From assembly GCF_001641615.1 (NCBI RefSeq), contig NZ_LRRU01000020.1, forward strand, positions 578,525-642,524: a DNA stretch of 64,000 bases, given 5' to 3'. A model generated the notes under the pieces. The model had not been told where the DNA came from. It ran no database searches and worked only from the letters and a program-made list of their open reading frames with translations. The stretch comes from Pseudoalteromonas gelatinilytica (GTDB taxonomy: Bacteria; Pseudomonadota; Gammaproteobacteria; Enterobacterales; Alteromonadaceae). Positions 1 through 64,000 of this stretch are shown one piece after another (the stretch's first letter is position 1; every line of letters starts with the position of its first letter). The translations under genes and the position numbers were made by a program.

Positions 1-398
1 ATAGCGCTTGATAGTTTTTGATATTCAGAATCAGTTGAACGACCTGTTAAAAAACTAACCATAAATGAATGGGCATCGGCATTGGTATTTACCGCATCGT
101 TATTCGCAATATCATCAAGGGTGAAAGTAATTTCTTTATCAATGAGTTCATACTGCTTTTTAGCTGTATCATAAGCATCTTTGATCAACGAATCTGTAAA
201 ATCGATATAAGAGACATCAACGGGTAATTTGTAAAGGCCATTTGCTAAGCCTATGATGTGACCGTTTTCACTAACATCTGTTACGTAGTTAAATTTAGCG
301 CCATCAACGCCACCTAATTCTTCTAATTTATAGGTTGCGCTCATCGCTGAGGTACTTAGGGTGGCTAAAATACTGGCAGCGAGTAATTTGTATTTCAT
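1..398 (-). CDS. DUF3466 family exported protein, N-terminal part (cut by window edge)
   Basis: The frame is open from an ATG at 398 to the window edge, giving the first 132 residues. It starts MKYKLLAASILATLSTSAMSA, a clear Sec signal peptide with an A-x-A type cleavage site, followed by a segment K-L-E-E-L-G-G-V-D-G-A that I recognise as the N-terminus of DUF3466 proteins. These are envelope proteins of unknown function in Vibrio, Shewanella and Pseudoalteromonas, usually found just after uup, as here. Only 11 bases separate it from the uup stop, and an AAGGA Shine-Dalgarno sits in that gap, so it is probably the last gene of the rlmKL-uup operon. The C-terminus is not in the window. Confidence 0.8.
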   Translation of the reverse strand, partial: MKYKLLAASILATLSTSAMSATYKLEELGGVDGAKFNYVTDVSENGHIIGLANGLYKLPVDVSYIDFTDSLIKDAYDTAKKQYELIDKEITFTLDDIANNDAVNTNADAHSFMVSFLTGRSTDSEYQKLSSA

Positions 399-409
399 TT
401 TAATCCTTA

Positions 410-2320
410 CTACTGATTCTTTAAATCTTCGAGTTCTTCCCAGCGCTCAAAAGCGGCTTCAAGCTCAGACTCTAACTCGGCTAAATGGTTCAATGCTTCT
501 GTCGTAATTGCAGCATCTTGCTTAAAAAAGTCTGGGTCATTAACCACAACTTGCTGAGCGTCTAACGCTTTTTCAAGTTGTTCCACTTTACTGGGTAATT
601 CTTCTAATTCAAGTTTTAATTTGTAAGAGAGTTTATTACTTTTCTTTGGTGTTTTATCTTGGCTAACAACGGGCGGCTTTTCTTGCTTAATTTGTTGCTG
701 TTGTTGTTTTTCTTGCTCAGCTAAATGAGCAGCATATGCTTCATAGTCGCTATAGCCTCCGACAATGTCAGTGATCTTGCCGTTACCTTCAAATGCCCAG
801 ACAGAATTACAAGTATTATCAATAAATTCACGGTCATGGCTTACAATCAGTACAGTGCCCTGATATTGGTTAATAATCTCTTCTAAAAGCTCTAAGGTTT
901 CAATATCTAGGTCATTGGTTGGCTCATCGAGTACGATAATATTCGATGGCTTTAAAAATAACTTTGCTAATAATAAGCGGTTTTTCTCACCACCCGATAA
1001 TGCTTTTACCGGTGTACGTGCTCTTGCCGGCGGAAATAAGAAGTCTTGTAAGTAACCAAGTACATGACGTGAGCGCCCGCCCATCATCACTTCTTGCTTA
1101 CCTTCAGCTACGTTATCTTGTACTGTGGCTTCTTCATCAAGCTTTTGACGATACTGGTCAAAATAAGCAAACTCTAAGTTAACACCTTGCTTAACACTGC
1201 CGCTATCAGGTGTTAAGTCACCAAATAAAATTTTAAGCAGTGTTGTTTTACCAATACCATTGGGTCCGACCAGGCCAACACGATCGCCACGCATAACAAG
1301 GGTCGAGAAATCTTTCGCGATCACTTTATCTTTAAATGCATGACAGATGTTTTTCGCTTCGAATACTAACTTGCCAGAACGGTCCGCTGTTTCAATATTG
1401 AAATCAGTTTTACCAACTTGATCAACACGCTGCTTACGCTCTTTACGTAACTCTTTTAAAGCGCGTACACGGCCTTCATTACGCGTTCTACGTGCTTTGA
1501 TACCTTGGCGGATCCACGCTTCTTCTTCTGCTAAGCGCTTATCAAATAATGCGTTTTGTGTTTCTTCTACTTTTAGATCATGCGCTTTTTGTTCAAGGTA
1601 CGTCGCGTAATCGCCAGGGTACGAAACCAGCTTACCACGGTCTAAATCAAGAATACGGGTTGCAACTGCTCGAATGAATGCACGGTCGTGAGAAATAAAA
1701 ACGATACCGCCTTTAAACTCTTTTAAAAACTGCTCAAGCCAAATAACACTACTCATATCTAAGTGGTTGGTAGGCTCATCAAGTAGCAGTAAATCAGGTT
1801 CACTAACCAAGGCTCGTGCAAGAGCAACTTTACGTAGCCAACCACCCGATAATGATTCCAGCTTGGCTTCTGGGTCTAGCTCTAAGCGAGATAAAACGAG
1901 CTGAATACGGGTATCAAAACGCCAGCCATCAACGGTTTCTAATTGATTAGATAAACGCTCTAATTTGTTAAGCAATTTATCGTTATAATCTGTCTGCATT
2001 TGATTACTAACTTGGTGATATTCTATCAGTAAGTTAGCAATGTCAGGCATGCCCTGCGCGACATAATCAAATACTGAGCCTGCCGCCCCTTTTGGTGGAT
2101 CTTGCTCTAAACGTGAAATGCGAATACCGCCTAATTGGTTGATTTCACCATCATCCAATGTCACTTGGCCATCAAGTACTTTTAATAGTGTTGATTTACC
2201 TGCACCGTTTCGACCAACGATACAAACGCGCTCACCTGACTCAATAACGGCATCGGCATCATCTAGTAGCGGATGCGTACCATAAGCGAGTTGAGCTTTG
2301 GCTATTCTGATTAAATCCAT
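410..2320 (-). CDS. uup: ABC-F ATPase Uup
   Basis: This is a soluble protein with two tandem ABC ATPase domains and no membrane segment, as in the ABC-F family that acts on ribosomes. Walker A motifs are at residues 36-43 (GRNGAGKS) and 352-359 (GPNGIGKT), signatures at about 158-161 and 441-444 (LSGG), and Walker B/DEPT at 181-184 and about 465. The linker between domains is basic and rich in Arg/Lys (about 260-300), as expected of the P-site tRNA interaction motif. A Gln-rich stretch (539-543) leads into a C-terminal coiled coil (about 565-636), the DNA-binding Uup domain. Length (636) is normal for Uup. It lies 14 bases after the glutaredoxin-like gene, in the same order as in many gammaproteobacteria. 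Confidence 0.95.
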   Translation of the reverse strand: MDLIRIAKAQLAYGTHPLLDDADAVIESGERVCIVGRNGAGKSTLLKVLDGQVTLDDGEINQLGGIRISRLEQDPPKGAAGSVFDYVAQGMPDIANLLIEYHQVSNQMQTDYNDKLLNKLERLSNQLETVDGWRFDTRIQLVLSRLELDPEAKLESLSGGWLRKVALARALVSEPDLLLLDEPTNHLDMSSVIWLEQFLKEFKGGIVFISHDRAFIRAVATRILDLDRGKLVSYPGDYATYLEQKAHDLKVEETQNALFDKRLAEEEAWIRQGIKARRTRNEGRVRALKELRKERKQRVDQVGKTDFNIETADRSGKLVFEAKNICHAFKDKVIAKDFSTLVMRGDRVGLVGPNGIGKTTLLKILFGDLTPDSGSVKQGVNLEFAYFDQYRQKLDEEATVQDNVAEGKQEVMMGGRSRHVLGYLQDFLFPPARARTPVKALSGGEKNRLLLAKLFLKPSNIIVLDEPTNDLDIETLELLEEIINQYQGTVLIVSHDREFIDNTCNSVWAFEGNGKITDIVGGYSDYEAYAAHLAEQEKQQQQQIKQEKPPVVSQDKTPKKSNKLSYKLKLELEELPSKVEQLEKALDAQQVVVNDPDFFKQDAAITTEALNHLAELESELEAAFERWEELEDLKNQ

Positions 2321-2334
2321 CGTGATTACTACTC

Positions 2335-2568
2335 TTATTCTTTATTATCAGCAATAAATTGCGCTAATTGCTCAGCATCAAAAGGCCAAAATAATTTCTT
2401 GCCTTGATGAGATTCCACAACCGGAATACTGGTTTGGTAAAGTTCAATCAGCTGTTCACTGTCCATAATGTCTTTTGCTACAAACGAAGCGTTTGTAGCA
2501 ATTAATAATTCATCGGCCATGTCACACAGATGACAGCCATCAGTGTGGTACAGGGTAAAATTAGCCAT
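2335..2568 (-). CDS. glutaredoxin-like protein (DUF836/YruB type)
   Basis: This is a 77-residue thioredoxin-fold protein with a CxxC motif at residues 12-15 (C-H-L-C) after the first beta strand (FTLYHTDG) and a cis-Pro loop (S-I-P-V-V) at about 48-52. These are the hallmarks of the short glutaredoxin family PF05768. It probably acts as a small cytoplasmic thiol-disulfide carrier; the substrate is unknown. Its start overlaps the rlmKL stop by 8 bases and uup follows 14 bases later, so the three genes are translationally coupled in one operon. This linkage is common in Alteromonadales and Vibrionales. Confidence 0.85.
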   Translation of the reverse strand: MANFTLYHTDGCHLCDMADELLIATNASFVAKDIMDSEQLIELYQTSIPVVESHQGKKLFWPFDAEQLAQFIADNKE

Positions 2569-4678
2569 GGGTAATAAGCCAGCTATTATGAATTTGCTTA
2601 TTACGCTTAAAATCTGGTGATAAGGTCTTGTCAGAAATGTTTTCTGCTTTCAAACCTAGGCCCATTAACCCGACTTCATCCATGCTAAAGCCACGCTTAT
2701 TGTTTGAGAATATAAGCGTACCATTCGGGCTTAAGATTTTCTTAACCCAAGTAAGTAGTTTGATATGGTCACGTTGTACATCAAATGCATCTTTCATACG
2801 TTTTGAATTTGAGAACGTCGGTGGATCTAAGAAGATTAAATCGTATTGACCTTGAGCATACTCAAGCCATTTCAAGCAATCAGCTTGTTCAAAACGATAA
2901 CGTGTATTACTTATGTCATTAAGCGCAAAGTTTTCTTGTGCCCACTTTAAATAAGTTTTCGACATATCAACCGTGGTAATGGCTTTAGCGCCACCAACAG
3001 CAGCATGTACAGATGCGCTGCCAGTATAGGCAAACAAGTTTAAGAAACGTTTACCTTGTGCGTTTTGTTGAATATAACGACGTGCCAAGCGGTGATCTAA
3101 AAATAAACCCGTATCTAGGTAATCAAATAGGTTCACTTTAAATTTCGCACCAAATTCTTCTACCACTTGTGTGCGATTTTGCTTTGATACCTTGGTATAT
3201 TGCTCTTCACCTTTTTGCTTTTTACGCACTTTAACCGCAATATTTTCAGGGGCAATTTCTAACTGCTCAGCAGTCAGACTAATCACATCTTGTAGACGTT
3301 TTTGTGCTGTATTGTCATCAATTTCTTTTGGCGCAGCGTATTCAAAAATAACCGCTGAATCATCGTATACATCAACAGCTACGTTATATTCTGGAATATC
3401 CGCATCATAAACACGATAACAGCTTACTTCATTTTGCTTTAACCAGTTCTTTAAGTTTTGCTTGTTTTTCTTTAAACGATTTGCAAACGCTGTTGAACCT
3501 TCAAAATTAAGAGCAGGTTTATCTTCTTTACTAAGTTCTACTTGTTTATCATCTAATTGGTATAGATTTAATACCACATCTAACGGGCCATTTTTAAACT
3601 TATAGCGTTTTAACTTAACTAATTTTAATAGCTTAAATAAGCTTTCATCGGTGCCAAGCAAAGCAAGTTTCCAATGATTAAAGTGCTTTTTAAAGCCTAC
3701 ACCTAAGCTACGGTGTAAGTTCACCAGCTCCGCCATTGAACCTAATCGTTCACCATAAGGTAAGTTTGATATCACTACACCCGGAAGTTTTGCAACAGAC
3801 GTTAGTTTAGTCGCATCACTCTGTTTGAATTTAATCACACTACCAAGGTCTGCGCGCTCTGCGTTTTCTTGCGCTTTTGCAATAACACTACCGTCAATAT
3901 CATGACCAATAAGCCAAAGTTTAGGATCAGTAATTTGTGCCATTAATTCAGCTTTTAATTCTTTGTACTTTTGAATACGGAAACTTGGTAGACGCTCAAA
4001 GGCAAAACCTTCGCGGAATAAACCCGGCGCTTCATTGCGCGCCATGCTTGCAGCTTCAATTAAAATAGTACCTGAACCACAGCAAGGATCGAACAAAGGT
4101 TGTTGTACGTTTTCAAGCCAGCCACTTCGTTTCACTAGTGCTGCTGCTAAGTGCTCTTTAATTGGCGCTTTACCTTGATCTTGACGATAACCACGCTCAG
4201 ATAAACGCGGGCCAGAATAATCTATATAAAGCGCAACACCTTGACGGTTCAACCTTGCTACAACACGAACATTGGCATTGTATTTATCAACATCTGGGCG
4301 TTGTTCGAATAAATCTGCAAAATAATCAACAATCGCATCTTTTACAACAAGACCTGAAAATTGTGTATTTTTTAAATCGTTATTGGTGCCGCTAAAATCA
4401 ACAGCGAAAGTTTGTTTAGGACCAAACCACTCTTGCCAAGGCTGCAGTCGCGCAAATTGATAAAGGCTGTCTTTGTCTTTTACGCCTTCCTTTTCTTCTA
4501 TCAGCATCATGATACGAGTCGCAAAACGGCTCGATAAACAAATCTTCTGTGCTAATAAGCTATCTGCTTCAAAACGTACAGAGCCCACGGTTTGTTTAGA
4601 GACTTCTGCACCGAGTGTAGTAAGCTCATCAACAAGTAAATTTTCTATTCCGATAGAAGTAAGTGCGATAAATTGCAA
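2561..4678 (-). CDS. rlmL: bifunctional 23S rRNA methyltransferase RlmK/RlmL
   Basis: The protein is a fusion of two SAM-dependent methyltransferases, 705 residues as in Enterobacteria. A THUMP domain (about 40-155) precedes the RlmL domain, with SAM motif DPCCGSGT at 197-204 and catalytic motif SNLPYGERLG at 304-313 (N2-methylation of G2445). The C-terminal RlmK domain has SAM motif NLFAYTGSAS at 547-556 and DPPTFSNSKRM at about 618-628 (m7G2069). It modifies the peptidyl-transferase region of 23S rRNA during 50S assembly. It heads the operon with the glutaredoxin-like gene and uup. The 344-base region upstream is mostly occupied by a repeat element, so its promoter must lie in the roughly 80 bases between 4679 and 4757 or within the element. 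Confidence 0.96.
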   Translation of the reverse strand: MQFIALTSIGIENLLVDELTTLGAEVSKQTVGSVRFEADSLLAQKICLSSRFATRIMMLIEEKEGVKDKDSLYQFARLQPWQEWFGPKQTFAVDFSGTNNDLKNTQFSGLVVKDAIVDYFADLFEQRPDVDKYNANVRVVARLNRQGVALYIDYSGPRLSERGYRQDQGKAPIKEHLAAALVKRSGWLENVQQPLFDPCCGSGTILIEAASMARNEAPGLFREGFAFERLPSFRIQKYKELKAELMAQITDPKLWLIGHDIDGSVIAKAQENAERADLGSVIKFKQSDATKLTSVAKLPGVVISNLPYGERLGSMAELVNLHRSLGVGFKKHFNHWKLALLGTDESLFKLLKLVKLKRYKFKNGPLDVVLNLYQLDDKQVELSKEDKPALNFEGSTAFANRLKKNKQNLKNWLKQNEVSCYRVYDADIPEYNVAVDVYDDSAVIFEYAAPKEIDDNTAQKRLQDVISLTAEQLEIAPENIAVKVRKKQKGEEQYTKVSKQNRTQVVEEFGAKFKVNLFDYLDTGLFLDHRLARRYIQQNAQGKRFLNLFAYTGSASVHAAVGGAKAITTVDMSKTYLKWAQENFALNDISNTRYRFEQADCLKWLEYAQGQYDLIFLDPPTFSNSKRMKDAFDVQRDHIKLLTWVKKILSPNGTLIFSNNKRGFSMDEVGLMGLGLKAENISDKTLSPDFKRNKQIHNSWLITHG

Positions 4679-4757
4679 AGTAAAAACCCTTAAATGCTAA
4701 TTGCGCAGGATTATAGCATAGCTTGGCGAACAAAAACGCCAACATTTGCAGGGATAG

Positions 4758-5025
4758 TAGGGCGTGTTGACTTTTTTTGATTAATTTTGCAGCAGTGTGT
4801 TTGGTATTTTGGCAAGGCAGAGCCTATGTAGTGTGATTGTTTCCCATAAATAGGCGATAACGCAGCATAAATGCCAAACACGCGCTGCCCTTCGGGTTCT
4901 TCCTAGGGGCGATTAACTCTTTGTTGCTCGATTTTTACTTAGCCCACTAGGTTACAAATCTCGCGCCGCGATTAAATCGCCCCTAGAGTGAACAAATTTT
5001 AATTCACAAAGGTCAACACGCCCTA
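4758..5025. repeat. non-coding MITE-like element with terminal inverted repeats
   Basis: This 268-base stretch is bounded by perfect 14-base inverted repeats (TAGGGCGTGTTGAC at 4758-4771; its complement at 5012-5025) with partial similarity for about 15 bases further inward. If the outer TA is a target duplication, the element itself is 4760-5023. Two internal inverted repeats give a structured interior: 4797-4809 with 4869-4881 (GTGTTTGG core) and 4903-4914 with 4975-4986 (CTAGGGGCGATT, 12 bp perfect). No protein frame of interest is present. The layout is that of a miniature inverted-repeat element mobilised in trans. It fills nearly all of the rlmKL-zapC gap, and its right end contains the zapC stop codon. 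Confidence 0.75.
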
Positions 5026-5553
5026 GGCAGATTTAAACTGTTTTTGTTGAATATAAACAGGATGGATACGGTTATTTAAAACCTTAATAGCCTCAAACTG
5101 TTCAAGAGAAAGGTTTTCGTCTAGTTGAAAGTGTTGGCTTAGGTTAATACATACCGACGCTTCACTTGAATGGTCAACAATTAAAAACTCCCCTTCTTGT
5201 GCCTGTGAGCACAATTTCACTACAGCTTCGACACTTGGCTGGCTGCCATGATACTCATGAAAGAACCAACTTTTTGCAAGTACTGGTTTTAAATGAAATT
5301 TAACCGCTGTAGCGTTAAGGGCAATTTGACAAAGCTGTGCTGGGTTCCACAGTGAGAATGTTTCGAGGTATTGATAAACTTGCTGATAGAAAGCCGCATC
5401 TTCAAGGCTGAAGTTTGGTTGTTCTAATACTGCATCAGTGAGTTGGCGAAGTTTATAAGGCGTGCACAGTTGCATATCTTGGTCAAGGTCAACCAAAAGA
5501 CGATTATTTTTCGCACAAGCAAGCCATTTCCATTGCTTAGATGCTTGTAACAT
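5023..5553 (-). CDS. zapC: cell division protein ZapC
   Basis: The 176-residue protein aligns by eye with ZapC of E. coli (about 180 residues). Matching features are a W-K-W-L start, L-L-V-D-L-x-x-D-M, S-L-E-D-A-A-F-Y, the block I-A-L-N-A-T-A-V-K-F-H-L-K-P followed by K-S-W-F-F, and a C-terminal K-V-L-N-N-R-I-H-P. ZapC bundles FtsZ filaments at the division ring in the cytoplasm. Its position next to pyrD and near rlmKL-uup matches the E. coli order. The TAG stop is the outer TAG of the terminal repeat of the adjacent MITE-like element, so the last few codons may have been changed by the insertion; the length remains normal. Confidence 0.85.
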   Translation of the reverse strand: MLQASKQWKWLACAKNNRLLVDLDQDMQLCTPYKLRQLTDAVLEQPNFSLEDAAFYQQVYQYLETFSLWNPAQLCQIALNATAVKFHLKPVLAKSWFFHEYHGSQPSVEAVVKLCSQAQEGEFLIVDHSSEASVCINLSQHFQLDENLSLEQFEAIKVLNNRIHPVYIQQKQFKSA

Positions 5554-5612
5554 GTCTCCTCCCTAACGAATAAATACTGTGCGCTTAATCGTAAATTATA
5601 ACTAAAGCAGAC

Positions 5613-5649
5613 CATTAATAAAATGATTTCTTAGAACATTTTATTAATG
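5613..5649. promoter_or_regulatory. 13-bp perfect AT-rich inverted repeat in the zapC leader
   Basis: CATTAATAAAATG at 5613-5625 is repeated as its exact complement at 5637-5649 with an 11-base loop. It lies between pyrD and zapC, 60 bases upstream of the zapC start, and is not followed by a T-run on either strand. It may be an operator, or a hairpin protecting the pyrD mRNA end; the role is not established. Confidence 0.4.
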
Positions 5650-5673
5650 ATCAATTGCTTAGATAACTGATCC

Positions 5674-6684
5674 TTATAAGCTATTTAGGATCGTTTTTAC
5701 CAATTCTGGGCCTTTATAAATGAATCCAGTGTAAACTTGAACAAGGTCTGCACCCGCTGCAAATTTCTCTTTTGCAGAATCCGCATCATCAATACCACCC
5801 ACACCAATGATAGGTAACTTACCATCAGTTAAACGCTTAAGCTCACTAACCACGTGGGTTGAACGCTGACGTACTGGTTGGCCAGATAAACCTCCCGCTT
5901 CGTTTGCGTATTGTTGGCCTTGTACTGCCGCACGCTCAAGCGTCGTATTTGTTGCAATAACACCATCGATCTTATTAGTGATCAATGACTCACTTACCTG
6001 GGCAATTTGCACTTCATCAAGATCAGGGGCGATCTTAACCAGCATTGGCACTTGTTTGTTGTGTTTAGCAATTAGATCAAGTTGCTCGTTCTTTAAGCTT
6101 TGTAATAAGTCATCCAGCGCCTCACCATATTGTAAGTCACGAAGGCCTGGCGTATTCGGTGAAGAAATATTTACTGTGATGTATGATGCATGCTCAAATA
6201 CTTTGCGCATACAGTGGATGTAGTCATCTTTACCCTGCTCGTTTGGTGTATCTTTATTTTTACCAATATTAATACCTAGAATACCGTCGTATTTCGCTTC
6301 TTTAACATTGTTAACTAGGTTATCAACGCCCTTATTGTTAAAGCCCATGCGGTTAATAATCGCATTTGATTCAGGTAAGCGGAAAATACGTGGTTTGTCA
6401 TTACCCGCTTGAGGACGTGGTGTAACAGTGCCTACTTCAACAAAACCAAAACCCATTTGCGAAAATGCATCAATACACTCGGCATTTTTATCTAAGCCTG
6501 CCGCTAAACCTACTGGGTTTTTAAACTCTAAACCTAAAAAGTTAACGGGTTTATTAGGGACAGTTTGTGACCACGCAGCACTCAATGGCGTATGAGCAAA
6601 TCGGCGTAAATTATTAAGTGCAAATTCATGAGCCCACTCCGCATCACGGGTAAACATAAAACGGCGAGCTAGATCATAAAACAT
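5674..6684 (-). CDS. pyrD: dihydroorotate dehydrogenase (quinone), class 2
   Basis: PyrD oxidises dihydroorotate to orotate with ubiquinone as acceptor, the fourth step of pyrimidine synthesis, at the inner face of the cytoplasmic membrane. The start at 6684 ([11 protein letters not shown]) gives 336 residues, the E. coli length, and is preceded by an AAGGA; the longer frame upstream of it lacks family similarity. The amphipathic N-terminal helix that docks to the membrane is present. FMN/substrate motifs visible are [16 protein letters not shown] and N-I-S-S-P-N-T-P-G (catalytic Ser of class 2 enzymes) and I-A-T-N-T-T. It is followed by zapC, as in Enterobacteria. Confidence 0.96.
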
Positions 6685-6750
6685 GGTTTGTTCCTTAGGT
6701 AAAAATAAACAAGGTAGCCGTTTGTAAACGGACCATTGCAAATTAAGGGC

Positions 6751-6778
6751 AAAAAAATACCCCAGCGAGCTGGGGTAT
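6751..6778 (-). terminator. intrinsic terminator of gdhB
   Basis: A 10-bp stem (ATACCCCAGC) with a 2-base loop is followed on the minus strand by seven T. It lies 20 bases after the gdhB stop and isolates gdhB from pyrD. Confidence 0.9.
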
Positions 6779-6798
6779 GTATTTTAACGACTTTTCAC

Positions 6799-9700
6799 TT
6801 ATTTGGAAGTGTCACAGTTGTGGCTTAACAACATTAGTTCACGAAGTGCCACTGAGAACTTCGCAAAATCATGGCTTTGCGATGTTTTGAACTCAGATAG
6901 CATCTGCTTCCAACGTTGTAATAGTAGATCTTGGTTATCCATCCACTCATCAATTTGTGCATCAATGTCTTTGCTGTCTGCAGCAAAGCTATTAAGTACC
7001 ACAGCTGATAATGTACGTTGTTGCCAATCCAGCTCTTCACGGTAAGAAGCACGAGCAAGTGCTTGCCAGTGGTTCGCAACTGGTTGGTTGGTGATTTGGT
7101 CAAGGAACCAATGTAAGCCCATACGCGCACCTAACTTGAAGTAGGTGTTAGAAACCATATCAATGCTACGCTCTGAATTGTTAGCGATTTCAGCTAAGTC
7201 CATGACAGAGAATAAGCTTGATAGTGACACAATACGTGTTGCAAGTGCTTTTGGTACATTGCTGTCAATTAGCTTATCTGCCGCTTTAACTAGGCGCTCG
7301 CTTTCTTTTTCAACCATGTAGCTGTTTAAGTTTTCACTTAAATCAGCAAATGTTGGTGCAAAGAATTCAATTGCTTGCTCAATCGTTTGTGCTTTATTGC
7401 GATGACGTAAGAACCAACGTGTTGCACGACGAACCGTACGACGTAATTGATATAGCATTTCTGTTTGTACAGCTGCTGGGATCTTATTATCAAGTGCAAC
7501 AATTGATGACCATGTTTCTGGCATCTGGAACACTTCTTTTGCAATTGAGTAGCAAAGTGCGATTTCAGCTTCGTTAGCACCTGTTTCTTCGTGCATACGA
7601 ACCATAAAGTTAAGACCCATATCGTTAACGATGTTGTTTGCAAGTTTCGTTGCGATAATCTCTTTACGAAGTGGGTGGTTATCCATTGCATCGTTGAACT
7701 TCTCACGAAGTGGTACCGGGAATGAATTAACTAATAACTGACGGTAATAAGGGTTTTCTGTGATTTCATCAACCACTAGAGACTCTTTAAGAACCATTTT
7801 CGCGTAAGAAACAAGTACAGAAAGCTCTGGACGAGTTAAGTCTTTACCCGCTGCTGCACGCTCTGCAAGTTCTTCATCTGTTGGGATGAACTCGATTGCA
7901 CGGTTAAGCTTGCCGTCTTTTTCAAGGGCATGGATAAAGCGTACTTTTTCTTTAAGCGTTGATGTACCTTTTGATTGTGTAATCGATAAGGTATGTGTTT
8001 GACGATAACAGTCTTTTAATACTAACTCAGACACTTCATCAGTCATTGAATAAAGTAACTCATCACGTTGTTTACGCGTTAAGTCACCTTCAGCAACTAG
8101 ACCATTCAGTAAGATCTTAATGTTTACTTCGTTATCTGAACACGCAACACCACCTACGTTATCGATGAAGTCAGTGTTAACACGACCGCCTTTCGCAGCA
8201 AATTCGATACGACCAAGTTGCGTCGCACCTAAGTTACCGCCCTCACCTAAGATCTTCGCACCAAGCTCAGAACCATTAATACGAAGTGCATCATTCGCGC
8301 GGTCACCCACATCAGCATCTGTCTCTTTAGAGTTCTTGATGTAAGTACCGATACCACCATTCCAAAGTAAATCAAACTCCATCATCAGTGCAGCTTTGAT
8401 TAACTCGTTAGGTGTCATGCTTGCTTTTTTAGTGCCAAGCATTTTCTTCATTTCAGGGCTTAAGCTAATTGATTTAGCCGCACGAGAGAATACACCACCA
8501 CCTTGTGAAATAAGGTCTTTGTTGTAATCTTCCCAAGAAGAACGCGGTAGATTGAATAAACGCTCACGCTCTGGGTAAGATGCCGCTGCATCTGGGTTTG
8601 GATCAACGAAGATATGCATGTGGTTAAATGCAACTTGTAAGCGAATGTGCTTAGAAAGCAGCATACCGTTACCAAATACATCACCTGCCATGTCACCGAT
8701 AGCCACAACAGTGAAGTCTGTTGTTTGACAGTCAATATCCATTTCGCGGAAATGACGTTTAACAGATTCCCAACCACCTTTAGCAGTGATACCCATTTTC
8801 TTATGGTCATAACCAACTGAACCACCAGATGCGAATGCATCCCCTAGCCAGAAGTTATATTCATTTGCGATGCCGTTAGCGATATCAGAGAAAGTCGCAG
8901 TACCCTTATCGGCAGCAACTACTAAATACGGATCATCTTCATCATGACGAACAACATCAACTGGTGGCACAATCTCACCACGTTCGATGTTATCTGTGAT
9001 ATCTAATAAACCACGGATGAAGATTTTGTAACACTCTTGGCCTTCTTTAAAGAACGCTTCACGGTCTGTCGGTAGCTGTTTACATACGAAACCACCTTTA
9101 GAACCTACTGGCACGATAACCGTGTTTTTAACTTGTTGCGCTTTAACAAGACCCAGTACTTCAGTACGGAAATCTTCACGACGGTCAGACCAACGTAAAC
9201 CACCACGCGCAACTTTACCACCACGTAAATGCACACCTTCAACGCGCGGTGAGTATACGAAAATCTCAAACGCTGGAAGCGGTAATGGCATTTCTGGGAT
9301 CATAGAAGGCTGAACCTTGAACGATACATATGACTTAAATTGGCCATCCGCTTCTTTTTGGAAGAAGTTCGTTCTTAGTGTCGCGATGATCATGTCTACG
9401 TATAAACGAATGATACGGTCATCATCCAGGTTCGCTACGTTTTCAAGTTCTAAATAAATTTGTGCGATTAGCTTTTCTAAAACTTTTTCACTGCCAGGGT
9501 TCTTAACTGAGAACTTTTTAGTGAATAAGTTTACGATTTGCGATGCAATGTGTGGGTAATTTGCAAATGTGCTTTCAATGTAAGTCTGTGAGAACGTTAC
9601 ACCAATTTGACGCATGTATTTTGCATAGGCGCGAAGAATAGACGCTTCGCGACCCGTTAAACCACCCATTAATACTAAGCGGTTGAAACCATCGTTTTCT

Positions 9701-11637
9701 AAACGGTTATTCCACACATTTGTTAATGCAGCACGGAAACGCGCTGAAACTTTATCAAAGTCAGCAATGCCTTTGTTGTCAATTAGCATGGTGAAGTCCA
9801 TGATCCAATTAACTTTACCATCAGTTGTTTTAACTGAGTAAGGCGTTTCACCCACGACACGTAAACCAAAGTTTTCTAACATTGGCATGACGTCAGATAA
9901 GTGGATTGGCTCATCTTTATGGAATAAGCTTAAACGAACTACGTTGGTATTTGCTTCTTCTTGTGGACGATAGAACAACATTTCTAGTTTGTTTTCGTCA
10001 TTCAGAAGTTCAAGTTTTTCAATATCAACAACCGCTGCACTTGGTAGAACCTGGTCTTTATACGCACTTGCAAACGCTTGCGCATATTTACGGTTTAATT
10101 CTTTACCACGTGCTTCACCTGCGCTTTCTAAGAGTGCAGATTGGAGTCTATCTTCCCATGTACGGGCAGCTTCAATTAGGTTGTTTTCGATGTCTTTCAC
10201 GTTATATTCAATATTATTGTCAGTCACACGCACCGTATAGTGTGTACGGGCTAATGTTGACTCAGAGAAGAAAGTAGTAAATTCGACTTTATCGTCAGAA
10301 TTAAATGCATTGGCTAAGATACGTTGCGTTTCACGACGAAGAGCCGTGTTGTAGCGCTCACGTGGTACGTAAACCATGCAAGATAAGAAACGACCATAAG
10401 CGTCTTTACGAACGAACAAGCGACACATATCACGCTCTTGAACTTGCAATACACCCATCGCAACTTCAAGTAGCTCTGTTTCACGTGCTTGCACAAGTTC
10501 ATCACGTGGATACGTTTCTAGAATGTTTAATACCGCTTTGTATGCGTGTGTACCTTTTGCAAAATCACACATATCCATGATGCGGTTAATTTTACTTTTT
10601 AGTACCGGCACATCAGCAGCGCTATTGTTGTAGAAGCTTGATGAGAATAAACCGATAAAACGGTCTTCACCAATTACATTGCCTTTGTCATCAAAACGCT
10701 TAATACCTACGTAATCGATATAAGCTGGGCGATGAACGCGAGATACTGAGTTAGTTTTAGTTAAGATCAGTAAGTTATTGCTACGTGCTTCTTGACGAGC
10801 AACTTCAGGTAATTCTGATAATAAACGGCTGTGCTCTTCATCTGAATTTTTCATCAAACCAAGGCTAGTGCCCTTTTTACCTTTTAATTGATAATCACCT
10901 TTAACCGCTGATAATTCGTATTCACGATAACCCATTAAGGTAAAGTTATCTTTTGCTAACCAGTCTAAAAACTCAACGGTTTCAGCAACTTCACTATCGT
11001 TATTATTATGATGGCGTTTTGGTAGCTCTTTGGTTACCGCAATCAACTTGTCACGAATTGGCTTCCAATCTTCTACAGCAATCGATACATCAACAAGCAC
11101 AGATTCAAGTTCTTCTTTGAAAGACTCAATTACTTTTGCATCTGTTTGACGGTCAATTTCGATAAAGAACACAGTTTTTGTCGACGTTGATTCTTGTTCT
11201 GCCTTTAAGCTTGAAATACCCGTGATTTTCGTGTTTTTATCACGTTGGATTTTCAGCGGAGAGTGAAGTAATAAGTGAGAAGCGATGTTTGCGCGAGTCA
11301 TGGCCATACGCACAGAATCAACTAAGAAAGGCATGTCTTTCGCGATGATTTCAACAATAGTGTGCGATGACTGCCAGCCATCTTTTGCTACTTCTGGGTT
11401 GAAGACACGGACAACCGCGTCATCAGAATTATTTTTTTCTAGCGAGTTCCATAGGCTTAGTGCAGCGCCATATAAGTCACTATCGTTGCGATGTGCCAAA
11501 TCCTCTTTAGACATATTGCTGTACAAGGCTTTGGCGAATTTCTCAACGAGTAACACATTATCAGCGTGAACTTTTTTCTGGATCAGCTTACAGACATTAT
11601 CTAAGATAACCGAGGCTTGCCCTTCATTTCGTGTCAT
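6799..11637 (-). CDS. gdhB: NAD-specific glutamate dehydrogenase, large (GDH-180 class)
   Basis: The 1612-residue protein belongs to the very large NAD-dependent glutamate dehydrogenases, which deaminate glutamate to 2-oxoglutarate for carbon and nitrogen catabolism. The N-terminal half (about 1-700) carries the regulatory ACT-like and linker regions. The catalytic domain follows with the K-N-T-V-I-V-P-V-G-S-K-G-G-F block at about 840 and G-D-M-A-G-D-V-F-G-N-G at about 985, and a long helical C-terminal region closes the protein. The start at 11637 (MTRNEGQ) has an AAGGA seven bases upstream. The gene stands alone: a 212-base gap precedes it and a strong terminator follows. Confidence 0.96.
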   Translation of the reverse strand: MTRNEGQASVILDNVCKLIQKKVHADNVLLVEKFAKALYSNMSKEDLAHRNDSDLYGAALSLWNSLEKNNSDDAVVRVFNPEVAKDGWQSSHTIVEIIAKDMPFLVDSVRMAMTRANIASHLLLHSPLKIQRDKNTKITGISSLKAEQESTSTKTVFFIEIDRQTDAKVIESFKEELESVLVDVSIAVEDWKPIRDKLIAVTKELPKRHHNNNDSEVAETVEFLDWLAKDNFTLMGYREYELSAVKGDYQLKGKKGTSLGLMKNSDEEHSRLLSELPEVARQEARSNNLLILTKTNSVSRVHRPAYIDYVGIKRFDDKGNVIGEDRFIGLFSSSFYNNSAADVPVLKSKINRIMDMCDFAKGTHAYKAVLNILETYPRDELVQARETELLEVAMGVLQVQERDMCRLFVRKDAYGRFLSCMVYVPRERYNTALRRETQRILANAFNSDDKVEFTTFFSESTLARTHYTVRVTDNNIEYNVKDIENNLIEAARTWEDRLQSALLESAGEARGKELNRKYAQAFASAYKDQVLPSAAVVDIEKLELLNDENKLEMLFYRPQEEANTNVVRLSLFHKDEPIHLSDVMPMLENFGLRVVGETPYSVKTTDGKVNWIMDFTMLIDNKGIADFDKVSARFRAALTNVWNNRLENDGFNRLVLMGGLTGREASILRAYAKYMRQIGVTFSQTYIESTFANYPHIASQIVNLFTKKFSVKNPGSEKVLEKLIAQIYLELENVANLDDDRIIRLYVDMIIATLRTNFFQKEADGQFKSYVSFKVQPSMIPEMPLPLPAFEIFVYSPRVEGVHLRGGKVARGGLRWSDRREDFRTEVLGLVKAQQVKNTVIVPVGSKGGFVCKQLPTDREAFFKEGQECYKIFIRGLLDITDNIERGEIVPPVDVVRHDEDDPYLVVAADKGTATFSDIANGIANEYNFWLGDAFASGGSVGYDHKKMGITAKGGWESVKRHFREMDIDCQTTDFTVVAIGDMAGDVFGNGMLLSKHIRLQVAFNHMHIFVDPNPDAAASYPERERLFNLPRSSWEDYNKDLISQGGGVFSRAAKSISLSPEMKKMLGTKKASMTPNELIKAALMMEFDLLWNGGIGTYIKNSKETDADVGDRANDALRINGSELGAKILGEGGNLGATQLGRIEFAAKGGRVNTDFIDNVGGVACSDNEVNIKILLNGLVAEGDLTRKQRDELLYSMTDEVSELVLKDCYRQTHTLSITQSKGTSTLKEKVRFIHALEKDGKLNRAIEFIPTDEELAERAAAGKDLTRPELSVLVSYAKMVLKESLVVDEITENPYYRQLLVNSFPVPLREKFNDAMDNHPLRKEIIATKLANNIVNDMGLNFMVRMHEETGANEAEIALCYSIAKEVFQMPETWSSIVALDNKIPAAVQTEMLYQLRRTVRRATRWFLRHRNKAQTIEQAIEFFAPTFADLSENLNSYMVEKESERLVKAADKLIDSNVPKALATRIVSLSSLFSVMDLAEIANNSERSIDMVSNTYFKLGARMGLHWFLDQITNQPVANHWQALARASYREELDWQQRTLSAVVLNSFAADSKDIDAQIDEWMDNQDLLLQRWKQMLSEFKTSQSHDFAKFSVALRELMLLSHNCDTSK

Positions 11638-11691
11638 TGTATGTTCCTTAATCTATACTACTTATCGATTAGTAGAATATTTGTACAGCCA

Positions 11692-11740
11692 TTTATTAGC
11701 GTGGAGTCAGGTAAATTCTAACTCTTTTACAGCTAATAAA
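11692..11740. promoter_or_regulatory. inverted repeat upstream of gdhB
   Basis: TTTATTAGC at 11692-11700 is repeated as its exact complement at 11732-11740, 31 bases apart, about 55-100 bases upstream of the gdhB start. This could be a split operator or a leader hairpin for gdhB. No recognised regulator consensus was identified. Confidence 0.3.
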
Positions 11741-11810
11741 CAGCCTTTTCGATGAAATCATTTTAAGCTTTTCAGCTATTTGGTCATCTATTCACAAAAT
11801 ATAGATATAA

Positions 11811-11828
11811 ATGGCCATTACTGGCCAT
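11811..11828 (-). terminator. possible terminator after the RND exporter gene
   Basis: A 7-bp stem (ATGGCCA/TGGCCAT) with a 4-base loop lies about 20 bases after the stop of the RND gene. On the minus strand it is followed only by an AT-rich stretch (TTATATCTATA), so termination is probably weak. Confidence 0.4.
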
Positions 11829-11849
11829 ATTGGAGCACAATTATTCACA

Positions 11850-14174
11850 TTATTTTTTCTGGTCAGTCCAGAGGAAGCTGCCAATTGCAGGTAAAAGTAA
11901 TACTGCACCCAACATGTTAACCAAGAACATGAAGGTCAAAAGTATACCCATATCTACTTGGAACTTCAGATCAGAGAAAATCCATGTGCTGACACCGATG
12001 GCTAAGGTAATACCCGTGAATAACACTGCGCTACCACGCTCTGCTAATGCATTGCGATAAGCCACTTCCAGTGCGACACCTTGTTTTAGCTGCCCCATCA
12101 TTGATGACAGTATATAAATCCCATAATCAACACCAATACCAACACCTAAAGCGATAACAGGTAGTGTCGACACTGTTAAGCCAATTTCTAACTGTACCAT
12201 CAACGCTTGCGCTAACGTCGATACGATGTACAGAGGTAATACTACGGCGATTGTGGCTTTCACACTTCTAAAGCTTATTAAGCATAGCAGGATTACGGCG
12301 CCGTAAACGTAAAGCATCATAGGTAGCTGTGCAGCTGATACTGATTCGTTCGTTGCAGCCATTACACCCACAGGCCCTGATGCAAGTTTAAACTTCAACG
12401 TGTCAGTTTCTTCGCCAGCAGCAAACTCTTTAACTTTAGCAACAACGTGGTCAATCGTTTCTGCTTTGTGGTCATTTAAGAAAATAATCACCGGCATGAC
12501 AGAACAGTTTCCATCAAGTAAGCCTGAGCTTGTTTCAACACGCGATGTTGATTGCACTAAGCTCGCGGTGTTTCGCGGCAAGCTTTGCCATTTTAAGTTA
12601 CCTTCGTTAAAGCCTGCATTCACAGATTGCGCAACTGAGCTTAAACTCACAGCCGATTGCACCCCTGCTACGTTTTCCATTTGCCATTGGAAACGACTAA
12701 TACGTTCCATCACATCATGCTCAGTACAGGCTGCAGGATAGGCTTCAACAATCACTTTTAGGATATCTGAAGATATGGTGTATTTATCTGATATTAAGAA
12801 AGTATCTTGGTTATAACGGGCATCTTGATGCAGTGATGGTGCACCAGCATGTAAATCACCGATACGCATCTTATCAGCTTGCCAATAGCCCACAGCGAAT
12901 AACACAGCTGTCAGTGCAATGATGAACACAGCTGTTTTACGGTCTGTTGCTTTAACTAACAGTTCACGTAGTTTATCTAAGAAATTCGGTTTGTCTGTAT
13001 GTGTACCCGCTTGAATATGCACTGAACCTTCGAAGCGCATATACGAAGCCCAAACCGGCAATAAGATTAAGTTTGTGAAAATAATAACCGCAACACCTAA
13101 GCTCGCGGTAATAGCAAGCTCACGAATAATACCAATATCAATCGTCAGTAAAGTTAAAAAGCCCACAGTATCAGATAACAGAGCAATACCGCCTGGAATA
13201 AGTAGTGCTCTAAAGCTTGCCTGACAGCACACTCTGGTTGAGCTGCCCGATGTGACTTTTTTACCGATATCATTAATCATTTGCACACCATGGCTTACAC
13301 CAATGGCAAACACTAAAAACGGCACCAAAATTGACATAGGGTCTAAACCAAAGCCTAGGCTTGACAGCAAACCTAACTGCCAAACAACAGCAATGATCGA
13401 ACAAGCAATCGGTAAAATAGTCAGTTTTAAAGAGTGGCAGAACAGCCAAACCATTACAAATGTGAAAGCAATAGCAATAGCAAAGAATAACAGTACGCCC
13501 TTAGCGCCCTCTGCGACATCCCCAGCCATTTTTGCAAAACCGATAATATGAATACTGACCTTGTCAGTGCTTAGCGGTTCACGTACTTGTGTTTCTAACT
13601 TTTCAGCAAAGGCTAACGTGTCGAGTTTTTCTTGTGTTTGTGGATCAGTCTCGAGTAGCTGAGCAGTTACCATTGCACACGAGTAGTCGCTTGCAATCAT
13701 GCGACCAACTACTTTTGCTTTTTCGATGTTTTCTTTTACAACCGCAAGACCACGTTTGTCTGCTGTAAAGTTTGCAGGAATAATGGGACCACCGGCGAAA
13801 CCATCTTCAACCACTTCAACGAAACGCGCACTCGGTGCAAAAATTGAATTTACTAACGGACGATTTACCCCAGGAATAAAGTAAAGCTGGTCGTGAACTG
13901 CTTTTAGTTGAGTAAAAAATTCTTCATTAAAAATATCACCGTCTGCATCACAGACTGAAATTAAAATACTGTTAGCGCCACCAAACTGCTTTTCGTGTTT
14001 AGTGTAAACTTTCATGTAGTCATGATTGAGCGGAATATTTTTGTTAAACGACGCGTCTAATTGAATTTGCGTTGCTTTGAATAATAAAAAACAGGTGATC
14101 AAAGCAAAAGAAATAATTGCGAACAAGCGATGGCGAAACACCGCTCTTTCTAAAATATCTAAAAAACCACGCAT
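11850..14174 (-). CDS. RND/MMPL-type exporter (SSD family)
   Basis: This 774-residue inner-membrane protein has the RND permease layout of two halves. One N-terminal helix (about 15-32) is followed by a periplasmic domain (about 35-220), a cluster of about five helices (about 225-400), a helix at about 410-430, a second periplasmic domain (to about 630) and a final helix cluster (about 630-770). The helices contain the MMPL/sterol-sensing pattern, for example G-V-S-H-G-V-Q-M-I and G-V-G-I-G-V-D-Y-G-I-Y. This subtype (HpnN/MmpL-like) is associated with lipid or hydrophobic compound export. Its ATG overlaps the stop of the YCF48-like gene by one base (TAATG), so the two are coupled. Substrate unknown. 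Confidence 0.88.
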   Translation of the reverse strand: MRGFLDILERAVFRHRLFAIISFALITCFLLFKATQIQLDASFNKNIPLNHDYMKVYTKHEKQFGGANSILISVCDADGDIFNEEFFTQLKAVHDQLYFIPGVNRPLVNSIFAPSARFVEVVEDGFAGGPIIPANFTADKRGLAVVKENIEKAKVVGRMIASDYSCAMVTAQLLETDPQTQEKLDTLAFAEKLETQVREPLSTDKVSIHIIGFAKMAGDVAEGAKGVLLFFAIAIAFTFVMVWLFCHSLKLTILPIACSIIAVVWQLGLLSSLGFGLDPMSILVPFLVFAIGVSHGVQMINDIGKKVTSGSSTRVCCQASFRALLIPGGIALLSDTVGFLTLLTIDIGIIRELAITASLGVAVIIFTNLILLPVWASYMRFEGSVHIQAGTHTDKPNFLDKLRELLVKATDRKTAVFIIALTAVLFAVGYWQADKMRIGDLHAGAPSLHQDARYNQDTFLISDKYTISSDILKVIVEAYPAACTEHDVMERISRFQWQMENVAGVQSAVSLSSVAQSVNAGFNEGNLKWQSLPRNTASLVQSTSRVETSSGLLDGNCSVMPVIIFLNDHKAETIDHVVAKVKEFAAGEETDTLKFKLASGPVGVMAATNESVSAAQLPMMLYVYGAVILLCLISFRSVKATIAVVLPLYIVSTLAQALMVQLEIGLTVSTLPVIALGVGIGVDYGIYILSSMMGQLKQGVALEVAYRNALAERGSAVLFTGITLAIGVSTWIFSDLKFQVDMGILLTFMFLVNMLGAVLLLPAIGSFLWTDQKK

Positions 14175-15178
14175 TACGGATTCAACTCCTTCACTTTAAT
14201 GCCATTTTCTGAAGCCATAATCAGTTTGTTTTGAAACACAACGCCATCGAGTAATGACTTACCATCTGCCATTTGTTCTTCTGAGAGTTGATCATTTTTA
14301 ATATGGAAAATCACGCCACTGTTTGCAAATAATAGCCATTCATTATTGTAATTAATTGCGCTATTCACGGTTGCATAATTGCTGTGCGGGATTTGCTGCC
14401 ACTGATCACTGTCGGCTTGACGAGTAAAAATATTGCCACGAAGTCCTGCAACGATGTCTTCGCCACCTTGATCTGCAGTTGACGCAAACGTAAAGAAAGA
14501 GCCCATATAGATCTCTTCGAGGCGTTGCCATGTTTGGCCATTGTCGACACTTTCTGCCATCAGACCCATTTCACCGGCTAAAATCAAACGCTCACCGGCT
14601 TTAACGATGCGATTAAAATGTGGCAGTATTGATGCTGTCTCGACTTCATAACCCTCAGGATCATTTTCTTTTAAGTCATTTAAATAATCACGGTCATCTT
14701 CAAACAGTAAACTATCTAAAAAGCGCTTTTGCCAATGCTCACCACCATCATTGGTTTCAAAGAACATACCATAAGCACCAACGGCATAACCGTGCTTTTC
14801 TGATGTAAATAAGATATCCAAACACGGTTTATCCATGTTTGGTAAAGATTGTTGTAACTGCCATGTTTTACCTGCATCCACTGTGTTAATGATGGTTGCA
14901 TCATGACCACATGCCCAGCCTAAGTCGCTGTTGTAAAAATCAACGGCTGTGAGTAGCACTTGTGTTGGAACACTCGCTTGTTGCCAAGATTGCGCATCTG
15001 AGCTTGTAATAACCACACCATGTTTACCTACAGCAACCAGCTGTGAACCTGCTAATTCAATGTCAGTAAGAAGAGTTTTGTTCGCATTAACAGCGCTAAC
15101 GGCGTGTTGCGCTACTGGCATGTCTTGAGAAAAACATGAAGCACTATAAGCAAGACAGGCATAAAGCAAATACTTCAT
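14174..15178 (-). CDS. exported YCF48-like beta-propeller protein
   Basis: The 334-residue protein starts with a signal peptide (MKYLLYACLAYSASCFS). The rest is made of BNR/YCF48-type propeller blades, seen as repeated D-G-G-x-x-W or D-x-G-x-T-W turns at V-D-A-G-K-T-W, N-D-G-G-E-H-W and V-D-N-G-Q-T-W, each preceded by G-x-x-G or Y-A-V-G strands. YCF48 folds assist photosystem assembly in cyanobacteria; in non-photosynthetic bacteria this family travels with RND exporters and DUF1302/DUF1329. It is probably periplasmic and may be a scaffold for the neighbouring RND protein, to which it is translationally coupled. A terminator-like hairpin separates it from DUF1329. Confidence 0.82.
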   Translation of the reverse strand: MKYLLYACLAYSASCFSQDMPVAQHAVSAVNANKTLLTDIELAGSQLVAVGKHGVVITSSDAQSWQQASVPTQVLLTAVDFYNSDLGWACGHDATIINTVDAGKTWQLQQSLPNMDKPCLDILFTSEKHGYAVGAYGMFFETNDGGEHWQKRFLDSLLFEDDRDYLNDLKENDPEGYEVETASILPHFNRIVKAGERLILAGEMGLMAESVDNGQTWQRLEEIYMGSFFTFASTADQGGEDIVAGLRGNIFTRQADSDQWQQIPHSNYATVNSAINYNNEWLLFANSGVIFHIKNDQLSEEQMADGKSLLDGVVFQNKLIMASENGIKVKELNP

Positions 15179-15269
15179 AAAGATAAATCGCCTTCGAAAT
15201 GATAAAAAGAGAAGTCAAAAAAGCCACTGGGAAAACCAATTGCGTGTCCTGATGACTTACGCGAATTGC

Positions 15270-15295
15270 AAAAGGCACCTGTTAGCAGGTGCCTT
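15270..15295 (-). terminator. attenuating hairpin between DUF1329 and the YCF48-like gene
   Basis: A 10-bp perfect stem (AAGGCACCTG) with a 4-base loop is followed on the minus strand by a short T-run (CCTTTTG). It lies just after the DUF1329 stop and inside what otherwise looks like one operon, so it probably lowers expression of the two downstream genes relative to DUF1302 and DUF1329. Confidence 0.75.
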
Positions 15296-15302
15296 ATTTT
15301 GA

Positions 15303-16670
15303 TTAACGACCTTCGCGACGTAATGCGCTTGAAGTAAACTCGTTATCGTTGAATGATTTAGAGAAATCATACATTTTTTCTTGGTTATCTAAACCAATTG
15401 CTAAATAACGACGTGAGTTAAGATCATGGTAAACTTCTAACGTACTCCAATGAGTTGGTACTTCATAGTAGTTAAGACCATGTGCCATCGCTACACGATA
15501 CATTTGATCACGGTTATCGTAGATATCCGTTACATGTACTTGCCAGCTATCTTCATCAATATAGAAAACACGTTTCTTATAAATGTGACGCGTGCCCTCT
15601 TTTAGATTTGCTTCTACAACCCAAACACGGTGTTTTTCATAACGAACATGCTCAGGGTTGATATGACCAGCTTGTAAAATGTCATCATAGCTCAGTTTGT
15701 CACTGTGTAGCTTGTAGCTGTTATAAGGAATATAAAGCTCTTGCTTACCTTTTAATGTCCAGTTGTAACGGTTCGGTGAACCATTGAACATATCAAAGTC
15801 ATCAGTTGTGCGTAAGCTGTCAGCCGCTGTTCCTGGTGCATCATAAGCAACATTAGGTGCGCGACGAACACGGCGTTGACCTGAGTTGTATGTCCAAGCT
15901 TGGCGTGGCGTTAAGATTTGGTCCATGGTTTCATGAACTAATAACGCAGTACCAGCAAGACGCGCAGGCTCAGTTACTTTTTGCTTAAACTTAAACAAGA
16001 TATTTGATTCTTGTAGTTTTTCAGGTGTCGCTTCAGGCGATGAATACTCAACTAACAATTGCTCTTCAAAACCAACGTAGTTATAAGAACCTGATGCTGT
16101 TGGTGCGGCTTGACCACCAGAGCGCTCGATTGATAAACCACGGAAACGTAATAAGTGGTTCCAAATAGCTTCTAAACCATCTTTAGGAATTGGAAACGGC
16201 ACACCTACAGCAGTGTTTTTAATACCATTACCACCTTCCACTAATTCCGCTGTCGTTGCATATTTTTTCGTTGCATCATATACAAACTGCGGATAAGACG
16301 CGCTACGACGGGTTGGATAGATGTTCATTTTGAATGTGTCAGGATAGGTATTGAATAATTCAATTTGACCTGGGCTCAAGTAATCTTTGTACTCGGCAAC
16401 ATTCGATTTATCAATCGTGAATAAAATTTTATCATCTGCATACGGATCAGGATGATGCATACCTGGCTTATAACTAGCCGGTGGCGTTGTAATGCCGCCA
16501 GTCCAAGCTGGAATTGAGCCGTCTTTATTCGCTGCTTTTTCTGCGCCAATTGGCGTTAAATCATTACCTAAACGTGCCGCTTCATCAGCGGTAATTTTTG
16601 CAAGTACACTCGAGCTTGCGAAAATGCCACAAAATGCTGCAGCAATGAGGGTAGGTTTTCTAATAATCAT
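15303..16670 (-). CDS. DUF1329 periplasmic protein (LolA/LolB-like fold)
   Basis: The 455-residue protein begins with a signal peptide (MIIRKPTLIAAAFC, cleavage near V-L-A at about 24). Family hallmarks of DUF1329 follow: D-E-A-A-R-L-G-N-D-L-T-P-I-G-A-E-K, then D-G-S-I-P-A-W-T-G-G near residues 50-60, and a P-Y-A-D-D-K-I-L-F-T-I block. DUF1329 is related to outer-membrane lipoprotein-sorting folds that hold lipid-like ligands. It starts 10 bases after DUF1302, with which it is almost always paired in gammaproteobacteria. Suggested role: periplasmic carrier or partner of the DUF1302 barrel. This is inference. Confidence 0.88.
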   Translation of the reverse strand: MIIRKPTLIAAAFCGIFASSSVLAKITADEAARLGNDLTPIGAEKAANKDGSIPAWTGGITTPPASYKPGMHHPDPYADDKILFTIDKSNVAEYKDYLSPGQIELFNTYPDTFKMNIYPTRRSASYPQFVYDATKKYATTAELVEGGNGIKNTAVGVPFPIPKDGLEAIWNHLLRFRGLSIERSGGQAAPTASGSYNYVGFEEQLLVEYSSPEATPEKLQESNILFKFKQKVTEPARLAGTALLVHETMDQILTPRQAWTYNSGQRRVRRAPNVAYDAPGTAADSLRTTDDFDMFNGSPNRYNWTLKGKQELYIPYNSYKLHSDKLSYDDILQAGHINPEHVRYEKHRVWVVEANLKEGTRHIYKKRVFYIDEDSWQVHVTDIYDNRDQMYRVAMAHGLNYYEVPTHWSTLEVYHDLNSRRYLAIGLDNQEKMYDFSKSFNDNEFTSSALRREGR

Positions 16671-16679
16671 AATTTACCC

Positions 16680-18773
16680 TTAGATTGAATATTTAATATT
16701 GAAAGAAACATAATCGCGGTCAGAGAAAGTATTCGTTGCGCCACCACCCCAGAAAGAGTTGTAGCTAAAGTCGAACGACCACGCATTTTGATAGTTGAAG
16801 TTCATAGTAACACCGAGCGATTTACGGTCTTCAACAAATAAGAACATTGGATCTGGTGTAATACCATTCACGTCATGTGAGAACACAAAACGTGGCGAGA
16901 AGTTAACACCATTAAAAATGTTGTAGTAATCACCTTTCGCAATAAGACGATAACCCCAAGCCGATGCTGTTGGGAATGGGTTCGTCTCAGGACCATTAGA
17001 CAGACCTAGATGAAGTGTTGAGTAATCATCACTTAACGGGCCTTGCATGATACCGCTTCGACCAGTACCCGCTACGTTTAAACGAAGCTCGTCGTAGTCA
17101 GGCATATCGTTAATGCGTACACCACCAATTTCACCAACAACTGCCCAGCTATCAGCACCTAATGATGGGCCAAATAGATGTGTTGCTGTAAATTGTAACT
17201 GTGCTGTATTACGCAGGATGAAACCTTGTGCAACTTCACCCGGACCTACAACACTTGTTGCATCGCCAAGACTCATTTGCGAAATACCAGCAAAGTCAGG
17301 ACGAATACCCGCAACAGCTAGTTGCTCAGGCATACCCGCATACAGTAACTCTACGTCATCAATTTGTAGAGGCTCATCTTGACGGAAGGCAAATTCACCG
17401 GCAAATGCTGTTTCACCTAGCGAGGTATTGAAGCTGATACCGTAAAGTTTAATATCTTCAGGGTATTCTAACTGGCCTTTAGTGAATGCTTGTAGGTTTG
17501 TTACGTTATCTTCAGTGATATCTGTTGTTAAAAGCATACCGATATCGGCAGCAATTGCTTCACTGGTAAAGTTTGAAACCTGACCAGAGATTACCGGGCG
17601 ACGGCTATGATAGTTAATGTGATATAGCGCTAACTCAGTATCATTCAAATCAGGTAAGAACATACCTAAACGTAAACCGTATTGGCCACCGTCATCAGGT
17701 TCGTTTTTACCAGCACCACCCTTGCCTTTTAACGCCACTTTAGTTGGGTAAGCTAGGTACATTTGTGCCATCATTGCTCGGCCTTGTACTGATGTAGGAT
17801 CAACACCTTGCGAGCGAACAATGTCATCTAAATTATTTAAGCTTTCAGTTAAGAATGCTAAGTCGATATCTGGGTTAGACGTGAAGCCTAATTGGATATT
17901 TTGTTGATAACCATTTTCAGATGCGAAATCGTTGGTCGAGAAGTACGTACCAGCCGCTGGAAGGCGCGTTTCATGCCATTGATATTGGTAAAAGCCTTCA
18001 AGGGTTACATTATCAGTAATACCTAAAGACGCCCAAAGCATACCAACTGGAATAAAGGCTTCTTTTAATTCAGCACCAGGGGCTTTTAAACGATCGATAT
18101 CAACAGGGTTTACGTTAATACCATGAGAAATTAAAGTACTCTCCCCCCAGTTAACAACTTGTTGGCCTAAACGAATAGACAGCGGGTTACGACCTTCATT
18201 TAAATCAAAGTTTGCCCATACATAAGCATCTAATAAACGCAGATCAGCACACACTTGTTCTTTGGTGTCGTCATCATCACATGGGTCTACTTTTTTACCT
18301 GATGTTGGGTTGCTATACGCAAAATCACCATCCATTAGGGCGAAGTCGTAGAAATACATGAAACGAGTAAATAAACCAAAGTTATCTTTGCTGATTGATA
18401 GCTCATGGTTACCTTTTAATAATTTTGAAAATGAATCACCACTATCAAAATTAAGGTTACCTGCATCACCATTATTTGAGTAAGCACCCGGTTGGTTCCA
18501 TACATCAGCAGAAGAATAAATTGGATTTAGCGCAGAGTGATAACCCGTCCAATCAAATGAAGGATTATTACTTTTACCAATATGTTGGAAATCACGGTCT
18601 TCAATTCGTATGCTTTGACCATAAGAAAAGTTAGAGTCAAATCGAACGTCGAAACCACCTAACTCAAAATTTGCCGCATGCAAAGATGTGCTTGAGAGTC
18701 CGAGTGTAGCTGCAGCGAGTCCCAAAGCTATTTTGTTTTTAACAAAAAGCGATCGTTTTATCATTGTGTTCAT
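16680..18773 (-). CDS. DUF1302 outer-membrane beta-barrel protein
   Basis: The 697-residue protein has a signal peptide (about 1-33, ending L-H-A) and then F-E-L-G-G-F-D-V-R-F-D-S-N-F-S-Y-G, typical of DUF1302. Alternating aromatic/polar strands continue to a C-terminal strand ending in Y-V-S-F-N-I-K-Y-S-I; the near-terminal aromatic fits a Bam-assembled barrel. It contains D-D-D-D and several Ca-site-like acidic loops. It is first in the DUF1302-DUF1329-YCF48-RND operon, with a 279-base leader region holding an inverted repeat. In other bacteria DUF1302/1329 genes are induced on hydrophobic substrates such as sterols; the actual ligand here is unknown. Confidence 0.88.
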   Translation of the reverse strand: MNTMIKRSLFVKNKIALGLAAATLGLSSTSLHAANFELGGFDVRFDSNFSYGQSIRIEDRDFQHIGKSNNPSFDWTGYHSALNPIYSSADVWNQPGAYSNNGDAGNLNFDSGDSFSKLLKGNHELSISKDNFGLFTRFMYFYDFALMDGDFAYSNPTSGKKVDPCDDDDTKEQVCADLRLLDAYVWANFDLNEGRNPLSIRLGQQVVNWGESTLISHGINVNPVDIDRLKAPGAELKEAFIPVGMLWASLGITDNVTLEGFYQYQWHETRLPAAGTYFSTNDFASENGYQQNIQLGFTSNPDIDLAFLTESLNNLDDIVRSQGVDPTSVQGRAMMAQMYLAYPTKVALKGKGGAGKNEPDDGGQYGLRLGMFLPDLNDTELALYHINYHSRRPVISGQVSNFTSEAIAADIGMLLTTDITEDNVTNLQAFTKGQLEYPEDIKLYGISFNTSLGETAFAGEFAFRQDEPLQIDDVELLYAGMPEQLAVAGIRPDFAGISQMSLGDATSVVGPGEVAQGFILRNTAQLQFTATHLFGPSLGADSWAVVGEIGGVRINDMPDYDELRLNVAGTGRSGIMQGPLSDDYSTLHLGLSNGPETNPFPTASAWGYRLIAKGDYYNIFNGVNFSPRFVFSHDVNGITPDPMFLFVEDRKSLGVTMNFNYQNAWSFDFSYNSFWGGGATNTFSDRDYVSFNIKYSI

Positions 18774-18895
18774 CCCCCTGTAACGGGTTGTTTTGTGATC
18801 AAATTGTTGTTTTTAGTATCTTTCTAACGATAGAAGCGAAACGCAAAAATTACAATACGGAACGCGTTCAATCGGTTAATATTTATTTAAAAATG

Positions 18896-18922
18896 TGACG
18901 TTTACGTATTGGTAAGACGTCA
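18896..18922. promoter_or_regulatory. inverted repeat TGACGT-N15-ACGTCA upstream of DUF1302
   Basis: Two perfect half-sites (18896-18901 and 18917-18922) are separated by 15 bases, about 125-150 bases upstream of the DUF1302 start. On the minus strand a TATAAA sequence lies just upstream of this repeat (18940 region), so a repressor or activator bound here could control the envelope operon. The regulator is not identified. Confidence 0.4.
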
Positions 18923-19026
18923 TACCAGATATTTTATACACGTAAATTAACAATAGAACAAATCGAATTAACAAAAATATAATAAATTTAGCGAATTGGG
19001 GACAGTAAAAATTAGCTTTTTAGGTG

Positions 19027-19051
19027 ACAAAAAAGCAGCCGAAGCTGCTTT
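19027..19051 (-). terminator. intrinsic terminator of pepN-DUF2835
   Basis: An 8-bp stem (AAAGCAGC) capped by a TTCG tetraloop runs into six T on the minus strand, directly after the DUF2835 stop. The TTCG loop makes this a textbook strong terminator. Confidence 0.92.
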
Positions 19052-19052
19052 A

Positions 19053-19274
19053 TTAACTGATTTTTTCGAGTTTTAAGAATTGATTATCTGCGGTTAACGT
19101 TAATCTAAAACGCCCTCTTATTCCTAACGATGAAATAAAAGGACGTAAATGACCGGCAGCAAATCGAACTGTCTTACCACCATCTTCTGTGACTTGCACC
19201 GATTTATATTTACCGTGGTAGTAATCAAGACATTCTGAGTAACTCAGATACAATGCAAAATAATATTCTGTCAT
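19053..19274 (-). CDS. DUF2835 family protein
   Basis: This is a 73-residue soluble protein with an aromatic N-terminal pattern Y-Y-F-A-L-Y-L-S-Y-S-E-C-L-D-Y-Y-x-G, then V-R-F-A-A-G-H-L-R-P-F-I-S-S-L-G-I-x-G-R-F-R-L. This is the DUF2835 signature as I know it from Shewanella, Vibrio and Pseudoalteromonas, where the gene also sits behind pepN. Its ATG overlaps the pepN stop by one base, so it is translated with pepN. Function unknown. Confidence 0.82.
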   Translation of the reverse strand: MTEYYFALYLSYSECLDYYHGKYKSVQVTEDGGKTVRFAAGHLRPFISSLGIRGRFRLTLTADNQFLKLEKIS

Positions 19275-21868
19275 TAACTTTCGAGTGCTTTCTCTACTTT
19301 TTCAAACAGATCATCACTGAGTCCATCTAAATCAGCTAAACGTTGTAGTTGTGCTTTCATTGCCGCAGAACGATTTTCATCATAGCGTTTCCATGACATA
19401 AATGGCGTCAGCATACGTGATGCATTTTGTGGATTAATATCATTAAGCTTCACTAATAAGTCACCCAACAGCTGGTATCCTTTACCATCTGCACGATGGA
19501 ACTGAGTGATATTAAAGTGACTAAAGCTGCCAACTAAAGCACGCACGCGGTTAGGGTTACCAAAGTCAAAACTTGGGTGTTCATAGAGCGCTTTAATATC
19601 GTTGATACTCGTTGCAGAATCTTTCATTGCTTGCAACGCAAACCATTTATCCATAACGAGCACATCATGGCGCCACTTTGCATCAAACTCTGTTAGCAGC
19701 GTATCACATAGTGAATGGTTTGCTTTTACCACCGCACTCAATGCGGCAAGGGCATTGGTCATATTAATACTGTGTGCAGATTCTATGATGAGGCTATTAA
19801 CGTCGCTATGATTCGTTTTCGCTAAATAATGTAAACAAAGTTGCTTAAGAGCACGTACGGCAACAGATGTCGCAGATGTTGAACCATCATCTTCTAGCGC
19901 GTTATAACAATTTACCAATGATTCTGTTAGGTGAGTTGCTATTTGTGATTCAAATGCATTTTGTACAGCAATAATGTCATCAACAGGGATAACTGCATAT
20001 TCTGCTGCGAGGGTATCGTAGCTAGGCAGTTTTAAAAGCTCAGCAATTAGAGCAAGATCACCTTCTCGCTGATCAATTAATGCTTTTAATGCGAATAAAA
20101 TGTCATCCGATAAACAGGCTTCACCACTGGCAATCGCCGCTTTCATTTCATTGGTAAATAAACGCTGCTGCGCATCCCAACGTGAAAAATCACTGCGAGC
20201 AAAACGCATGATATGTAATAGATCAGCAGCAGAGGTATCTTGATTAACAATACACGGCGCAGAGAAATCTTCGAGTAGCACTGCTACAGGGCGCTGTTTA
20301 ATGCCCTCGAAAACAAACTGCTGCGTTTTTTCAGTGACATTTAATACCGAATCTTGGAGCTGATTATCAATTATAAGAGGTAGCGACTGCCCTTCACTAT
20401 CTAATAGCTCAATAGCAAATGGAATATGTAATAAGGCATTGTTAGGCTGATTATCAGGTGCAAACTGCTCAATACTTAATGTAAAGGTCTGATTCTTTTC
20501 ATCAAACTCTTGTTCTACACTGAGTTTAGGCGTTCCCGCTTGGCTATACCAGCGCTTAAATTGCGTTAAATCAATGCCTGAGGCATCACTCATTGCAGCT
20601 ACAAAATCGTCACAGGTAACAGCTTGTCCGTCATGACGTTCGAAATACAATGCCATACCTTGCTGGAACTTTTCTTCTCCAAGTAAGGTGTGCATCATGC
20701 GAATAACTTCAGCCCCTTTGTCATACACAGTCACTGTATAAAAGTTATTCATTTCAATGACTTTTTCAGGGCGAATTGGGTGTGCCATCGGCCCTGCATC
20801 TTCACTAAATTGGTGAGTACGCATGACTTTAACTGCATCGATACGGTTAAGCGCACGAGAACCTAAATCGCTACTAAACTCTTGGTCGCGGAAAACCGTT
20901 AAGCCCTCTTTTAACGACAGCTGGAACCAGTCACGGCAAGTAACACGGTTGCCGGTCCAGTTATGGAAATACTCGTGCCCTACAATTGATTCAATCGTAT
21001 GATAATCTTTGTCAGTGGCTGTTTCTTGATTCGCCAGAACACATTTAGAGTTAAAGATATTCAAACCTTTATTTTCCATTGCGCCCATGTTGAAGAAATC
21101 AACGGCAACAATCATGTAGATATCTAAATCGTATTCAAGGTTAAAGCGCTCTTCATCCCATTGCATTGATTTCTTTAAAGACGTCATAGCATGAGGCGTC
21201 TTAGATAAATTACCTTTATCAACAAACAAAGCTAATTCTACTTTTCGACCAGACTGCGTCGTGTAATGGTCACGTAATACGTCAAAGTCACCGGCGACTA
21301 ATGCAAATAAGTAGCTAGGCTTTTTAAATGGGTCTTGCCATTTTACAAAATGACGACCGTCATCTAAGTTACCTGATTCAATTTGGTTACCATTAGACAG
21401 TAAATGAGTGTACTTTTTGTCGGCAATAATGGTTACATCAAAGCTGGCAAGTACGTCTGGGCGGTCAAGGTAATAGGTAATCTTTCTAAACCCTTCAGCT
21501 TCACATTGCGTACAGTAAGCTCCACCCGACAAGTACAAACCTTCTAACGAAGTATTCGTTTGTGGATCAATATGGTTTTCAATTTTAAGAATAAAGCTTG
21601 CAGGCAGATTATGAATAATCAGCTTTTCATCTTCAAGCGTGTAATCATCATACGCTTGATCATCAACCTTTACTGAGATAAGTGTTAAATCAACACCATC
21701 AAGCGCAAGATCTGCATTGCTCTCATCAGTACGGTTGATTGTCATTGTTGACTGTACTGATGTTTTTAAAGGGGCTAATTCGAAGCGTAAATTGATGTGC
21801 TGGATTGAAAATTGTGGGGCTTGGTAATCTTTTAAATATTGAGCTTGAGGTTTAGTCGTAGTAGACAT
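19274..21868 (-). CDS. pepN: aminopeptidase N (M1 family)
   Basis: This is a broad-specificity zinc aminopeptidase of the cytoplasm that trims N-terminal residues from peptides. The exopeptidase motif G-A-M-E-N is at about residue 263, and the zinc motif H-E-Y-F-H-N-W at about 297, with the third ligand Glu in K-E-G-L-T-V-F-R-D about 20 residues later. The start at 21868 (MSTTTKPQAQY) is preferred over a frame eight codons longer because a TGGAGT lies six bases upstream and the longer start falls inside a palindrome. That gives 864 residues, close to E. coli PepN (870). It follows nhaC by about 40 bases and is coupled to DUF2835. Confidence 0.95.
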   Translation of the reverse strand: MSTTTKPQAQYLKDYQAPQFSIQHINLRFELAPLKTSVQSTMTINRTDESNADLALDGVDLTLISVKVDDQAYDDYTLEDEKLIIHNLPASFILKIENHIDPQTNTSLEGLYLSGGAYCTQCEAEGFRKITYYLDRPDVLASFDVTIIADKKYTHLLSNGNQIESGNLDDGRHFVKWQDPFKKPSYLFALVAGDFDVLRDHYTTQSGRKVELALFVDKGNLSKTPHAMTSLKKSMQWDEERFNLEYDLDIYMIVAVDFFNMGAMENKGLNIFNSKCVLANQETATDKDYHTIESIVGHEYFHNWTGNRVTCRDWFQLSLKEGLTVFRDQEFSSDLGSRALNRIDAVKVMRTHQFSEDAGPMAHPIRPEKVIEMNNFYTVTVYDKGAEVIRMMHTLLGEEKFQQGMALYFERHDGQAVTCDDFVAAMSDASGIDLTQFKRWYSQAGTPKLSVEQEFDEKNQTFTLSIEQFAPDNQPNNALLHIPFAIELLDSEGQSLPLIIDNQLQDSVLNVTEKTQQFVFEGIKQRPVAVLLEDFSAPCIVNQDTSAADLLHIMRFARSDFSRWDAQQRLFTNEMKAAIASGEACLSDDILFALKALIDQREGDLALIAELLKLPSYDTLAAEYAVIPVDDIIAVQNAFESQIATHLTESLVNCYNALEDDGSTSATSVAVRALKQLCLHYLAKTNHSDVNSLIIESAHSINMTNALAALSAVVKANHSLCDTLLTEFDAKWRHDVLVMDKWFALQAMKDSATSINDIKALYEHPSFDFGNPNRVRALVGSFSHFNITQFHRADGKGYQLLGDLLVKLNDINPQNASRMLTPFMSWKRYDENRSAAMKAQLQRLADLDGLSDDLFEKVEKALES

Positions 21869-21882
21869 AACTGACTCCAAAT

Positions 21883-21901
21883 GGCCCTGCACTGCAGGGC
21901 C
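21883..21901. terminator. perfect 19-base palindrome between nhaC and pepN
   Basis: Nine-base arms (GGCCCTGCA) surround a single central base. The palindrome starts 9 bases after the nhaC stop and ends 14 bases before the pepN start. It has no T-run, so it is more likely an mRNA stabiliser, processing site or protein site than a strong terminator. Confidence 0.4.
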
Positions 21902-21909
21902 TATATAGT

Positions 21910-23391
21910 TTATTCAGCGTTAGCTTCTTGTTTAAGGTGCTTTGGGGTAATACGTAAAATTTTAATACCTAAATAAGCGTAAACAATCGCTAAAAGTGGA
22001 TTAATTAAATTAAAGAATGCATACATGGCATAATCAAATGGATTGATTAATAAAACACTTTGCATGTAGGCACCACAGGTGTTCCATGGGATAAGTGGGC
22101 TGGTAATTGTGCCGCCATCTTCTAATGTGCGAGATAAGTTAACCGGCTTTAAACCGCGTTTTTCGTATTCATCTTTAAACATACGACCAGGAACAACAAT
22201 CGCGATATATTGATCCGCTGCAACTGCATTCGTACCAATACATGTTGCAATCGTTGCAGTGATAAGCGAGCCGGTGCTTTTAGCAATTTTTAAGATGCTC
22301 TTAACGAACATATCAAGTAAGCCGGTTTTTTCCATGATAGCGCCAAACATCAAGGCCGTCATGATCAGCCACGTTGTTGTTAGCATGCCAGCCATACCAC
22401 CACCGCTTAATAGTGAGTCCATTTTTTCATCGCCAGTATCAATGCTAAAACCATCGAAGAACGTTGTCCAAACTAGTTTAAAGTAGCCAATAGCATGACC
22501 TTGTGATGCATCAATTTGGCTATTGATTAAATCTGATTGAAATAACATAGCCCAAATTGCACCTAGCACTGCACCAATTGAAATAGCAGGGAAAGCTGGC
22601 ATCTTACGAATTGCTAAAAATAACAGCACCACCAGTGGCACTAGCATTTCAAAACCAATATTAAAATTTTGTTCTAGTAAATTTACGATTTCGTCAATAC
22701 GACCTGCTTCTGCTGAACCGCCAGCATTAAAGCCCATAAATATGAAAATGATTAATGCGATAATAAAGCTTGGTACCGTTGTCCAAAGCATGTGATGAAT
22801 ATGGTCAAATAAATCAGCCCCTGCCACTGCCGGCGCTAAATTCGTTGTTTCAGAAAGCGGGCTTAATTTATCACCAAAGTAGGCACCTGAGATAACCGCA
22901 CCCGCAGTGACAACTTGTTCAAGACCAAGACCAGTTGCAACACCTAATAACGCTACACCAATGGTCGCAGCCGTTGTCCAAGAGCTACCGATACTCATAG
23001 CGACAATGCCACAAATCAAGCAGCTAGCGGCATAGAACCAGCTAGGGTTGATAATCTGTAGACCATAATAAATTAAAGTAGGTACGGTGCCTGATAACAA
23101 CCAAGTACCAATTAAGGCACCCACCATTAATAGAATAATGATTGCTCCCAGGGATAAGGTGATCCCCTCAATCATAGCTTGTTCTAGTTTCTTCCAGGTG
23201 TAACCATTTTTTAAGCCTATTAATGCCGCGGTAAATGTAGCGAATAATAATGCGATTTGGTTAGGACCTGATGATGAATTATCACCGAATAAATAAACAG
23301 CAGCGCCTAATAGGCACACGAGCACAGTAATTGGGATTAAGGCATCTAAAAAACTGGCCTGTTTAATTGGCTTCTCTTCAATTGAATTCAA
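21910..23391 (-). CDS. nhaC: Na+/H+ antiporter NhaC family
   Basis: This is a 493-residue inner-membrane protein with about 11-12 hydrophobic segments. Family features include L-I-G-L-K-N-G-Y-T-W near the second helix, the G-S-S-W-T-T-A-A-T-I-G motif, and the block G-A-Y-F-G-D-K-L-S-P-L-S-E-T-T-N-L-A, which is the NhaC signature. A second T-N-A-V-A-A-D-Q-Y-I-A-I segment and L-E-D-G-G-T-I-T-S-P-L-I-P-W-N-T-C-G complete the fold. It exchanges Na+ for protons across the membrane, fitting a marine host. Exact ion preference is not predictable. It lies between a strong terminator (after prc) and pepN, with about 175 bases of leader. Confidence 0.9.
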   Translation of the reverse strand: MNSIEEKPIKQASFLDALIPITVLVCLLGAAVYLFGDNSSSGPNQIALLFATFTAALIGLKNGYTWKKLEQAMIEGITLSLGAIIILLMVGALIGTWLLSGTVPTLIYYGLQIINPSWFYAASCLICGIVAMSIGSSWTTAATIGVALLGVATGLGLEQVVTAGAVISGAYFGDKLSPLSETTNLAPAVAGADLFDHIHHMLWTTVPSFIIALIIFIFMGFNAGGSAEAGRIDEIVNLLEQNFNIGFEMLVPLVVLLFLAIRKMPAFPAISIGAVLGAIWAMLFQSDLINSQIDASQGHAIGYFKLVWTTFFDGFSIDTGDEKMDSLLSGGGMAGMLTTTWLIMTALMFGAIMEKTGLLDMFVKSILKIAKSTGSLITATIATCIGTNAVAADQYIAIVVPGRMFKDEYEKRGLKPVNLSRTLEDGGTITSPLIPWNTCGAYMQSVLLINPFDYAMYAFFNLINPLLAIVYAYLGIKILRITPKHLKQEANAE

Positions 23392-23514
23392 AAGATAGTC
23401 TCCTACACGTCTTATGTGGCGTGTTTAATTATTATTGTAAGCTTTGACGCAAACTTCAGTGGCCTTATGCAGCCAAGTATTGTGATTATACCAATATGAC
23501 CTGTTTTAGGTAGC

Positions 23515-23539
23515 AAAAAAGGCGCTTATGCGCCTTTTT
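23515..23539 (-). terminator. intrinsic terminator of prc
   Basis: A 10-bp stem (AAAAAGGCGC) with a 4-base loop ends in a six-T run on the minus strand, 30 bases after the prc stop. Confidence 0.9.
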
Positions 23540-23568
23540 ATTAATCTATATTGCTAATTAATTGCTAA

Positions 23569-25593
23569 TTATTTCTTAGCGATACGACCATATTTTATAT
23601 AATCTTGGGTGATTAATGCCGCTTCTTCTAAGAAAGGGTCTAGTTCATCAAGGCTATCTGGTAAATCATCAAGGTTTTCAACTGGCTTTTCACCTAAGCG
23701 AACAAGTCGTTCATTAGCACGCTCTAAGGCACGCTCTTCACCTTCATCTTTCTCTTTTAGACGGGTCGCTTCAACCAATGAGATAGTTTTACGGTCTTTC
23801 TCTTCTTGGTAGCGCTTAATGTCATCAAACACATAGCCAAACTCAGGCTCACCGGCAATACGCGTATCATGAAGCTTATTAACGTAAGCAATCGCTGGTT
23901 TTAGGTTATCAACCGAATTGTACTTAGCACGGATGATGCTATCCCAAGGTAATGCGTTATCTTGCTGGCTCTCGCCCCACTCTGATGGGTCAATTGCCGA
24001 TGGGAACGATACATCTGGGATCACGCCTTTGTGTTGTGTGCTGCCGCCGTTAATCCGGTAGAATTTTGCAATGGTATATTGCACGCTACCTAATGGGTGA
24101 TCGTATAAGTCATAAGCACGGCCAAGTGGTTTGTGCTGTTGAACGGTACCCTTACCAAAGGTTTGTTCACCAATCACAATTGCGCGGCCATAGTCTTGCA
24201 TTGCAGCTGCAAAAATCTCTGATGCAGACGCACTGTAGCGATCAACTAACACAGTTAGCGGGCCATCATAAAAAGTGACACCGTCACGATCTTTTTGCTC
24301 TTCAATACGATTATTCAGGGTATGAATTTGTACAACAGGGCCTTGGTCGATGAACAAGCCAGATAACTGAGTCGCTTCGTAAAGTGAACCGCCCCCGTTT
24401 TGACGTAAATCGATGATGATGCCGTCGACTTTAGCTTCTTTTAATTTCGCAATTTCAACTTTAACGTCTTGCGATAAATTGTTATAGAAACCAGGGATTT
24501 CAATCACACCAATTTTGCTGGTTAAGTCTGAATATTTTGCTTCAAATACTTCAGATTTTGCAGCGCGATCTTCTAAGCGAATTTTATCACGCGTAATTTC
24601 AACCACTTTCGGTGTGCCGTGAGCATCTGCCCCTTTAAGATATTGCAGACGAACTTTTGTGCCTTTAGGGCCCTTGATCAAATCAACGACGTCATCTAAA
24701 CGCCAGCCAATTACGTCAACAAAGTCTTCGCCTTCTTGAGCAACACCAATAATACGATCGTCTGCTTTAATTTGTTCTGATTTATCAGCTGGGCCACCAG
24801 GCACTAAACTACGGATAACTGTGTAGTCTTCATCATAGCTAAGCACCGCACCAATACCTTCTAACTCAAGATCCATATCCATCTTGAACTGTTCAGCGCG
24901 TCGTGGTGATAAATAAGAGGTATGTGCTTCGATGCTTCGTGCAAATGAATTCATCACGATTTGAAACGCATCTTCACTGTTTGTCTGAACTAAACGTTTT
25001 TGCGCATTGTGGTAGCGTTTGGTCAGAACTTCTTTGATGCCCTGCCAATCTTTACCGGTCATTTTTAAACGTAACGCATCATATTTAACGCGTTGACGCC
25101 AAAGTTCATCAAGCTCAGCTTGGCTTGTTGCCCAATCAGCGTCTTCACGGTCAAATACGTACTCATCTTCATTATCGAACTTCATTTCATTTTCAAGTAG
25201 CGATAAAGAATAATCGTAACGTTCAAAACGACGTTTTAAGCTTAAGTTAAAAATATCAAAGGCAAAACCCAATTTACCTGTCGACAATGCATTATCAAAC
25301 TGGTCTTTATATTGCTCAAACGAGGCAATGTCAGACGCTAAAAATACACTTTTGTTGTAGTCGAGAGATTCAATGTAGCGATCAAAAATCTGTTCAGATA
25401 ATTCATCGTTAAATTTAATTGGTTTGTAGTGTGCACGAGTAAATAAGTTTGTCACCCGTTTGCTTGCTGTACTATGTTGGCTTTCTTGCTTGAGTACTGG
25501 CAAATCTTTTTCTGTCAGATTATCTGACGATGCCAATAATGAACCTGAAAACAGGGCAGCGACTAACGGAATGAGCGTAAACTTTTTACTCAT
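23569..25593 (-). CDS. prc: tail-specific protease Prc (S41 family)
   Basis: This periplasmic carboxyl-terminal processing protease degrades proteins with nonpolar C-termini and, in E. coli, hydrolases such as MepS. The signal peptide is M-S-K-K-F-T-L-I-P-L-V-A-A-L-F to about residue 22. An N-terminal helical domain, a PDZ domain (about 235-320) and the S41 catalytic domain follow. The catalytic Ser lies in S-A-S-A-S-E-I-F-A at about 450 and the Lys in G-E-Q-T-F-G-K-G-T about 25 residues on. The start at 25593 has AAGGAG six bases upstream; a TTG two codons earlier is less likely. It lies 27 bases after proQ, as in E. coli. Confidence 0.96.
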   Translation of the reverse strand: MSKKFTLIPLVAALFSGSLLASSDNLTEKDLPVLKQESQHSTASKRVTNLFTRAHYKPIKFNDELSEQIFDRYIESLDYNKSVFLASDIASFEQYKDQFDNALSTGKLGFAFDIFNLSLKRRFERYDYSLSLLENEMKFDNEDEYVFDREDADWATSQAELDELWRQRVKYDALRLKMTGKDWQGIKEVLTKRYHNAQKRLVQTNSEDAFQIVMNSFARSIEAHTSYLSPRRAEQFKMDMDLELEGIGAVLSYDEDYTVIRSLVPGGPADKSEQIKADDRIIGVAQEGEDFVDVIGWRLDDVVDLIKGPKGTKVRLQYLKGADAHGTPKVVEITRDKIRLEDRAAKSEVFEAKYSDLTSKIGVIEIPGFYNNLSQDVKVEIAKLKEAKVDGIIIDLRQNGGGSLYEATQLSGLFIDQGPVVQIHTLNNRIEEQKDRDGVTFYDGPLTVLVDRYSASASEIFAAAMQDYGRAIVIGEQTFGKGTVQQHKPLGRAYDLYDHPLGSVQYTIAKFYRINGGSTQHKGVIPDVSFPSAIDPSEWGESQQDNALPWDSIIRAKYNSVDNLKPAIAYVNKLHDTRIAGEPEFGYVFDDIKRYQEEKDRKTISLVEATRLKEKDEGEERALERANERLVRLGEKPVENLDDLPDSLDELDPFLEEAALITQDYIKYGRIAKK

Positions 25594-25620
25594 ACACAAC
25601 TCCTTTATTTTTTACAGCTA

Positions 25621-26271
25621 TTAAATGATATACAGGCTGTCTGCTTTGGTTTTAACTTGCATCCCTGTTACTAACTCAACGTGAACTTCATCTTTATTCA
25701 CTTCAGTAATAACTGCGTTTACAAGTGCTTGGCCAAGTTTAACTTTAACTTTGCTATTTACCTTGACCTCAGAGGCAGGTAAAGGTTCAACTTTTCCTGA
25801 ACGTTTTACAGGAGCAGCTTTAGCAGGCTTATTACTTACTTTAGCGCCTTTTTCGCCAGATTTAGCGTGATGACCTGTATTCTTTTTGTAAGATTTTGTG
25901 TCACCGTCTTTGCGTGGACGTTGTGGCTTTTTACGCTTCGCCATTTTAGCGCGGCTTTCTTCTAACGCTTTTTGCGCGTGTTCAATGTGCTCTTGTTCCA
26001 CTTTTTCGTCTTGATTACCATCAAGGTCGATACGGAACTCAGACTTAGTCACGGCTTCTAAATAGCGCCAGTTTGAGGTGTATTTTCTTAGTGCTTGACG
26101 TACCTGAGTCTTACTTACTTTCTCAGAACCTTCAATGCGCTCAGCAATATCTTTAAAGATACCGACTTTAAGCGGTTGAATGCCGTCTTTTTGTTTAAAA
26201 CATTGTGGAAATTCTTGGTATAAGAAATCCAATACTTCATTAATATCTTTTAGCTTGTTTGTGGTTTCCAT
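25621..26271 (-). CDS. proQ: RNA chaperone ProQ
   Basis: The protein has an N-terminal FinO/ProQ RNA-binding domain (about 8-120), with F-L-Y-Q-E-F-P-Q-C-F, P-L-K-V-G-I-F-K-D-I and L-R-x-Y-T-x-x-x-x-Y-L, a highly basic linker (about 125-165) rich in K/R/P, and a C-terminal Tudor/KOW-like domain (V-K-V-K-L-G-Q-A-L-V-N-A-V-I). ProQ binds structured 3' ends and small RNAs. Length 216 is close to E. coli (232). It sits directly before prc, the conserved arrangement. Confidence 0.95.
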   Translation of the reverse strand: METTNKLKDINEVLDFLYQEFPQCFKQKDGIQPLKVGIFKDIAERIEGSEKVSKTQVRQALRKYTSNWRYLEAVTKSEFRIDLDGNQDEKVEQEHIEHAQKALEESRAKMAKRKKPQRPRKDGDTKSYKKNTGHHAKSGEKGAKVSNKPAKAAPVKRSGKVEPLPASEVKVNSKVKVKLGQALVNAVITEVNKDEVHVELVTGMQVKTKADSLYII

Positions 26272-26285
26272 GTTAGAACCTTTTA

Positions 26286-26564
26286 TTACATCTTTTCATC
26301 TAATGATGAATCGACATAGTGTGTTACCCAGTCGGTCAACTCTTCGAAGTCCGCTTCAATAAGCGCTAAATCACCACGAAGGTGTTCCCAAATACCATTT
26401 ATAATTTCATCAATTGATTCACAGTCAAGGTCATCCGGTAGACGATCCCAAGCCATGTGAATCAAGTCGTTGAGCCTTTCGGCAACAACTTCTTCTTCCC
26501 CTTCCCAATCACCAACATCAGCAATTGCAAAGAGGTAATCTTGCACATTTAGCAGATCTTTCAT
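26286..26564 (-). CDS. small acidic protein of unknown function between msrC and proQ
   Basis: I do not recognise this 92-residue protein. It is very acidic, with no signal peptide or membrane segment, and mostly helical in appearance (V-V-A-E-R-L-N-D-L-I-H-M-A-W-D-R-L-P-D-D-L; I-W-E-H-L-R-G-D-L-A-L-I-E-A-D-F-E-E-L). Its ATG overlaps the msrC stop by four bases and proQ follows 14 bases later, so it is a genuine operon member. An acidic protein cotranscribed with the basic chaperone ProQ might be a partner, but that is speculation. Confidence 0.75.
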   Translation of the reverse strand: MKDLLNVQDYLFAIADVGDWEGEEEVVAERLNDLIHMAWDRLPDDLDCESIDEIINGIWEHLRGDLALIEADFEELTDWVTHYVDSSLDEKM

Positions 26565-27022
26565 TTTAGATTTGCCTCAAAGCATTTTACCAATGCTTCT
26601 AAACCAGCTTGATCATCAGCGTCGAATCGCGCAATGCTTGGGCTGTCGATATCAAGTACAGCAAATACTTTACCGTCTTTGAAAATCGGCACAACGACTT
26701 CAGAATTCGATGCAGCATCACAGGCAATGTGCCCAGCAAATGCATGAACGTCTTCAACGAGTTGTGTTTGTTGTGTTTGCGCGGCAGTTCCACATACCCC
26801 TTTACCTACTGGAATACGGATACATGCAGGATTACCTTGAAACGGCCCTAGCACTAATTCTTCAGGTGAATCCATTAAATAAAAGCCCGCCCAGTTTATA
26901 TCCTCTAAAGAGGTAAATAACAGCGCACTAATATTTGCCATGTTGGCAATAACATTTGATTCACCAGTGATTAGCGACTCAGTTTGTTTAACTAATGACT
27001 GGTAAAAATCTTGCTTTTGCAT
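26561..27022 (-). CDS. msrC: free methionine-(R)-sulfoxide reductase (GAF domain)
   Basis: This 153-residue single GAF-domain enzyme reduces free L-methionine-R-sulfoxide using thioredoxin. The three family cysteines are present: C67 (N-P-A-C-I-R-I), C77 (G-K-G-V-C-G-T-A) and the nucleophile C101 (G-H-I-A-C-D-A-A-S-N-S-E). The motif W-A-G-F-Y-L is also conserved. The gene heads the msrC-acidic protein-proQ-prc run; the first junction is an ATGA overlap. Confidence 0.94.
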   Translation of the reverse strand: MQKQDFYQSLVKQTESLITGESNVIANMANISALLFTSLEDINWAGFYLMDSPEELVLGPFQGNPACIRIPVGKGVCGTAAQTQQTQLVEDVHAFAGHIACDAASNSEVVVPIFKDGKVFAVLDIDSPSIARFDADDQAGLEALVKCFEANLK

Positions 27023-27093
27023 ACCAAACTACTTCTTATTAAACATACAGTAGCTAAAGGTACTCTTTGTAGACGACAAATGAAACCTTTTAA

Positions 27094-27116
27094 GGGCAAA
27101 AAAAAACATTTTGCCC
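27094..27116 (-). terminator. hairpin after the small membrane protein gene
   Basis: An 8-bp stem (GGGCAAAA/TTTTGCCC) with a 7-base loop lies 30 bases after the stop of the 131-residue gene. The T-run is within the stem and loop on the minus strand rather than after it, so efficiency is uncertain. Confidence 0.5.
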
Positions 27117-27147
27117 TCAATTTCAGTCAGCTTGATTAAATATTCTG

Positions 27148-27543
27148 CTATTGATGAGAAGATTGTGTTGTAAGACCCTGTCTTAAACCAAATAAAAACA
27201 GACCCGCTGCAAGTGCAGACATCAATGCATTAACAATAAATTCCATGCCTGTTGTCGGACTTAATAGGTAACTAAAGATGGCACCACCTAATAGACCTAG
27301 CGTTAATACACCTGAATAATTTACCTTTGCATACTTATACATAAGCAAATATCCCGGTACGACAAAGGCTGCCATAGTTAACCCAACGATATGTGCATTG
27401 GCTATTGCGCTAACAAGAAGCTTAAAGAAAATGCTTAAGCCATTTCCCTCAAGTGTAAACGCATAATAAAGGCCTAAGATACAACCGATGATCACAGGCG
27501 ATAATAAAGAAAGTCCTACACTCTTTGCTAAACGATGTTTCAT
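27148..27543 (-). CDS. small four-helix membrane protein, unknown function
   Basis: This 131-residue protein has four hydrophobic segments (about 10-30, 42-66, 78-95 and 103-122) and short polar loops. It starts M-K-H-R-L-A-K-S, a positive-inside N-terminus. I recognise no domain. It stands alone between msrC and the tRNA-Ser pair, with a hairpin on its 3' side. Confidence 0.65.
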   Translation of the reverse strand: MKHRLAKSVGLSLLSPVIIGCILGLYYAFTLEGNGLSIFFKLLVSAIANAHIVGLTMAAFVVPGYLLMYKYAKVNYSGVLTLGLLGGAIFSYLLSPTTGMEFIVNALMSALAAGLFLFGLRQGLTTQSSHQ

Positions 27544-27659
27544 AAATTCCCTAATTTCACAAAGATAATACGAGAAGTAATAAGCATGGACTAACTAGTT
27601 GAAATGCGAAATATCGACAATAGTCGTAATTTGCAGGCTGAAGAAAAAGCGCTAGAAAC

Positions 27660-27689
27660 AAAAAAGCCGCTGAATAAATTCAGCGGCTT
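27660..27689 (-). terminator. intrinsic terminator of the tRNA-Ser pair
   Basis: A 12-bp perfect stem (AAGCCGCTGAAT) with a 2-base loop is followed on the minus strand by a six-T run. It starts six bases after the second tRNA's CCA end. Confidence 0.93.
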
Positions 27690-27695
27690 CAATGA

Positions 27696-27786
27696 TGGTG
27701 GAGAGATAGGGATTTGAACCCTAGAGGGGCTACAAACCCCTGCCGGTTTTCAAGACCGGTGCATTCGACCACTCTGCCATCTCTCC
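27696..27786 (-). tRNA. tRNA-Ser(UGA), downstream copy
   Basis: This 91-base tRNA includes an encoded CCA at 27696-27698. The acceptor stem is GGAGAGA with TCTCTCC, the anticodon loop is CTTGAAA (anticodon TGA) on a CCGGT/ACCGG stem, the T arm is TAGGG-TTCAAAT-CCCTA, and the long class-II variable arm (AGGGG/CCCCT) is typical of Ser. The discriminator base is A, whereas bacterial serine tRNAs normally carry G. It is identical over its full length to the upstream copy, 41 bases away. Confidence 0.97.
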
Positions 27787-27827
27787 GAATGCGAAAACCT
27801 ACTCGCTTACGCCAGTAGTAAAAATAA

Positions 27828-27918
27828 TGGTGGAGAGATAGGGATTTGAACCCTAGAGGGGCTACAAACCCCTGCCGGTTTTCAAGACCGGTGCATTCGA
27901 CCACTCTGCCATCTCTCC
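27828..27918 (-). tRNA. tRNA-Ser(UGA), upstream copy
   Basis: This is the same 91-base sequence as the neighbouring copy, again with encoded CCA (27828-27830) and an A discriminator. It is transcribed first from the promoter at about 27929-27957, and both copies share one terminator. UCA-type serine codons are read by this anticodon. Confidence 0.97.
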
Positions 27919-27928
27919 GACGGCGTGC

Positions 27929-27957
27929 ATAATAGATAAAGCGGCCGTGCTTGTGAA
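27929..27957 (-). promoter_or_regulatory. promoter of the tRNA-Ser operon
   Basis: On the minus strand TTCACA (27952-27957) and TATTAT (27929-27934) are 17 bases apart, each one mismatch from the sigma-70 consensus. A GC-rich stretch (GCACGCCGTC) lies between the -10 box and the tRNA, as in stringently controlled stable-RNA promoters. Confidence 0.7.
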
Positions 27958-28115
27958 GCTTTTTTTTCAAAAAACTGTTTAAGTGATTAAAAAACAACTA
28001 AATCGTTCAGCATTAACACAATTAAAGTCAAAATATAATCGATTTGAACTTTTCAATTATTTATCCTGTCTATTGATCCACAATAGTTTGCCCAAATATA
28101 TAACTCTTGATAGGC

Positions 28116-28142
28116 TTAGTTCAGTTTAACAATTGGAACTAA
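28116..28142. promoter_or_regulatory. inverted repeat in the yccA promoter region
   Basis: TTAGTTC (28116-28122) and GAACTAA (28136-28142) are perfect half-sites 13 bases apart, 35-60 bases before yccA. The right half contains GGAACT, which resembles the -35 element of envelope-stress sigma-E promoters, but I see no good matching -10. Confidence 0.35.
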
Positions 28143-28176
28143 CGAACGTATAAGTTCATTTAAAGGAGCTCTAACA

Positions 28177-28842
28177 ATGGCGTTTAATCAATCGTACAAT
28201 ACTGCTAGACCAGTAATGTCGACTATTGAAACCAATAAAGTTTTAAAAAACACCTATTTTTTACTCGCAATGACACTTGCTTTTAGTGCAGTCACTGCCG
28301 GTATCTCTATGGTAATGAATCTACCTTATTTTATGGGGTTAGTATTCAGCTTGATTGCATTCGGCGTACTTTTTGTTGTTAATAAAAAGGCCGACAGTGC
28401 GTCAGGTGTTGCTTGGGTATTTGTTTTCACAGGTTTGATGGGCGCAGGGCTTGGTCCAATGCTTAACTACTACGCAGCAATGCCAAATGGCCCATTCCTT
28501 ATTATGCAAGCGTTAGGTTCTACCGCGTTAATTTTCTTTGGTTTGTCGGCTTATGCGCTTACCACTAAAAAAGACTTCTCATTTATGGGCGGCTTTTTAA
28601 CTGTTGGTTTAATCGTGGTTATTATTGCAAGCCTAGTTAACTTATTTATCGGCAGCTCAGTTACCTTTATGGTTATCAACGCCGCTGTTGTACTAATTAT
28701 GTCTGGTTTCATCTTATTCGACACAAGCCGTATTATTAACGGCGGCGAAACCAATTACATCCGTGCAACGGTTGCTTTATACCTGAACATTTATAACTTA
28801 TTCACTTCACTTCTACACCTACTTGGTGCAAGTGATGACTAA
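28177..28842 (+). CDS. yccA: YccA, Bax inhibitor-1 family membrane protein
   Basis: This 221-residue protein has seven transmembrane segments and the BI-1/TMBIM layout. The N-terminal K-V-L-K-N-T-Y-F-L-L-A-M-T-L-A-F-S-A-V and C-terminal D-T-S-R-I-I-N-G-G-E-T-N-Y-I-R-A-T-V-A-L-Y-L-N-I-Y-N-L-F blocks are family signatures. In E. coli YccA binds the FtsH protease complex and protects SecY from degradation when the translocon jams. An AAAGGAG precedes the start. A strong terminator follows. It neighbours the tus genes, as E. coli yccA neighbours tusE. Confidence 0.93.
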   Translation: MAFNQSYNTARPVMSTIETNKVLKNTYFLLAMTLAFSAVTAGISMVMNLPYFMGLVFSLIAFGVLFVVNKKADSASGVAWVFVFTGLMGAGLGPMLNYYAAMPNGPFLIMQALGSTALIFFGLSAYALTTKKDFSFMGGFLTVGLIVVIIASLVNLFIGSSVTFMVINAAVVLIMSGFILFDTSRIINGGETNYIRATVALYLNIYNLFTSLLHLLGASDD

Positions 28843-28862
28843 TTAAATAGTTCTGCTAAAAT

Positions 28863-28885
28863 AGCCCCTTTCTAGGGGCTTTTTT
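28863..28885 (+). terminator. intrinsic terminator of yccA
   Basis: A 7-bp stem (AGCCCCT/AGGGGCT) with a 4-base loop is followed by TTTTT. It ends only 13 bases before the tusD start codon. Confidence 0.88.
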
Positions 28886-28897
28886 ATTGGATGCGTT

Positions 28898-29251
28898 TTG
28901 GCACAATTTGTACTTTCTCTTCATACCGCACCGACCGATCACGACACTACTCAACGGCTGATTAAATTTGCACAGGCTTGTCTTGATTCTGGTCACTCGA
29001 TTGCAGCTATTTTTCTTTATCAAGCAGGTGTTTACCACGCAAGTAACCATTTAGAACTTGCCAGTGACGAGCTACCAATTAATCGCTTGTGGCAGTCGTT
29101 AAGTGAGCAAAACATTCCCCTACTGCTATGTGTAACGGCCGCTGAAAAGCGTGGCTTAGATACCGCTAATACAGGTGTGTTTACCGTCGCTGGACTCGCT
29201 GAATTTGCGATGCTTGTCAGTGAAGCAGATAAATGGGTGCAATTTAAATGA
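28898..29251 (+). CDS. tusD: sulfurtransferase complex subunit TusD
   Basis: TusD receives persulfide sulfur from TusA and passes it to TusE within the TusBCD complex, for 2-thiouridine synthesis at the tRNA wobble position. The 117-residue protein has the DsrE fold with the active-site Cys at residue 78 (L-L-L-C-V-T-A-A-E-K-R-G), the same position as in E. coli. The start is a TTG at 28898; the nearby ATG at 28891 is out of frame. It opens the tusDCB-tusE-rluE-nudJ run, and its stop overlaps tusC by four bases. Its start lies very close behind the yccA terminator. Confidence 0.92.
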   Translation: MAQFVLSLHTAPTDHDTTQRLIKFAQACLDSGHSIAAIFLYQAGVYHASNHLELASDELPINRLWQSLSEQNIPLLLCVTAAEKRGLDTANTGVFTVAGLAEFAMLVSEADKWVQFK

Positions 29252-29604
29252 AAAACATTTTAGTAATAAGTCAACATGGCCCATTTGATGATCAGCATAT
29301 TCGTGAATCACTCGATACCACACTGATTTTTGCCGCTATCGAACAGAACATTAGCTGGCTTCTGAGTGGTGAAGCTGTTTTGGCTTTGAAAAAAAATCAA
29401 CAACCAGAATTACTTGGTATTAAAAACTATTTTAAAACCATTAAAACCCTTGAGTTATACGATGTTGAAAACATTTATGTATGTGAAAAGTCGTTAATGG
29501 ATTTTAACTTAACAAAAGACGCGTTAATGATTGATGTCAAAGTAGCTAACTTTGAACAACAGCGAGCGTTGATTGCACAGCAACATCAGGTGGTTACACT
29601 TTGA
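29248..29604 (+). CDS. tusC: sulfurtransferase complex subunit TusC
   Basis: This is a 118-residue DsrF-like subunit of the TusBCD heterohexamer in the cytoplasm. The start M-K-N-I-L-V-I-S-Q-H-G-P-F and the S-L-D-T-T-L-I-F-A-A helix match the family (G-P-x-G-x-x-x-A-x-E-x-L-D pattern in relaxed form). It has no catalytic cysteine role; it stabilises the complex. It overlaps tusD by ATGA, and its TGA overlaps the TTG start of tusB, so translation is coupled throughout. Confidence 0.9.
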   Translation: MKNILVISQHGPFDDQHIRESLDTTLIFAAIEQNISWLLSGEAVLALKKNQQPELLGIKNYFKTIKTLELYDVENIYVCEKSLMDFNLTKDALMIDVKVANFEQQRALIAQQHQVVTL

Positions 29605-29867
29605 GTACCTTGCATATTTTTTCAAAACCCTTATCGCATTACTGCAACAATATGCTCGCTAATTTGATTACTGCACAAGATTCTGTGCTACTTGTCAGTG
29701 ACGCATGTTATAACAGCAGGCAATTTAAACAGTTTTCTTCTGCACTTTTTTTACTGAAAGAAGATGCAGAAGCGCGCGATATTTCACTTAGTCATAATGA
29801 ATCAGCCTTAGACTACAGGCAATTTGTAGAATTGACTATAAACGCAAAGAACACGATTACTTGGTAA
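29601..29867 (+). CDS. tusB: sulfurtransferase complex subunit TusB
   Basis: This 88-residue DsrH-like subunit starts with TTG, overlapping the tusC stop by four bases (TTGA). It begins S-T-L-H-I-F-S-K-P-L and contains the D-S-V-L-L-V-S-D-A-C-Y-N strand-loop found in TusB proteins. It completes the TusBCD complex. tusE starts three bases after its stop. Confidence 0.87.
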   Translation: MSTLHIFSKPLSHYCNNMLANLITAQDSVLLVSDACYNSRQFKQFSSALFLLKEDAEARDISLSHNESALDYRQFVELTINAKNTITW

Positions 29868-29870
29868 ACC

Positions 29871-30200
29871 ATGCTTGAATTTAATAACAAACAGATTGAA
29901 ACAGATAAACAAGGCTATTTACTTGATTCAAATGATTGGAGTGAAGAGCTCGCACCTATTATTGCTGAACAAGAGAACATTACCTTAAGTGAACAGCACT
30001 GGGAAGTTGTCCATTTCGTGCGTGATTTTTACGTAGAGTACAACACCAGCCCTGCTATTCGCATGCTGGTCAAAGCCATGGCCCAAAAGCTAGGTGAAGA
30101 AAAAGGTAATAGTATGTATTTATACAAACTGTTTCCTAAAGGCCCCGCTAAGCAAGCGACTAAAATTGCTGGTTTACCTAAACCTGCTAGGTGCATTTAA
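29871..30200 (+). CDS. tusE: sulfur relay protein TusE (DsrC family)
   Basis: TusE carries the persulfide from TusD to MnmA. The 109-residue protein ends [10 protein letters not shown], with the essential penultimate Cys of the swinging C-terminal arm. The family segments D-x-x-G-Y-L, [18 protein letters not shown] and S-P-A-I-R-M-L are all present. In E. coli tusE lies apart from tusDCB; here all four are contiguous, and mnmA, the end user of the sulfur, is encoded 1.1 kb downstream. Confidence 0.95.
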
Positions 30201-30847
30201 TGGTTAATAAAACCAATAGCAAACCACGTCGCAGTAGCGGTCGCACTTATTCAAGACCAACACAAAAACGTGAAGTTAAAAAAGCAATTAGCCCTGAGCA
30301 GCGCAAAGTGGTGCTATTTAACAAACCATTTGATGTGCTTTGCCAATTCACTGATGATCAAAACCGCAAGACGTTAGCAGACTATATCACTATTAAAGAC
30401 GTGTATGCAGCAGGACGCCTAGACAGAGACAGCGAAGGGCTTTTGTTACTTACTAACTGTGGAAAGTTGCAACACACCCTTACTGAGCCCAATAAGAAAA
30501 CAGCTAAAACTTATTGGGTGCAAGTAGAAGGTAATGTCAGTGATGAGGCTATCTTTTCGCTTAACAAAGGCGTAGCGCTGAAAGATGGCATGACCAAGCC
30601 TGCCAAGGTTAAACGTATTGACGAACCATCCGTTTGGCCTCGTACCCCACCCGTTCGCGAGCGTAAAAACATTCCAACTAGCTGGTTAGAAATCTCTATC
30701 ACCGAAGGGCGTAATCGCCAAGTTCGCCGCATGACAGCACATGTTGGCTTCCCTACTTTACGATTGATTCGTTACAGTATTGGTAACTATACCCTTGATG
30801 GCTTAGAGAATGGTCAATTTAAAGTAGTGAACAACCCTGATGCATAA
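30200..30847 (+). CDS. rluE: 23S rRNA pseudouridine(2457) synthase RluE
   Basis: RluE isomerises U2457 of 23S rRNA. The start at 30200 overlaps the tusE stop as TAATG; an ATG three codons earlier is possible but overlaps more. The protein has a basic N-terminal tail, then the RluB/E/F motif [15 protein letters not shown] with catalytic Asp at about residue 75, and C-terminal [12 protein letters not shown]. There is no S4 domain, which separates RluE from RluB and RluF. It overlaps nudJ by eight bases, the same partner as in E. coli. Confidence 0.93.
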
Positions 30848-31274
30848 ACCCAATGTCACAGTGGCTGCTATTGTCACGAGCCAAGACAAATTTTTACTTG
30901 TTAAAGAGCGCGATAAACACACAGGTGAGATTTGCTATAACCAGCCTGCCGGCCATTTGGAAGCCAATGAAACCTTAGCTGAAGCAGCTCATCGCGAACT
31001 TATTGAAGAAACGGGTATTAGCCTTCATGCCAGTCACCTTGTAGGCATTTATAATTTGCATGCCGCGAATGGTGTCCACTATATGCGTTTTAGCTTTGCT
31101 TTTAATTGCCCTGAGCCCGTTGAAACATCACCCCAAGATAATGACATTTTAAGTGCAGATTGGTTTAGTCTTGAACAAATTAAAAGCATGCCATTGAGAA
31201 GCCCTTTGGTTTTAAAATGCATTGAAGATCATTTAGCTGGTAAAGCCTACCCACTTAGTTTGATTTACCAATAA
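30840..31274 (+). CDS. nudJ: phosphatase NudJ (Nudix hydrolase)
   Basis: This 144-residue Nudix protein has the full box G-x5-E-x7-R-E-L-x-E-E-x-G at residues 38-59. Family-specific features are P-N-V-T-V-A-A-I-V and the strand Y-N-Q-P-A-G-H-L. E. coli NudJ hydrolyses nucleoside di- and triphosphates and HMP-pyrophosphate. Neighbours rluE and mnmA are the same as in Enterobacteria. Confidence 0.92.
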
Positions 31275-31311
31275 CCCCTGTGATTTTGGCTGGTTTGGGC
31301 GTCTAAAAGCA

Positions 31312-31320
31312 TGCTATAAT
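31312..31320 (+). promoter_or_regulatory. extended -10 promoter element for mnmA
   Basis: TGCTATAAT (TG at 31312-31313, perfect TATAAT at 31315-31320) is an extended -10 with no good -35. Initiation around 31327 would leave a leader of about 20 bases before the first mnmA ATG. Confidence 0.6.
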
Positions 31321-31346
31321 ATCGGCCTTTCCATAGCAGTTAAAAA

Positions 31347-32462
31347 ATGACAGCGAATATTATGAGCGAAAATAGTCACATTAAAGTCATCGTGGGCATG
31401 TCCGGCGGTGTTGATTCTTCAGTATCAGCGTATTTATTAAAGCAGCAAGGCTATCAAGTTGAAGGCCTGTTCATGAAAAACTGGGAAGAAGATGATAATG
31501 ATGAATATTGCGCTGCAGCTGAAGACCTACAAGATGCACAAGCAGTGTGCGACAAGCTAGGTATTGAGCTTCACACTGTAAATTTTGCAGCCGAATACTG
31601 GGACAACGTGTTTGAGTACTTTTTAGCAGAGTACAAAGCAGGCCGCACACCAAACCCAGACATCATGTGTAATAAAGAAATCAAATTCAAAGCATTCTTA
31701 GAGTTTGCAGCACAGGCACTGGGTGCTGATTATATTGCTACAGGTCACTATGTACGCCGCGAACAACGCGGTGATAAATTTGTAATGTGTCGTGGCCTTG
31801 ATGACAACAAAGATCAAAGCTATTTCTTATACACGCTAAGCCATGAGCATATTGCGCAAACACTTTTCCCTGTTGGTGATATTGCTAAACCTGAAGTTCG
31901 CCGCATCGCTGAAGAGCAAGACTTAATTACGCATGATAAGAAAGACAGTACCGGTATTTGTTTTATCGGTGAGCGTAAATTTAAAGATTTCTTACAAAAA
32001 TTCTTACCAGCACAGCCAGGTAAAATTGAAGATACCGATGGCAATGAAGTGGGCGAGCACGAAGGCTTGATGTACCACACGCTTGGTCAACGTAAAGGCC
32101 TGTTAATTGGCGGCATGAAAGAAGGCTCAGGTGAACCTTGGTACGTTGTAGATAAAGACGTTGAACGTAACGTGTTAGTCGTTGGTCAAGGTAAAGACCA
32201 CCCTCGCCTATACAGTAATGGCTTAAATGCAAACCAGCTTCACTGGGTTGACCGTGAAGGCCCTAAGGGGACCACACGCTGTACTGTTAAAACTCGTTAT
32301 CGCCAAGAAGATATCAGCTGTACTTTACTCGTTGGTGAAGATGGTATGGCACGCGTACTATTTGATGAGCCACAAAAAGCGGTTACACCGGGCCAATCAG
32401 CCGTATTTTACGCTGACGAAGTCTGTTTAGGTGGCGGTATTATTGATTCGGTGATCAAGTAA
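31347..32462 (+). CDS. mnmA: tRNA-specific 2-thiouridylase MnmA
   Basis: MnmA adenylates and thiolates U34 of tRNA-Lys, -Glu and -Gln using sulfur from the Tus relay. The PP-loop S-G-G-V-D-S-S is at residues 19-25. The catalytic cysteines are C108 ([11 protein letters not shown]) and C205 ([12 protein letters not shown]). A second ATG at 31362 (MSENSHIK) is a possible start; neither has a strong Shine-Dalgarno. Length 371 is normal. Its stop overlaps the hflD start as TAATG. Confidence 0.96.
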
Positions 32463-33064
32463 TGACAGAGCACCAAGTCATGGCTTTAGCTGCCATGTGT
32501 CAAGTTGCTAAACAAGTACAAAAAGTTGCGCAATATGGCCAAGGCAGTGATCACGAATTAGAGAAATTACTAAACTGTATTGTCGAAACATCACCAAATA
32601 GCCCTGAGGAAGTGTATCAAGGTAAGCATAATTTACGAGAAGGCTATCGCATTTTGATTGCACAGCTTTCAGCCGGCGCAGACAAAGACGTCGAAATCGT
32701 GAAGTATGTAGGTGGTTTAATGCAATTAGAACGCGCATTAAGCTCAAAACAAAACAGTTTAAATGAATTAGGTCGTCGCATTGATGATGTTAAACGTCGC
32801 CTCGACCATTTTGCTATAACAGATGATACTGTTGTAGCAGCGCTTGCTGATATTTACTCATCGGTGCTAAGCCCCCTTGGGCATCGTATTCAAGTGTACG
32901 GCAAGCCAGAGTTATTAAAACAGCAGCTCACGCAAAACAAAATCCGCGCCCTATTATTGGCCGGAATTCGTAGTGCCGTGTTATGGCGACAAATGGGCGG
33001 TAAACGCCGTCACTTTTTCTTTGCAAAAAGAAAAATCCTCGCCATTGCTAAACAATCAATTTAA
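32462..33064 (+). CDS. hflD: HflD, lysogenization regulator / mnmA-purB linked protein
   Basis: This 200-residue, mostly helical protein shows HflD features: M-A-L-A-A-M-C-Q-V-A near the N-terminus, G-x-x-N-L-R-E-G-Y-R-I-L, Y-V-G-G-L-M-Q-L-E-R-A-L and the C-terminal I-R-A-L-L-L-A-G-I-R-S-A-V-L-W-R-Q. E. coli HflD is a membrane-associated protein that promotes degradation of lambda CII. The gene lies between mnmA and purB exactly as in Enterobacteria, coupled to mnmA by a one-base overlap. Confidence 0.92.
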   Translation: MTEHQVMALAAMCQVAKQVQKVAQYGQGSDHELEKLLNCIVETSPNSPEEVYQGKHNLREGYRILIAQLSAGADKDVEIVKYVGGLMQLERALSSKQNSLNELGRRIDDVKRRLDHFAITDDTVVAALADIYSSVLSPLGHRIQVYGKPELLKQQLTQNKIRALLLAGIRSAVLWRQMGGKRRHFFFAKRKILAIAKQSI

Positions 33065-34468
<1,404 letters not shown>

Positions 34469-34485
34469 ATTCAAACTAAGATTTT

Positions 34486-34517
34486 AAAAAGCGAAAGGCC
34501 TTCCTTTCGCTTTTTTT
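34486..34517 (+). terminator. intrinsic terminator of purB
   Basis: A stem of AAAAAGCGAAAGG with CCTTTCGCTTTTT, a 4-base loop and seven T. It lies 18 bases after the purB stop. Confidence 0.93.
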
Positions 34518-34541
34518 ATACCACTTCGTTTAGGTCATGTT

Positions 34542-35687
34542 ATGTATCAATTAACTATAAACTCATTAACCCAAGAGCAGTTTTTAGCCGAGTACTGGCA
34601 AAAGAAACCATTACTTATTAAGCAAGGCTTTAAGGATTTTTCTGATCCTATTGAGCCTGAAGAACTTGCCGGCCTTGCCATGGAAGAAAGTATTGAATCA
34701 CGCATTGTCACCAATCACTCAGATGATTGGCAAGCATACCATGGCCCATTTGAAGACTTTAGTTTGCTAACTGAAAAGCACGCAACACTGCTCGTGCAAG
34801 CGGTTGACCATTGGCATAACGATGCTGCGCAATTACTGGAGCCATTTCGTTTTATTCCAAACTGGCGTATCGATGACTTGATGATCAGCTATTCTACGCC
34901 GGGTGGTGGCGTGGGACCGCATTTAGATCAATACGATGTATTTATTATTCAAGGTGAAGGTAAACGCCATTGGCGCGTTGGTTTACCTGATGCGAACTTA
35001 AAACAATTCGCACAAAATAAAAGCCTATTACAAGTTGAGCAATTTCCTGCCGTGATCGATTGTGTGTTAGAGCCGGGTGATATTTTGTATATCCCACCTG
35101 GTTGTCCGCATGAAGGCTATGCCGTTGAAAACGCGCTTAATTACTCTGTGGGTTTTAGAGCGCCAAATCAACGCGATTTACTCTCTCAATTTGCCGATCA
35201 CCTCATTGATACTGAGCTTGGCAATCAACGATATGGTGATGCAGAGCTTAAATTGCGTACTTCAAAAGGTGAACTTAGCCAAGCTGAAGCTGAAAAAGTA
35301 AAGCAGCTTATGATTGCTGCGATTAATGATGACGAAGTATTCAAGACTTGGCTTGGTAACAGTATGAGCCAGCCAAAGCATGAGATGGATTTAGCCCCGC
35401 TAGAAGACCCATATTCATTAGATGATGTCATCGAGTTAATCAATGATGACGAGGTTGTTTTTGAGCGTTTAGGTGGTACCCGAGCTATCTACCAAGTTAT
35501 TGACGATAAGATACTTTTAAGTATTAATGGCGTTAACTACATGCATGATTTAGATGAGCTTGAATTGATAACCAAGCTCACTGATCAAACTTGGCTGACC
35601 GCAGCTGACATAAATAGTTCAAAAAATAATCACATTTTCTTGAAAACCTTTACTACACTTTTAAATGAGGGTATTTGGTTTTGTTAG
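34542..35687 (+). CDS. roxA: ribosomal oxygenase RoxA (50S L16 3-hydroxylase)
   Basis: This Fe(II)/2-oxoglutarate-dependent JmjC-cupin enzyme hydroxylates an Arg of ribosomal protein L16. Iron ligands visible are H127 and D129 (G-P-H-L-D-Q-Y-D) and H190 (P-P-G-C-P-H-E-G-Y). The N-terminal W-Q-K-K-P-L-L-I-K-Q and core motif G-G-G-V-G-P-H are family-specific. A C-terminal winged-helix-like extension brings it to 381 residues (E. coli YcfD 373). In E. coli the gene (ycfD) is also close to purB-hflD-mnmA. Confidence 0.94.
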   Translation: MYQLTINSLTQEQFLAEYWQKKPLLIKQGFKDFSDPIEPEELAGLAMEESIESRIVTNHSDDWQAYHGPFEDFSLLTEKHATLLVQAVDHWHNDAAQLLEPFRFIPNWRIDDLMISYSTPGGGVGPHLDQYDVFIIQGEGKRHWRVGLPDANLKQFAQNKSLLQVEQFPAVIDCVLEPGDILYIPPGCPHEGYAVENALNYSVGFRAPNQRDLLSQFADHLIDTELGNQRYGDAELKLRTSKGELSQAEAEKVKQLMIAAINDDEVFKTWLGNSMSQPKHEMDLAPLEDPYSLDDVIELINDDEVVFERLGGTRAIYQVIDDKILLSINGVNYMHDLDELELITKLTDQTWLTAADINSSKNNHIFLKTFTTLLNEGIWFC

Positions 35688-35699
35688 GAGCGTGTGTTT

Positions 35700-36158
35700 A
35701 TGGGCTATCATATAGATGAAGTTGAATGGAGTATCGACAAGGAACTCTTACAGCAAATCCGAGAACGGGTATTTGTATGCGAATTACATATCCCTAAACA
35801 CATAGAGTTTGATCACCTAGATAAAACAGCACACCACGTACTCGTTACAGATGAGTGTAAATGCCCGGTTGCAACCGGGCGTTTATGTAGTGATGGCCTC
35901 ATTGGCCGTATTGCCGTTTTACCTGAGCATCGCAATCGCTCAGTTTACAAATCATTACTGACATACTTAGTCAATATGGCAGAAAAACAAGGCTGCGACT
36001 GTGTCAGTATTAATTGTATTTTGAATGAAGTTGATCGATTTAAACGTAATGGCTTTTCAGCAGATGGCTTAGTATTTATGGAAGCCGGTATTCCAAGACA
36101 ACGAATGCTGTGCCCTATCAAGCAATTTGATACAAGGCCGTTCACTTTAGTGCATTAA
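35700..36158 (+). CDS. GNAT family N-acetyltransferase
   Basis: This 152-residue protein has the acetyl-CoA-binding strand-loop I-G-R-I-A-V-L-P-E-H-R-N-R-S-V-Y-K-S-L-L, an imperfect R/Q-x-x-G-x-G/A pyrophosphate loop with Ser-Val in place of the Gly pair. The N-terminal I-R-E-R-V-F-V-C-E-L-H-I-P-K-H-I-E-F-D resembles ElaA/YjcF-type acetyltransferases. ATG at 35700 is chosen because AGGAG lies nine bases upstream; a GTG at 35694 is too close to that site. It begins 12 bases after roxA and may be cotranscribed. Substrate unknown. Confidence 0.8.
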   Translation: MGYHIDEVEWSIDKELLQQIRERVFVCELHIPKHIEFDHLDKTAHHVLVTDECKCPVATGRLCSDGLIGRIAVLPEHRNRSVYKSLLTYLVNMAEKQGCDCVSINCILNEVDRFKRNGFSADGLVFMEAGIPRQRMLCPIKQFDTRPFTLVH

Positions 36159-36174
36159 GCGAATTGGCATCAAT

Positions 36175-36206
36175 AAAAAAGCTGAATAACATTATTCAGC
36201 TTTTTT
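36175..36206. terminator. bidirectional terminator between the GNAT gene and DUF4826
   Basis: A 15-bp stem (AAAAAAGCTGAATAA) with a 2-base loop gives a six-T run on either strand. It separates two convergent genes. Confidence 0.93.
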
Positions 36207-36228
36207 AATAGAAATTACGCAAATTGAG

Positions 36229-36675
36229 TTATGCTGGCTCGTTTTGCCACATTTCGTCTTTTTCAAAAAGTTCATATAAGCCATGAGCACGATTGATGAG
36301 TAGATTTGCGAAATCAACTTTGGTTTTATCTACCGCACCTGACTGCATCAGCTGATCAGCTTTCAATTGCCATTGCATCGAGAAATAACGTAATACTTCA
36401 CGCGCGTTGCTAGCTGCACCAGCTTCAGCATGATCGGTTGGTAAACGACCGGTGATCACCCAATAGCTTTTACCGTTTTGTGCTCTAAACTTCCAAATAG
36501 CTACTAAAGGCGCAATAAAACGGCTTTCTTTTTCTACAACAGTTTGCGGAATAACGCCTTTTTCTGCTAAATGCTTTTGTGCATTTTGGAAACATTCTCT
36601 TTGCCAAATAACACTTTGTTTTTGCGCTTCGGCTTGTTCTTCTGGTGTTAATGGTCTTGCTTGTTTTTGTTCCAT
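36229..36675 (-). CDS. DUF4826-like cytoplasmic protein
   Basis: This 148-residue protein has no signal peptide or membrane segment. Visible features are W-Q-R-E-C-F-Q-N-A-Q-K-H-L-A-E-K-G-V, R-F-I-A-P-L-V-A-I-W-K and W-V-I-T-G-R-L-P-T-D-H; I associate these with DUF4826, found in Alteromonadales, with moderate certainty. It is a single gene ending at the bidirectional terminator. Function unknown. Confidence 0.7.
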   Translation of the reverse strand: MEQKQARPLTPEEQAEAQKQSVIWQRECFQNAQKHLAEKGVIPQTVVEKESRFIAPLVAIWKFRAQNGKSYWVITGRLPTDHAEAGAASNAREVLRYFSMQWQLKADQLMQSGAVDKTKVDFANLLINRAHGLYELFEKDEMWQNEPA

Positions 36676-36788
36676 GGTGGTTACTCTTTTACAACATTTA
36701 TGACACTTTAAGGTTTAAAATGGCGCCGTGCAAGTGTTTACGGGCTATCAAAGAGCATTTTAAATTACTTGCCTACTATTCAATCAAA

Positions 36789-37319
36789 TCAGAAAGAAGA
36801 GTTAGGCTCAGTTAAAAATTGTAGCTCTTCGGGGGTTGATTCACGGCCTAAAATCGCGTTTCGGTGTGGGTAACGACCAAACCTATCAATAATCACTTTA
36901 TGCTTTAGTTCGAATTCATAATTACTCATGCCTTTAAACAATTGTTCAGCATGTTGATGAATGACTTTCGATTCACTGTGCATAAACGGCATATAAATAA
37001 ACGCCGCTTGAGAGCTAGGTAATTTTTTATCAAAGCCAAGTTCAATTGCTCTTTGCGCTAAGCTTAGGGCTTGTGGATCTTGGCTAAAAGCCTGTGCAGT
37101 GTTTCGATAAATATTCCGTGAGAATTGATCTAACACTATAATTTCAGCTAAAGAGCCTTGGGCATCAAGTCGCCAGTCAGCATGCTCGCCAGCGATAACC
37201 TGCAAAAGACACTCTGAAAACTCACGTGTAATTAATGCATCAATGTCATTAGATTGTTGATACCAAGCTTCTGGGCCTAATTCATTAAACCAAAAATCGA
37301 TAACCCTTTGCTTATTCAT
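36789..37319 (-). CDS. DUF924 family protein
   Basis: The 176-residue protein shows clear DUF924 signatures: V-I-D-F-W-F near the N-terminus, E-I-I-V-L-D-Q-F-S-R-N-I-Y-R in the middle, F-I-Y-M-P-F-M-H-S-E-S, and D-R-F-G-R-Y-P-H-R-N near the C-terminus. It is an all-helical, TPR-like cytoplasmic family of unknown function. It starts nine bases after lolE and has AGGAG in that gap, so it is probably the last gene of the lol operon. Confidence 0.87.
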   Translation of the reverse strand: MNKQRVIDFWFNELGPEAWYQQSNDIDALITREFSECLLQVIAGEHADWRLDAQGSLAEIIVLDQFSRNIYRNTAQAFSQDPQALSLAQRAIELGFDKKLPSSQAAFIYMPFMHSESKVIHQHAEQLFKGMSNYEFELKHKVIIDRFGRYPHRNAILGRESTPEELQFLTEPNSSF

Positions 37320-37328
37320 AAACTCTCC

Positions 37329-38573
37329 TTAATTACCCAGTACTTTTGCCGGATCTACCCTAGTGGCTTGCCACGCAGGATATAAGGTTGCCAAAATAGC
37401 GAGAACAAATGTAACAATCACCGTGATAACGATATCTTGCCAAACTAATTTACTGGGTAAAAACTCTATAAAATAAACACCTTGTAACGGGTTATCGCCA
37501 AATAAGTTACTTGCCCAAGTGAATAGTTCACTGATGTTTAACGCAAGCATTACGCCGATAATAGTGCCTAAGATCACACCAATTAAAGCTTGTGTAAAAC
37601 CTTGCATTACGAAGGTTGCTAAAATGGTGCTATCTTGTGCGCCCATGGTTTTTAAAATCGCAATATTTGCTTGTTTTTCACGTACTTCCATCACTAATGA
37701 AGAAACGATATTAAAACTCGCTACGGCAATTATTAAAAACACCACGATATACACAATGGTGCGAACCATTTGAATATCTTGATATAAGCTACCCTGCGTT
37801 CTAAACCAACTCGAGACATAGACATAATCTGGTATAACTTGCCCCACGCGCATCGCTGTTTGATGGGCTGCAAATACATCTTCTACTTGTAATCGTAATC
37901 CGGTTACTTGGTTTTCATCGAAACTCAGCACACTTTGCGCTTTATCAAGGCGAATGAAAGCCGCCGTTTCATCAATTGGGCCGCCCATTTTTATAATACC
38001 CGCAAGATTCAAGCTCACCCGCTTTGGTGCCAGTAAAGTGTTACTTTGCTGGTTTATCTGGGGAATTAATAAGGTAACTGGGTCGCCAATCTTAAGACCT
38101 AATCGGTTGACTATTTGCTGCCCTAACAGTACATCTTCTTGTTGTAACTGACTAACTAAACGCCCTTCTGTGAATTGGTTTAATGCCGACACTTGGTTTT
38201 CAAATTCGGGGCTAACACCACGCACTTCAACCGCTTTTAGCTCGCTTTTATATTGTGCCATGCCGTTAACACTAATAAATGGCGCAGCACCTGTAACACC
38301 TGCTTGAGAGCGCAATAAAGCAACTTTTGACTGCCAGTTATTGATTGGTTTGTTAGGGGCAACATATTCAACCTGCGGAACTACCGATAAAAGTCGATGT
38401 ACTAATTGCTGCTCAAAGCCATTGATCACTGAAAGGGCAACAATTAACACGGCGACTCCCAAAAGTATGCCGATTGTCGATGCTTTAGCGATGAAGCTAA
38501 CAAACCCGTTTTGTCCGTCTTTTTGGCCACTATGGGCACGAAATCGTTTTGAAATAAAGGCACTAAGCAACAT
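37329..38573 (-). CDS. lolE: lipoprotein-releasing system permease LolE
   Basis: With LolC and LolD this inner-membrane protein extracts outer-membrane lipoproteins and hands them to LolA. The start at 38573 ([16 protein letters not shown]) is inside lolD, overlapping it by 11 bases; an upstream ATG would add 11 residues without family similarity. Four transmembrane helices are present, one near residues 30-50 and three at about 270-405, around a large periplasmic domain. The G-V-A-V-L-I-V-A-L-S-V-I-N-G-F-E motif and the C-terminal L-A-T-L-Y-P-A-W-Q-A-T-R-V-D-P-A-K-V-L family signature are clear. Confidence 0.92.
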   Translation of the reverse strand: MLLSAFISKRFRAHSGQKDGQNGFVSFIAKASTIGILLGVAVLIVALSVINGFEQQLVHRLLSVVPQVEYVAPNKPINNWQSKVALLRSQAGVTGAAPFISVNGMAQYKSELKAVEVRGVSPEFENQVSALNQFTEGRLVSQLQQEDVLLGQQIVNRLGLKIGDPVTLLIPQINQQSNTLLAPKRVSLNLAGIIKMGGPIDETAAFIRLDKAQSVLSFDENQVTGLRLQVEDVFAAHQTAMRVGQVIPDYVYVSSWFRTQGSLYQDIQMVRTIVYIVVFLIIAVASFNIVSSLVMEVREKQANIAILKTMGAQDSTILATFVMQGFTQALIGVILGTIIGVMLALNISELFTWASNLFGDNPLQGVYFIEFLPSKLVWQDIVITVIVTFVLAILATLYPAWQATRVDPAKVLGN

Positions 38574-39261
38574 GCTGAGACTCTTTAATAGCAAGCTTAC
38601 CATCATCTAAATAGGCAATTTTGCCTAGTTTATCTGCAAGCTCTAAATCATGGGTTACCACAACAAAGCTGGTTTTTAAGCTGGTATTTAGCTCTTTGAT
38701 TAAATCGTAAATCTTAATAGCGTTTTGTTTATCTAGGTTACCTGTAGGTTCATCGGCTAGCACTAAAGCAGGTTCGGTTACTAATGCACGTGCTATTGCA
38801 ACCCGCTGCCTCTCACCACCTGACAACGCCGATGGTTTATGTTCGCTACGATGAGATAGCCCTACTTTATCTAGCATGTTACGGGCTTTTTCGGTTGCTG
38901 CTTTTGCGTTTAAGCCTTTAATTAATAATGGCATTGCAACATTTTCGATAGCAGTAAATTCCATTAATAAATGATGAAATTGATAAATGAAGCCCAAATT
39001 TTCATTTCGGAAACTGGCTTGTTGTTTACGGTTTAATTTAGCAACTTGCTGACCTTTAATTTCAACTTTACCTGAGCTTGCATTATCCAAGGTGCCTAAT
39101 ATGTGCAATAAGGTACTTTTACCGGAGCCTGAGCTACCAACAACGGCTAACATCTCACCTTGTTGAAGCGCTAAATCAACCCCTTTTAAAACAGCAACTT
39201 CGTTATCACCATCTTGATATACTTTGTTAAGCTGCTGACAATTGATAACTAAATCACTCAT
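38563..39261 (-). CDS. lolD: lipoprotein-releasing system ATPase LolD
   Basis: This ABC ATPase powers lipoprotein release. Walker A (G-S-S-G-S-G-K-S) is at residues 42-49, the signature L-S-G-G-E-R-Q-R at about 146-153, and Walker [13 protein letters not shown] at about 167-178. The MacB/LolD-specific [13 protein letters not shown] segment is present. It overlaps lolC by eight bases and lolE by 11, so the three subunits are translated together. Confidence 0.95.
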
Positions 39262-40471
39262 AACGTAATACCTCTGCTGGATTCACTTTTGCAGCTTTTC
39301 TGGCAGGATACAAGGTAGCTAAAAAGCTCATTGCAATACTCCCTGCGGCAATTAAACTCAAACTCATCACATCAAACTTAACGGGTAAACTCACACCGGC
39401 TAATAAATTGATGCCTAACATATTCAATAATTCATTAATGTTGCTACTTAATAGCACGCCAAGTAACGCACCAATGCTGGTACCAATTAGACCGTTGTAT
39501 AAGCCTTGGATCATAAACACATGCTGTACTTGTAACGGAGTTAAACCCAGTGTTTGTAAAATAGCGACTTCACTTTGTTTTTCACTGACCATCATGGTTA
39601 ATGCTGACACGATATTAAACACCGCAACGAGCACGATTAAGCCAAGTAACATCGACATAATGCGCTTTTCCATTGCCACAGCAGCAAATAGTGTCCCTTG
39701 GCTAGCTCGCCAATCAGTAACAGCGTAATCATTTAATATAGCTAACTGAGAGTGCAATACTTGTTCAACGGCAAAAGGTTCATATAGCGACACACTCAAA
39801 TTTGGCGCAGCTGATTTTGGTAGCTTTAAAACCCGGCCTAACGAATAGCCACTGGTAAATGCCAATGACATATCAATTTCTGATTGTGTTTCATACAGTG
39901 CAGCAACGGTAAACAAGCGCTGACTCGGTACTCGACCAAGTGGGGTGTACGAACTGGCATTAGGCATGATCACCCGTACTTTATCCCCAAGCGAAATACC
40001 CAATTTGCGGCTCAAATAGCGGCTAATTGCAATGTGGTAATTGCTATCCATTACCAAGGACCAATTACCGGCAACAATTTTATCTTTTACGTTATAAAGG
40101 GAGCTTCCTTCATCATAGAGCCCTTGTAACAACACACCATGCAAATCTTGGTTAGTTTGTAAAATGGCTTCACCATGACGATACAGGTTAACTTGTTTGA
40201 TATCTTGAGAATTTTCTAGTTGCTGCTTTAACTGCAACATGGTTTCTTTCGAATTACCCTCAGCTGATACTTCAATATGAGGCATTAAACCGAGCATGTT
40301 GGTTTTAAGGTTATTCTCAAAGCCATTCATTACCGAACTAACTGTAAACAAGGCCATTAAGCCAATAGCAATGCCCGCAATAGAAAAAAATGAGATGAAT
40401 GAGATAAAGGCATTACCCTTTGAGGAGCGACTATATCTCAGCCCTATAAAAAGGCTAACAGGTTGAAACAT
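39254..40471 (-). CDS. lolC: lipoprotein-releasing system permease LolC
   Basis: The start at 40471 (MFQPVSLFIGLRYSR) matches LolC of E. coli almost residue for residue, and so separates it from LolE; a TTG seven codons upstream is not supported. There are four transmembrane helices with a large periplasmic domain; G-L-M-A-L-F-T-V-S-S-V-M-N-G-F-E and L-G-L-M-P-H-I-E-V follow the first. The C-terminal F-L-A-T-L-Y-P-A-R-K-A-A-K-V-N-P-A-E-V-L is the family end. LolC contains the hook that binds LolA. It is the first gene of lolCDE-DUF924. Confidence 0.94.
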   Translation of the reverse strand: MFQPVSLFIGLRYSRSSKGNAFISFISFFSIAGIAIGLMALFTVSSVMNGFENNLKTNMLGLMPHIEVSAEGNSKETMLQLKQQLENSQDIKQVNLYRHGEAILQTNQDLHGVLLQGLYDEGSSLYNVKDKIVAGNWSLVMDSNYHIAISRYLSRKLGISLGDKVRVIMPNASSYTPLGRVPSQRLFTVAALYETQSEIDMSLAFTSGYSLGRVLKLPKSAAPNLSVSLYEPFAVEQVLHSQLAILNDYAVTDWRASQGTLFAAVAMEKRIMSMLLGLIVLVAVFNIVSALTMMVSEKQSEVAILQTLGLTPLQVQHVFMIQGLYNGLIGTSIGALLGVLLSSNINELLNMLGINLLAGVSLPVKFDVMSLSLIAAGSIAMSFLATLYPARKAAKVNPAEVLRYE

Positions 40472-40506
40472 AATAAGTTGTGGGTAGTCCAAGGGCTAAA
40501 TATGCG

Positions 40507-40537
40507 CCCATGTTAGCATACATTTAGCCAGCATGGG
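40507..40537 (-). terminator. hairpin between the LysR gene and lolC
   Basis: An 11-base stem with one mismatch (CCCATGTTAGC with GCCAGCATGGG) and a 9-base loop lies 24 bases after the LysR stop and 35 bases before lolC. There is no T-run, so it may end the LysR transcript weakly or act in the lolC leader. Confidence 0.4.
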
Positions 40538-40560
40538 ATGCGTGAAATTGTAAAAAATAA

Positions 40561-41442
40561 TTATAAATCTGATACTTGAACACTAGCTACCAAATGGTCA
40601 AGCAATGCTTTTACATTGGTTGCTATAAATTGCCTTGGCGGGTACACGCCCCATACTCCTTCAGGTTCAGGTGCAACATTCGAAAGTACGGCTGTCAAAC
40701 GGCCATTGGCTAGGTGTTCATTTACATAGTAATCCGGTAATTGCACGATGCCTAACCCTTTTATTGCAGCATCAACCAATGCCCAACCACTATTACAGGC
40801 TAAGCGACCAGCCACTTTAATGTGCTTATCTTGGCCCTGCTCTTTTACCCGCCAATAACTGTTATTACCGATAAGGCAATGATGTTGATGTAATTCACTG
40901 ACGCTGTGTGGTTGACCAAAATTATTAATATATTCAGGGCTACAGCATATAACGAGTCTGCGCTGGCTAATACGGCGTGCTTTTAATGTTGAATCTTTTA
41001 AGTGGCCAAGTCGAATTGCTAAGTCATACCCTTCTTCGAGTAAATTAACTTGCTCATTACTTAAATGACTGATCACTTCAATATCTGGGTGCTTTTGCAT
41101 AAACGAGTGCACTGCCGGCATGATATAGCTTTCACCGTACATCACAGGAGCCGTTAATTTTATACTGCCTTTAGGTGTCAGTTGCTGCTCTGCAAGTAGT
41201 GCCGTGGCATCATCCATAGCATGCTGTAATTGTTTTGTTTGATGCGCAAACACTTGACCCTCTTGTGTTAGCACCACTTTACGCGTCGTTCGGGTTAGCA
41301 GCTGCGTGTTTAATCGCTCTTCCAATTGACTCACATACCGGCTTACATGCGCCACTGACATACCCAGTAGTTTACTTGCTTTAGTAAAACTGCCCGTCTC
41401 TGCTACCGCTAAAAACTCATCAATTCCGTGCCAACGATTCAT
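40561..41442 (-). CDS. LysR-type regulator divergent from frmA-fghA
   Basis: The start at 41442 (MNRWHGIDEFLAVAETGSF) fits the LysR family; the longer frame adds a hydrophobic stretch unlike any LTTR. The winged HTH is at residues about 2-60, with S-F-T-K-A-S-K-L-L-G-M-S-V-A-H-V-S-R. The effector domain occupies 90-290. The 110-base gap to frmA makes it the likely regulator of formaldehyde detoxification, as seen in several Vibrio and Pseudomonas species. Inference from position only. Confidence 0.88.
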   Translation of the reverse strand: MNRWHGIDEFLAVAETGSFTKASKLLGMSVAHVSRYVSQLEERLNTQLLTRTTRKVVLTQEGQVFAHQTKQLQHAMDDATALLAEQQLTPKGSIKLTAPVMYGESYIMPAVHSFMQKHPDIEVISHLSNEQVNLLEEGYDLAIRLGHLKDSTLKARRISQRRLVICCSPEYINNFGQPHSVSELHQHHCLIGNNSYWRVKEQGQDKHIKVAGRLACNSGWALVDAAIKGLGIVQLPDYYVNEHLANGRLTAVLSNVAPEPEGVWGVYPPRQFIATNVKALLDHLVASVQVSDL

Positions 41443-41444
41443 TA

Positions 41445-41458
41445 TTACAATACTGTAA
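41445..41458. promoter_or_regulatory. candidate LysR operator (TTACA-N4-TGTAA)
   Basis: A perfect 5-4-5 palindrome lies directly in front of the LysR start within the LysR/frmA intergenic region. It contains the T-N-A spacing loosely expected of an LTTR box and would allow autoregulation. No footprint evidence. Confidence 0.4.
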
Positions 41459-41543
41459 AAGTGTTTTAATAAAACGGAGATTATCATTCATTGAGAAATA
41501 AATAAAATAGACTAGGTTTAATACTTACTTCCAACAACTATAA

Positions 41544-42674
<1,131 letters not shown>

Positions 42675-42685
42675 TCTTTTAATTT

Positions 42686-42716
42686 GGCGCTAGCTATCAA
42701 CCTAGCGCCTTTGTTT
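42686..42716 (+). terminator. attenuating terminator between frmA and fghA
   Basis: A perfect 8-bp stem (GGCGCTAG/CTAGCGCC) with an 8-base loop is followed by TTTGTTT. It lies in the 55-base gap of an evident two-gene operon, so partial read-through is expected. Confidence 0.75.
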
Positions 42717-42729
42717 CAAGGATGTGGTT

Positions 42730-43566
42730 ATGCTAGAAAACATAAGCTCAACAAAAGTCAGTGGTGGCTGGCATAAACAATATACCCACCAAGCTAGCTG
42801 CACACATTGTGCTATGCGCTTTGCAATATTTTTACCACCTGGTGCCAGCGAAACCAATAAAGTACCCGTCATGTATTGGTTGTCAGGTTTAACCTGTACT
42901 GATGAAAACTTTATGCAAAAAGCCGGGGCATTTAAAAAAGCGGCTGAACTGGGTATTGCGATTGTCGCTCCAGACACTAGCCCGCGCGGTGAAAATGTGC
43001 CTGACGATGAAAACTACGATTTTGGTCAAGGTGCTGGCTTTTATGTCAATGCGACTCAAGCGCCTTACAATGTGCATTACAACATGTACGACTATGTGGT
43101 TTCTGAATTACCTGCACTTATCGAAGCACACTTCCCTGTGACGTCTAAAAAAGCCATTGCGGGTCACTCTATGGGTGGTCACGGCGCATTGATGATTGCA
43201 CTTAAAAATCCTAAACAATACGTCAGCGCCAGTGCTTTTAGCCCGATTGTGAACCCGATTAATTGCCCTTGGGGTGAAAAAGCATTTAGTAATTACCTTG
43301 GTAGTGATAAAGCAAGTTGGCTTGAATACGACAGCTGTGAATTAATGAAAAAAGCCGTCGCTGAAGATTATTTACCCATGCGTATTGATCAAGGTGAGGC
43401 CGATAATTTCTTAGCTGAGCAACTCAAAACCGAGCACTTATTTGCTGTCGTAAACGAGAAAGATTACCCAGCCGAAATTAACATGCACGCGGGTTATGAT
43501 CATAGTTACTTCTTTATCAGCAGCTTTATTGATGAACACCTAATGTTTCATCAAAAATATCTGTGA
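42730..43566 (+). CDS. fghA: S-formylglutathione hydrolase
   Basis: The enzyme hydrolyses S-formylglutathione to formate and glutathione, the second step after FrmA. It is an alpha/beta hydrolase with nucleophile S147 in G-H-S-M-G-G, acid D224 (G-E-A-D-N-F-L) and base H258 (G-Y-D-H-S-Y-F-F). The family segments Y-W-L-S-G-L-T-C-T-D-E-N-F and D-T-S-P-R-G-E-N-V-P-D are intact. The ATG at 42730 is chosen because AAGGA lies seven bases upstream; a GTG two codons earlier is less likely. It yields 278 residues, the usual length. Confidence 0.95.
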   Translation: MLENISSTKVSGGWHKQYTHQASCTHCAMRFAIFLPPGASETNKVPVMYWLSGLTCTDENFMQKAGAFKKAAELGIAIVAPDTSPRGENVPDDENYDFGQGAGFYVNATQAPYNVHYNMYDYVVSELPALIEAHFPVTSKKAIAGHSMGGHGALMIALKNPKQYVSASAFSPIVNPINCPWGEKAFSNYLGSDKASWLEYDSCELMKKAVAEDYLPMRIDQGEADNFLAEQLKTEHLFAVVNEKDYPAEINMHAGYDHSYFFISSFIDEHLMFHQKYL

Positions 43567-43580
43567 TTAATATCTCATTT

Positions 43581-43889
43581 TTAGTGTGAGGGCTTAGCTT
43601 CCTCACACTCTTTAATACTGCGTGTGATTTGCCTACAAACTAACTGTGGTTGTTGTTCTTCTGGTTTGAGTAAACCAATAACAGCGCTATCAATTTCAAA
43701 GCCTAACTTTGCAAATGAAAAGCCGTCGGCATCGGTTACAGTTCTGTTAGTTTGATTTGCATTTGTGGTTGCAAGATTTGTTGGTTGTGAGTTTTTTGCA
43801 TAGCCATCGACTAATGACCCTGCCACTGTACATCCAACTAATTGGTAACTAAATAAGAAAGTGACAAGTTTTAGACTGTTACTCATCAT
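43581..43889 (-). CDS. small lipoprotein, paralogue of its upstream neighbour
   Basis: This 102-residue protein has a lipoprotein signal ending in the lipobox L-V-G-C at about residues 17-20. The C-terminal half, F-A-K-L-G-F-E-I-D-S-A-V-I-G-L-L, then L-V-C-R-Q-I-T-R-S-I-K-E-C-E-E-A-K, is clearly homologous to the adjacent gene. Two conserved cysteines there could form a disulfide. It overlaps the upstream gene by 11 bases. After the lipobox Cys comes Thr-Val, so no inner-membrane retention signal (Asp+2) is seen and the outer membrane is likely. Function unknown. Its 3' end is inside a hairpin shared with fghA. Confidence 0.75.
   Translation of the reverse strand: MMSNSLKLVTFLFSYQLVGCTVAGSLVDGYAKNSQPTNLATTNANQTNRTVTDADGFSFAKLGFEIDSAVIGLLKPEEQQPQLVCRQITRSIKECEEAKPSH
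43583..43609. terminator. hairpin at the convergent fghA/lipoprotein junction
   Basis: A perfect 9-bp stem (AGTGTGAGG/CCTCACACT) with a 9-base loop starts 17 bases after the fghA stop and covers the last codons of the lipoprotein gene. T-runs are poor on both strands. Confidence 0.45.
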
Positions 43890-44220
43890 TAAAACTATCC
43901 ATTAATGTGGGCCTTTTTTTCGGCTCAGCTTTAACCTCAACACATTCTTTTACTGCGCGACTAATTTGACGACATTTAAGCTCAACATCCTTATCTTTGC
44001 TGCTATTCTCTAAGCCTTCAATAATCGCTTTGTCGATTTCATAACCTAACATTGTCATGGTCATACCATAGTTGACTCGGTCGTTATCTTTTTTATCTGC
44101 ATAGGCACTTGCAGGCTGTGCTTGGCTAGCGCGCCCACCAATACCATCAGCAACTAGGCCGATTGCAGTACAGCCACTGAGCAAACTGACAGAAAGTATA
44201 AGATACAGAGATTTAAGCAT
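43879..44220 (-). CDS. small lipoprotein, first of a tandem pair
   Basis: The start at 44220 (MLKSLYLILSVSLLSGC) is chosen because GGAGG lies a few bases upstream and it gives a compact lipoprotein signal with lipobox L-S-G-C at residues 14-17; the upstream frame does not fit a signal. The mature part has an Ala/Gln-rich linker, then M-L-G-Y-E-I-D-K-A-I-I and L-K-C-R-Q-I-S-R-A-V-K-E-C-V-E-V-K, matching the downstream paralogue. Residue +2 is Thr, compatible with Lol-mediated outer-membrane sorting. Unknown role. Confidence 0.77.
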   Translation of the reverse strand: MLKSLYLILSVSLLSGCTAIGLVADGIGGRASQAQPASAYADKKDNDRVNYGMTMTMLGYEIDKAIIEGLENSSKDKDVELKCRQISRAVKECVEVKAEPKKRPTLMDSFNDE

Positions 44221-44295
44221 CGGTCCTCCAATACACTTAATCTTATTTTGTAAGCATAATAACAAACGCGTAATTTAACTGTAAAAAACTGTAGA

Positions 44296-45789
44296 TTAAT
44301 CACAAATATCGCGAATAAACTCTTTTAGAAATCCGACTAATTGTAAAAGGAATATTAATAAAAAAGGCAAAGCGCCTAAAATTGCGACGCTACGATTTAA
44401 CGGCTCATCTTGTAACAGTAATAATGCAAAGCTGCATATGAATAATGCTAAACACCATGCGTAGAGTGTCACACGGTTATTTTGCTCAGAGCCAACCAGC
44501 TCTCTTATGACCAAAATTGCAGAGTCAGCGGATGTAGCAACAAATATCAATAGTAATAACAAACTTGCCCAAATAAACACGGTTCCTTGCCAGTCTAATT
44601 GATTAAAAAATACAAACAAGCCTTGGCTATAATCCTGTTTTATTGCGACTAAAATGCCCGCTTGATTGAGTCTATCCCATTCAATTGCTGCGCCAGAAAA
44701 GGCCGAAAACCAAACAATAGTGACTAAAGTTGGAATACACACAACCGCCAAAATAAATTGCCAAACCTTGCGCCCCTGACTAATTTTAGCCAGGAACACA
44801 CCAACAAATGGCCCCCACGCTAACCACCAAAAATAATAGTTATATGTCCAATGAGTGGCCCAGTCAGGCGTTTTTAATTGGCTATCAAATTGCCAAGTGC
44901 CGGTCGCAAGTAACTGTAAATAGTACCCAGTTCCATCTAATGCAATTTTAATAATGGGCGCAATCGGCACAACAGTTAATAACCAGGTTAGTAAAGCAAA
45001 GGCCAAGACCACATTGAATATACTCAGTGACTGTACCCCGCGTCGTAATCCAAATTTAACCGACAGCGAATAAATAACGGCTAACAAACAAACGATTAAT
45101 GAACCCACTAATAATGTTGAAGTAACCCCCAACTCGATTTCTACAGCTTTACTGATCAGTAAAGTCGAGTTTGCTATGGTGCCGACGACACCAAAAAAAA
45201 TAGCGATTACCGCAATTAATTTCACAACAAATGACACTGTAAATTTTGCAGACTTATCTATCTGATTACCAAGTGCAGTTAAAACAGGTGCACAAATATC
45301 ACCTGACTTACCACTGTATTGCGTTAATCCACCAAGCACTAACGCAAACACCGCATAAAGTGCCCATGCATGGGCGCCCCAATTAACCAAGGTTAAAGCG
45401 AGACTACTGGCTAGTCGGTCTGGGTATAAACTTTGTTTAAGTGGAGGGTCGAGAGAATGTAATGCTGGCTCTGCTACGCCCCAAAAAACCAAGCCAGATC
45501 CCATTCCCGCTGCAAACAACATAGCAAACCAGCCAAAATTAGAATACTCGACCACAGCCTGCTCGCCCCCCACTTTACGACTTCCGAGTGGGCTAATGGC
45601 TAAAATAATGATGGCAAACAATAAAAAATTCACCAATAAGAAAAAACTGCTCCCTGTCCATTTTAAAATCATTTGTACAAACGGCTGTACTTGCTCAGTG
45701 ATAACACTAGGTAAAATAACAGCTATCAGTGCACCAAACATACACAGTGCAAGCGCGGTCTTTTCAAGAGAGGAGATGGAATGTTTCAA
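44296..45789 (-). CDS. BCCT family transporter (betaine/carnitine/choline type)
   Basis: This 497-residue inner-membrane protein has about 12 transmembrane segments. The BCCT Na+-binding helix G-M-G-S-G-L-V-F-W-G-V-A-E-P is at residues 95-108, and the aromatic helix W-W-L-A-W-G-P-F-V-G-V-F-L-A-K-I-S at about 310-330 carries the substrate-box Trps. G-M-G-S-G rather than G-M-G-I-G points to a Na+-coupled trimethylammonium transporter. It probably imports an osmolyte. It is a single gene, divergent from mgtC, with 227 bases between them. Confidence 0.9.
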   Translation of the reverse strand: MKHSISSLEKTALALCMFGALIAVILPSVITEQVQPFVQMILKWTGSSFFLLVNFLLFAIIILAISPLGSRKVGGEQAVVEYSNFGWFAMLFAAGMGSGLVFWGVAEPALHSLDPPLKQSLYPDRLASSLALTLVNWGAHAWALYAVFALVLGGLTQYSGKSGDICAPVLTALGNQIDKSAKFTVSFVVKLIAVIAIFFGVVGTIANSTLLISKAVEIELGVTSTLLVGSLIVCLLAVIYSLSVKFGLRRGVQSLSIFNVVLAFALLTWLLTVVPIAPIIKIALDGTGYYLQLLATGTWQFDSQLKTPDWATHWTYNYYFWWLAWGPFVGVFLAKISQGRKVWQFILAVVCIPTLVTIVWFSAFSGAAIEWDRLNQAGILVAIKQDYSQGLFVFFNQLDWQGTVFIWASLLLLLIFVATSADSAILVIRELVGSEQNNRVTLYAWCLALFICSFALLLLQDEPLNRSVAILGALPFLLIFLLQLVGFLKEFIRDICD

Positions 45790-46016
45790 TGTGAAGCCTA
45801 TTTAGTCAGCGTGTTTAGCATACTGTTAGCATGGCTGAAATTCAAACAGCCAAAAGGCTGAAAAAATGACATAGCACTGCGTAAAAATCGCAAATTATAC
45901 CAAGCCCTCCTTTTTTAAACCCGGCTACATGTCCCTAGTTTCCTCATTTTATTCAATTTGTTGATCGGGTATTGAAATTGCAACGCAATCACAATCTAGA
46001 TAGCAAGGATCAAAAC

Positions 46017-46433
46017 ATGGACTTTAATCTCGATTGGCATGAAATACTCGATAACTTAATTCATTTAGGAATTGCCTACTTACTAGCCCTCCCTATGGCA
46101 TTTGATCGAGAAAAAACCAGTAATGGTGCAGGTCTTCGAACATTTCCTTTAGTTGCCGTTGCATCATGTGGTTATGCATTAGTGGGCATGTCTGTTTTGA
46201 CAAGCTCTGAAGCCGAATCAAAAGTGCTCGAAGGGATTATCACGGGTATTGGTTTTATTGGCGGTGGCGCCATTTTGAAGAATAAGAATTCAACGTATGG
46301 AACAGCCACAGCAGCCAGTATTTGGAACATGGGACTCATCGGCATTGCTGTGGCATTTAGTCGTTACGAAATCGCCTTTCTAATGGCACTGATTAATTTC
46401 GTAACGCTTAAGTATGTAAAACGCTTAAAGTAA
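46017..46433 (+). CDS. MgtC/SapB family membrane protein
   Basis: The start at 46017 (MDFNLDWHEIL) has AAGGAT five bases upstream; a TTG 15 codons earlier would add a polar tail unlike the family. The 138-residue protein keeps the MgtC features: A-L-P-M-A-F-D-R-E (G-x-E-R equivalent), G-A-G-L-R-T-F-P-L-V-A-V, G-I-I-T-G-I-G-F-I-G-G-G-A-I-L and T-A-A-S-I-W, with about four helices. MgtC proteins modulate the F-ATPase or metabolism at low Mg2+; this short form lacks the C-terminal ACT-like domain. Its stop lies four bases from that of the convergent gene. Confidence 0.85.
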   Translation: MDFNLDWHEILDNLIHLGIAYLLALPMAFDREKTSNGAGLRTFPLVAVASCGYALVGMSVLTSSEAESKVLEGIITGIGFIGGGAILKNKNSTYGTATAASIWNMGLIGIAVAFSRYEIAFLMALINFVTLKYVKRLK

Positions 46434-46437
46434 GCAA

Positions 46438-47514
46438 TTAACTAGCGTCAAATTTTGAGTTAACTATAGCATAACCAGTTTGTTTAACTTTAATCTCAGC
46501 TGGGTTTGCAGATTTAACTAATAAACCGCAGCGTCTGCTTTGCTCATCAATAACGTAGTTAACTGACTCACTTGCTTCAAGATCAACGACTTGATCAGCA
46601 CAGCGGATCTGCAATTTAGAGACATCGCTCGCGCCTTCAATTTTGATTGAACCGCGAGATAAAGATAAATAAGACAGCTTATCTTTTGAAACATTGATTT
46701 GTGAGTTAATCTGCGGTGTACGGGCTAATAAGTCATCAATTTGCTTGATGGTGGCAAGTTTGTTTTCTTCTGAAAACGCTTTTCCTTCAATATTATCCAA
46801 TGCATAAATTGCATTGTAAGCAAGGTTAAAATCGCCCTTAAAGCTGTACCATTGTAGAGCACTTTTAGCGACTAAATACTGTATATCAGTTGGCAGTTTT
46901 GCTCGCAGTAAATAGGCAACAGATAACTGTTCGTCAAAGCCAAACCATTGTTGTTGATGGTAATAATATTGGCTTTTCAACCAAGCAAATAATGCCTGCT
47001 CAGAGGTGTTTTTAGTATGATCTTTATATAACTCAGCCAATGCTAATTCAGCTTTTTTAAACTCTTTCGCTTGTAGCATTTTATTGATTTCATCGTATTC
47101 ATTAATAAAACCACGGCTCGCTTTATCATTAGAGTACCCGTTAAAATACTTACCTACTTCAAATGAAAACAGGTAACCACCTTCAACTGTTTTGCCTTCT
47201 TTTGTCGCGGGGGCAAACTCTAAGTTTGTTAAATATTTCTCTGCGTTTTCTTCGCTACCGCGAGTATCAGATGCCATGATCACTTCAATGTCTTTTGCCT
47301 TACCTTGCGTATCAACCACATAAGACATTAATGCCCAGCCTTCTAAGCGAGAGCCATTGTAACTACCGGGATAACGGGGGTTTGTATTTTTAACGATATA
47401 GGCAGAGGTAGCAGCTTGAACATCAACGCCTAAGTCATTGACATCTCGAGCTAAAGACTGAGTAGGTAATGCGATAAGTGAACAAAGTACAGCGAGTTTA
47501 GTTAATTTAATCAT
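46438..47514 (-). CDS. periplasmic protein with TonB C-terminal-like domain
   Basis: The start at 47514 (MIKLTKLAVLCSLIALPTQSLA) is a signal peptide preceded by GGAG. The mature protein begins with a TonB-C/energy-transducer fold (about 40-125): N-P-R-Y-P, E-G-W-A-L-M-S-Y-V-V-D-T-Q-G-K-A-K-D-I-E-V, and Y-L-T-N-L-E-F-A-P-A. A helical TPR-like region (about 140-270) follows, then a beta-rich tail. There is no N-terminal TonB anchor or Pro-rich spacer and no exbBD nearby, so it is a free periplasmic relative rather than a classical TonB. Role unknown. Confidence 0.75.
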   Translation of the reverse strand: MIKLTKLAVLCSLIALPTQSLARDVNDLGVDVQAATSAYIVKNTNPRYPGSYNGSRLEGWALMSYVVDTQGKAKDIEVIMASDTRGSEENAEKYLTNLEFAPATKEGKTVEGGYLFSFEVGKYFNGYSNDKASRGFINEYDEINKMLQAKEFKKAELALAELYKDHTKNTSEQALFAWLKSQYYYHQQQWFGFDEQLSVAYLLRAKLPTDIQYLVAKSALQWYSFKGDFNLAYNAIYALDNIEGKAFSEENKLATIKQIDDLLARTPQINSQINVSKDKLSYLSLSRGSIKIEGASDVSKLQIRCADQVVDLEASESVNYVIDEQSRRCGLLVKSANPAEIKVKQTGYAIVNSKFDAS

Positions 47515-47556
47515 GAGTAATTGCTCCAATTCCCTTTGATAGGAACATTTATAGCA

Positions 47557-47583
47557 CTAAAAAAGGCGCTTTAAAAGCGCCTT
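47557..47583 (-). terminator. intrinsic terminator of fabY
   Basis: A 9-bp stem (AAGGCGCTT) with a short loop runs into six T on the minus strand, 35 bases after the fabY stop. Confidence 0.9.
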
Positions 47584-47616
47584 GCAATCAAGAATGTGCT
47601 TAAACATGCCTTGATC

Positions 47617-49515
47617 TTAAAACATATCCTGATAAGGGTTTGATTTTGATAATAAAACTTTTTTATCAAAACCTGGAATTGTCATTGAATCTTCACTAAT
47701 TTCAATGTCATTTTCGTCAATTAAGCCATCACCAAAGCGATAAATAAGTTCATAATGACCTAAATCAGCCTGATGTTGGTAGTCAGCTTGCGCTTGGGCT
47801 ACCTGAGTGTGACGGTCTTGATATTGCGCCATAACCTCATCACCATGCCGCTTTGCGAGCATCTTCAATGTAATTGCCGGTGATAACACAGTCGCTGTAG
47901 CATTGTTACCGCCAAACCCTTTGGAGTTAATGAATGCAATGTCCATTGCATCACATTGATAATGTTCTGTACGAATATCTAAATGTTGGCTGTACACATC
48001 ATCTGCTACTTTATCGATTGTCGTAATACCCGGCATAATGTTGTGGCTAAATACACCTAATGCCATAGCCAATTGATCACCACTGGCAGGCGCAATGGTA
48101 TGGCCAACATACGCTTTAGGCGCAGCAACCTTCCAATTATCAATTGCAAATGTCTCTGCCACTTTATGATAGATCAGTGATTCTGTTACGCGGTTTTGCG
48201 GTGTACTTGAGCCGTGTGCCAAAATAAAGCTACGCTTTTGTACCGCCTCTTGACCAACAATACTGCTGGCTAGTGCAACAGATTTTGCCATCGTAATGTA
48301 GTTACCAGGGCCCGGTGCTGTAATTGATTTTTTAATACCATCGGCATTAACGAACACATCTGCAACGCTGCCTAACACATCTGCACCTAACTCTAATGCC
48401 AATGCATCATCCATTAAAATAGCAACCTGGGCACCTTCACCAATTGTAAAACCACAGTTTTCTCCAAATGGACGGCTGGTACGGCGATGATCAACTACAT
48501 CTGAATTATCAAGACGCTTTAAACCCTCTTCATTCGCAAGTGCGCTCATATTGCCAAAGCCTTCAACGATTTCAGGTGTAATTGCACACTCAACAGACGC
48601 CACAATAGCCACTCGAGTACGACCCGCTTGAATATCGTTTACTGCTGCACGCAGGTTATATAAAAACGTGGCACATGCCCCTGATGTGGTAAAGGTTGTA
48701 CCCACATTACCTGTTACATAGGCATTGATAAAGTCAGTCGACATGGTGTTTAAGCCAAGTGCAAGTTGCTTTGTGCTCACACGGTCGCCCTGCTGACGCG
48801 CACGAATAAGTCCACCAAAGCCTTCATCATCAACTTGACCCGCAACTGAAGCTGAATAAGTGCCAATTTGATCAGGCTCAACGCTGTTCATTACCTGCTG
48901 CCATGGCAGACCTGTCGAACGAATTGCATCAGTTGCGGCAAAAATAGTCGCTTGCAGGCCTCTTGGTTGATAACGGCTGTTATACATAGCCGAAGGTTCA
49001 AAACCTGTTGGTAATTGACCTGCCGCTTTAATTGGATTATCACGGGTACTGTCATGTTTAATAGCAAGATCAGCAGTAATTGTGACTTTCACTTTTTTAT
49101 CGCTTAACTCTTCAACCTGCCAAGCACTTGGTACCGGGGTTGGTAAATCACGGCGGCGCGTTTCAAAAACAATCTGCTGTTCATCTGACGCTGTTAACGT
49201 CATTTTTTGCTGCCATGGCGTTGCATCCACATCGAAGTGATTTTTTTCAATTTTACGAATAAGTGTGCCAGCTAATATTTGTTCACCGAACTTAGCTTCG
49301 ATGTCTGATTCAGCAATGCTATTGCCGTCAGCATCTTTGAGTACACCTTCAGTAAGAGTGACTAAGTTCATTAATGTCGCTAAGCCTAAAAATGTCTCCT
49401 GACGGGCTTTAGCGTCTAAGCTGTCTAACACGATACGACGATAACCTTGATGAAAAGAAGTGCGGCCTGCGGCATTAATACCACCCATACCGACAATAAC
49501 GGGTAATGCTGTCAT
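47617..49515 (-). CDS. fabY: beta-ketoacyl-ACP synthase FabY
   Basis: The 632-residue protein matches the long ketosynthase FabY of Pseudomonas aeruginosa, which starts fatty acid synthesis by condensing acetyl-CoA with malonyl-ACP in place of FabH. The N-terminus L-P-V-I-V-G-M-G-G-I-N-A-A-G-R-T-S-F-H and the A-G-Q-L-P-T-G-F-E-P block (about 165-174) are specific to this family. The thiolase-fold catalytic triad is C281 (S-G-A-C-A-T-F-L-Y-N), H434 (H-G-S-S-T-P-Q-N) and H472 (Y-V-G-H-T-I-A-P). It stands alone, divergent from glxA, with its own terminator. Confidence 0.9.
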   Translation of the reverse strand: MTALPVIVGMGGINAAGRTSFHQGYRRIVLDSLDAKARQETFLGLATLMNLVTLTEGVLKDADGNSIAESDIEAKFGEQILAGTLIRKIEKNHFDVDATPWQQKMTLTASDEQQIVFETRRRDLPTPVPSAWQVEELSDKKVKVTITADLAIKHDSTRDNPIKAAGQLPTGFEPSAMYNSRYQPRGLQATIFAATDAIRSTGLPWQQVMNSVEPDQIGTYSASVAGQVDDEGFGGLIRARQQGDRVSTKQLALGLNTMSTDFINAYVTGNVGTTFTTSGACATFLYNLRAAVNDIQAGRTRVAIVASVECAITPEIVEGFGNMSALANEEGLKRLDNSDVVDHRRTSRPFGENCGFTIGEGAQVAILMDDALALELGADVLGSVADVFVNADGIKKSITAPGPGNYITMAKSVALASSIVGQEAVQKRSFILAHGSSTPQNRVTESLIYHKVAETFAIDNWKVAAPKAYVGHTIAPASGDQLAMALGVFSHNIMPGITTIDKVADDVYSQHLDIRTEHYQCDAMDIAFINSKGFGGNNATATVLSPAITLKMLAKRHGDEVMAQYQDRHTQVAQAQADYQHQADLGHYELIYRFGDGLIDENDIEISEDSMTIPGFDKKVLLSKSNPYQDMF

Positions 49516-49642
49516 AAAAAACCTTGAGAAAACGTGTTATGAGAATTAAGCCAAGTTTAAATGGATTAATTAACACACTTTATGCTTAAATAGCCAAATA
49601 ACCTGCACAACAGGCCAAAAACAACTGGTCGGAGCAATTTGA

Positions 49643-50653
49643 GTGACGAAACTTCAACACGTAAAAGCCATTGAAATTAGTATTTTGGTTTATCCCCATT
49701 TACTAATAACCAGTTTAACCTTGCCTATCGAAATGCTCAGAGCTGGTGAGGCCTTTGCTAAAAGCCATCGTCAGCAGAACGAATTTAAACCTCTCAACAT
49801 CAATTTAGTGGCAAGCAGTCTAAAAGCGATCCCTAATCGTACTGGGCTGGCAATTATGCCCGATTGCGAAACCGTCACAGCGCCTGCTAGTGACTTAATT
49901 ATTGTGCCTGGGATTTGGCGAAACCCGCGTCCTGTGGTGAGCAAGCAGCAAAGTTTGGTGAATTGGCTTGGTGATTCTTGGCAGCAAGGCAGCCATATCA
50001 TTGGTGTTGGAACAGGTAATTGTTTAGTTGCCGAAGCAGGGTTATTGGATGGCCACCCTGCTACCACTCACTGGCATTACGCAGAGCAATTTAAACGTGA
50101 CTACCCTAAAGTGCAGCTTAAGCCTGACTTTTTCATCACACAGTCTGAGCGCATGTATACAGTTGCGAGTTTAAATGCCCTTGCCGATGTTATTGTGCAT
50201 ATTATTAGTCAATATTACGGACGAGAAGCGGCGCAACATGTTGAGCGTAATTTCTCCCATGAAATTCGTAAGCCCTATGAAGATCAGCGCTACCTTGAGG
50301 GTGCCGTCGATAAACACCCTGATGAACTCATCGCACAAATTCAATTTTGGCTAAAAAACAATTTAACCTCCGAACTGACTCTGCAAGAAATTGCAGCACA
50401 ATTTAGTTTAAGCTACCGCACCTTTACGCGCCGCTTTCGTCAAGCCACCAGCCAAACCCCTGTTGAGTATTGGCAACAGCTTAGAGTACAAACCGCAAAA
50501 GAGTTATTAGCGTCTTCAAATTTATCAATTCAAGAAGTTGCCCTAGAAGTAGGTTATAACGACCAAGGCCATTTAACTCGGGTATTTAAGAAAGTACTCT
50601 CACAAACACCCAGTGAATACCGTACCGTCGTTAGACGAAAACTATTTGGCTAA
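49643..50653 (+). CDS. GlxA-type AraC transcriptional regulator (DJ-1/PfpI + HTH)
   Basis: This 336-residue protein has an N-terminal DJ-1/PfpI-like domain (about 10-190; nucleophile-elbow-like G-V-G-T-G-N-C-L-V-A with C127) and a C-terminal AraC domain (about 235-330) with L-T-L-Q-E-I-A-A-Q-F-S-L-S-Y-R-T-F-T-R-R and I-Q-E-V-A-L-E-V-G-Y-N-D-Q-G-H-L-T-R-V-F-K-K. The start is GTG at 49643, with GGAG eight bases upstream. Members regulate amine, carnitine or amino-acid catabolism. It is divergent from fabY across 127 bases; control of fabY is possible but not implied by family knowledge. Confidence 0.87.
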   Translation: MTKLQHVKAIEISILVYPHLLITSLTLPIEMLRAGEAFAKSHRQQNEFKPLNINLVASSLKAIPNRTGLAIMPDCETVTAPASDLIIVPGIWRNPRPVVSKQQSLVNWLGDSWQQGSHIIGVGTGNCLVAEAGLLDGHPATTHWHYAEQFKRDYPKVQLKPDFFITQSERMYTVASLNALADVIVHIISQYYGREAAQHVERNFSHEIRKPYEDQRYLEGAVDKHPDELIAQIQFWLKNNLTSELTLQEIAAQFSLSYRTFTRRFRQATSQTPVEYWQQLRVQTAKELLASSNLSIQEVALEVGYNDQGHLTRVFKKVLSQTPSEYRTVVRRKLFG

Positions 50654-50772
50654 CTCTAAATAGCGAGAAATGTTCTAAGTCTAAGTCAGATAAATCATAT
50701 TTAAGTTGCTGAATTAAAAATTATTACTAAGCTTTTAGTTAGTTGTATTGGTATTTGTTTGAGTAAGAAAAA

Positions 50773-51972
50773 ATGTATCAGCTTGATTATGATGAATTAG
50801 TGCAAAGTTGGAATAAAACGCTCGAAGTTTTAGCCTTGTTTGCCGATGTACCCGTCGCCTTAGTAATGAAGGTAGAAAATAATATTATTAGTGTTTTTTC
50901 TAAAAACGATAATCAAGCAAACCCCTATGAAATTGGTGATAATGAAGAGTTAGAAGATTCAGGTCTTTACTGTGAGCATGTATTAAAAACCCAGAACTTA
51001 CTGAATATCCCCAACGCTCTTATTGATGAGGACTGGAAAGAAAACCCAGATATCAAACTTAATATGATTTCTTATTTAGGTTTACCAATATGTGCTGGAG
51101 ACACCACACCATTTGGCACTATTTGTATCCTTGATAGCAAACCCCATGAATACACAGAGCCTGTCATAAAACTACTCGAAACCATAAAGCAAAGCTTTGA
51201 AACGCAACTCAAATTGTTATACCAACAAAAGCAAGCGTTTGAACAACAACAATTTGCAGAACTGGCTACTCTAATTAGAGGGATTGCCCACGAGCTCAAC
51301 ACGCCACTTGGTAACTGCATTACCGCAGTTGATGTCACTCAACTTGCTGTCAAAGAAACACAAACACGGCTTGTGAAAAAACGCCTTAGCCAACAAGCCT
51401 TACAAAGCACATTAGAAACATTAATAAATACCAATGAACTCTTAGACAGAAACTTAACTTCATGTGCTTACAAGATACGTATTTTACAAGATTTGCTTTA
51501 TACCAAGTCACAATCAAGTAAAACAATCATGACGTTAGCTCAGCTTTCGGAGTCACTGTACAAACACTTAGAAGAACAAATAAAACATCGTGGTATCAAA
51601 TTAGATATTAATTATCAAAACCCTCACAGCCAATTCGAAGTTGAAATAGACTTGCTAAAACAAGTACTTTTTATTTTGCAGCAAAACTCAATTGAGCATG
51701 CGTTCAACAACATCGAAAACCCTGCTATAGAAATTGATATATATGATTTTGATGAGGTATTAAAAGTTCACTACACCGATAATGGCACCGGTATCAGCAT
51801 AAGTGAACAAAACTCCATTTTCACCCCATTTTATAAAGGTAAAAACAACCAATCAGGTATTGGGCTTGGCCTCAGCATTGCGAAGAAAATAGTTACTCAA
51901 CAACTACAAGGTGAAATCTGTGTTCAAGAAAGTAACAACGGCGCACACTTTTTGATTAGTTTACCGAAGTAA
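50773..51972 (+). CDS. soluble GAF-domain sensor histidine kinase, orphan
   Basis: The 399-residue protein has an N-terminal GAF domain (about 10-150; C-E-H-V-L, Y-L-G-L-P-I, F-G-T-I-C-I-L-D), a short coiled coil (about 135-165), an H-box with H173 in G-I-A-H-E-L-N-T-P-L-G, and an HATPase domain with N-box L-Q-Q-N-S-I-E-H-A-F, G1 D-N-G-T-G-I and G2 G-I-G-L-G-L-S-I-A-K. There is no signal peptide, membrane helix or receiver domain, and no response regulator is adjacent, so it senses a cytoplasmic signal and its partner lies elsewhere. A 119-base leader precedes it. Confidence 0.9.
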   Translation: MYQLDYDELVQSWNKTLEVLALFADVPVALVMKVENNIISVFSKNDNQANPYEIGDNEELEDSGLYCEHVLKTQNLLNIPNALIDEDWKENPDIKLNMISYLGLPICAGDTTPFGTICILDSKPHEYTEPVIKLLETIKQSFETQLKLLYQQKQAFEQQQFAELATLIRGIAHELNTPLGNCITAVDVTQLAVKETQTRLVKKRLSQQALQSTLETLINTNELLDRNLTSCAYKIRILQDLLYTKSQSSKTIMTLAQLSESLYKHLEEQIKHRGIKLDINYQNPHSQFEVEIDLLKQVLFILQQNSIEHAFNNIENPAIEIDIYDFDEVLKVHYTDNGTGISISEQNSIFTPFYKGKNNQSGIGLGLSIAKKIVTQQLQGEICVQESNNGAHFLISLPK

Positions 51973-51982
51973 GTAAATTAGT

Positions 51983-52423
51983 TTAAATGTCTTTTGTAAA
52001 TAAAATTTTGCTAGTCTGTGGGCAGCCTCTGTCTTCATAACCCACTATTGCATAGTCATTTTTGATAAGCAGACTCAGCATTGCAGGAAAACTGTTCATC
52101 GACTTAACTTTTATAGCTCGATAGCTGTGGGCTTTAGCCCATGCTTCTTGCGCGTTTAATAAAGCTTGCGCAATGCCCTGCCCTCTACATTCTGGCGCAA
52201 CCGCGCCAAGCCAACTATAAAAGATGTTTGAATCTAACGCATAACCCAGTTTGTAGGCCACAGGCTTATTATCGATATAGGTAACTAAAGCTAGGTGCTC
52301 GACCTCTGCACACTGTGCTTGTAATTTGCTAAGGGTATTTCGGCCATCAAACTCAGGAATTTGACTATCAACAAGTAACAAATCGTCTAAACTAGCAGGC
52401 TTTATCGTGTAACAAGGCTCCAT
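51983..52423 (-). CDS. GNAT family N-acetyltransferase
   Basis: This 146-residue single-domain acetyltransferase has the acetyl-CoA loop V-A-P-E-C-R-G-Q-G-I-A-Q-A-L-L at about residues 75-90, followed by I-K-V-K-S-M-N-S-F-P-A-M-L-S-L-L-I-K-N-D-Y. Its 3' end converges on the histidine kinase gene with a ten-base gap. The adjacent MgtC gene is 26 bases upstream on the same strand, so the two may be cotranscribed. Substrate unknown. Confidence 0.83.
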   Translation of the reverse strand: MEPCYTIKPASLDDLLLVDSQIPEFDGRNTLSKLQAQCAEVEHLALVTYIDNKPVAYKLGYALDSNIFYSWLGAVAPECRGQGIAQALLNAQEAWAKAHSYRAIKVKSMNSFPAMLSLLIKNDYAIVGYEDRGCPQTSKILFTKDI

Positions 52424-52449
52424 GACTCACTCTAATCTATTATCTAACT

Positions 52450-52944
52450 TCACTTTTCTTTTCGATAATACAACTTTGAATAGCGTTTTACACGGGCATG
52501 CACGCCGCGACCTAAACTCTTAAATTTAGCTTCAAGTACATCTACACCATATAAAATACCTACTACTAGCACAGATAGTTTTATTGCAGCTAGTAAGTTG
52601 TCGGTGGCAATGACAACACCAATTGATGCTAATACCCAGATCGTTGCAGCGGATGTTACACCAACTACCGCGCCATCTTTTGCAAGCATTACTCCGGCAC
52701 CTAAAAAGCCAATACCGGTGATAATTTGGCCCACTACACGTGAATGGTCTATCACATCGCCATGCAACATAAATGCAGTAGCAAGAAATAAGTAGGTACC
52801 TAACACAATGAGTGCGGAGGTACGAATACCAACAGGCTTACCGCGTAACTGACGCTCCATACCAATAATTGCGCCGCAAAATGCGGCGCTACCAATTGCT
52901 GACCAAGAATAAGGGGCAATATCAAATAAACTACTCAGAGTCAC
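52450..52944 (-). CDS. MgtC/SapB family membrane protein (second in window)
   Basis: This 164-residue protein has about five hydrophobic segments. MgtC motifs are C-G-A-I-I-G-M-E-R-Q-L-R-G-K-P-V-G-I-R-T, then V-G-Q-I-I-T-G-I-G-F-L-G-A-G-V and T-S-A-A-T-I-W. The intact G-x-E-R and G-I-R-T make it closer to classical MgtC than the copy at 46 kb. It lacks a C-terminal ACT-like domain and ends in a basic tail. It is followed by the GNAT gene and preceded by the GNAT-C39 gene, 30 bases upstream. Confidence 0.88.
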   Translation of the reverse strand: MTLSSLFDIAPYSWSAIGSAAFCGAIIGMERQLRGKPVGIRTSALIVLGTYLFLATAFMLHGDVIDHSRVVGQIITGIGFLGAGVMLAKDGAVVGVTSAATIWVLASIGVVIATDNLLAAIKLSVLVVGILYGVDVLEAKFKSLGRGVHARVKRYSKLYYRKEK

Positions 52945-52974
52945 TGTACTTCCAAATCAAACTAACAATTAAAA

Positions 52975-54078
52975 TTATAAATAAAAGGCCATCGCAGTGC
53001 TGAGTCTTGATGAACCAAAACTCGCCATTTTGTTAAAATCAGCTTTGGCTATTGGGACATGCTGACAATCAATCGCCAATTGTTTTTCGTTTTCACAAAA
53101 CGGGTCATGCACGTACAAGCAATGCTCATCAATATGCGTTACACACACCCAGTGCGGTGACTTTTTACCATCAAACCGATAGGTGCTGATCAATAACACC
53201 ACCGCTTTACCCTCAGCAAGCCAATCTTCAATCGAGGCCAAGGTTAACTCTTGATACCTCACAGGCAGTTTTGCAGCTATTGCTTCAGCCACAAACTGAT
53301 TGTGTACGGTATGCAAAATGGCTTTTTTCTTTTCGCTTCTTACCCCGTCAATAAACAAAGTATCACGGGTATTTAAAACTACATCAGCTTTAAAACCACG
53401 TTTCATTGCAGCAAGTGCTAACCCTAGAGGATGACAACCGCCATGCCCTGAAGTCATGAAGATAGTCGTGGCTTCACGCCATATATCCAGCTCTTTGAGT
53501 TGGCTCATTGCGGTATCATTCAAGGATGACATTGCCATTAATAGCGCCGCAGGACCACAGGTAAACTCGGTTGTTTGCTGATACCAAGGCGTGTGCTTAT
53601 CGGCATTAAATTCGATATTACGACGAATGTTTTTTTGCATTCGATGGGCATCACTATGGTCATCATAATAATCACTATAATGACCAAACACCTGGTAACC
53701 CAGTTTTTCATATAAACGAATTGCTGATTGGTTGTTTACCGCAACTTCTAAACGCATGTATAAACGGCCCCGTTTAGCCGTTTCATTTTCAAGCGCAAGT
53801 AGTAACTTTGAAGCAATACCTTTACCTTGCTGAGATTGCAAAACCGCCAGTGAATATAACCGAGCAAGGCGCGTCCCTTTGTGGCACCACACTAAACCAT
53901 AACCAACCAGTTGATTATCTACCTCAGCCACCATCAATAAGCCGTGGCTTGCGCTGATCCAGCGTTTTAAACTACGGCTACTTAATCTATCTTGGCTAAA
54001 GCTTTGCTCTTCAATGGCAACAAGAGCCGTCAAATCCGTTGCATTGGCAAAGCGGATTTGACAAACAGATGCGTTCAT
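52975..54078 (-). CDS. GNAT acetyltransferase / C39-like peptidase fusion
   Basis: The 367-residue protein is a two-domain fusion. An N-terminal RimI-like GNAT (about 5-150) has L-A-V-L-Q-S-Q-Q-G-K-G-I-A-S-K-L and N-Q-S-A-I-R-L-Y-E-K-L-G-Y. A C-terminal papain-fold domain of the C39/DUF3335 kind (about 160-367) has the candidate catalytic Cys174 (T-T-E-F-T-C-G-P-A-A-L-L), His309 (K-S-P-H-W-V) and Asp325 (Y-V-H-D-P-F). It overlaps the stop of the RimK-like gene by one base and is translated with it. The pair was predicted from comparative genomics to make or process a peptide; no precursor is visible here. Confidence 0.85.
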   Translation of the reverse strand: MNASVCQIRFANATDLTALVAIEEQSFSQDRLSSRSLKRWISASHGLLMVAEVDNQLVGYGLVWCHKGTRLARLYSLAVLQSQQGKGIASKLLLALENETAKRGRLYMRLEVAVNNQSAIRLYEKLGYQVFGHYSDYYDDHSDAHRMQKNIRRNIEFNADKHTPWYQQTTEFTCGPAALLMAMSSLNDTAMSQLKELDIWREATTIFMTSGHGGCHPLGLALAAMKRGFKADVVLNTRDTLFIDGVRSEKKKAILHTVHNQFVAEAIAAKLPVRYQELTLASIEDWLAEGKAVVLLISTYRFDGKKSPHWVCVTHIDEHCLYVHDPFCENEKQLAIDCQHVPIAKADFNKMASFGSSRLSTAMAFYL

Positions 54079-55472
54079 TAACCGCGGCCTCGTGCTTCTA
54101 GGCGTTGTTTAAACTCATCCATAATGATCATATAAAGCTCATCACCTAAATAGGCATCTTCGACTTTATGGTCGATACTCGGGTTGTCATTCACTTCTAA
54201 CACGTATGCTTTACCTTGATGCTCTTTAACATCAACACCATACAAACCTTTACCCACCGTTTTACAGGCTTTTAATGCTGCATCAAGTACCACTTTAGGT
54301 AGCTCAAACGTTGGCAAGGTTTCAAAACCACCTGAGAAAAAGCGTTTTGCATCATGGTTGTAAATTTGCCAGTGATTACGCGCCATTAAATAACGACACG
54401 CATAAATTGCACGGCCATTTAACACCCCGACACGCCAGTCGTATTCGGTGTACATGTACTCTTGTGCAAGCACAAGTGCACTAAACTCAAACAGTTCTGT
54501 TAACTTAGCAACTAACTCATCACGAGTAGCAACTTTAAATACGCCTTTTGAGAAAGAGCCTTCTGGCATTTTTAATACCAGTGGGTAGCTAAAGTTTGCT
54601 TCTAAACTTTCAATTGTCTCTTCACGTGTATCAGCCACAACGTGAGTTTTTAAACTCGGCACTTTTTGATAATTAAAGGCATCGTGCAAATACACTTTAT
54701 TACAACAGCGCAGTATTGACTCTGCATCATCAATCACCACTAACCCTAAGCTTTGTGCTTTACTCGCTAAACGATAGGTTGGATGGTCGATGGCCGTTGT
54801 TTGACGAATAAATAGCGCATCAAATTGTGCAATATTGGTAATTTCATCAAATGTCAGTGCTTGAGCATAAATACCATGTTTAGCGGCTGCTTTAATAAAT
54901 TTAGCAATGGCATCTTTATCACTTGGCGGCACTTTTTCTTGGTGATCAACCAATATAGCCATATCCCAACGGTAACGACGTTTTTTATCGTGAATACGCC
55001 ACACAGACTCGGTAAAGCTACTAAGTTGTTTTACAAACTCTGTAAAGCCAGTGTCATCTAATGATGCAATCGTGCCTTGCTTCACAACTCCTTGCTCATC
55101 ACACACCAAAATAGGCGCAGGATATTGTGAGAATAATGCTTTGGTTGCTTTACTTTGCTGCTCTTGATCTGTGTGACCAAAAAAGACAGTACCACCAGCG
55201 AGCTCTTTATGACGCGTGCTGTGCTCATCGCTACGGAGCGCATTAATTGTTTTTACACTCGGTAATACCTGATGCTTTCTCGCTTCAGCAAGCAAAGAAC
55301 AATAATAACCTTTACTTAAATACTGCCCTGTATCACACAAGTTTAAAATGCGCGTTTTTGGCTCATTATGTTTTGGGTAATCACGTAAGTAGGTGTCAAA
55401 GGTAATGACATTTTCGAAATTTTGAGCAATACGTTGCTCATTGTTATCAACCACAATCAAGGTTTTAAACAC
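54078..55472 (-). CDS. RimK-like ATP-grasp ligase with N-terminal RLAN domain
   Basis: The GTG at 55472 (F-K-T-L-I-V-V-D-N-N-E-Q) is chosen because TAGGA lies seven bases upstream and the family begins with this strand; the longer frame adds a hydrophobic stretch of 26 residues. It gives 464 residues. The N-terminal RLAN domain (about 1-170) contains Y-L-x-x-Y-P and L-C-D-T-G-Q-Y-L-S-K-G-Y-Y-C. The ATP-grasp part has F-S-Y-P-L-V-L-K-M-P-E-G-S-F-S-K-G-V, A-Q-E-Y-M-Y-T-E-Y-D-W-R-V-G-V and V-L-E-V-N-D-N-P-S-I-D-H (metal-binding E and N). It probably forms an amide bond between an amino acid or peptide and a carboxylate. Confidence 0.87.
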   Translation of the reverse strand: MFKTLIVVDNNEQRIAQNFENVITFDTYLRDYPKHNEPKTRILNLCDTGQYLSKGYYCSLLAEARKHQVLPSVKTINALRSDEHSTRHKELAGGTVFFGHTDQEQQSKATKALFSQYPAPILVCDEQGVVKQGTIASLDDTGFTEFVKQLSSFTESVWRIHDKKRRYRWDMAILVDHQEKVPPSDKDAIAKFIKAAAKHGIYAQALTFDEITNIAQFDALFIRQTTAIDHPTYRLASKAQSLGLVVIDDAESILRCCNKVYLHDAFNYQKVPSLKTHVVADTREETIESLEANFSYPLVLKMPEGSFSKGVFKVATRDELVAKLTELFEFSALVLAQEYMYTEYDWRVGVLNGRAIYACRYLMARNHWQIYNHDAKRFFSGGFETLPTFELPKVVLDAALKACKTVGKGLYGVDVKEHQGKAYVLEVNDNPSIDHKVEDAYLGDELYMIIMDEFKQRLEARGRG

Positions 55473-55571
55473 GACTTTTCCTAAATTAAGTCTTATGAAA
55501 AAAATGAAAACACCCAACCAATTAAGTGAACGCATGAGGCTAAACTTCACTTAACTAGATGGGTGCTTGAA

Positions 55572-55611
55572 ATACCAATACCCGAGAATTGGTAATTGCG
55601 CGTATTGGTAT
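55572..55611. promoter_or_regulatory. inverted repeat upstream of the RimK-like gene
   Basis: ATACCAATAC (55572-55581) and GTATTGGTAT (55602-55611) are exact complements 20 bases apart, with another ATTGGT inside the loop. It lies about 100 bases upstream of the ligase start and could be an operator or a leader hairpin. Confidence 0.4.
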
Positions 55612-55713
55612 AAGCATTAAGCTTGATGTGATTTATAGAGGGTTTTTAGCTTTGTGACCAACGAGTTATTTTTTACCTTAAGATGAAATTTATTGATTAA
55701 TAAACTTTCTAGA

Positions 55714-56190
55714 TCAGAGTATTTCAGTAATGTTGTAAAACTGCTTATTTCCTGCAATAGTCAGTGTTACTTCATCATCAATTTGCTTGCCAATCAGTTG
55801 TTTACCTAACGGCGCTTCTCGGGTTACAACATAAATCGGTTGCTCTTTTACGGTGACCACTAAGCCACCAGCACTTGGACCCATAAAGAACCACTTTGCG
55901 TTATCTTGCTCATCGATAAGACACACTAATGCACCTTCACGAACCTTATTAAATTCGCTTTCTTTAAACACCGTATTGAATGCCTGAATATCACGGTAGC
56001 ACTCATTAACTCGCTCAGCTTGCCCTTGCGCTAAATAAGCGGCTTCTAAACCCAAGGTATCGTATTGAGTTTCAGCAACACTTTCTTCGTGAGTTGCTGC
56101 ATCATGGGCCGCTTTTGCCGCTTCTTTAGCGTTTTGCAGTTGTGCCTCAAGCGCAAAGCGTAAATGTTCAATTACGTGTGTTTTATTCAT
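55714..56190 (-). CDS. GreA/GreB family transcription elongation factor homologue
   Basis: The 158-residue protein has an N-terminal helical hairpin (about 1-75), with A-A-T-H-E-E-S-V-A-E-T-Q-Y-D-T-L-G-L-E-A-A-Y-L-A at its tip region, where acidic residues act in Gre factors. The C-terminal FKBP-like domain has A-P-L-G-K-Q-L-I-G-K-Q-I-D-D-E-V-T-L, the Gre/Rnk signature. It is likely to bind RNA polymerase through the secondary channel; whether it stimulates cleavage is not known. It stands alone, downstream of the secDF terminator. Confidence 0.85.
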   Translation of the reverse strand: MNKTHVIEHLRFALEAQLQNAKEAAKAAHDAATHEESVAETQYDTLGLEAAYLAQGQAERVNECYRDIQAFNTVFKESEFNKVREGALVCLIDEQDNAKWFFMGPSAGGLVVTVKEQPIYVVTREAPLGKQLIGKQIDDEVTLTIAGNKQFYNITEIL

Positions 56191-56207
56191 ATCAAAGCAG
56201 TTAAAAC

Positions 56208-56241
56208 AGAAAAGCCGCTATTCTATGGAAAAATAGCGGCT
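56208..56241 (-). terminator. intrinsic terminator of secD-secF
   Basis: A 10-bp perfect stem (AGCCGCTATT/AATAGCGGCT) with a 9-base loop is followed on the minus strand by TTTCTGTTTT, 25 bases after the secF stop. Confidence 0.88.
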
Positions 56242-56266
56242 GATGAAAGTAAGTTATAAAACTGAC

Positions 56267-57187
56267 TTACGGCATCTCCATATAGGCTTTGGTTTTATCA
56301 TCCAGTGTTTGGGTGTAATTTTCTGAACTTAACCCCAATAACTGCGGCAAGGTCGCGGCGATACAAATCGATGAGAATGTCCCCACCACAATGCCCACAA
56401 ATAACGCGATAGCAAAACCCGTTAATGCAGCCCCTGCAAGCAGCCAAATACAGGCAATGGTCGCAAGTGTTGTGCCTGAGGTGATCAATGTACGCGTTAA
56501 CGTAGAGCCAATTGCATCATTAATCACAACATGGGTATTTATGCGTTGATTGTCTGGCTGAATACGTAAAAGCTCTCTGACTCTGTCGCCAACAATAATT
56601 GAGTCATTTAATGAATAACCAATAATAGCCAGTAAACTCGCAAGCACGGTTAAATTAAACTCAAGCCCTAGCAAGGAAAACAAACCAAGCACTAAGATTA
56701 AATCATGTAACAGTGCAACCACTGAACCTACTGCGAGTCGCCATTCAAAGCGCACGGCAAGATAAACCATAATTGCAATCAGCGCTGCAAATAAAGCTAA
56801 ACAGCCCTGTTCAAAAAGCTCATCACCCACTTGTGAGCCTAAAAATGAGCTAGATAATACGCTATAGTCGACGCCTTGTTCATTCAGCTCTGCTTGCCAA
56901 GTACTCGCTTTGCTAGCCTCTGGTGCTTCTCTTAAAACAAAGTGATATTCACCCGCTTTACTTATGGCTAATTTACTCGCAACCTCGGGGCTTAACTTTG
57001 CCTTTAAATCAGCAATTGTCGTGACTGACGTTGTGTTAATTTCCGTGATGTAGCCACCTGTAAAATCAAGGCCAAAGTTTAGCCCTTTTACAGATAAAAC
57101 ACTTAAGCTCGCGATGACTAAAACACAACTTAGCAGTAATCCTAAAACGCGCGCTTTACTCGGTGCAGTTAATGTTGACCAACTCAT
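56267..57187 (-). CDS. secF: protein translocase subunit SecF (second-type)
   Basis: SecF forms with SecD the proton- or Na+-driven motor that pulls preproteins from SecYEG into the periplasm. The 306-residue protein has six transmembrane segments, the first at about 15-33. It contains G-L-D-F-T-G-G, I-I-G-Y-S-L-N-D-S-I-I-V-G-D-R-V-R-E with the conserved Asp, and T-L-T-R-T-L-I-T-S-G-T-T. Its ATG overlaps the secD stop by four bases. No yajC or tgt is nearby, unlike the housekeeping secDF locus. Confidence 0.93.
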   Translation of the reverse strand: MSWSTLTAPSKARVLGLLLSCVLVIASLSVLSVKGLNFGLDFTGGYITEINTTSVTTIADLKAKLSPEVASKLAISKAGEYHFVLREAPEASKASTWQAELNEQGVDYSVLSSSFLGSQVGDELFEQGCLALFAALIAIMVYLAVRFEWRLAVGSVVALLHDLILVLGLFSLLGLEFNLTVLASLLAIIGYSLNDSIIVGDRVRELLRIQPDNQRINTHVVINDAIGSTLTRTLITSGTTLATIACIWLLAGAALTGFAIALFVGIVVGTFSSICIAATLPQLLGLSSENYTQTLDDKTKAYMEMP

Positions 57188-58995
57188 GCTTTAGCCCCCG
57201 TTAAATTAGTTAGTTTAATGTAGAGTGTTTGGCTAAGCGCTTTCGAAATATAAACGCCAGTAAAGACACTGGTTAATAGCCCAAGCGCTAACGTGATTGC
57301 AAAGCCTTTCACCGGCCCATAACCAATGGCGTATAAAATAATTGCCGTGATCATCGTAGTCACATTGGCATCAAAAATGGTCGTAAATGCTTGGTTATAA
57401 CCTTGCTCAATCGCTTGATATGTAGGTCGACCTTTGCGCTTCTCTTCTTTTATTCGCTCAAAGATAATCACATTGGTATCCACTGCCATCCCTATCGTCA
57501 GAACAAGCCCTGCAATACCCGGTAAAGTCAGTACAACCCCCGGTAATAACGACATTAAACCAACTAAAGCCGTTAGATTAAGCAATAAAGCAATATTGGC
57601 AATCAGCCCTAAGCGACGATACCAAAGCGCCATAAAGGCAAGGGTAATACCGATACCCAGCATTAACGCTGCTAAACCGTGTTCAATGTTTTCACTACCT
57701 AAGCTTGGGCCTATGGTTTGTTCTTGAACGATTGTCACTGGCGCTGTGAGCGACCCTGCGCGTAGTAAAAGCGCTAAATCGTAAGCTGCTTGCGGGCTTT
57801 TCATATTAGTAATGCTAAAACGAGAACTTAAATGCTGGGCAATGTTTGCTACATTGATCACTTCGCTTTTTTTCACAACGTCGCCATTCGCATCCCGCGA
57901 GTATTCAGAATACACCGTGGCCATTGGTTTACCTATGTTGTGCTTTGAAAAAGCAGACATCGCATCGCCACCTTGCGAATCTAAACTAAGCTGAACTAAA
58001 GGCTTGCCCCATTCATCTTTGCCAACACTGGCATTATTAATGTGATCACCTGAAAAAATCGCCATCGGATTTAAATTAACAACGCCACCGCCTTGTACAT
58101 TAAACGCTTTACCACCGACTTCGACGACCTGGTAAAAATCAAGGGTCGCAGTTGCACCAATAATACGTTTCGCTTCTGATGGGTCCTGCACACCGGGTAA
58201 CTCAATACGAATGCGCTGCTTACCTTGTCTTTGCGTTACCGCTTCAGTAATACCAAGCTCTTCAATGCGACCACGCAGGGTTGTTAAGCTTTGCGCCATA
58301 ACTTGTTTATTGAATTCGTTTTGGCTTTGCTCATTAAAATGCAGTAATACCGTGGTTAGGTTATTCGTTGTTGATTTAGTTTGCATCAGGCCTTTGAATT
58401 GACCTTGTAACGTTGAGACAAGTCCTGCAAGTTGCTCCTCACCACTTGGTAAAATTTGTAACTCAACCCCATCTTTTACTTCACTTGCCCGGATCCCACG
58501 AATTTTGTCTTTACGAAGCGTCAATTTAGTTTGTTGATACACACTGTTTAAGTGCTCTTGCATTGCTTTATCTAGGTCAACATCAAGCACAAATAAAACG
58601 CCACCATTTAAGTCGAGTCCTAATTTAATCGGTGAAAGACCCAGCTGCTGGAGCCATTGTGGGCTTGTCGCATGCTCAACAATTTTAGCCTCTAGCTGTG
58701 GGTATTGCGTTTTTATAAAGCTCAACGCATTAGCACTTTGAGTCGGCTCAGCTAATAAAATAGCCAGTTGTGCTTGGCTATCATTGGCTTCAGTCACTTC
58801 AAAACCATGTTGATTTAGTGACGTTGTCACACTTTGCAGCGTCACAGTTTGATCTGGCAAGCTAATGTGCAACCAAGATTTGTTAGGGTAAAGGTTAGGT
58901 AGTGCGCTAACCGCTAATAAAATACACGCCGCTATCATAGCGACATAACTCATTTTTAGACGACGCCATAGCGCCGGCTTAGATTTATGTGACAT
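57184..58995 (-). CDS. secD: protein translocase subunit SecD (second-type)
   Basis: The 603-residue SecD has an N-terminal helix (about 16-34), a large periplasmic P1 domain and five C-terminal helices with G-M-A-V-D-T-N-V-I-I-F-E-R-I-K-E-E. The motif after P1-base is K-L-G-L-D-L-N-G-G-V-L-F, with Asn where many SecD proteins have Arg, which suggests a paralogue. The ATG at 58995 is preceded by a GGAAGGAAG whose bases are complementary to the end of the upstream leader gene. This predicts translation control by ribosome position on that leader. It probably acts as the inducible secDF2. Confidence 0.93.
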   Translation of the reverse strand: MSHKSKPALWRRLKMSYVAMIAACILLAVSALPNLYPNKSWLHISLPDQTVTLQSVTTSLNQHGFEVTEANDSQAQLAILLAEPTQSANALSFIKTQYPQLEAKIVEHATSPQWLQQLGLSPIKLGLDLNGGVLFVLDVDLDKAMQEHLNSVYQQTKLTLRKDKIRGIRASEVKDGVELQILPSGEEQLAGLVSTLQGQFKGLMQTKSTTNNLTTVLLHFNEQSQNEFNKQVMAQSLTTLRGRIEELGITEAVTQRQGKQRIRIELPGVQDPSEAKRIIGATATLDFYQVVEVGGKAFNVQGGGVVNLNPMAIFSGDHINNASVGKDEWGKPLVQLSLDSQGGDAMSAFSKHNIGKPMATVYSEYSRDANGDVVKKSEVINVANIAQHLSSRFSITNMKSPQAAYDLALLLRAGSLTAPVTIVQEQTIGPSLGSENIEHGLAALMLGIGITLAFMALWYRRLGLIANIALLLNLTALVGLMSLLPGVVLTLPGIAGLVLTIGMAVDTNVIIFERIKEEKRKGRPTYQAIEQGYNQAFTTIFDANVTTMITAIILYAIGYGPVKGFAITLALGLLTSVFTGVYISKALSQTLYIKLTNLTGAKA

Positions 58996-58999
58996 ACAT

Positions 59000-59067
59000 G
59001 ACTTCCTTCCGGCATTGTCAGCCGGTAAAAATTTAATTCCAAAAAATAAAAAGTAACGAAGGAAGTC
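59000..59067 (-). promoter_or_regulatory. RNA stem sequestering the secD Shine-Dalgarno
   Basis: On the minus strand GACTTCCTTC (59058-59067) begins two bases after the stop codon of the small upstream gene. Its perfect 10-base complement GAAGGAAGTC (59000-59009) contains the secD Shine-Dalgarno, ending four bases before the ATG. A 5-bp hairpin (CCGGC/GCCGG, 59009-59025) lies immediately 5' of that site within the loop. When paired, the secD start is closed. A ribosome halted at the end of the upstream gene would cover or unwind the left arm and open it. This is the same logic as vemP-secDF2 in Vibrio. Confidence 0.8.
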
Positions 59068-59069
59068 GT

Positions 59070-59507
59070 TTAGCTATGATAGATCGTATTGGCTTTGTAC
59101 AAGAGATTAGCGTCTTTCCAGCCACTAATGCGGGATTTACGTTGAGTGGCTAACGCAAACCATGGGATCACACGCACAGCACCTGGCGGCGCTAAAAAGT
59201 GCTCTTTTCCCCAATCTTCAGCAAAGAATTCAATCAATAGCTCGTAATCAGGATCAACCTGACTATGATAAAGAAACAATGATGAATTACTGGCAGTTAA
59301 ACGCGGCACAAGGGTATCAAACCCCGATGGTTCTACCGGTTTAGGGTGTTCAACTGTATGAGTTTGAGAAATAACTGGGGTTTTAGTCAGCTCGACTTGG
59401 AACAATTTAGTCGCAGCATAGTGTGAGTGATTGTCAGGCATAGCCATGCTCTGTGCACTAAAGAACACAGTAAATAGCAAGATAATGACTGAGAAAAACC
59501 GTAACAA
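59070..59507 (-). CDS. VemP-like secretion-monitoring arrest peptide upstream of secDF
   Basis: This 145-residue protein starts with TTG at 59507 and has a signal peptide, M-L-R-F-F-S-V-I-I-L-L-F-T-V-F-F-S, ending near S-M-A (22). A variable Pro/His-rich middle is followed by a C-terminal segment V-I-P-W-F-A-L-A-T-Q-R then R-I-S-G-W-K-D-A-N-L-L-Y, with Trp at residue 130, 15 residues before the end. This resembles the arrest region of VemP (Vibrio alginolyticus, 159 residues), which stalls the ribosome until it is pulled by the Sec machinery. Gene order leader-secD-secF, size, signal peptide and the SD-masking stem all agree. Assignment rests on recall of VemP, not an alignment. Confidence 0.8.
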   Translation of the reverse strand: MLRFFSVIILLFTVFFSAQSMAMPDNHSHYAATKLFQVELTKTPVISQTHTVEHPKPVEPSGFDTLVPRLTASNSSLFLYHSQVDPDYELLIEFFAEDWGKEHFLAPPGAVRVIPWFALATQRKSRISGWKDANLLYKANTIYHS

Positions 59508-59592
59508 GAACTGACCAATAAATTAAGCGGATAACAGGGCTATAATGAGGGTAAAAAAATAAAACACAAGGTATTACTTAAATAAAAGTAAC

Positions 59593-59622
59593 TAAAATAA
59601 AGCGAGCCTAACTAGACCCGCT
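59593..59622 (-). terminator. terminator after the alcohol dehydrogenase gene
   Basis: An 8-bp stem including two G-U pairs (AGCGGGTC/GGCTCGCT), a 6-base loop and TTTATTTT follow on the minus strand, 17 bases after the stop. It separates this gene from the secDF operon. Confidence 0.7.
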
Positions 59623-59638
59623 TAGTTAGTTTAACTTT

Positions 59639-60694
59639 TTAAACAAGTGAAACTTCTAATGATGACATGTCGATAACAAAGCGTGAGGCCATATCACCTT
59701 GCTTTAATTTATCGAATGCGTCATTAATTTGGTCCATATTGATCATTTCGACTTCTGGCAGAATATTATGTAACGCACAGAAATCGAGGATCTCTTGGGT
59801 TTGCGCTATACCGCCAATTAATGAGCCAGCAACACGGCGACGCCCCATTAATAACGGCACTGAGTTAGACTCAGCAAGCTCACCTACTTGACCAACCAAT
59901 ACTTGCGTACCATCAATATCCAAAAGCGGAATATACGGCGTAAAGTCGTGTTTTACCGGAATGGTATTAATGATCACATCAAATTGATTAGCATGCGCTT
60001 GCATGGCTGCTTCATCACTCGATACCAATAAATCTTTTGCGCCATAAGATAAAACCTGCTGTTTTTTCTTATCACTACGGCTAATTGCCGTAACATGTGC
60101 GCCCATTGCAGCTGCGATTTTAATCGCCATGTGGCCTAAACCACCTAGCCCAATCACACCAACACGGCTACCTGGGCCGACATTCCACGTGCGTAGTGGC
60201 GAATACGTTGTGATACCCGCACATAGAATTGGTGCACATTTAGCAAGGTCTAAGCCTTTTGGCACGCTCAATACAAACTCTTCACGCACCACAATGTGCT
60301 TTGAATAACCACCTTGAGTGAGTTCACCACTGATACGGTCTTGTCCTGAGTAGGTTCCTACCATCCCTTCGCGACAAAACTGCTCTTCACCGTGATGACA
60401 CTGGTCACAGCTTAAACAGCTATCAACCATACAACCTACAGCGACATTATCGCCTACTTTATATTTTGTAACGCCACTGCCTACTTCAAGGACACGGCCA
60501 ACAATTTCATGGCCTGGTACGACAGGATACTGAGTCCAGCCCCAATCGTTTTCTGCTGTGTGTAAGTCTGAATGGCACACGCCACAATACAGAATTTCAA
60601 TTGATACATCTTCATCACGAAGTGCACGGCGTTCAAAATGATACGGCTCTAATGGTTTTTCAGAATCATGTGCTGCATAACCGACGGTTTTCAT
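59639..60694 (-). CDS. zinc-dependent NAD(P) alcohol dehydrogenase (YahK/CAD type)
   Basis: This 351-residue medium-chain dehydrogenase has catalytic zinc ligands C40, H62 (G-H-E) and C158, structural zinc ligands C93, C96, C99 and C107, and Rossmann motif G-L-G-G-L-G-H at 182-188. The sequence G-V-C-H-S-D-L-H-T-A-E-N-D-W-G and V-P-G-H-E-I-V-G-R-V place it with the cinnamyl-alcohol/aldehyde reductases such as YahK, which reduce aldehydes with NADPH. It probably detoxifies aldehydes. It is divergent from an ABC exporter across 162 bases that hold an inverted repeat. Confidence 0.92.
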   Translation of the reverse strand: MKTVGYAAHDSEKPLEPYHFERRALRDEDVSIEILYCGVCHSDLHTAENDWGWTQYPVVPGHEIVGRVLEVGSGVTKYKVGDNVAVGCMVDSCLSCDQCHHGEEQFCREGMVGTYSGQDRISGELTQGGYSKHIVVREEFVLSVPKGLDLAKCAPILCAGITTYSPLRTWNVGPGSRVGVIGLGGLGHMAIKIAAAMGAHVTAISRSDKKKQQVLSYGAKDLLVSSDEAAMQAHANQFDVIINTIPVKHDFTPYIPLLDIDGTQVLVGQVGELAESNSVPLLMGRRRVAGSLIGGIAQTQEILDFCALHNILPEVEMINMDQINDAFDKLKQGDMASRFVIDMSSLEVSLV

Positions 60695-60758
60695 GCTTAC
60701 TCCTTAATTTTCTTCGTGTTTAACTCATGCAATTAACTAATTTGCTAATGCACTGGTG

Positions 60759-60776
60759 TATACTTCACTCAGTATA
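60759..60776. promoter_or_regulatory. inverted repeat in the adh/ABC exporter divergent region
   Basis: TATACT (60759-60764) and AGTATA (60771-60776) are perfect half-sites six bases apart, about midway between the divergent alcohol dehydrogenase and ABC exporter genes. Candidate operator; no regulator gene is adjacent. Confidence 0.4.
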
Positions 60777-60856
60777 GAGGTAAATTTGCAAAGTTCACTT
60801 GCCTAAAACACGAAAGCTTTTGCCTATTTTTATCAAATTGATTTTAAGAGACCCCC

Positions 60857-62647
60857 ATGCGTGGAATGAGCCGCAAAGAACAGGTGACAAGATCGCCTGA
60901 TGCAATGAACCTATCACAAAGCATCAAAACACTCTGGCCCTATTTAATGACCTTTAAAGGCCGCGTTATTTTAGCCGTCTTAGCGCTTATTGCTGCAAAA
61001 GGCGCCACATTGCTGATGCCTTGGGCACTAAAAGAAATAATTGACGCGGTTGATGCGAGTATCAACCCGCTATTAAGCGTTCCTATTGCCTTGCTGATCG
61101 CCTATGGATTACTGCGCTTTGCCAGTGTGTTTTTTGGTGAAGTACGCGATGCATTATTTGGCCGTGTTACAGAGCACGCAATGCGCCATATCGGCTTAAA
61201 AGTATTTAAGCACTTGCACAGTTTAGAGCTTGCCTTTCACCTTGATAGGCAAACAGGTGGTATCAGTCGCGATATAGAGCGTGGTACAAATGGCCTCAGT
61301 TTTTTAATGCGCTTTTTGATGTTTAACATCGTGCCAACCCTATTTGAAATAATCACAGTAGCCATTATTTTTGCGACCTTATTTTCACCGTGGTTTGCAT
61401 TGGTTACCGTAATCGTGGTCGCTATTTACATTGCTTTTACTGTGATTGTAACGCAGTGGCGAAACCGATTCATTCGTGAAGCAAATACTGCTGATAATAA
61501 CTCTAATACCCGTGCTATCGACAGCTTGCTAAATTACGAAACCGTTAAGTACTTCAACAATGAACACTATGAAGCAAACACCTACGACAGCTTTTTAGCT
61601 AAATGGGAGCAAGCGAGGCTTAAAAATCGTTTATCTTTACTGGCACTTAATTCAGGGCAAGCACTTATAATCGCCGCGGCTATTACAGCGCTAATGTGGC
61701 TAGGTGCCAGCTCAGTGGTCAATAAAGAGCTGACAATAGGTGAGCTTGTGATGATCAATGCTTATATGATCCAGTTATTTTTACCACTTAACTTTTTAGG
61801 TTTTGTTTATCGTGAGATACGCCGAGCGCTGACTGACCTTGAAAATATGCTGGGGCTGTTAAATCGAAAAGCCGCCATTAGCGATGACAAAGATGCAAAA
61901 CCATTAAAAGCAACCAAAGCAGCTATTCGATTTGAAAATGTGTCGTTTAGTTACGACAAACAAAGGCCAATTTTAAATAACTTAAGCTTTGAGGTTACGT
62001 CTGGCAGCAAAGTGGCGATTGTGGGTGCCAGTGGCGCAGGTAAAAGCACTCTAAGCCGCCTGCTCTACCGCTTTTATGATGTTGATGCGGGTAAAATTTA
62101 TATCGATGAGCAAGCAATCAACACAGTAACACTTGAAAGTTTGCGCCAAGCTATTGCCATCGTACCGCAGGATACCGTGCTATTTAACACCAGCATTCGC
62201 GAAAACATCGCCTATGGAAATCCAACGGCAAGCGAAGATGAAATTGATAAAGCCATAAGCCTTGCCCATTTAGATGGATTTATTGCCAGCCTAGACAAAG
62301 GCGATAAAACCCTTGTTGGTGAACGCGGTTTAAAAGTATCAGGCGGTGAAAAACAACGCATTGCAATTGCCAGAGCCATTTTAAAAGGTTCACCGATTTT
62401 ATTATTTGATGAGGCAACATCGGCGCTAGATTCGCATTCAGAACAAGCCATTCTCAGCGCGATGCGTGAAGTTGCACAAAGACATACCAGCTTAGTCATT
62501 GCGCATCGTTTATCAACAATTACTGACGCAGACAAAATTATTGTTATGAAACAAGGACGGGTTGTTGAGCAAGGTCAGCACCATCAACTGCTTGCAGCGA
62601 ATGGTGAATACGCACGAATGTGGCAGTTACAGCAAAGCGAAGAATAA
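60857..62647 (+). CDS. Atm1/HMT1-type ABC exporter (permease-ATPase fusion)
   Basis: The 596-residue protein fuses a six-helix exporter domain (about 20-320) and an ATPase domain. Walker A G-A-S-G-A-G-K-S is at about residue 392, the signature V-S-G-G-E-K-Q-R at about 494, and Walker B L-L-F-D-E-A-T-S-A-L-D-S soon after. The segment L-N-Y-E-T-V-K-Y-F-N-N-E and F-H-L-D-R-Q-T-G-G-I-S-R-D-I-E-R-G are specific to the Atm1/HMT1/ABCB7 group, which exports glutathione conjugates or heavy-metal thiolates. It works as a homodimer in the inner membrane. The start Shine-Dalgarno is weak; an ATG three codons later is possible. Confidence 0.9.
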   Translation: MRGMSRKEQVTRSPDAMNLSQSIKTLWPYLMTFKGRVILAVLALIAAKGATLLMPWALKEIIDAVDASINPLLSVPIALLIAYGLLRFASVFFGEVRDALFGRVTEHAMRHIGLKVFKHLHSLELAFHLDRQTGGISRDIERGTNGLSFLMRFLMFNIVPTLFEIITVAIIFATLFSPWFALVTVIVVAIYIAFTVIVTQWRNRFIREANTADNNSNTRAIDSLLNYETVKYFNNEHYEANTYDSFLAKWEQARLKNRLSLLALNSGQALIIAAAITALMWLGASSVVNKELTIGELVMINAYMIQLFLPLNFLGFVYREIRRALTDLENMLGLLNRKAAISDDKDAKPLKATKAAIRFENVSFSYDKQRPILNNLSFEVTSGSKVAIVGASGAGKSTLSRLLYRFYDVDAGKIYIDEQAINTVTLESLRQAIAIVPQDTVLFNTSIRENIAYGNPTASEDEIDKAISLAHLDGFIASLDKGDKTLVGERGLKVSGGEKQRIAIARAILKGSPILLFDEATSALDSHSEQAILSAMREVAQRHTSLVIAHRLSTITDADKIIVMKQGRVVEQGQHHQLLAANGEYARMWQLQQSEE

Positions 62648-62721
62648 ACACTGTTAACTAGTAGTTTAAATGATTAGAATAACCGCTTTATTTTTATCTA
62701 TAACAAAAAGGCAACACGCAG

Positions 62722-63435
62722 ATGGGCAGAGCTTATCAAAACAAAAAAGACTCAATGGCAAAAACTGCGGGTGCAAAAACCAAAGTTTATTCAAAGTACG
62801 GAAAAGAAATTTATATCTGCGCTAAGAATGGTGGTGTTGATCCCGATGGCAACTTAGCGCTTCGTCGCTTAATTGAGCGTGCTAAAAAAGACCAAGTACC
62901 TACGCATGTAATTGAGCGTGCAATCGATAAAGCCAAAGGCGGTGGCGGCGAAGATTACGTAGCAACTCGCTATGAAGGTTACGGCCCGGGTAACTGTATG
63001 ATCATTGTTGACTGTTTAACCGACAACAACAAACGTACCTTTGCTGACGTACGTGTTTGTTTTACAAAAGCGAATGCAAAAATTGGTGCGCAAAACTCAG
63101 TATCACACTTATTTGATCACCTCGCTATTTTTGTATTTGATGGTGATGATGACGAGGCTGTTTTAGAAGCACTAATGATGGCTGATGTAGATGTAACAGA
63201 TGTAGAAGTTGAAGACGGTAAAGTGACTGTATTCGCTCCACACACTGAATACAACAACACCCGTACAGCACTTGAAGAAATGGGAATTACTGATTTCCAC
63301 GAAGATCTAATTGCTTTTGTGCCGCAAGTAGAAGCACCCATTGAAGGTGAAGACGTTGAAGTCATGGAACGCTTTTTAGCCATGCTAGAAGACTGTGACG
63401 ACGTACAAAACGTTTACCACAACGCACAGTTTTAA
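62722..63435 (+). CDS. YebC/TACO1 family protein (YeeN-like)
   Basis: This 237-residue protein has the family N-terminus [14 protein letters not shown], then [13 protein letters not shown] and Y-E-G-Y-G-P, and a strongly acidic C-terminal domain. The YebC family was called a transcription regulator but members are now linked to ribosome rescue at polyproline stalls. The divergence from YebC proper and the length place it with the second paralogue often named YeeN. A strong terminator follows. Confidence 0.9.
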
Positions 63436-63437
63436 TT

Positions 63438-63463
63438 AAAAAGGCCAACCAAGTTGGCCTTTT
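63438..63463 (+). terminator. intrinsic terminator of the YebC-family gene
   Basis: A 10-bp stem (AAAAGGCCAA/TTGGCCTTTT) with a 5-base loop, immediately after the stop. The T-run is part of the stem's 3' arm. Confidence 0.85.
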
Positions 63464-63488
63464 ACCTTTTAGCCCAAAGGAATCAACA

Positions 63489-64000
63489 TTGAATACCCTC
63501 GAAGAGTTAAAAGCCGGTTCTCTACTAGGTTGTACACGGCTTCAGCTTGTTGCAGAACTAACTGAATTGCCAAAAGAAATTTATACCCTAGCCGATACGT
63601 TAGAAATCCTCGATTTATCTAATAATCAGCTAAGTGATTTACCTGACGATTTTTACAAATTAAAAAATCTCAAACGGCTGTTTTTATCATTTAATCAGTT
63701 TAAACATATTCCAGACGTGCTAAGAGAATGCCCAAACTTAATCATGGTGGCATTTAAAGGTAATCAAATTACTGAATTTAAAGCGCACTGTTTGCCAACG
63801 CAGATTGAATGGTTAATCTTAACTGATAATCAAATCCCCGCTTTACCAGATACATTTGGTGAGTACAGCAAGCTTAAAAAGCTCGCACTGGCAGGTAATC
63901 AGTTAACACATTTGCCAGTCTCAATGGCTAATTGTAAAGAGCTTGAGCTAATACGTTTAAGTGCCAATAAACTTACAAAAATTGAAGATTGGCTTTTAGC
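63489..64000 (+). CDS. leucine-rich-repeat protein (kinase) N-terminal part, cut by window edge
   Basis: The frame starts at a TTG (63489, M-N-T-L-E-E-L-K-A-G-S-L) with AAAGGAA seven bases upstream and is open to the edge, 170 residues. Repeats of 22-23 residues with L-x-x-L-x-L-x-x-N-x-L are clear: L-E-I-L-D-L-S-N-N-Q-L, L-K-R-L-F-L-S-F-N-Q-F, I-E-W-L-I-L-T-D-N-Q-I, L-K-K-L-A-L-A-G-N-Q-L and L-E-L-I-R-L-S-A-N-K-L. I recognise this N-terminus as that of bacterial proteins with a C-terminal eukaryote-like protein kinase domain, about 430 residues long, but the kinase part lies outside the window. Confidence 0.8.
   Translation, partial: MNTLEELKAGSLLGCTRLQLVAELTELPKEIYTLADTLEILDLSNNQLSDLPDDFYKLKNLKRLFLSFNQFKHIPDVLRECPNLIMVAFKGNQITEFKAHCLPTQIEWLILTDNQIPALPDTFGEYSKLKKLALAGNQLTHLPVSMANCKELELIRLSANKLTKIEDWLL

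Follow-up and report, generated by a model that had tools for sequence, protein, structure and literature searches.

The locus considered here raises the question of what the open reading frame immediately before secD2 does, and whether it could govern synthesis of the second SecDF of its host in the way that VemP does in Vibrio. In a 2024 paper, the vemP-secD2/F2 operon is called specifically conserved among Vibrio species (PMC11470409). We refer to the whole stretch of Pseudoalteromonas DNA that was analyzed, 64,000 nucleotides in length, as the window. The features on which the argument draws are as follows.

59070..59507, minus strand: leader open reading frame of 145 amino acids with a TTG start, a putative VemP-family arrest leader (from the open reading frame, alignments and profile)
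59442..59507, minus strand: probable Sec signal peptide, leader residues 1-22 (MLRFFSVIILLFTVFFSAQSMA), read by eye
59223..59306, minus strand: second conserved block, leader residues 68-95 (PRLTASNSSLFLYHSQVDPDYELLIEFF), from invariant residues and codon comparison
59073..59138, minus strand: predicted arrest core and C-terminus, leader residues 124-145 (KSRISGWKDANLLYKANTIYHS), from alignment and conservation
59070..59072, minus strand: leader stop codon, TAA
59058..59067, minus strand: anti-Shine-Dalgarno (anti-SD) arm GACTTCCTTC, +3 to +12 after the leader stop
59000..59009, minus strand: Shine-Dalgarno (SD) arm GAAGGAAGTC of secD2, the exact complement of the anti-SD arm
57184..58995, minus strand: secD2, 603 amino acids, the likely regulated target (SecD model matches)
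56267..57187, minus strand: secF2, 306 amino acids (SecF model matches)
59600..59623, minus strand: terminator-like hairpin separating the leader from the adh-like gene upstream of it

The leader and its likeness to VemP

The leader, secD2 and secF2 lie on the same strand, with 74 nt from the end of the leader to secD2. The secD2 product scores above the cut-off of TIGR01129 and just below that of NF009545 (714.9 vs 728). The TTG start of the leader occurs at the same place in all 12 window-clade loci that were parsed (L017-L025, L027-L029), and the N-terminus, read by eye, is hydrophobic with an AQSMA-type end. Because a terminator-like hairpin separates the adh-like gene from the leader, we suggest that the leader and secD2 are carried on a separate transcript from that gene; terminator-like sites number two in the stretch against 0.7 expected from shuffles, and no consensus promoter was found. 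No tRNA was found in positions 50000-64000 of the window. The genome holds two copies of the SecD gene, one on contig C3 and one on C13, each adjoined by a SecF-like match. From its sequence and place, we take the open reading frame before the C3 copy to be YajC, not a leader.

The initial annotation had likened the C-terminal end of this exported protein to the arrest region of VemP. Residues 126-137 of the 145-residue open reading frame before secD do read R-I-S-G-W-K-D-A-N-L-L-Y around Trp130, as it had described. The segment RISGWKDANLLY conforms to the consensus RxxxWKxxNxxY (R126, W130, K131, N134 and Y137), given as the VemP-family rule in its description (PMC10987492), and agrees with the VemP chain of PDB 5nwy, HRISGWKETNAMYVALNS, over RISGWKxxNxxY. 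Similarity to VemP in this segment, whose absence had been named beforehand as a refuting result, lies beyond chance: local alignment of the two C-termini scored 53, a value reached by none of 20,000 shuffles (best 41). A profile built on the C-terminal 50 residues of secD leaders from other families, 33 in all, ranked the window leader first among 886 window frames, with an E-value of 1.6e-12 against 0.26 for the next best.

Direct searches were less telling. No match at E<=10 was returned from the PDB by phmmer for either the whole leader or its last 49 residues, and no family in Pfam or NCBIfam matched the leader at E<=1. A profile of the genus leaders found VemP 5nwy weakly (E 0.063), behind a lipoprotein at 0.057. 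Since the single-sequence searches find no VemP, the link to VemP rests on the core and on intermediates. Judged by its sequence, the window leader is a member of the VemP family.

The arrangement at the window locus shares much with that of V. alginolyticus VemP as described in the literature (PDB 5nwy; PMC5449182, PMC7793623, PMC11470409): a leader with a probable export signal stands before secD2F2, the C-terminus carries R-I-S-G-W-K-x-x-N-x-x-Y, an SD-sequestering stem (predicted here) follows, and the genome holds a second SecDF. The differences are also clear. The window leader has 145 residues vs 159, and is identical at 7 of the 15 specified positions of HRIXGWKETNAMYVXLNXX. VemP L153 and N154 are replaced by Asn and Thr, and the stretch after the core Tyr is KANTIYHS rather than VALNSQFS, in keeping with the initial annotation's remark that the residues beyond the Trp differ. 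The SHS and Arg85 pair of VemP is absent, the window leader having LFLY at 77-80 and no Arg at that distance after it, and the central block Q-x-x-P-x-Y-x-L-x-x-E-F is a feature of the window leader that distinguishes it from V. alginolyticus VemP.

Among other arrest leaders, a close likeness is to the VemP-like family of Fujiwara et al. (2024; PMC10987492), described as secDF upstream open reading frames with RxxxWKxxNxxY and a localization signal; the window leader has the position and the motif, and a probable signal as read by eye. The 339 VemP-like sequences counted there may include Pseudoalteromonas. The same source describes the Alteromonas leader uDF_RQH_Enterobacterales, which also precedes secDF2, is followed by a stem that partly masks the SD, and induces secDF2 by its arrest, but which has an RGPP-type motif where the C-terminus of the window leader has none (PMC10987492). 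By eye, the RQH-family motif (R/Q/H)-(A/G/D)-(P/G/S)-(P/G) does not occur in the last 45 residues of the window leader. SecM/secA and MifM/yidC2 follow the same monitoring-substrate logic that we propose for the window leader, with unrelated arrest sequences and different targets.

Conservation in Pseudoalteromonas and a Cys-core class

Eight named loci with the same leader, at 72-98% identity, all belong to Pseudoalteromonas. We searched 108 genomes of the genus for SecD, taking matches of 573 bits or more as SecD2-type and counting by hand. SecD2 was present in 76 genomes, and the remaining 32 had only the other SecD copy. Every one of the 76 SecD2-bearing genomes has the leader, in 75 upstream of secD2 and in one (G073) on a separate contig from secD2; the G073 leader is 94% identical to that of the window. 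The 74 leaders that were parsed lie within 238 nt of the aligned SecD2 start. At L089 (genome G039) the leader, its Cys core intact, is more than 600 nt from the secD2 open reading frame. Pseudoalteromonas SecD2 forms one clade (100/98) in a midpoint-rooted tree of 80 SecD2 rows and one SecD1.

The parsed leaders fall into two classes, 49 with the S[GY]W[KQH] core (class A) and 25 without it (class B); with G073 (class A) and L089 (Cys core) added, the counts are 50 and 26. All 49 parsed class A leaders keep the R, S, W, N and Y of the core unchanged, so that the conservation among relatives that the VemP reading called for is present. The codons of R, S, N and Y vary: four are used for Arg, and Asn is AAC in 25 leaders and AAT in 24. 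Class A leaders end in TYH[SA] up to the last codon (T in 47, Y in 45 and H in 44 of 49).

We compared the window leader codon by codon with its 72% relative L029. The two differ by 2 synonymous and 2 non-synonymous codons over residues 1-22, by 11 synonymous and 21 non-synonymous over 23-62, by 16 synonymous and 2 non-synonymous over 63-100, by 7 synonymous and 11 non-synonymous over 101-122, and by 7 synonymous and 4 non-synonymous over 123-145. These differences point to two constrained regions, one being the core at the C-terminus and the other a central block around FLYHSQVDPDYELLIEFF. Within this second block F78, L79, Q83, P86, Y88, E93 and F94 are invariant in the 26 rows of alignment A1. 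The block precedes the Trp by ~40 residues, is also present in the leaders before S41-peptidase genes described below, and at arrest would presumably sit close to the exit of the tunnel.

The class B leaders (loci L067-L093 except L075) follow the majority pattern PW[YH]xC...G[FL]I[DN]xC[KQ]xANL. Cys replaces the core Trp in all 25 that were parsed, the core Arg is lost, and the class accounts for 26 of the 76 SecD2-bearing genomes; a Cys-core leader also precedes secD at L248, a locus from another genus of the family. Comparison of the two class profiles gave a match of 84 columns (E 5.9e-17), and the Cys-core profile A2 found no match in the PDB at E<=10. The SecD2 proteins of 11 class B rows form one clade inside the genus (100/99), with class A on both sides under the midpoint root, and because of this nesting the Trp-to-Cys change looks derived. 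Work on V. alginolyticus VemP reports that W143A abolishes arrest (PMC7793623), so class B leaders must stall another way or have lost stalling.

Related leaders before secD, S41-peptidase and dedA genes

Outside the genus, the class A profile at E<=0.01 matched 103 of 395 genomes in a family-wide sample, spread over 22 of 52 genera, and 83 of 394 in an order-wide sample, spread over 20 of 114 genera, samples that overlap and counts that include some chance matches. In the class sample the leader was found in only 2 of 369 genomes, both from the window's own family; 18 of the 22 genomes listed for this sample are outside the order. We read 100 loci (L113-L212), a subset of the profile matches, and 99 had a leader-like open reading frame: 66 before secD, 27 before an S41-peptidase gene, 4 before dedA and 2 by chance. 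L163 and L165 were rejected as leaders, being unlike leaders and having neither secD, S41 nor dedA downstream, and no leader open reading frame was found at L167. In all 66 secD leaders W is present with K, R, H or Q as the next residue, and 60 fit RxxxWKxxNxxY exactly, a tally that leans toward Trp-bearing leaders because they were found with the class A profile. Together with the 76 SecD2-bearing Pseudoalteromonas genomes, these 66 secD loci in other genera of the order carry VemP-type leaders, as recognized by sequence, beyond Vibrio, as the initial annotation had supposed.

The leaders before genes other than secD are the following.

L075:3006-3410, L153:2941-3351, L155, L156, L161, L168, L191, L198 and others: leaders directly before S41-peptidase genes
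L166:2459-3004, L172, L207 and L208: leaders with [GA]GWKESN before a DedA/VTT (yqjA-type) gene

In the S41 target, PF03572 is accompanied by a PF11918-like domain at the N-terminus. When 16 S41 leaders were made into a profile and compared with that of class A, the alignment covered 78 columns, central block and core among them (probability 99.4%, E 2.6e-21), and the S41 leader profile finds the window leader at E 1.4e-12. The core is looser in these leaders: of 28, one fits RxxxWKxxNxxY, and 27 have W with K, R or H as the next residue. Two of the 27 S41 leaders among the 99 leader-like frames are from Pseudoalteromonas. Across the 108 genomes of the genus, the S41 gene (49-100% identity) is present in eight, with a leader in front in all eight (L213-L220, where L213, L216 and L218 are the genomes of L075, L154 and L153), and none of the eight has SecD2. 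A motif scan of seven loci with more distant S41 paralogues (L221-L227, 35-36% identity) turned up no leader, and a profile scan of two of these loci also found none. Genome G426 has two S41 leader-peptidase pairs on one contig (L155 and L156) and a secD leader on another (L117). At L237 (G159) an S41-type leader with a broken core, lacking SGWK, precedes a protein with a hydrophobic N-terminus that the S41 query does not match; this gene is a possible further target.

At all four dedA-leader loci mzrA is present. The L166 MzrA carries SecD-TM1 (PF13721, 2e-20), and the window SecD also matches the MzrA model (4.7e-6). In one E. coli record (exuR-yqjA-mzrA), YqiM, the 27-residue product of the only annotated open reading frame between exuR and yqjA, was considered as a leader remnant and rejected, having no VemP core; none was found in the six frames of that interval either.

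The S41, dedA-mzrA and Cys-core leaders all lie beyond what the initial annotation covered. We found no description of them in the literature searched, which excluded most subscription papers, and they would be new variants if they stall. There is an even chance, in our estimate, that VemP is one branch of a wider arrest-leader family in the order, a tunnel module that became attached to targets such as exported S41 peptidases and the DedA-MzrA pair, whose MzrA bears the N-terminal domain of SecD, and was rebuilt with Cys in one Pseudoalteromonas clade. If so, an activity other than SecDF could be the one monitored, and a single stalling core would be shared among different sensors. Through the Trp-less class and the S41 and dedA-mzrA leaders, the parts responsible for the stall and those that sense export can be told apart directly.

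A predicted stem over the secD2 Shine-Dalgarno sequence and a proposed mechanism

Ten perfect base pairs join the bases that follow the leader stop to the Shine-Dalgarno sequence of secD2. We compared the duplex of each SD region with its upstream sequence across 47 gene starts of the window, and the secD2 stem, at about -17.7 to -17.9 kcal/mol, ranked first against a median of -8.1. Folding of the 151-nt region was only modestly better than that of shuffles (z -1.59, 18/200 as good). Among genus relatives the SD varies (AAGGAAG, ATAAGGA, AAAGAGA, GATGAGTGA, ATAATGAG and others) and the post-stop bases vary to match. The mean over 54 distinct genus arm pairs was -8.7 for a pair's own arms, -5.9 for swapped arms and -5.0 for a shuffled arm, although only 26 of the 54 beat 95% of arm shuffles; extending the 5' arm to 18 nt ahead of the end of the stop gave 28 of 65 pairs that did so. 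By these comparisons, the arms of the predicted stem co-vary within the genus. In 64 of 74 genus loci the SD is predicted to lie largely within pairs (P unpaired < 0.3); for L051, L052 and L088 such pairing is not predicted.

The same test gave less among secD leaders of other genera, where 8 of 59 pairs passed with the narrow arm (median at chance level, 0.455) and 9 of 60 with the wide arm. In these genera starts were called by rule and some target open reading frames are cut, and badly called starts may contribute to the weak result. An SD with P unpaired < 0.3 occurs there in 33 of 60 loci, as a raw count. Among 27 S41 leaders the narrow arm gave 8 passes and the wide arm 16; of the four leaders before dedA, one passed.

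The open reading frame, its core and the conservation of that core, the predicted stem with its co-variation in the genus, and the presence of two SecD genes are observed. Taken with the precedent of VemP, they make it very probable that this is an export-monitoring arrest leader of the VemP type that opens secD2 translation when export fails, with stalling, the stall site, release by force and the regulation of secD2 modeled on that precedent. The signal peptide would bring the nascent chain to the Sec translocon. Were export by the main SecDF poor, the core R126-x-x-x-W130-K131-x-x-N134-x-x-Y137 would hold the ribosome near the end of the open reading frame. The VemP P-site residue is Q156, 13 residues after W143, in the structural work (PMC5449182). 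By analogy, a stalled ribosome would hold Tyr143 in its P-site, with two sense codons left ahead of the stop. The usual toeprint distance puts a ribosome at Tyr143 ~4 nt past the stop, and such a ribosome would touch the base of the stem. By disturbing the stem just past the stop, the halted ribosome would free the SD of secD2 so that SecD2F2 is made; working export would pull the chain and release the ribosome, and the stem would close. The stem, which the initial annotation lacked, is the regulatory half of the mechanism proposed here.

According to the same structural work, VemP contacts the tunnel through R139-A752, W143-uL22, K144-U747 and Y150-C2610, and N154 contacts U2506 and U2584 (PMC5449182). 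The window leader keeps the residues that match R139, W143, K144 and Y150 and does not keep N154; for this reason the fixed part of the module seems to be the contacts at the constriction, and its lineage-specific part the residues next to the peptidyl-transferase center. Natural variation would thus separate a fixed portion (Arg, Trp, Lys, Asn and Tyr) from variable residues by that center.

Other readings of the locus must be set against this one. The stem begins 3 nt past the stop, so a terminating ribosome would disturb it too, and class A leaders conserve TYH[SA] to the last codon, so the stop codon may take part; termination-site pausing or plain translational coupling could then regulate secD2 without an export-sensitive stall. 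We regard this as unlikely, since coupling alone leaves unexplained the invariant R-S-W-N-Y core, the signal peptide and the match to the VemP residues that contact the tunnel.

The leader might instead act, once exported, as a small periplasmic partner of SecDF and cause no arrest, as its signal peptide, its second conserved block and its place beside secD2 in 75 of 76 SecD2-bearing genomes (the last split over contigs) would allow. A C-terminal end that matches the VemP arrest core, an SD stem that co-varies in the genus, and related leaders before S41 and dedA genes make such a role very improbable. We give equally little weight to an independent arrest leader that came to resemble VemP by convergence. 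Direct similarity to V. alginolyticus VemP is indeed confined to about 20 residues, but the leaders of in-between families share both the core and the downstream gene, theirs is the profile that finds the window leader at E 1.6e-12, and Pseudoalteromonas SecD2 forms a single clade in the midpoint-rooted tree.
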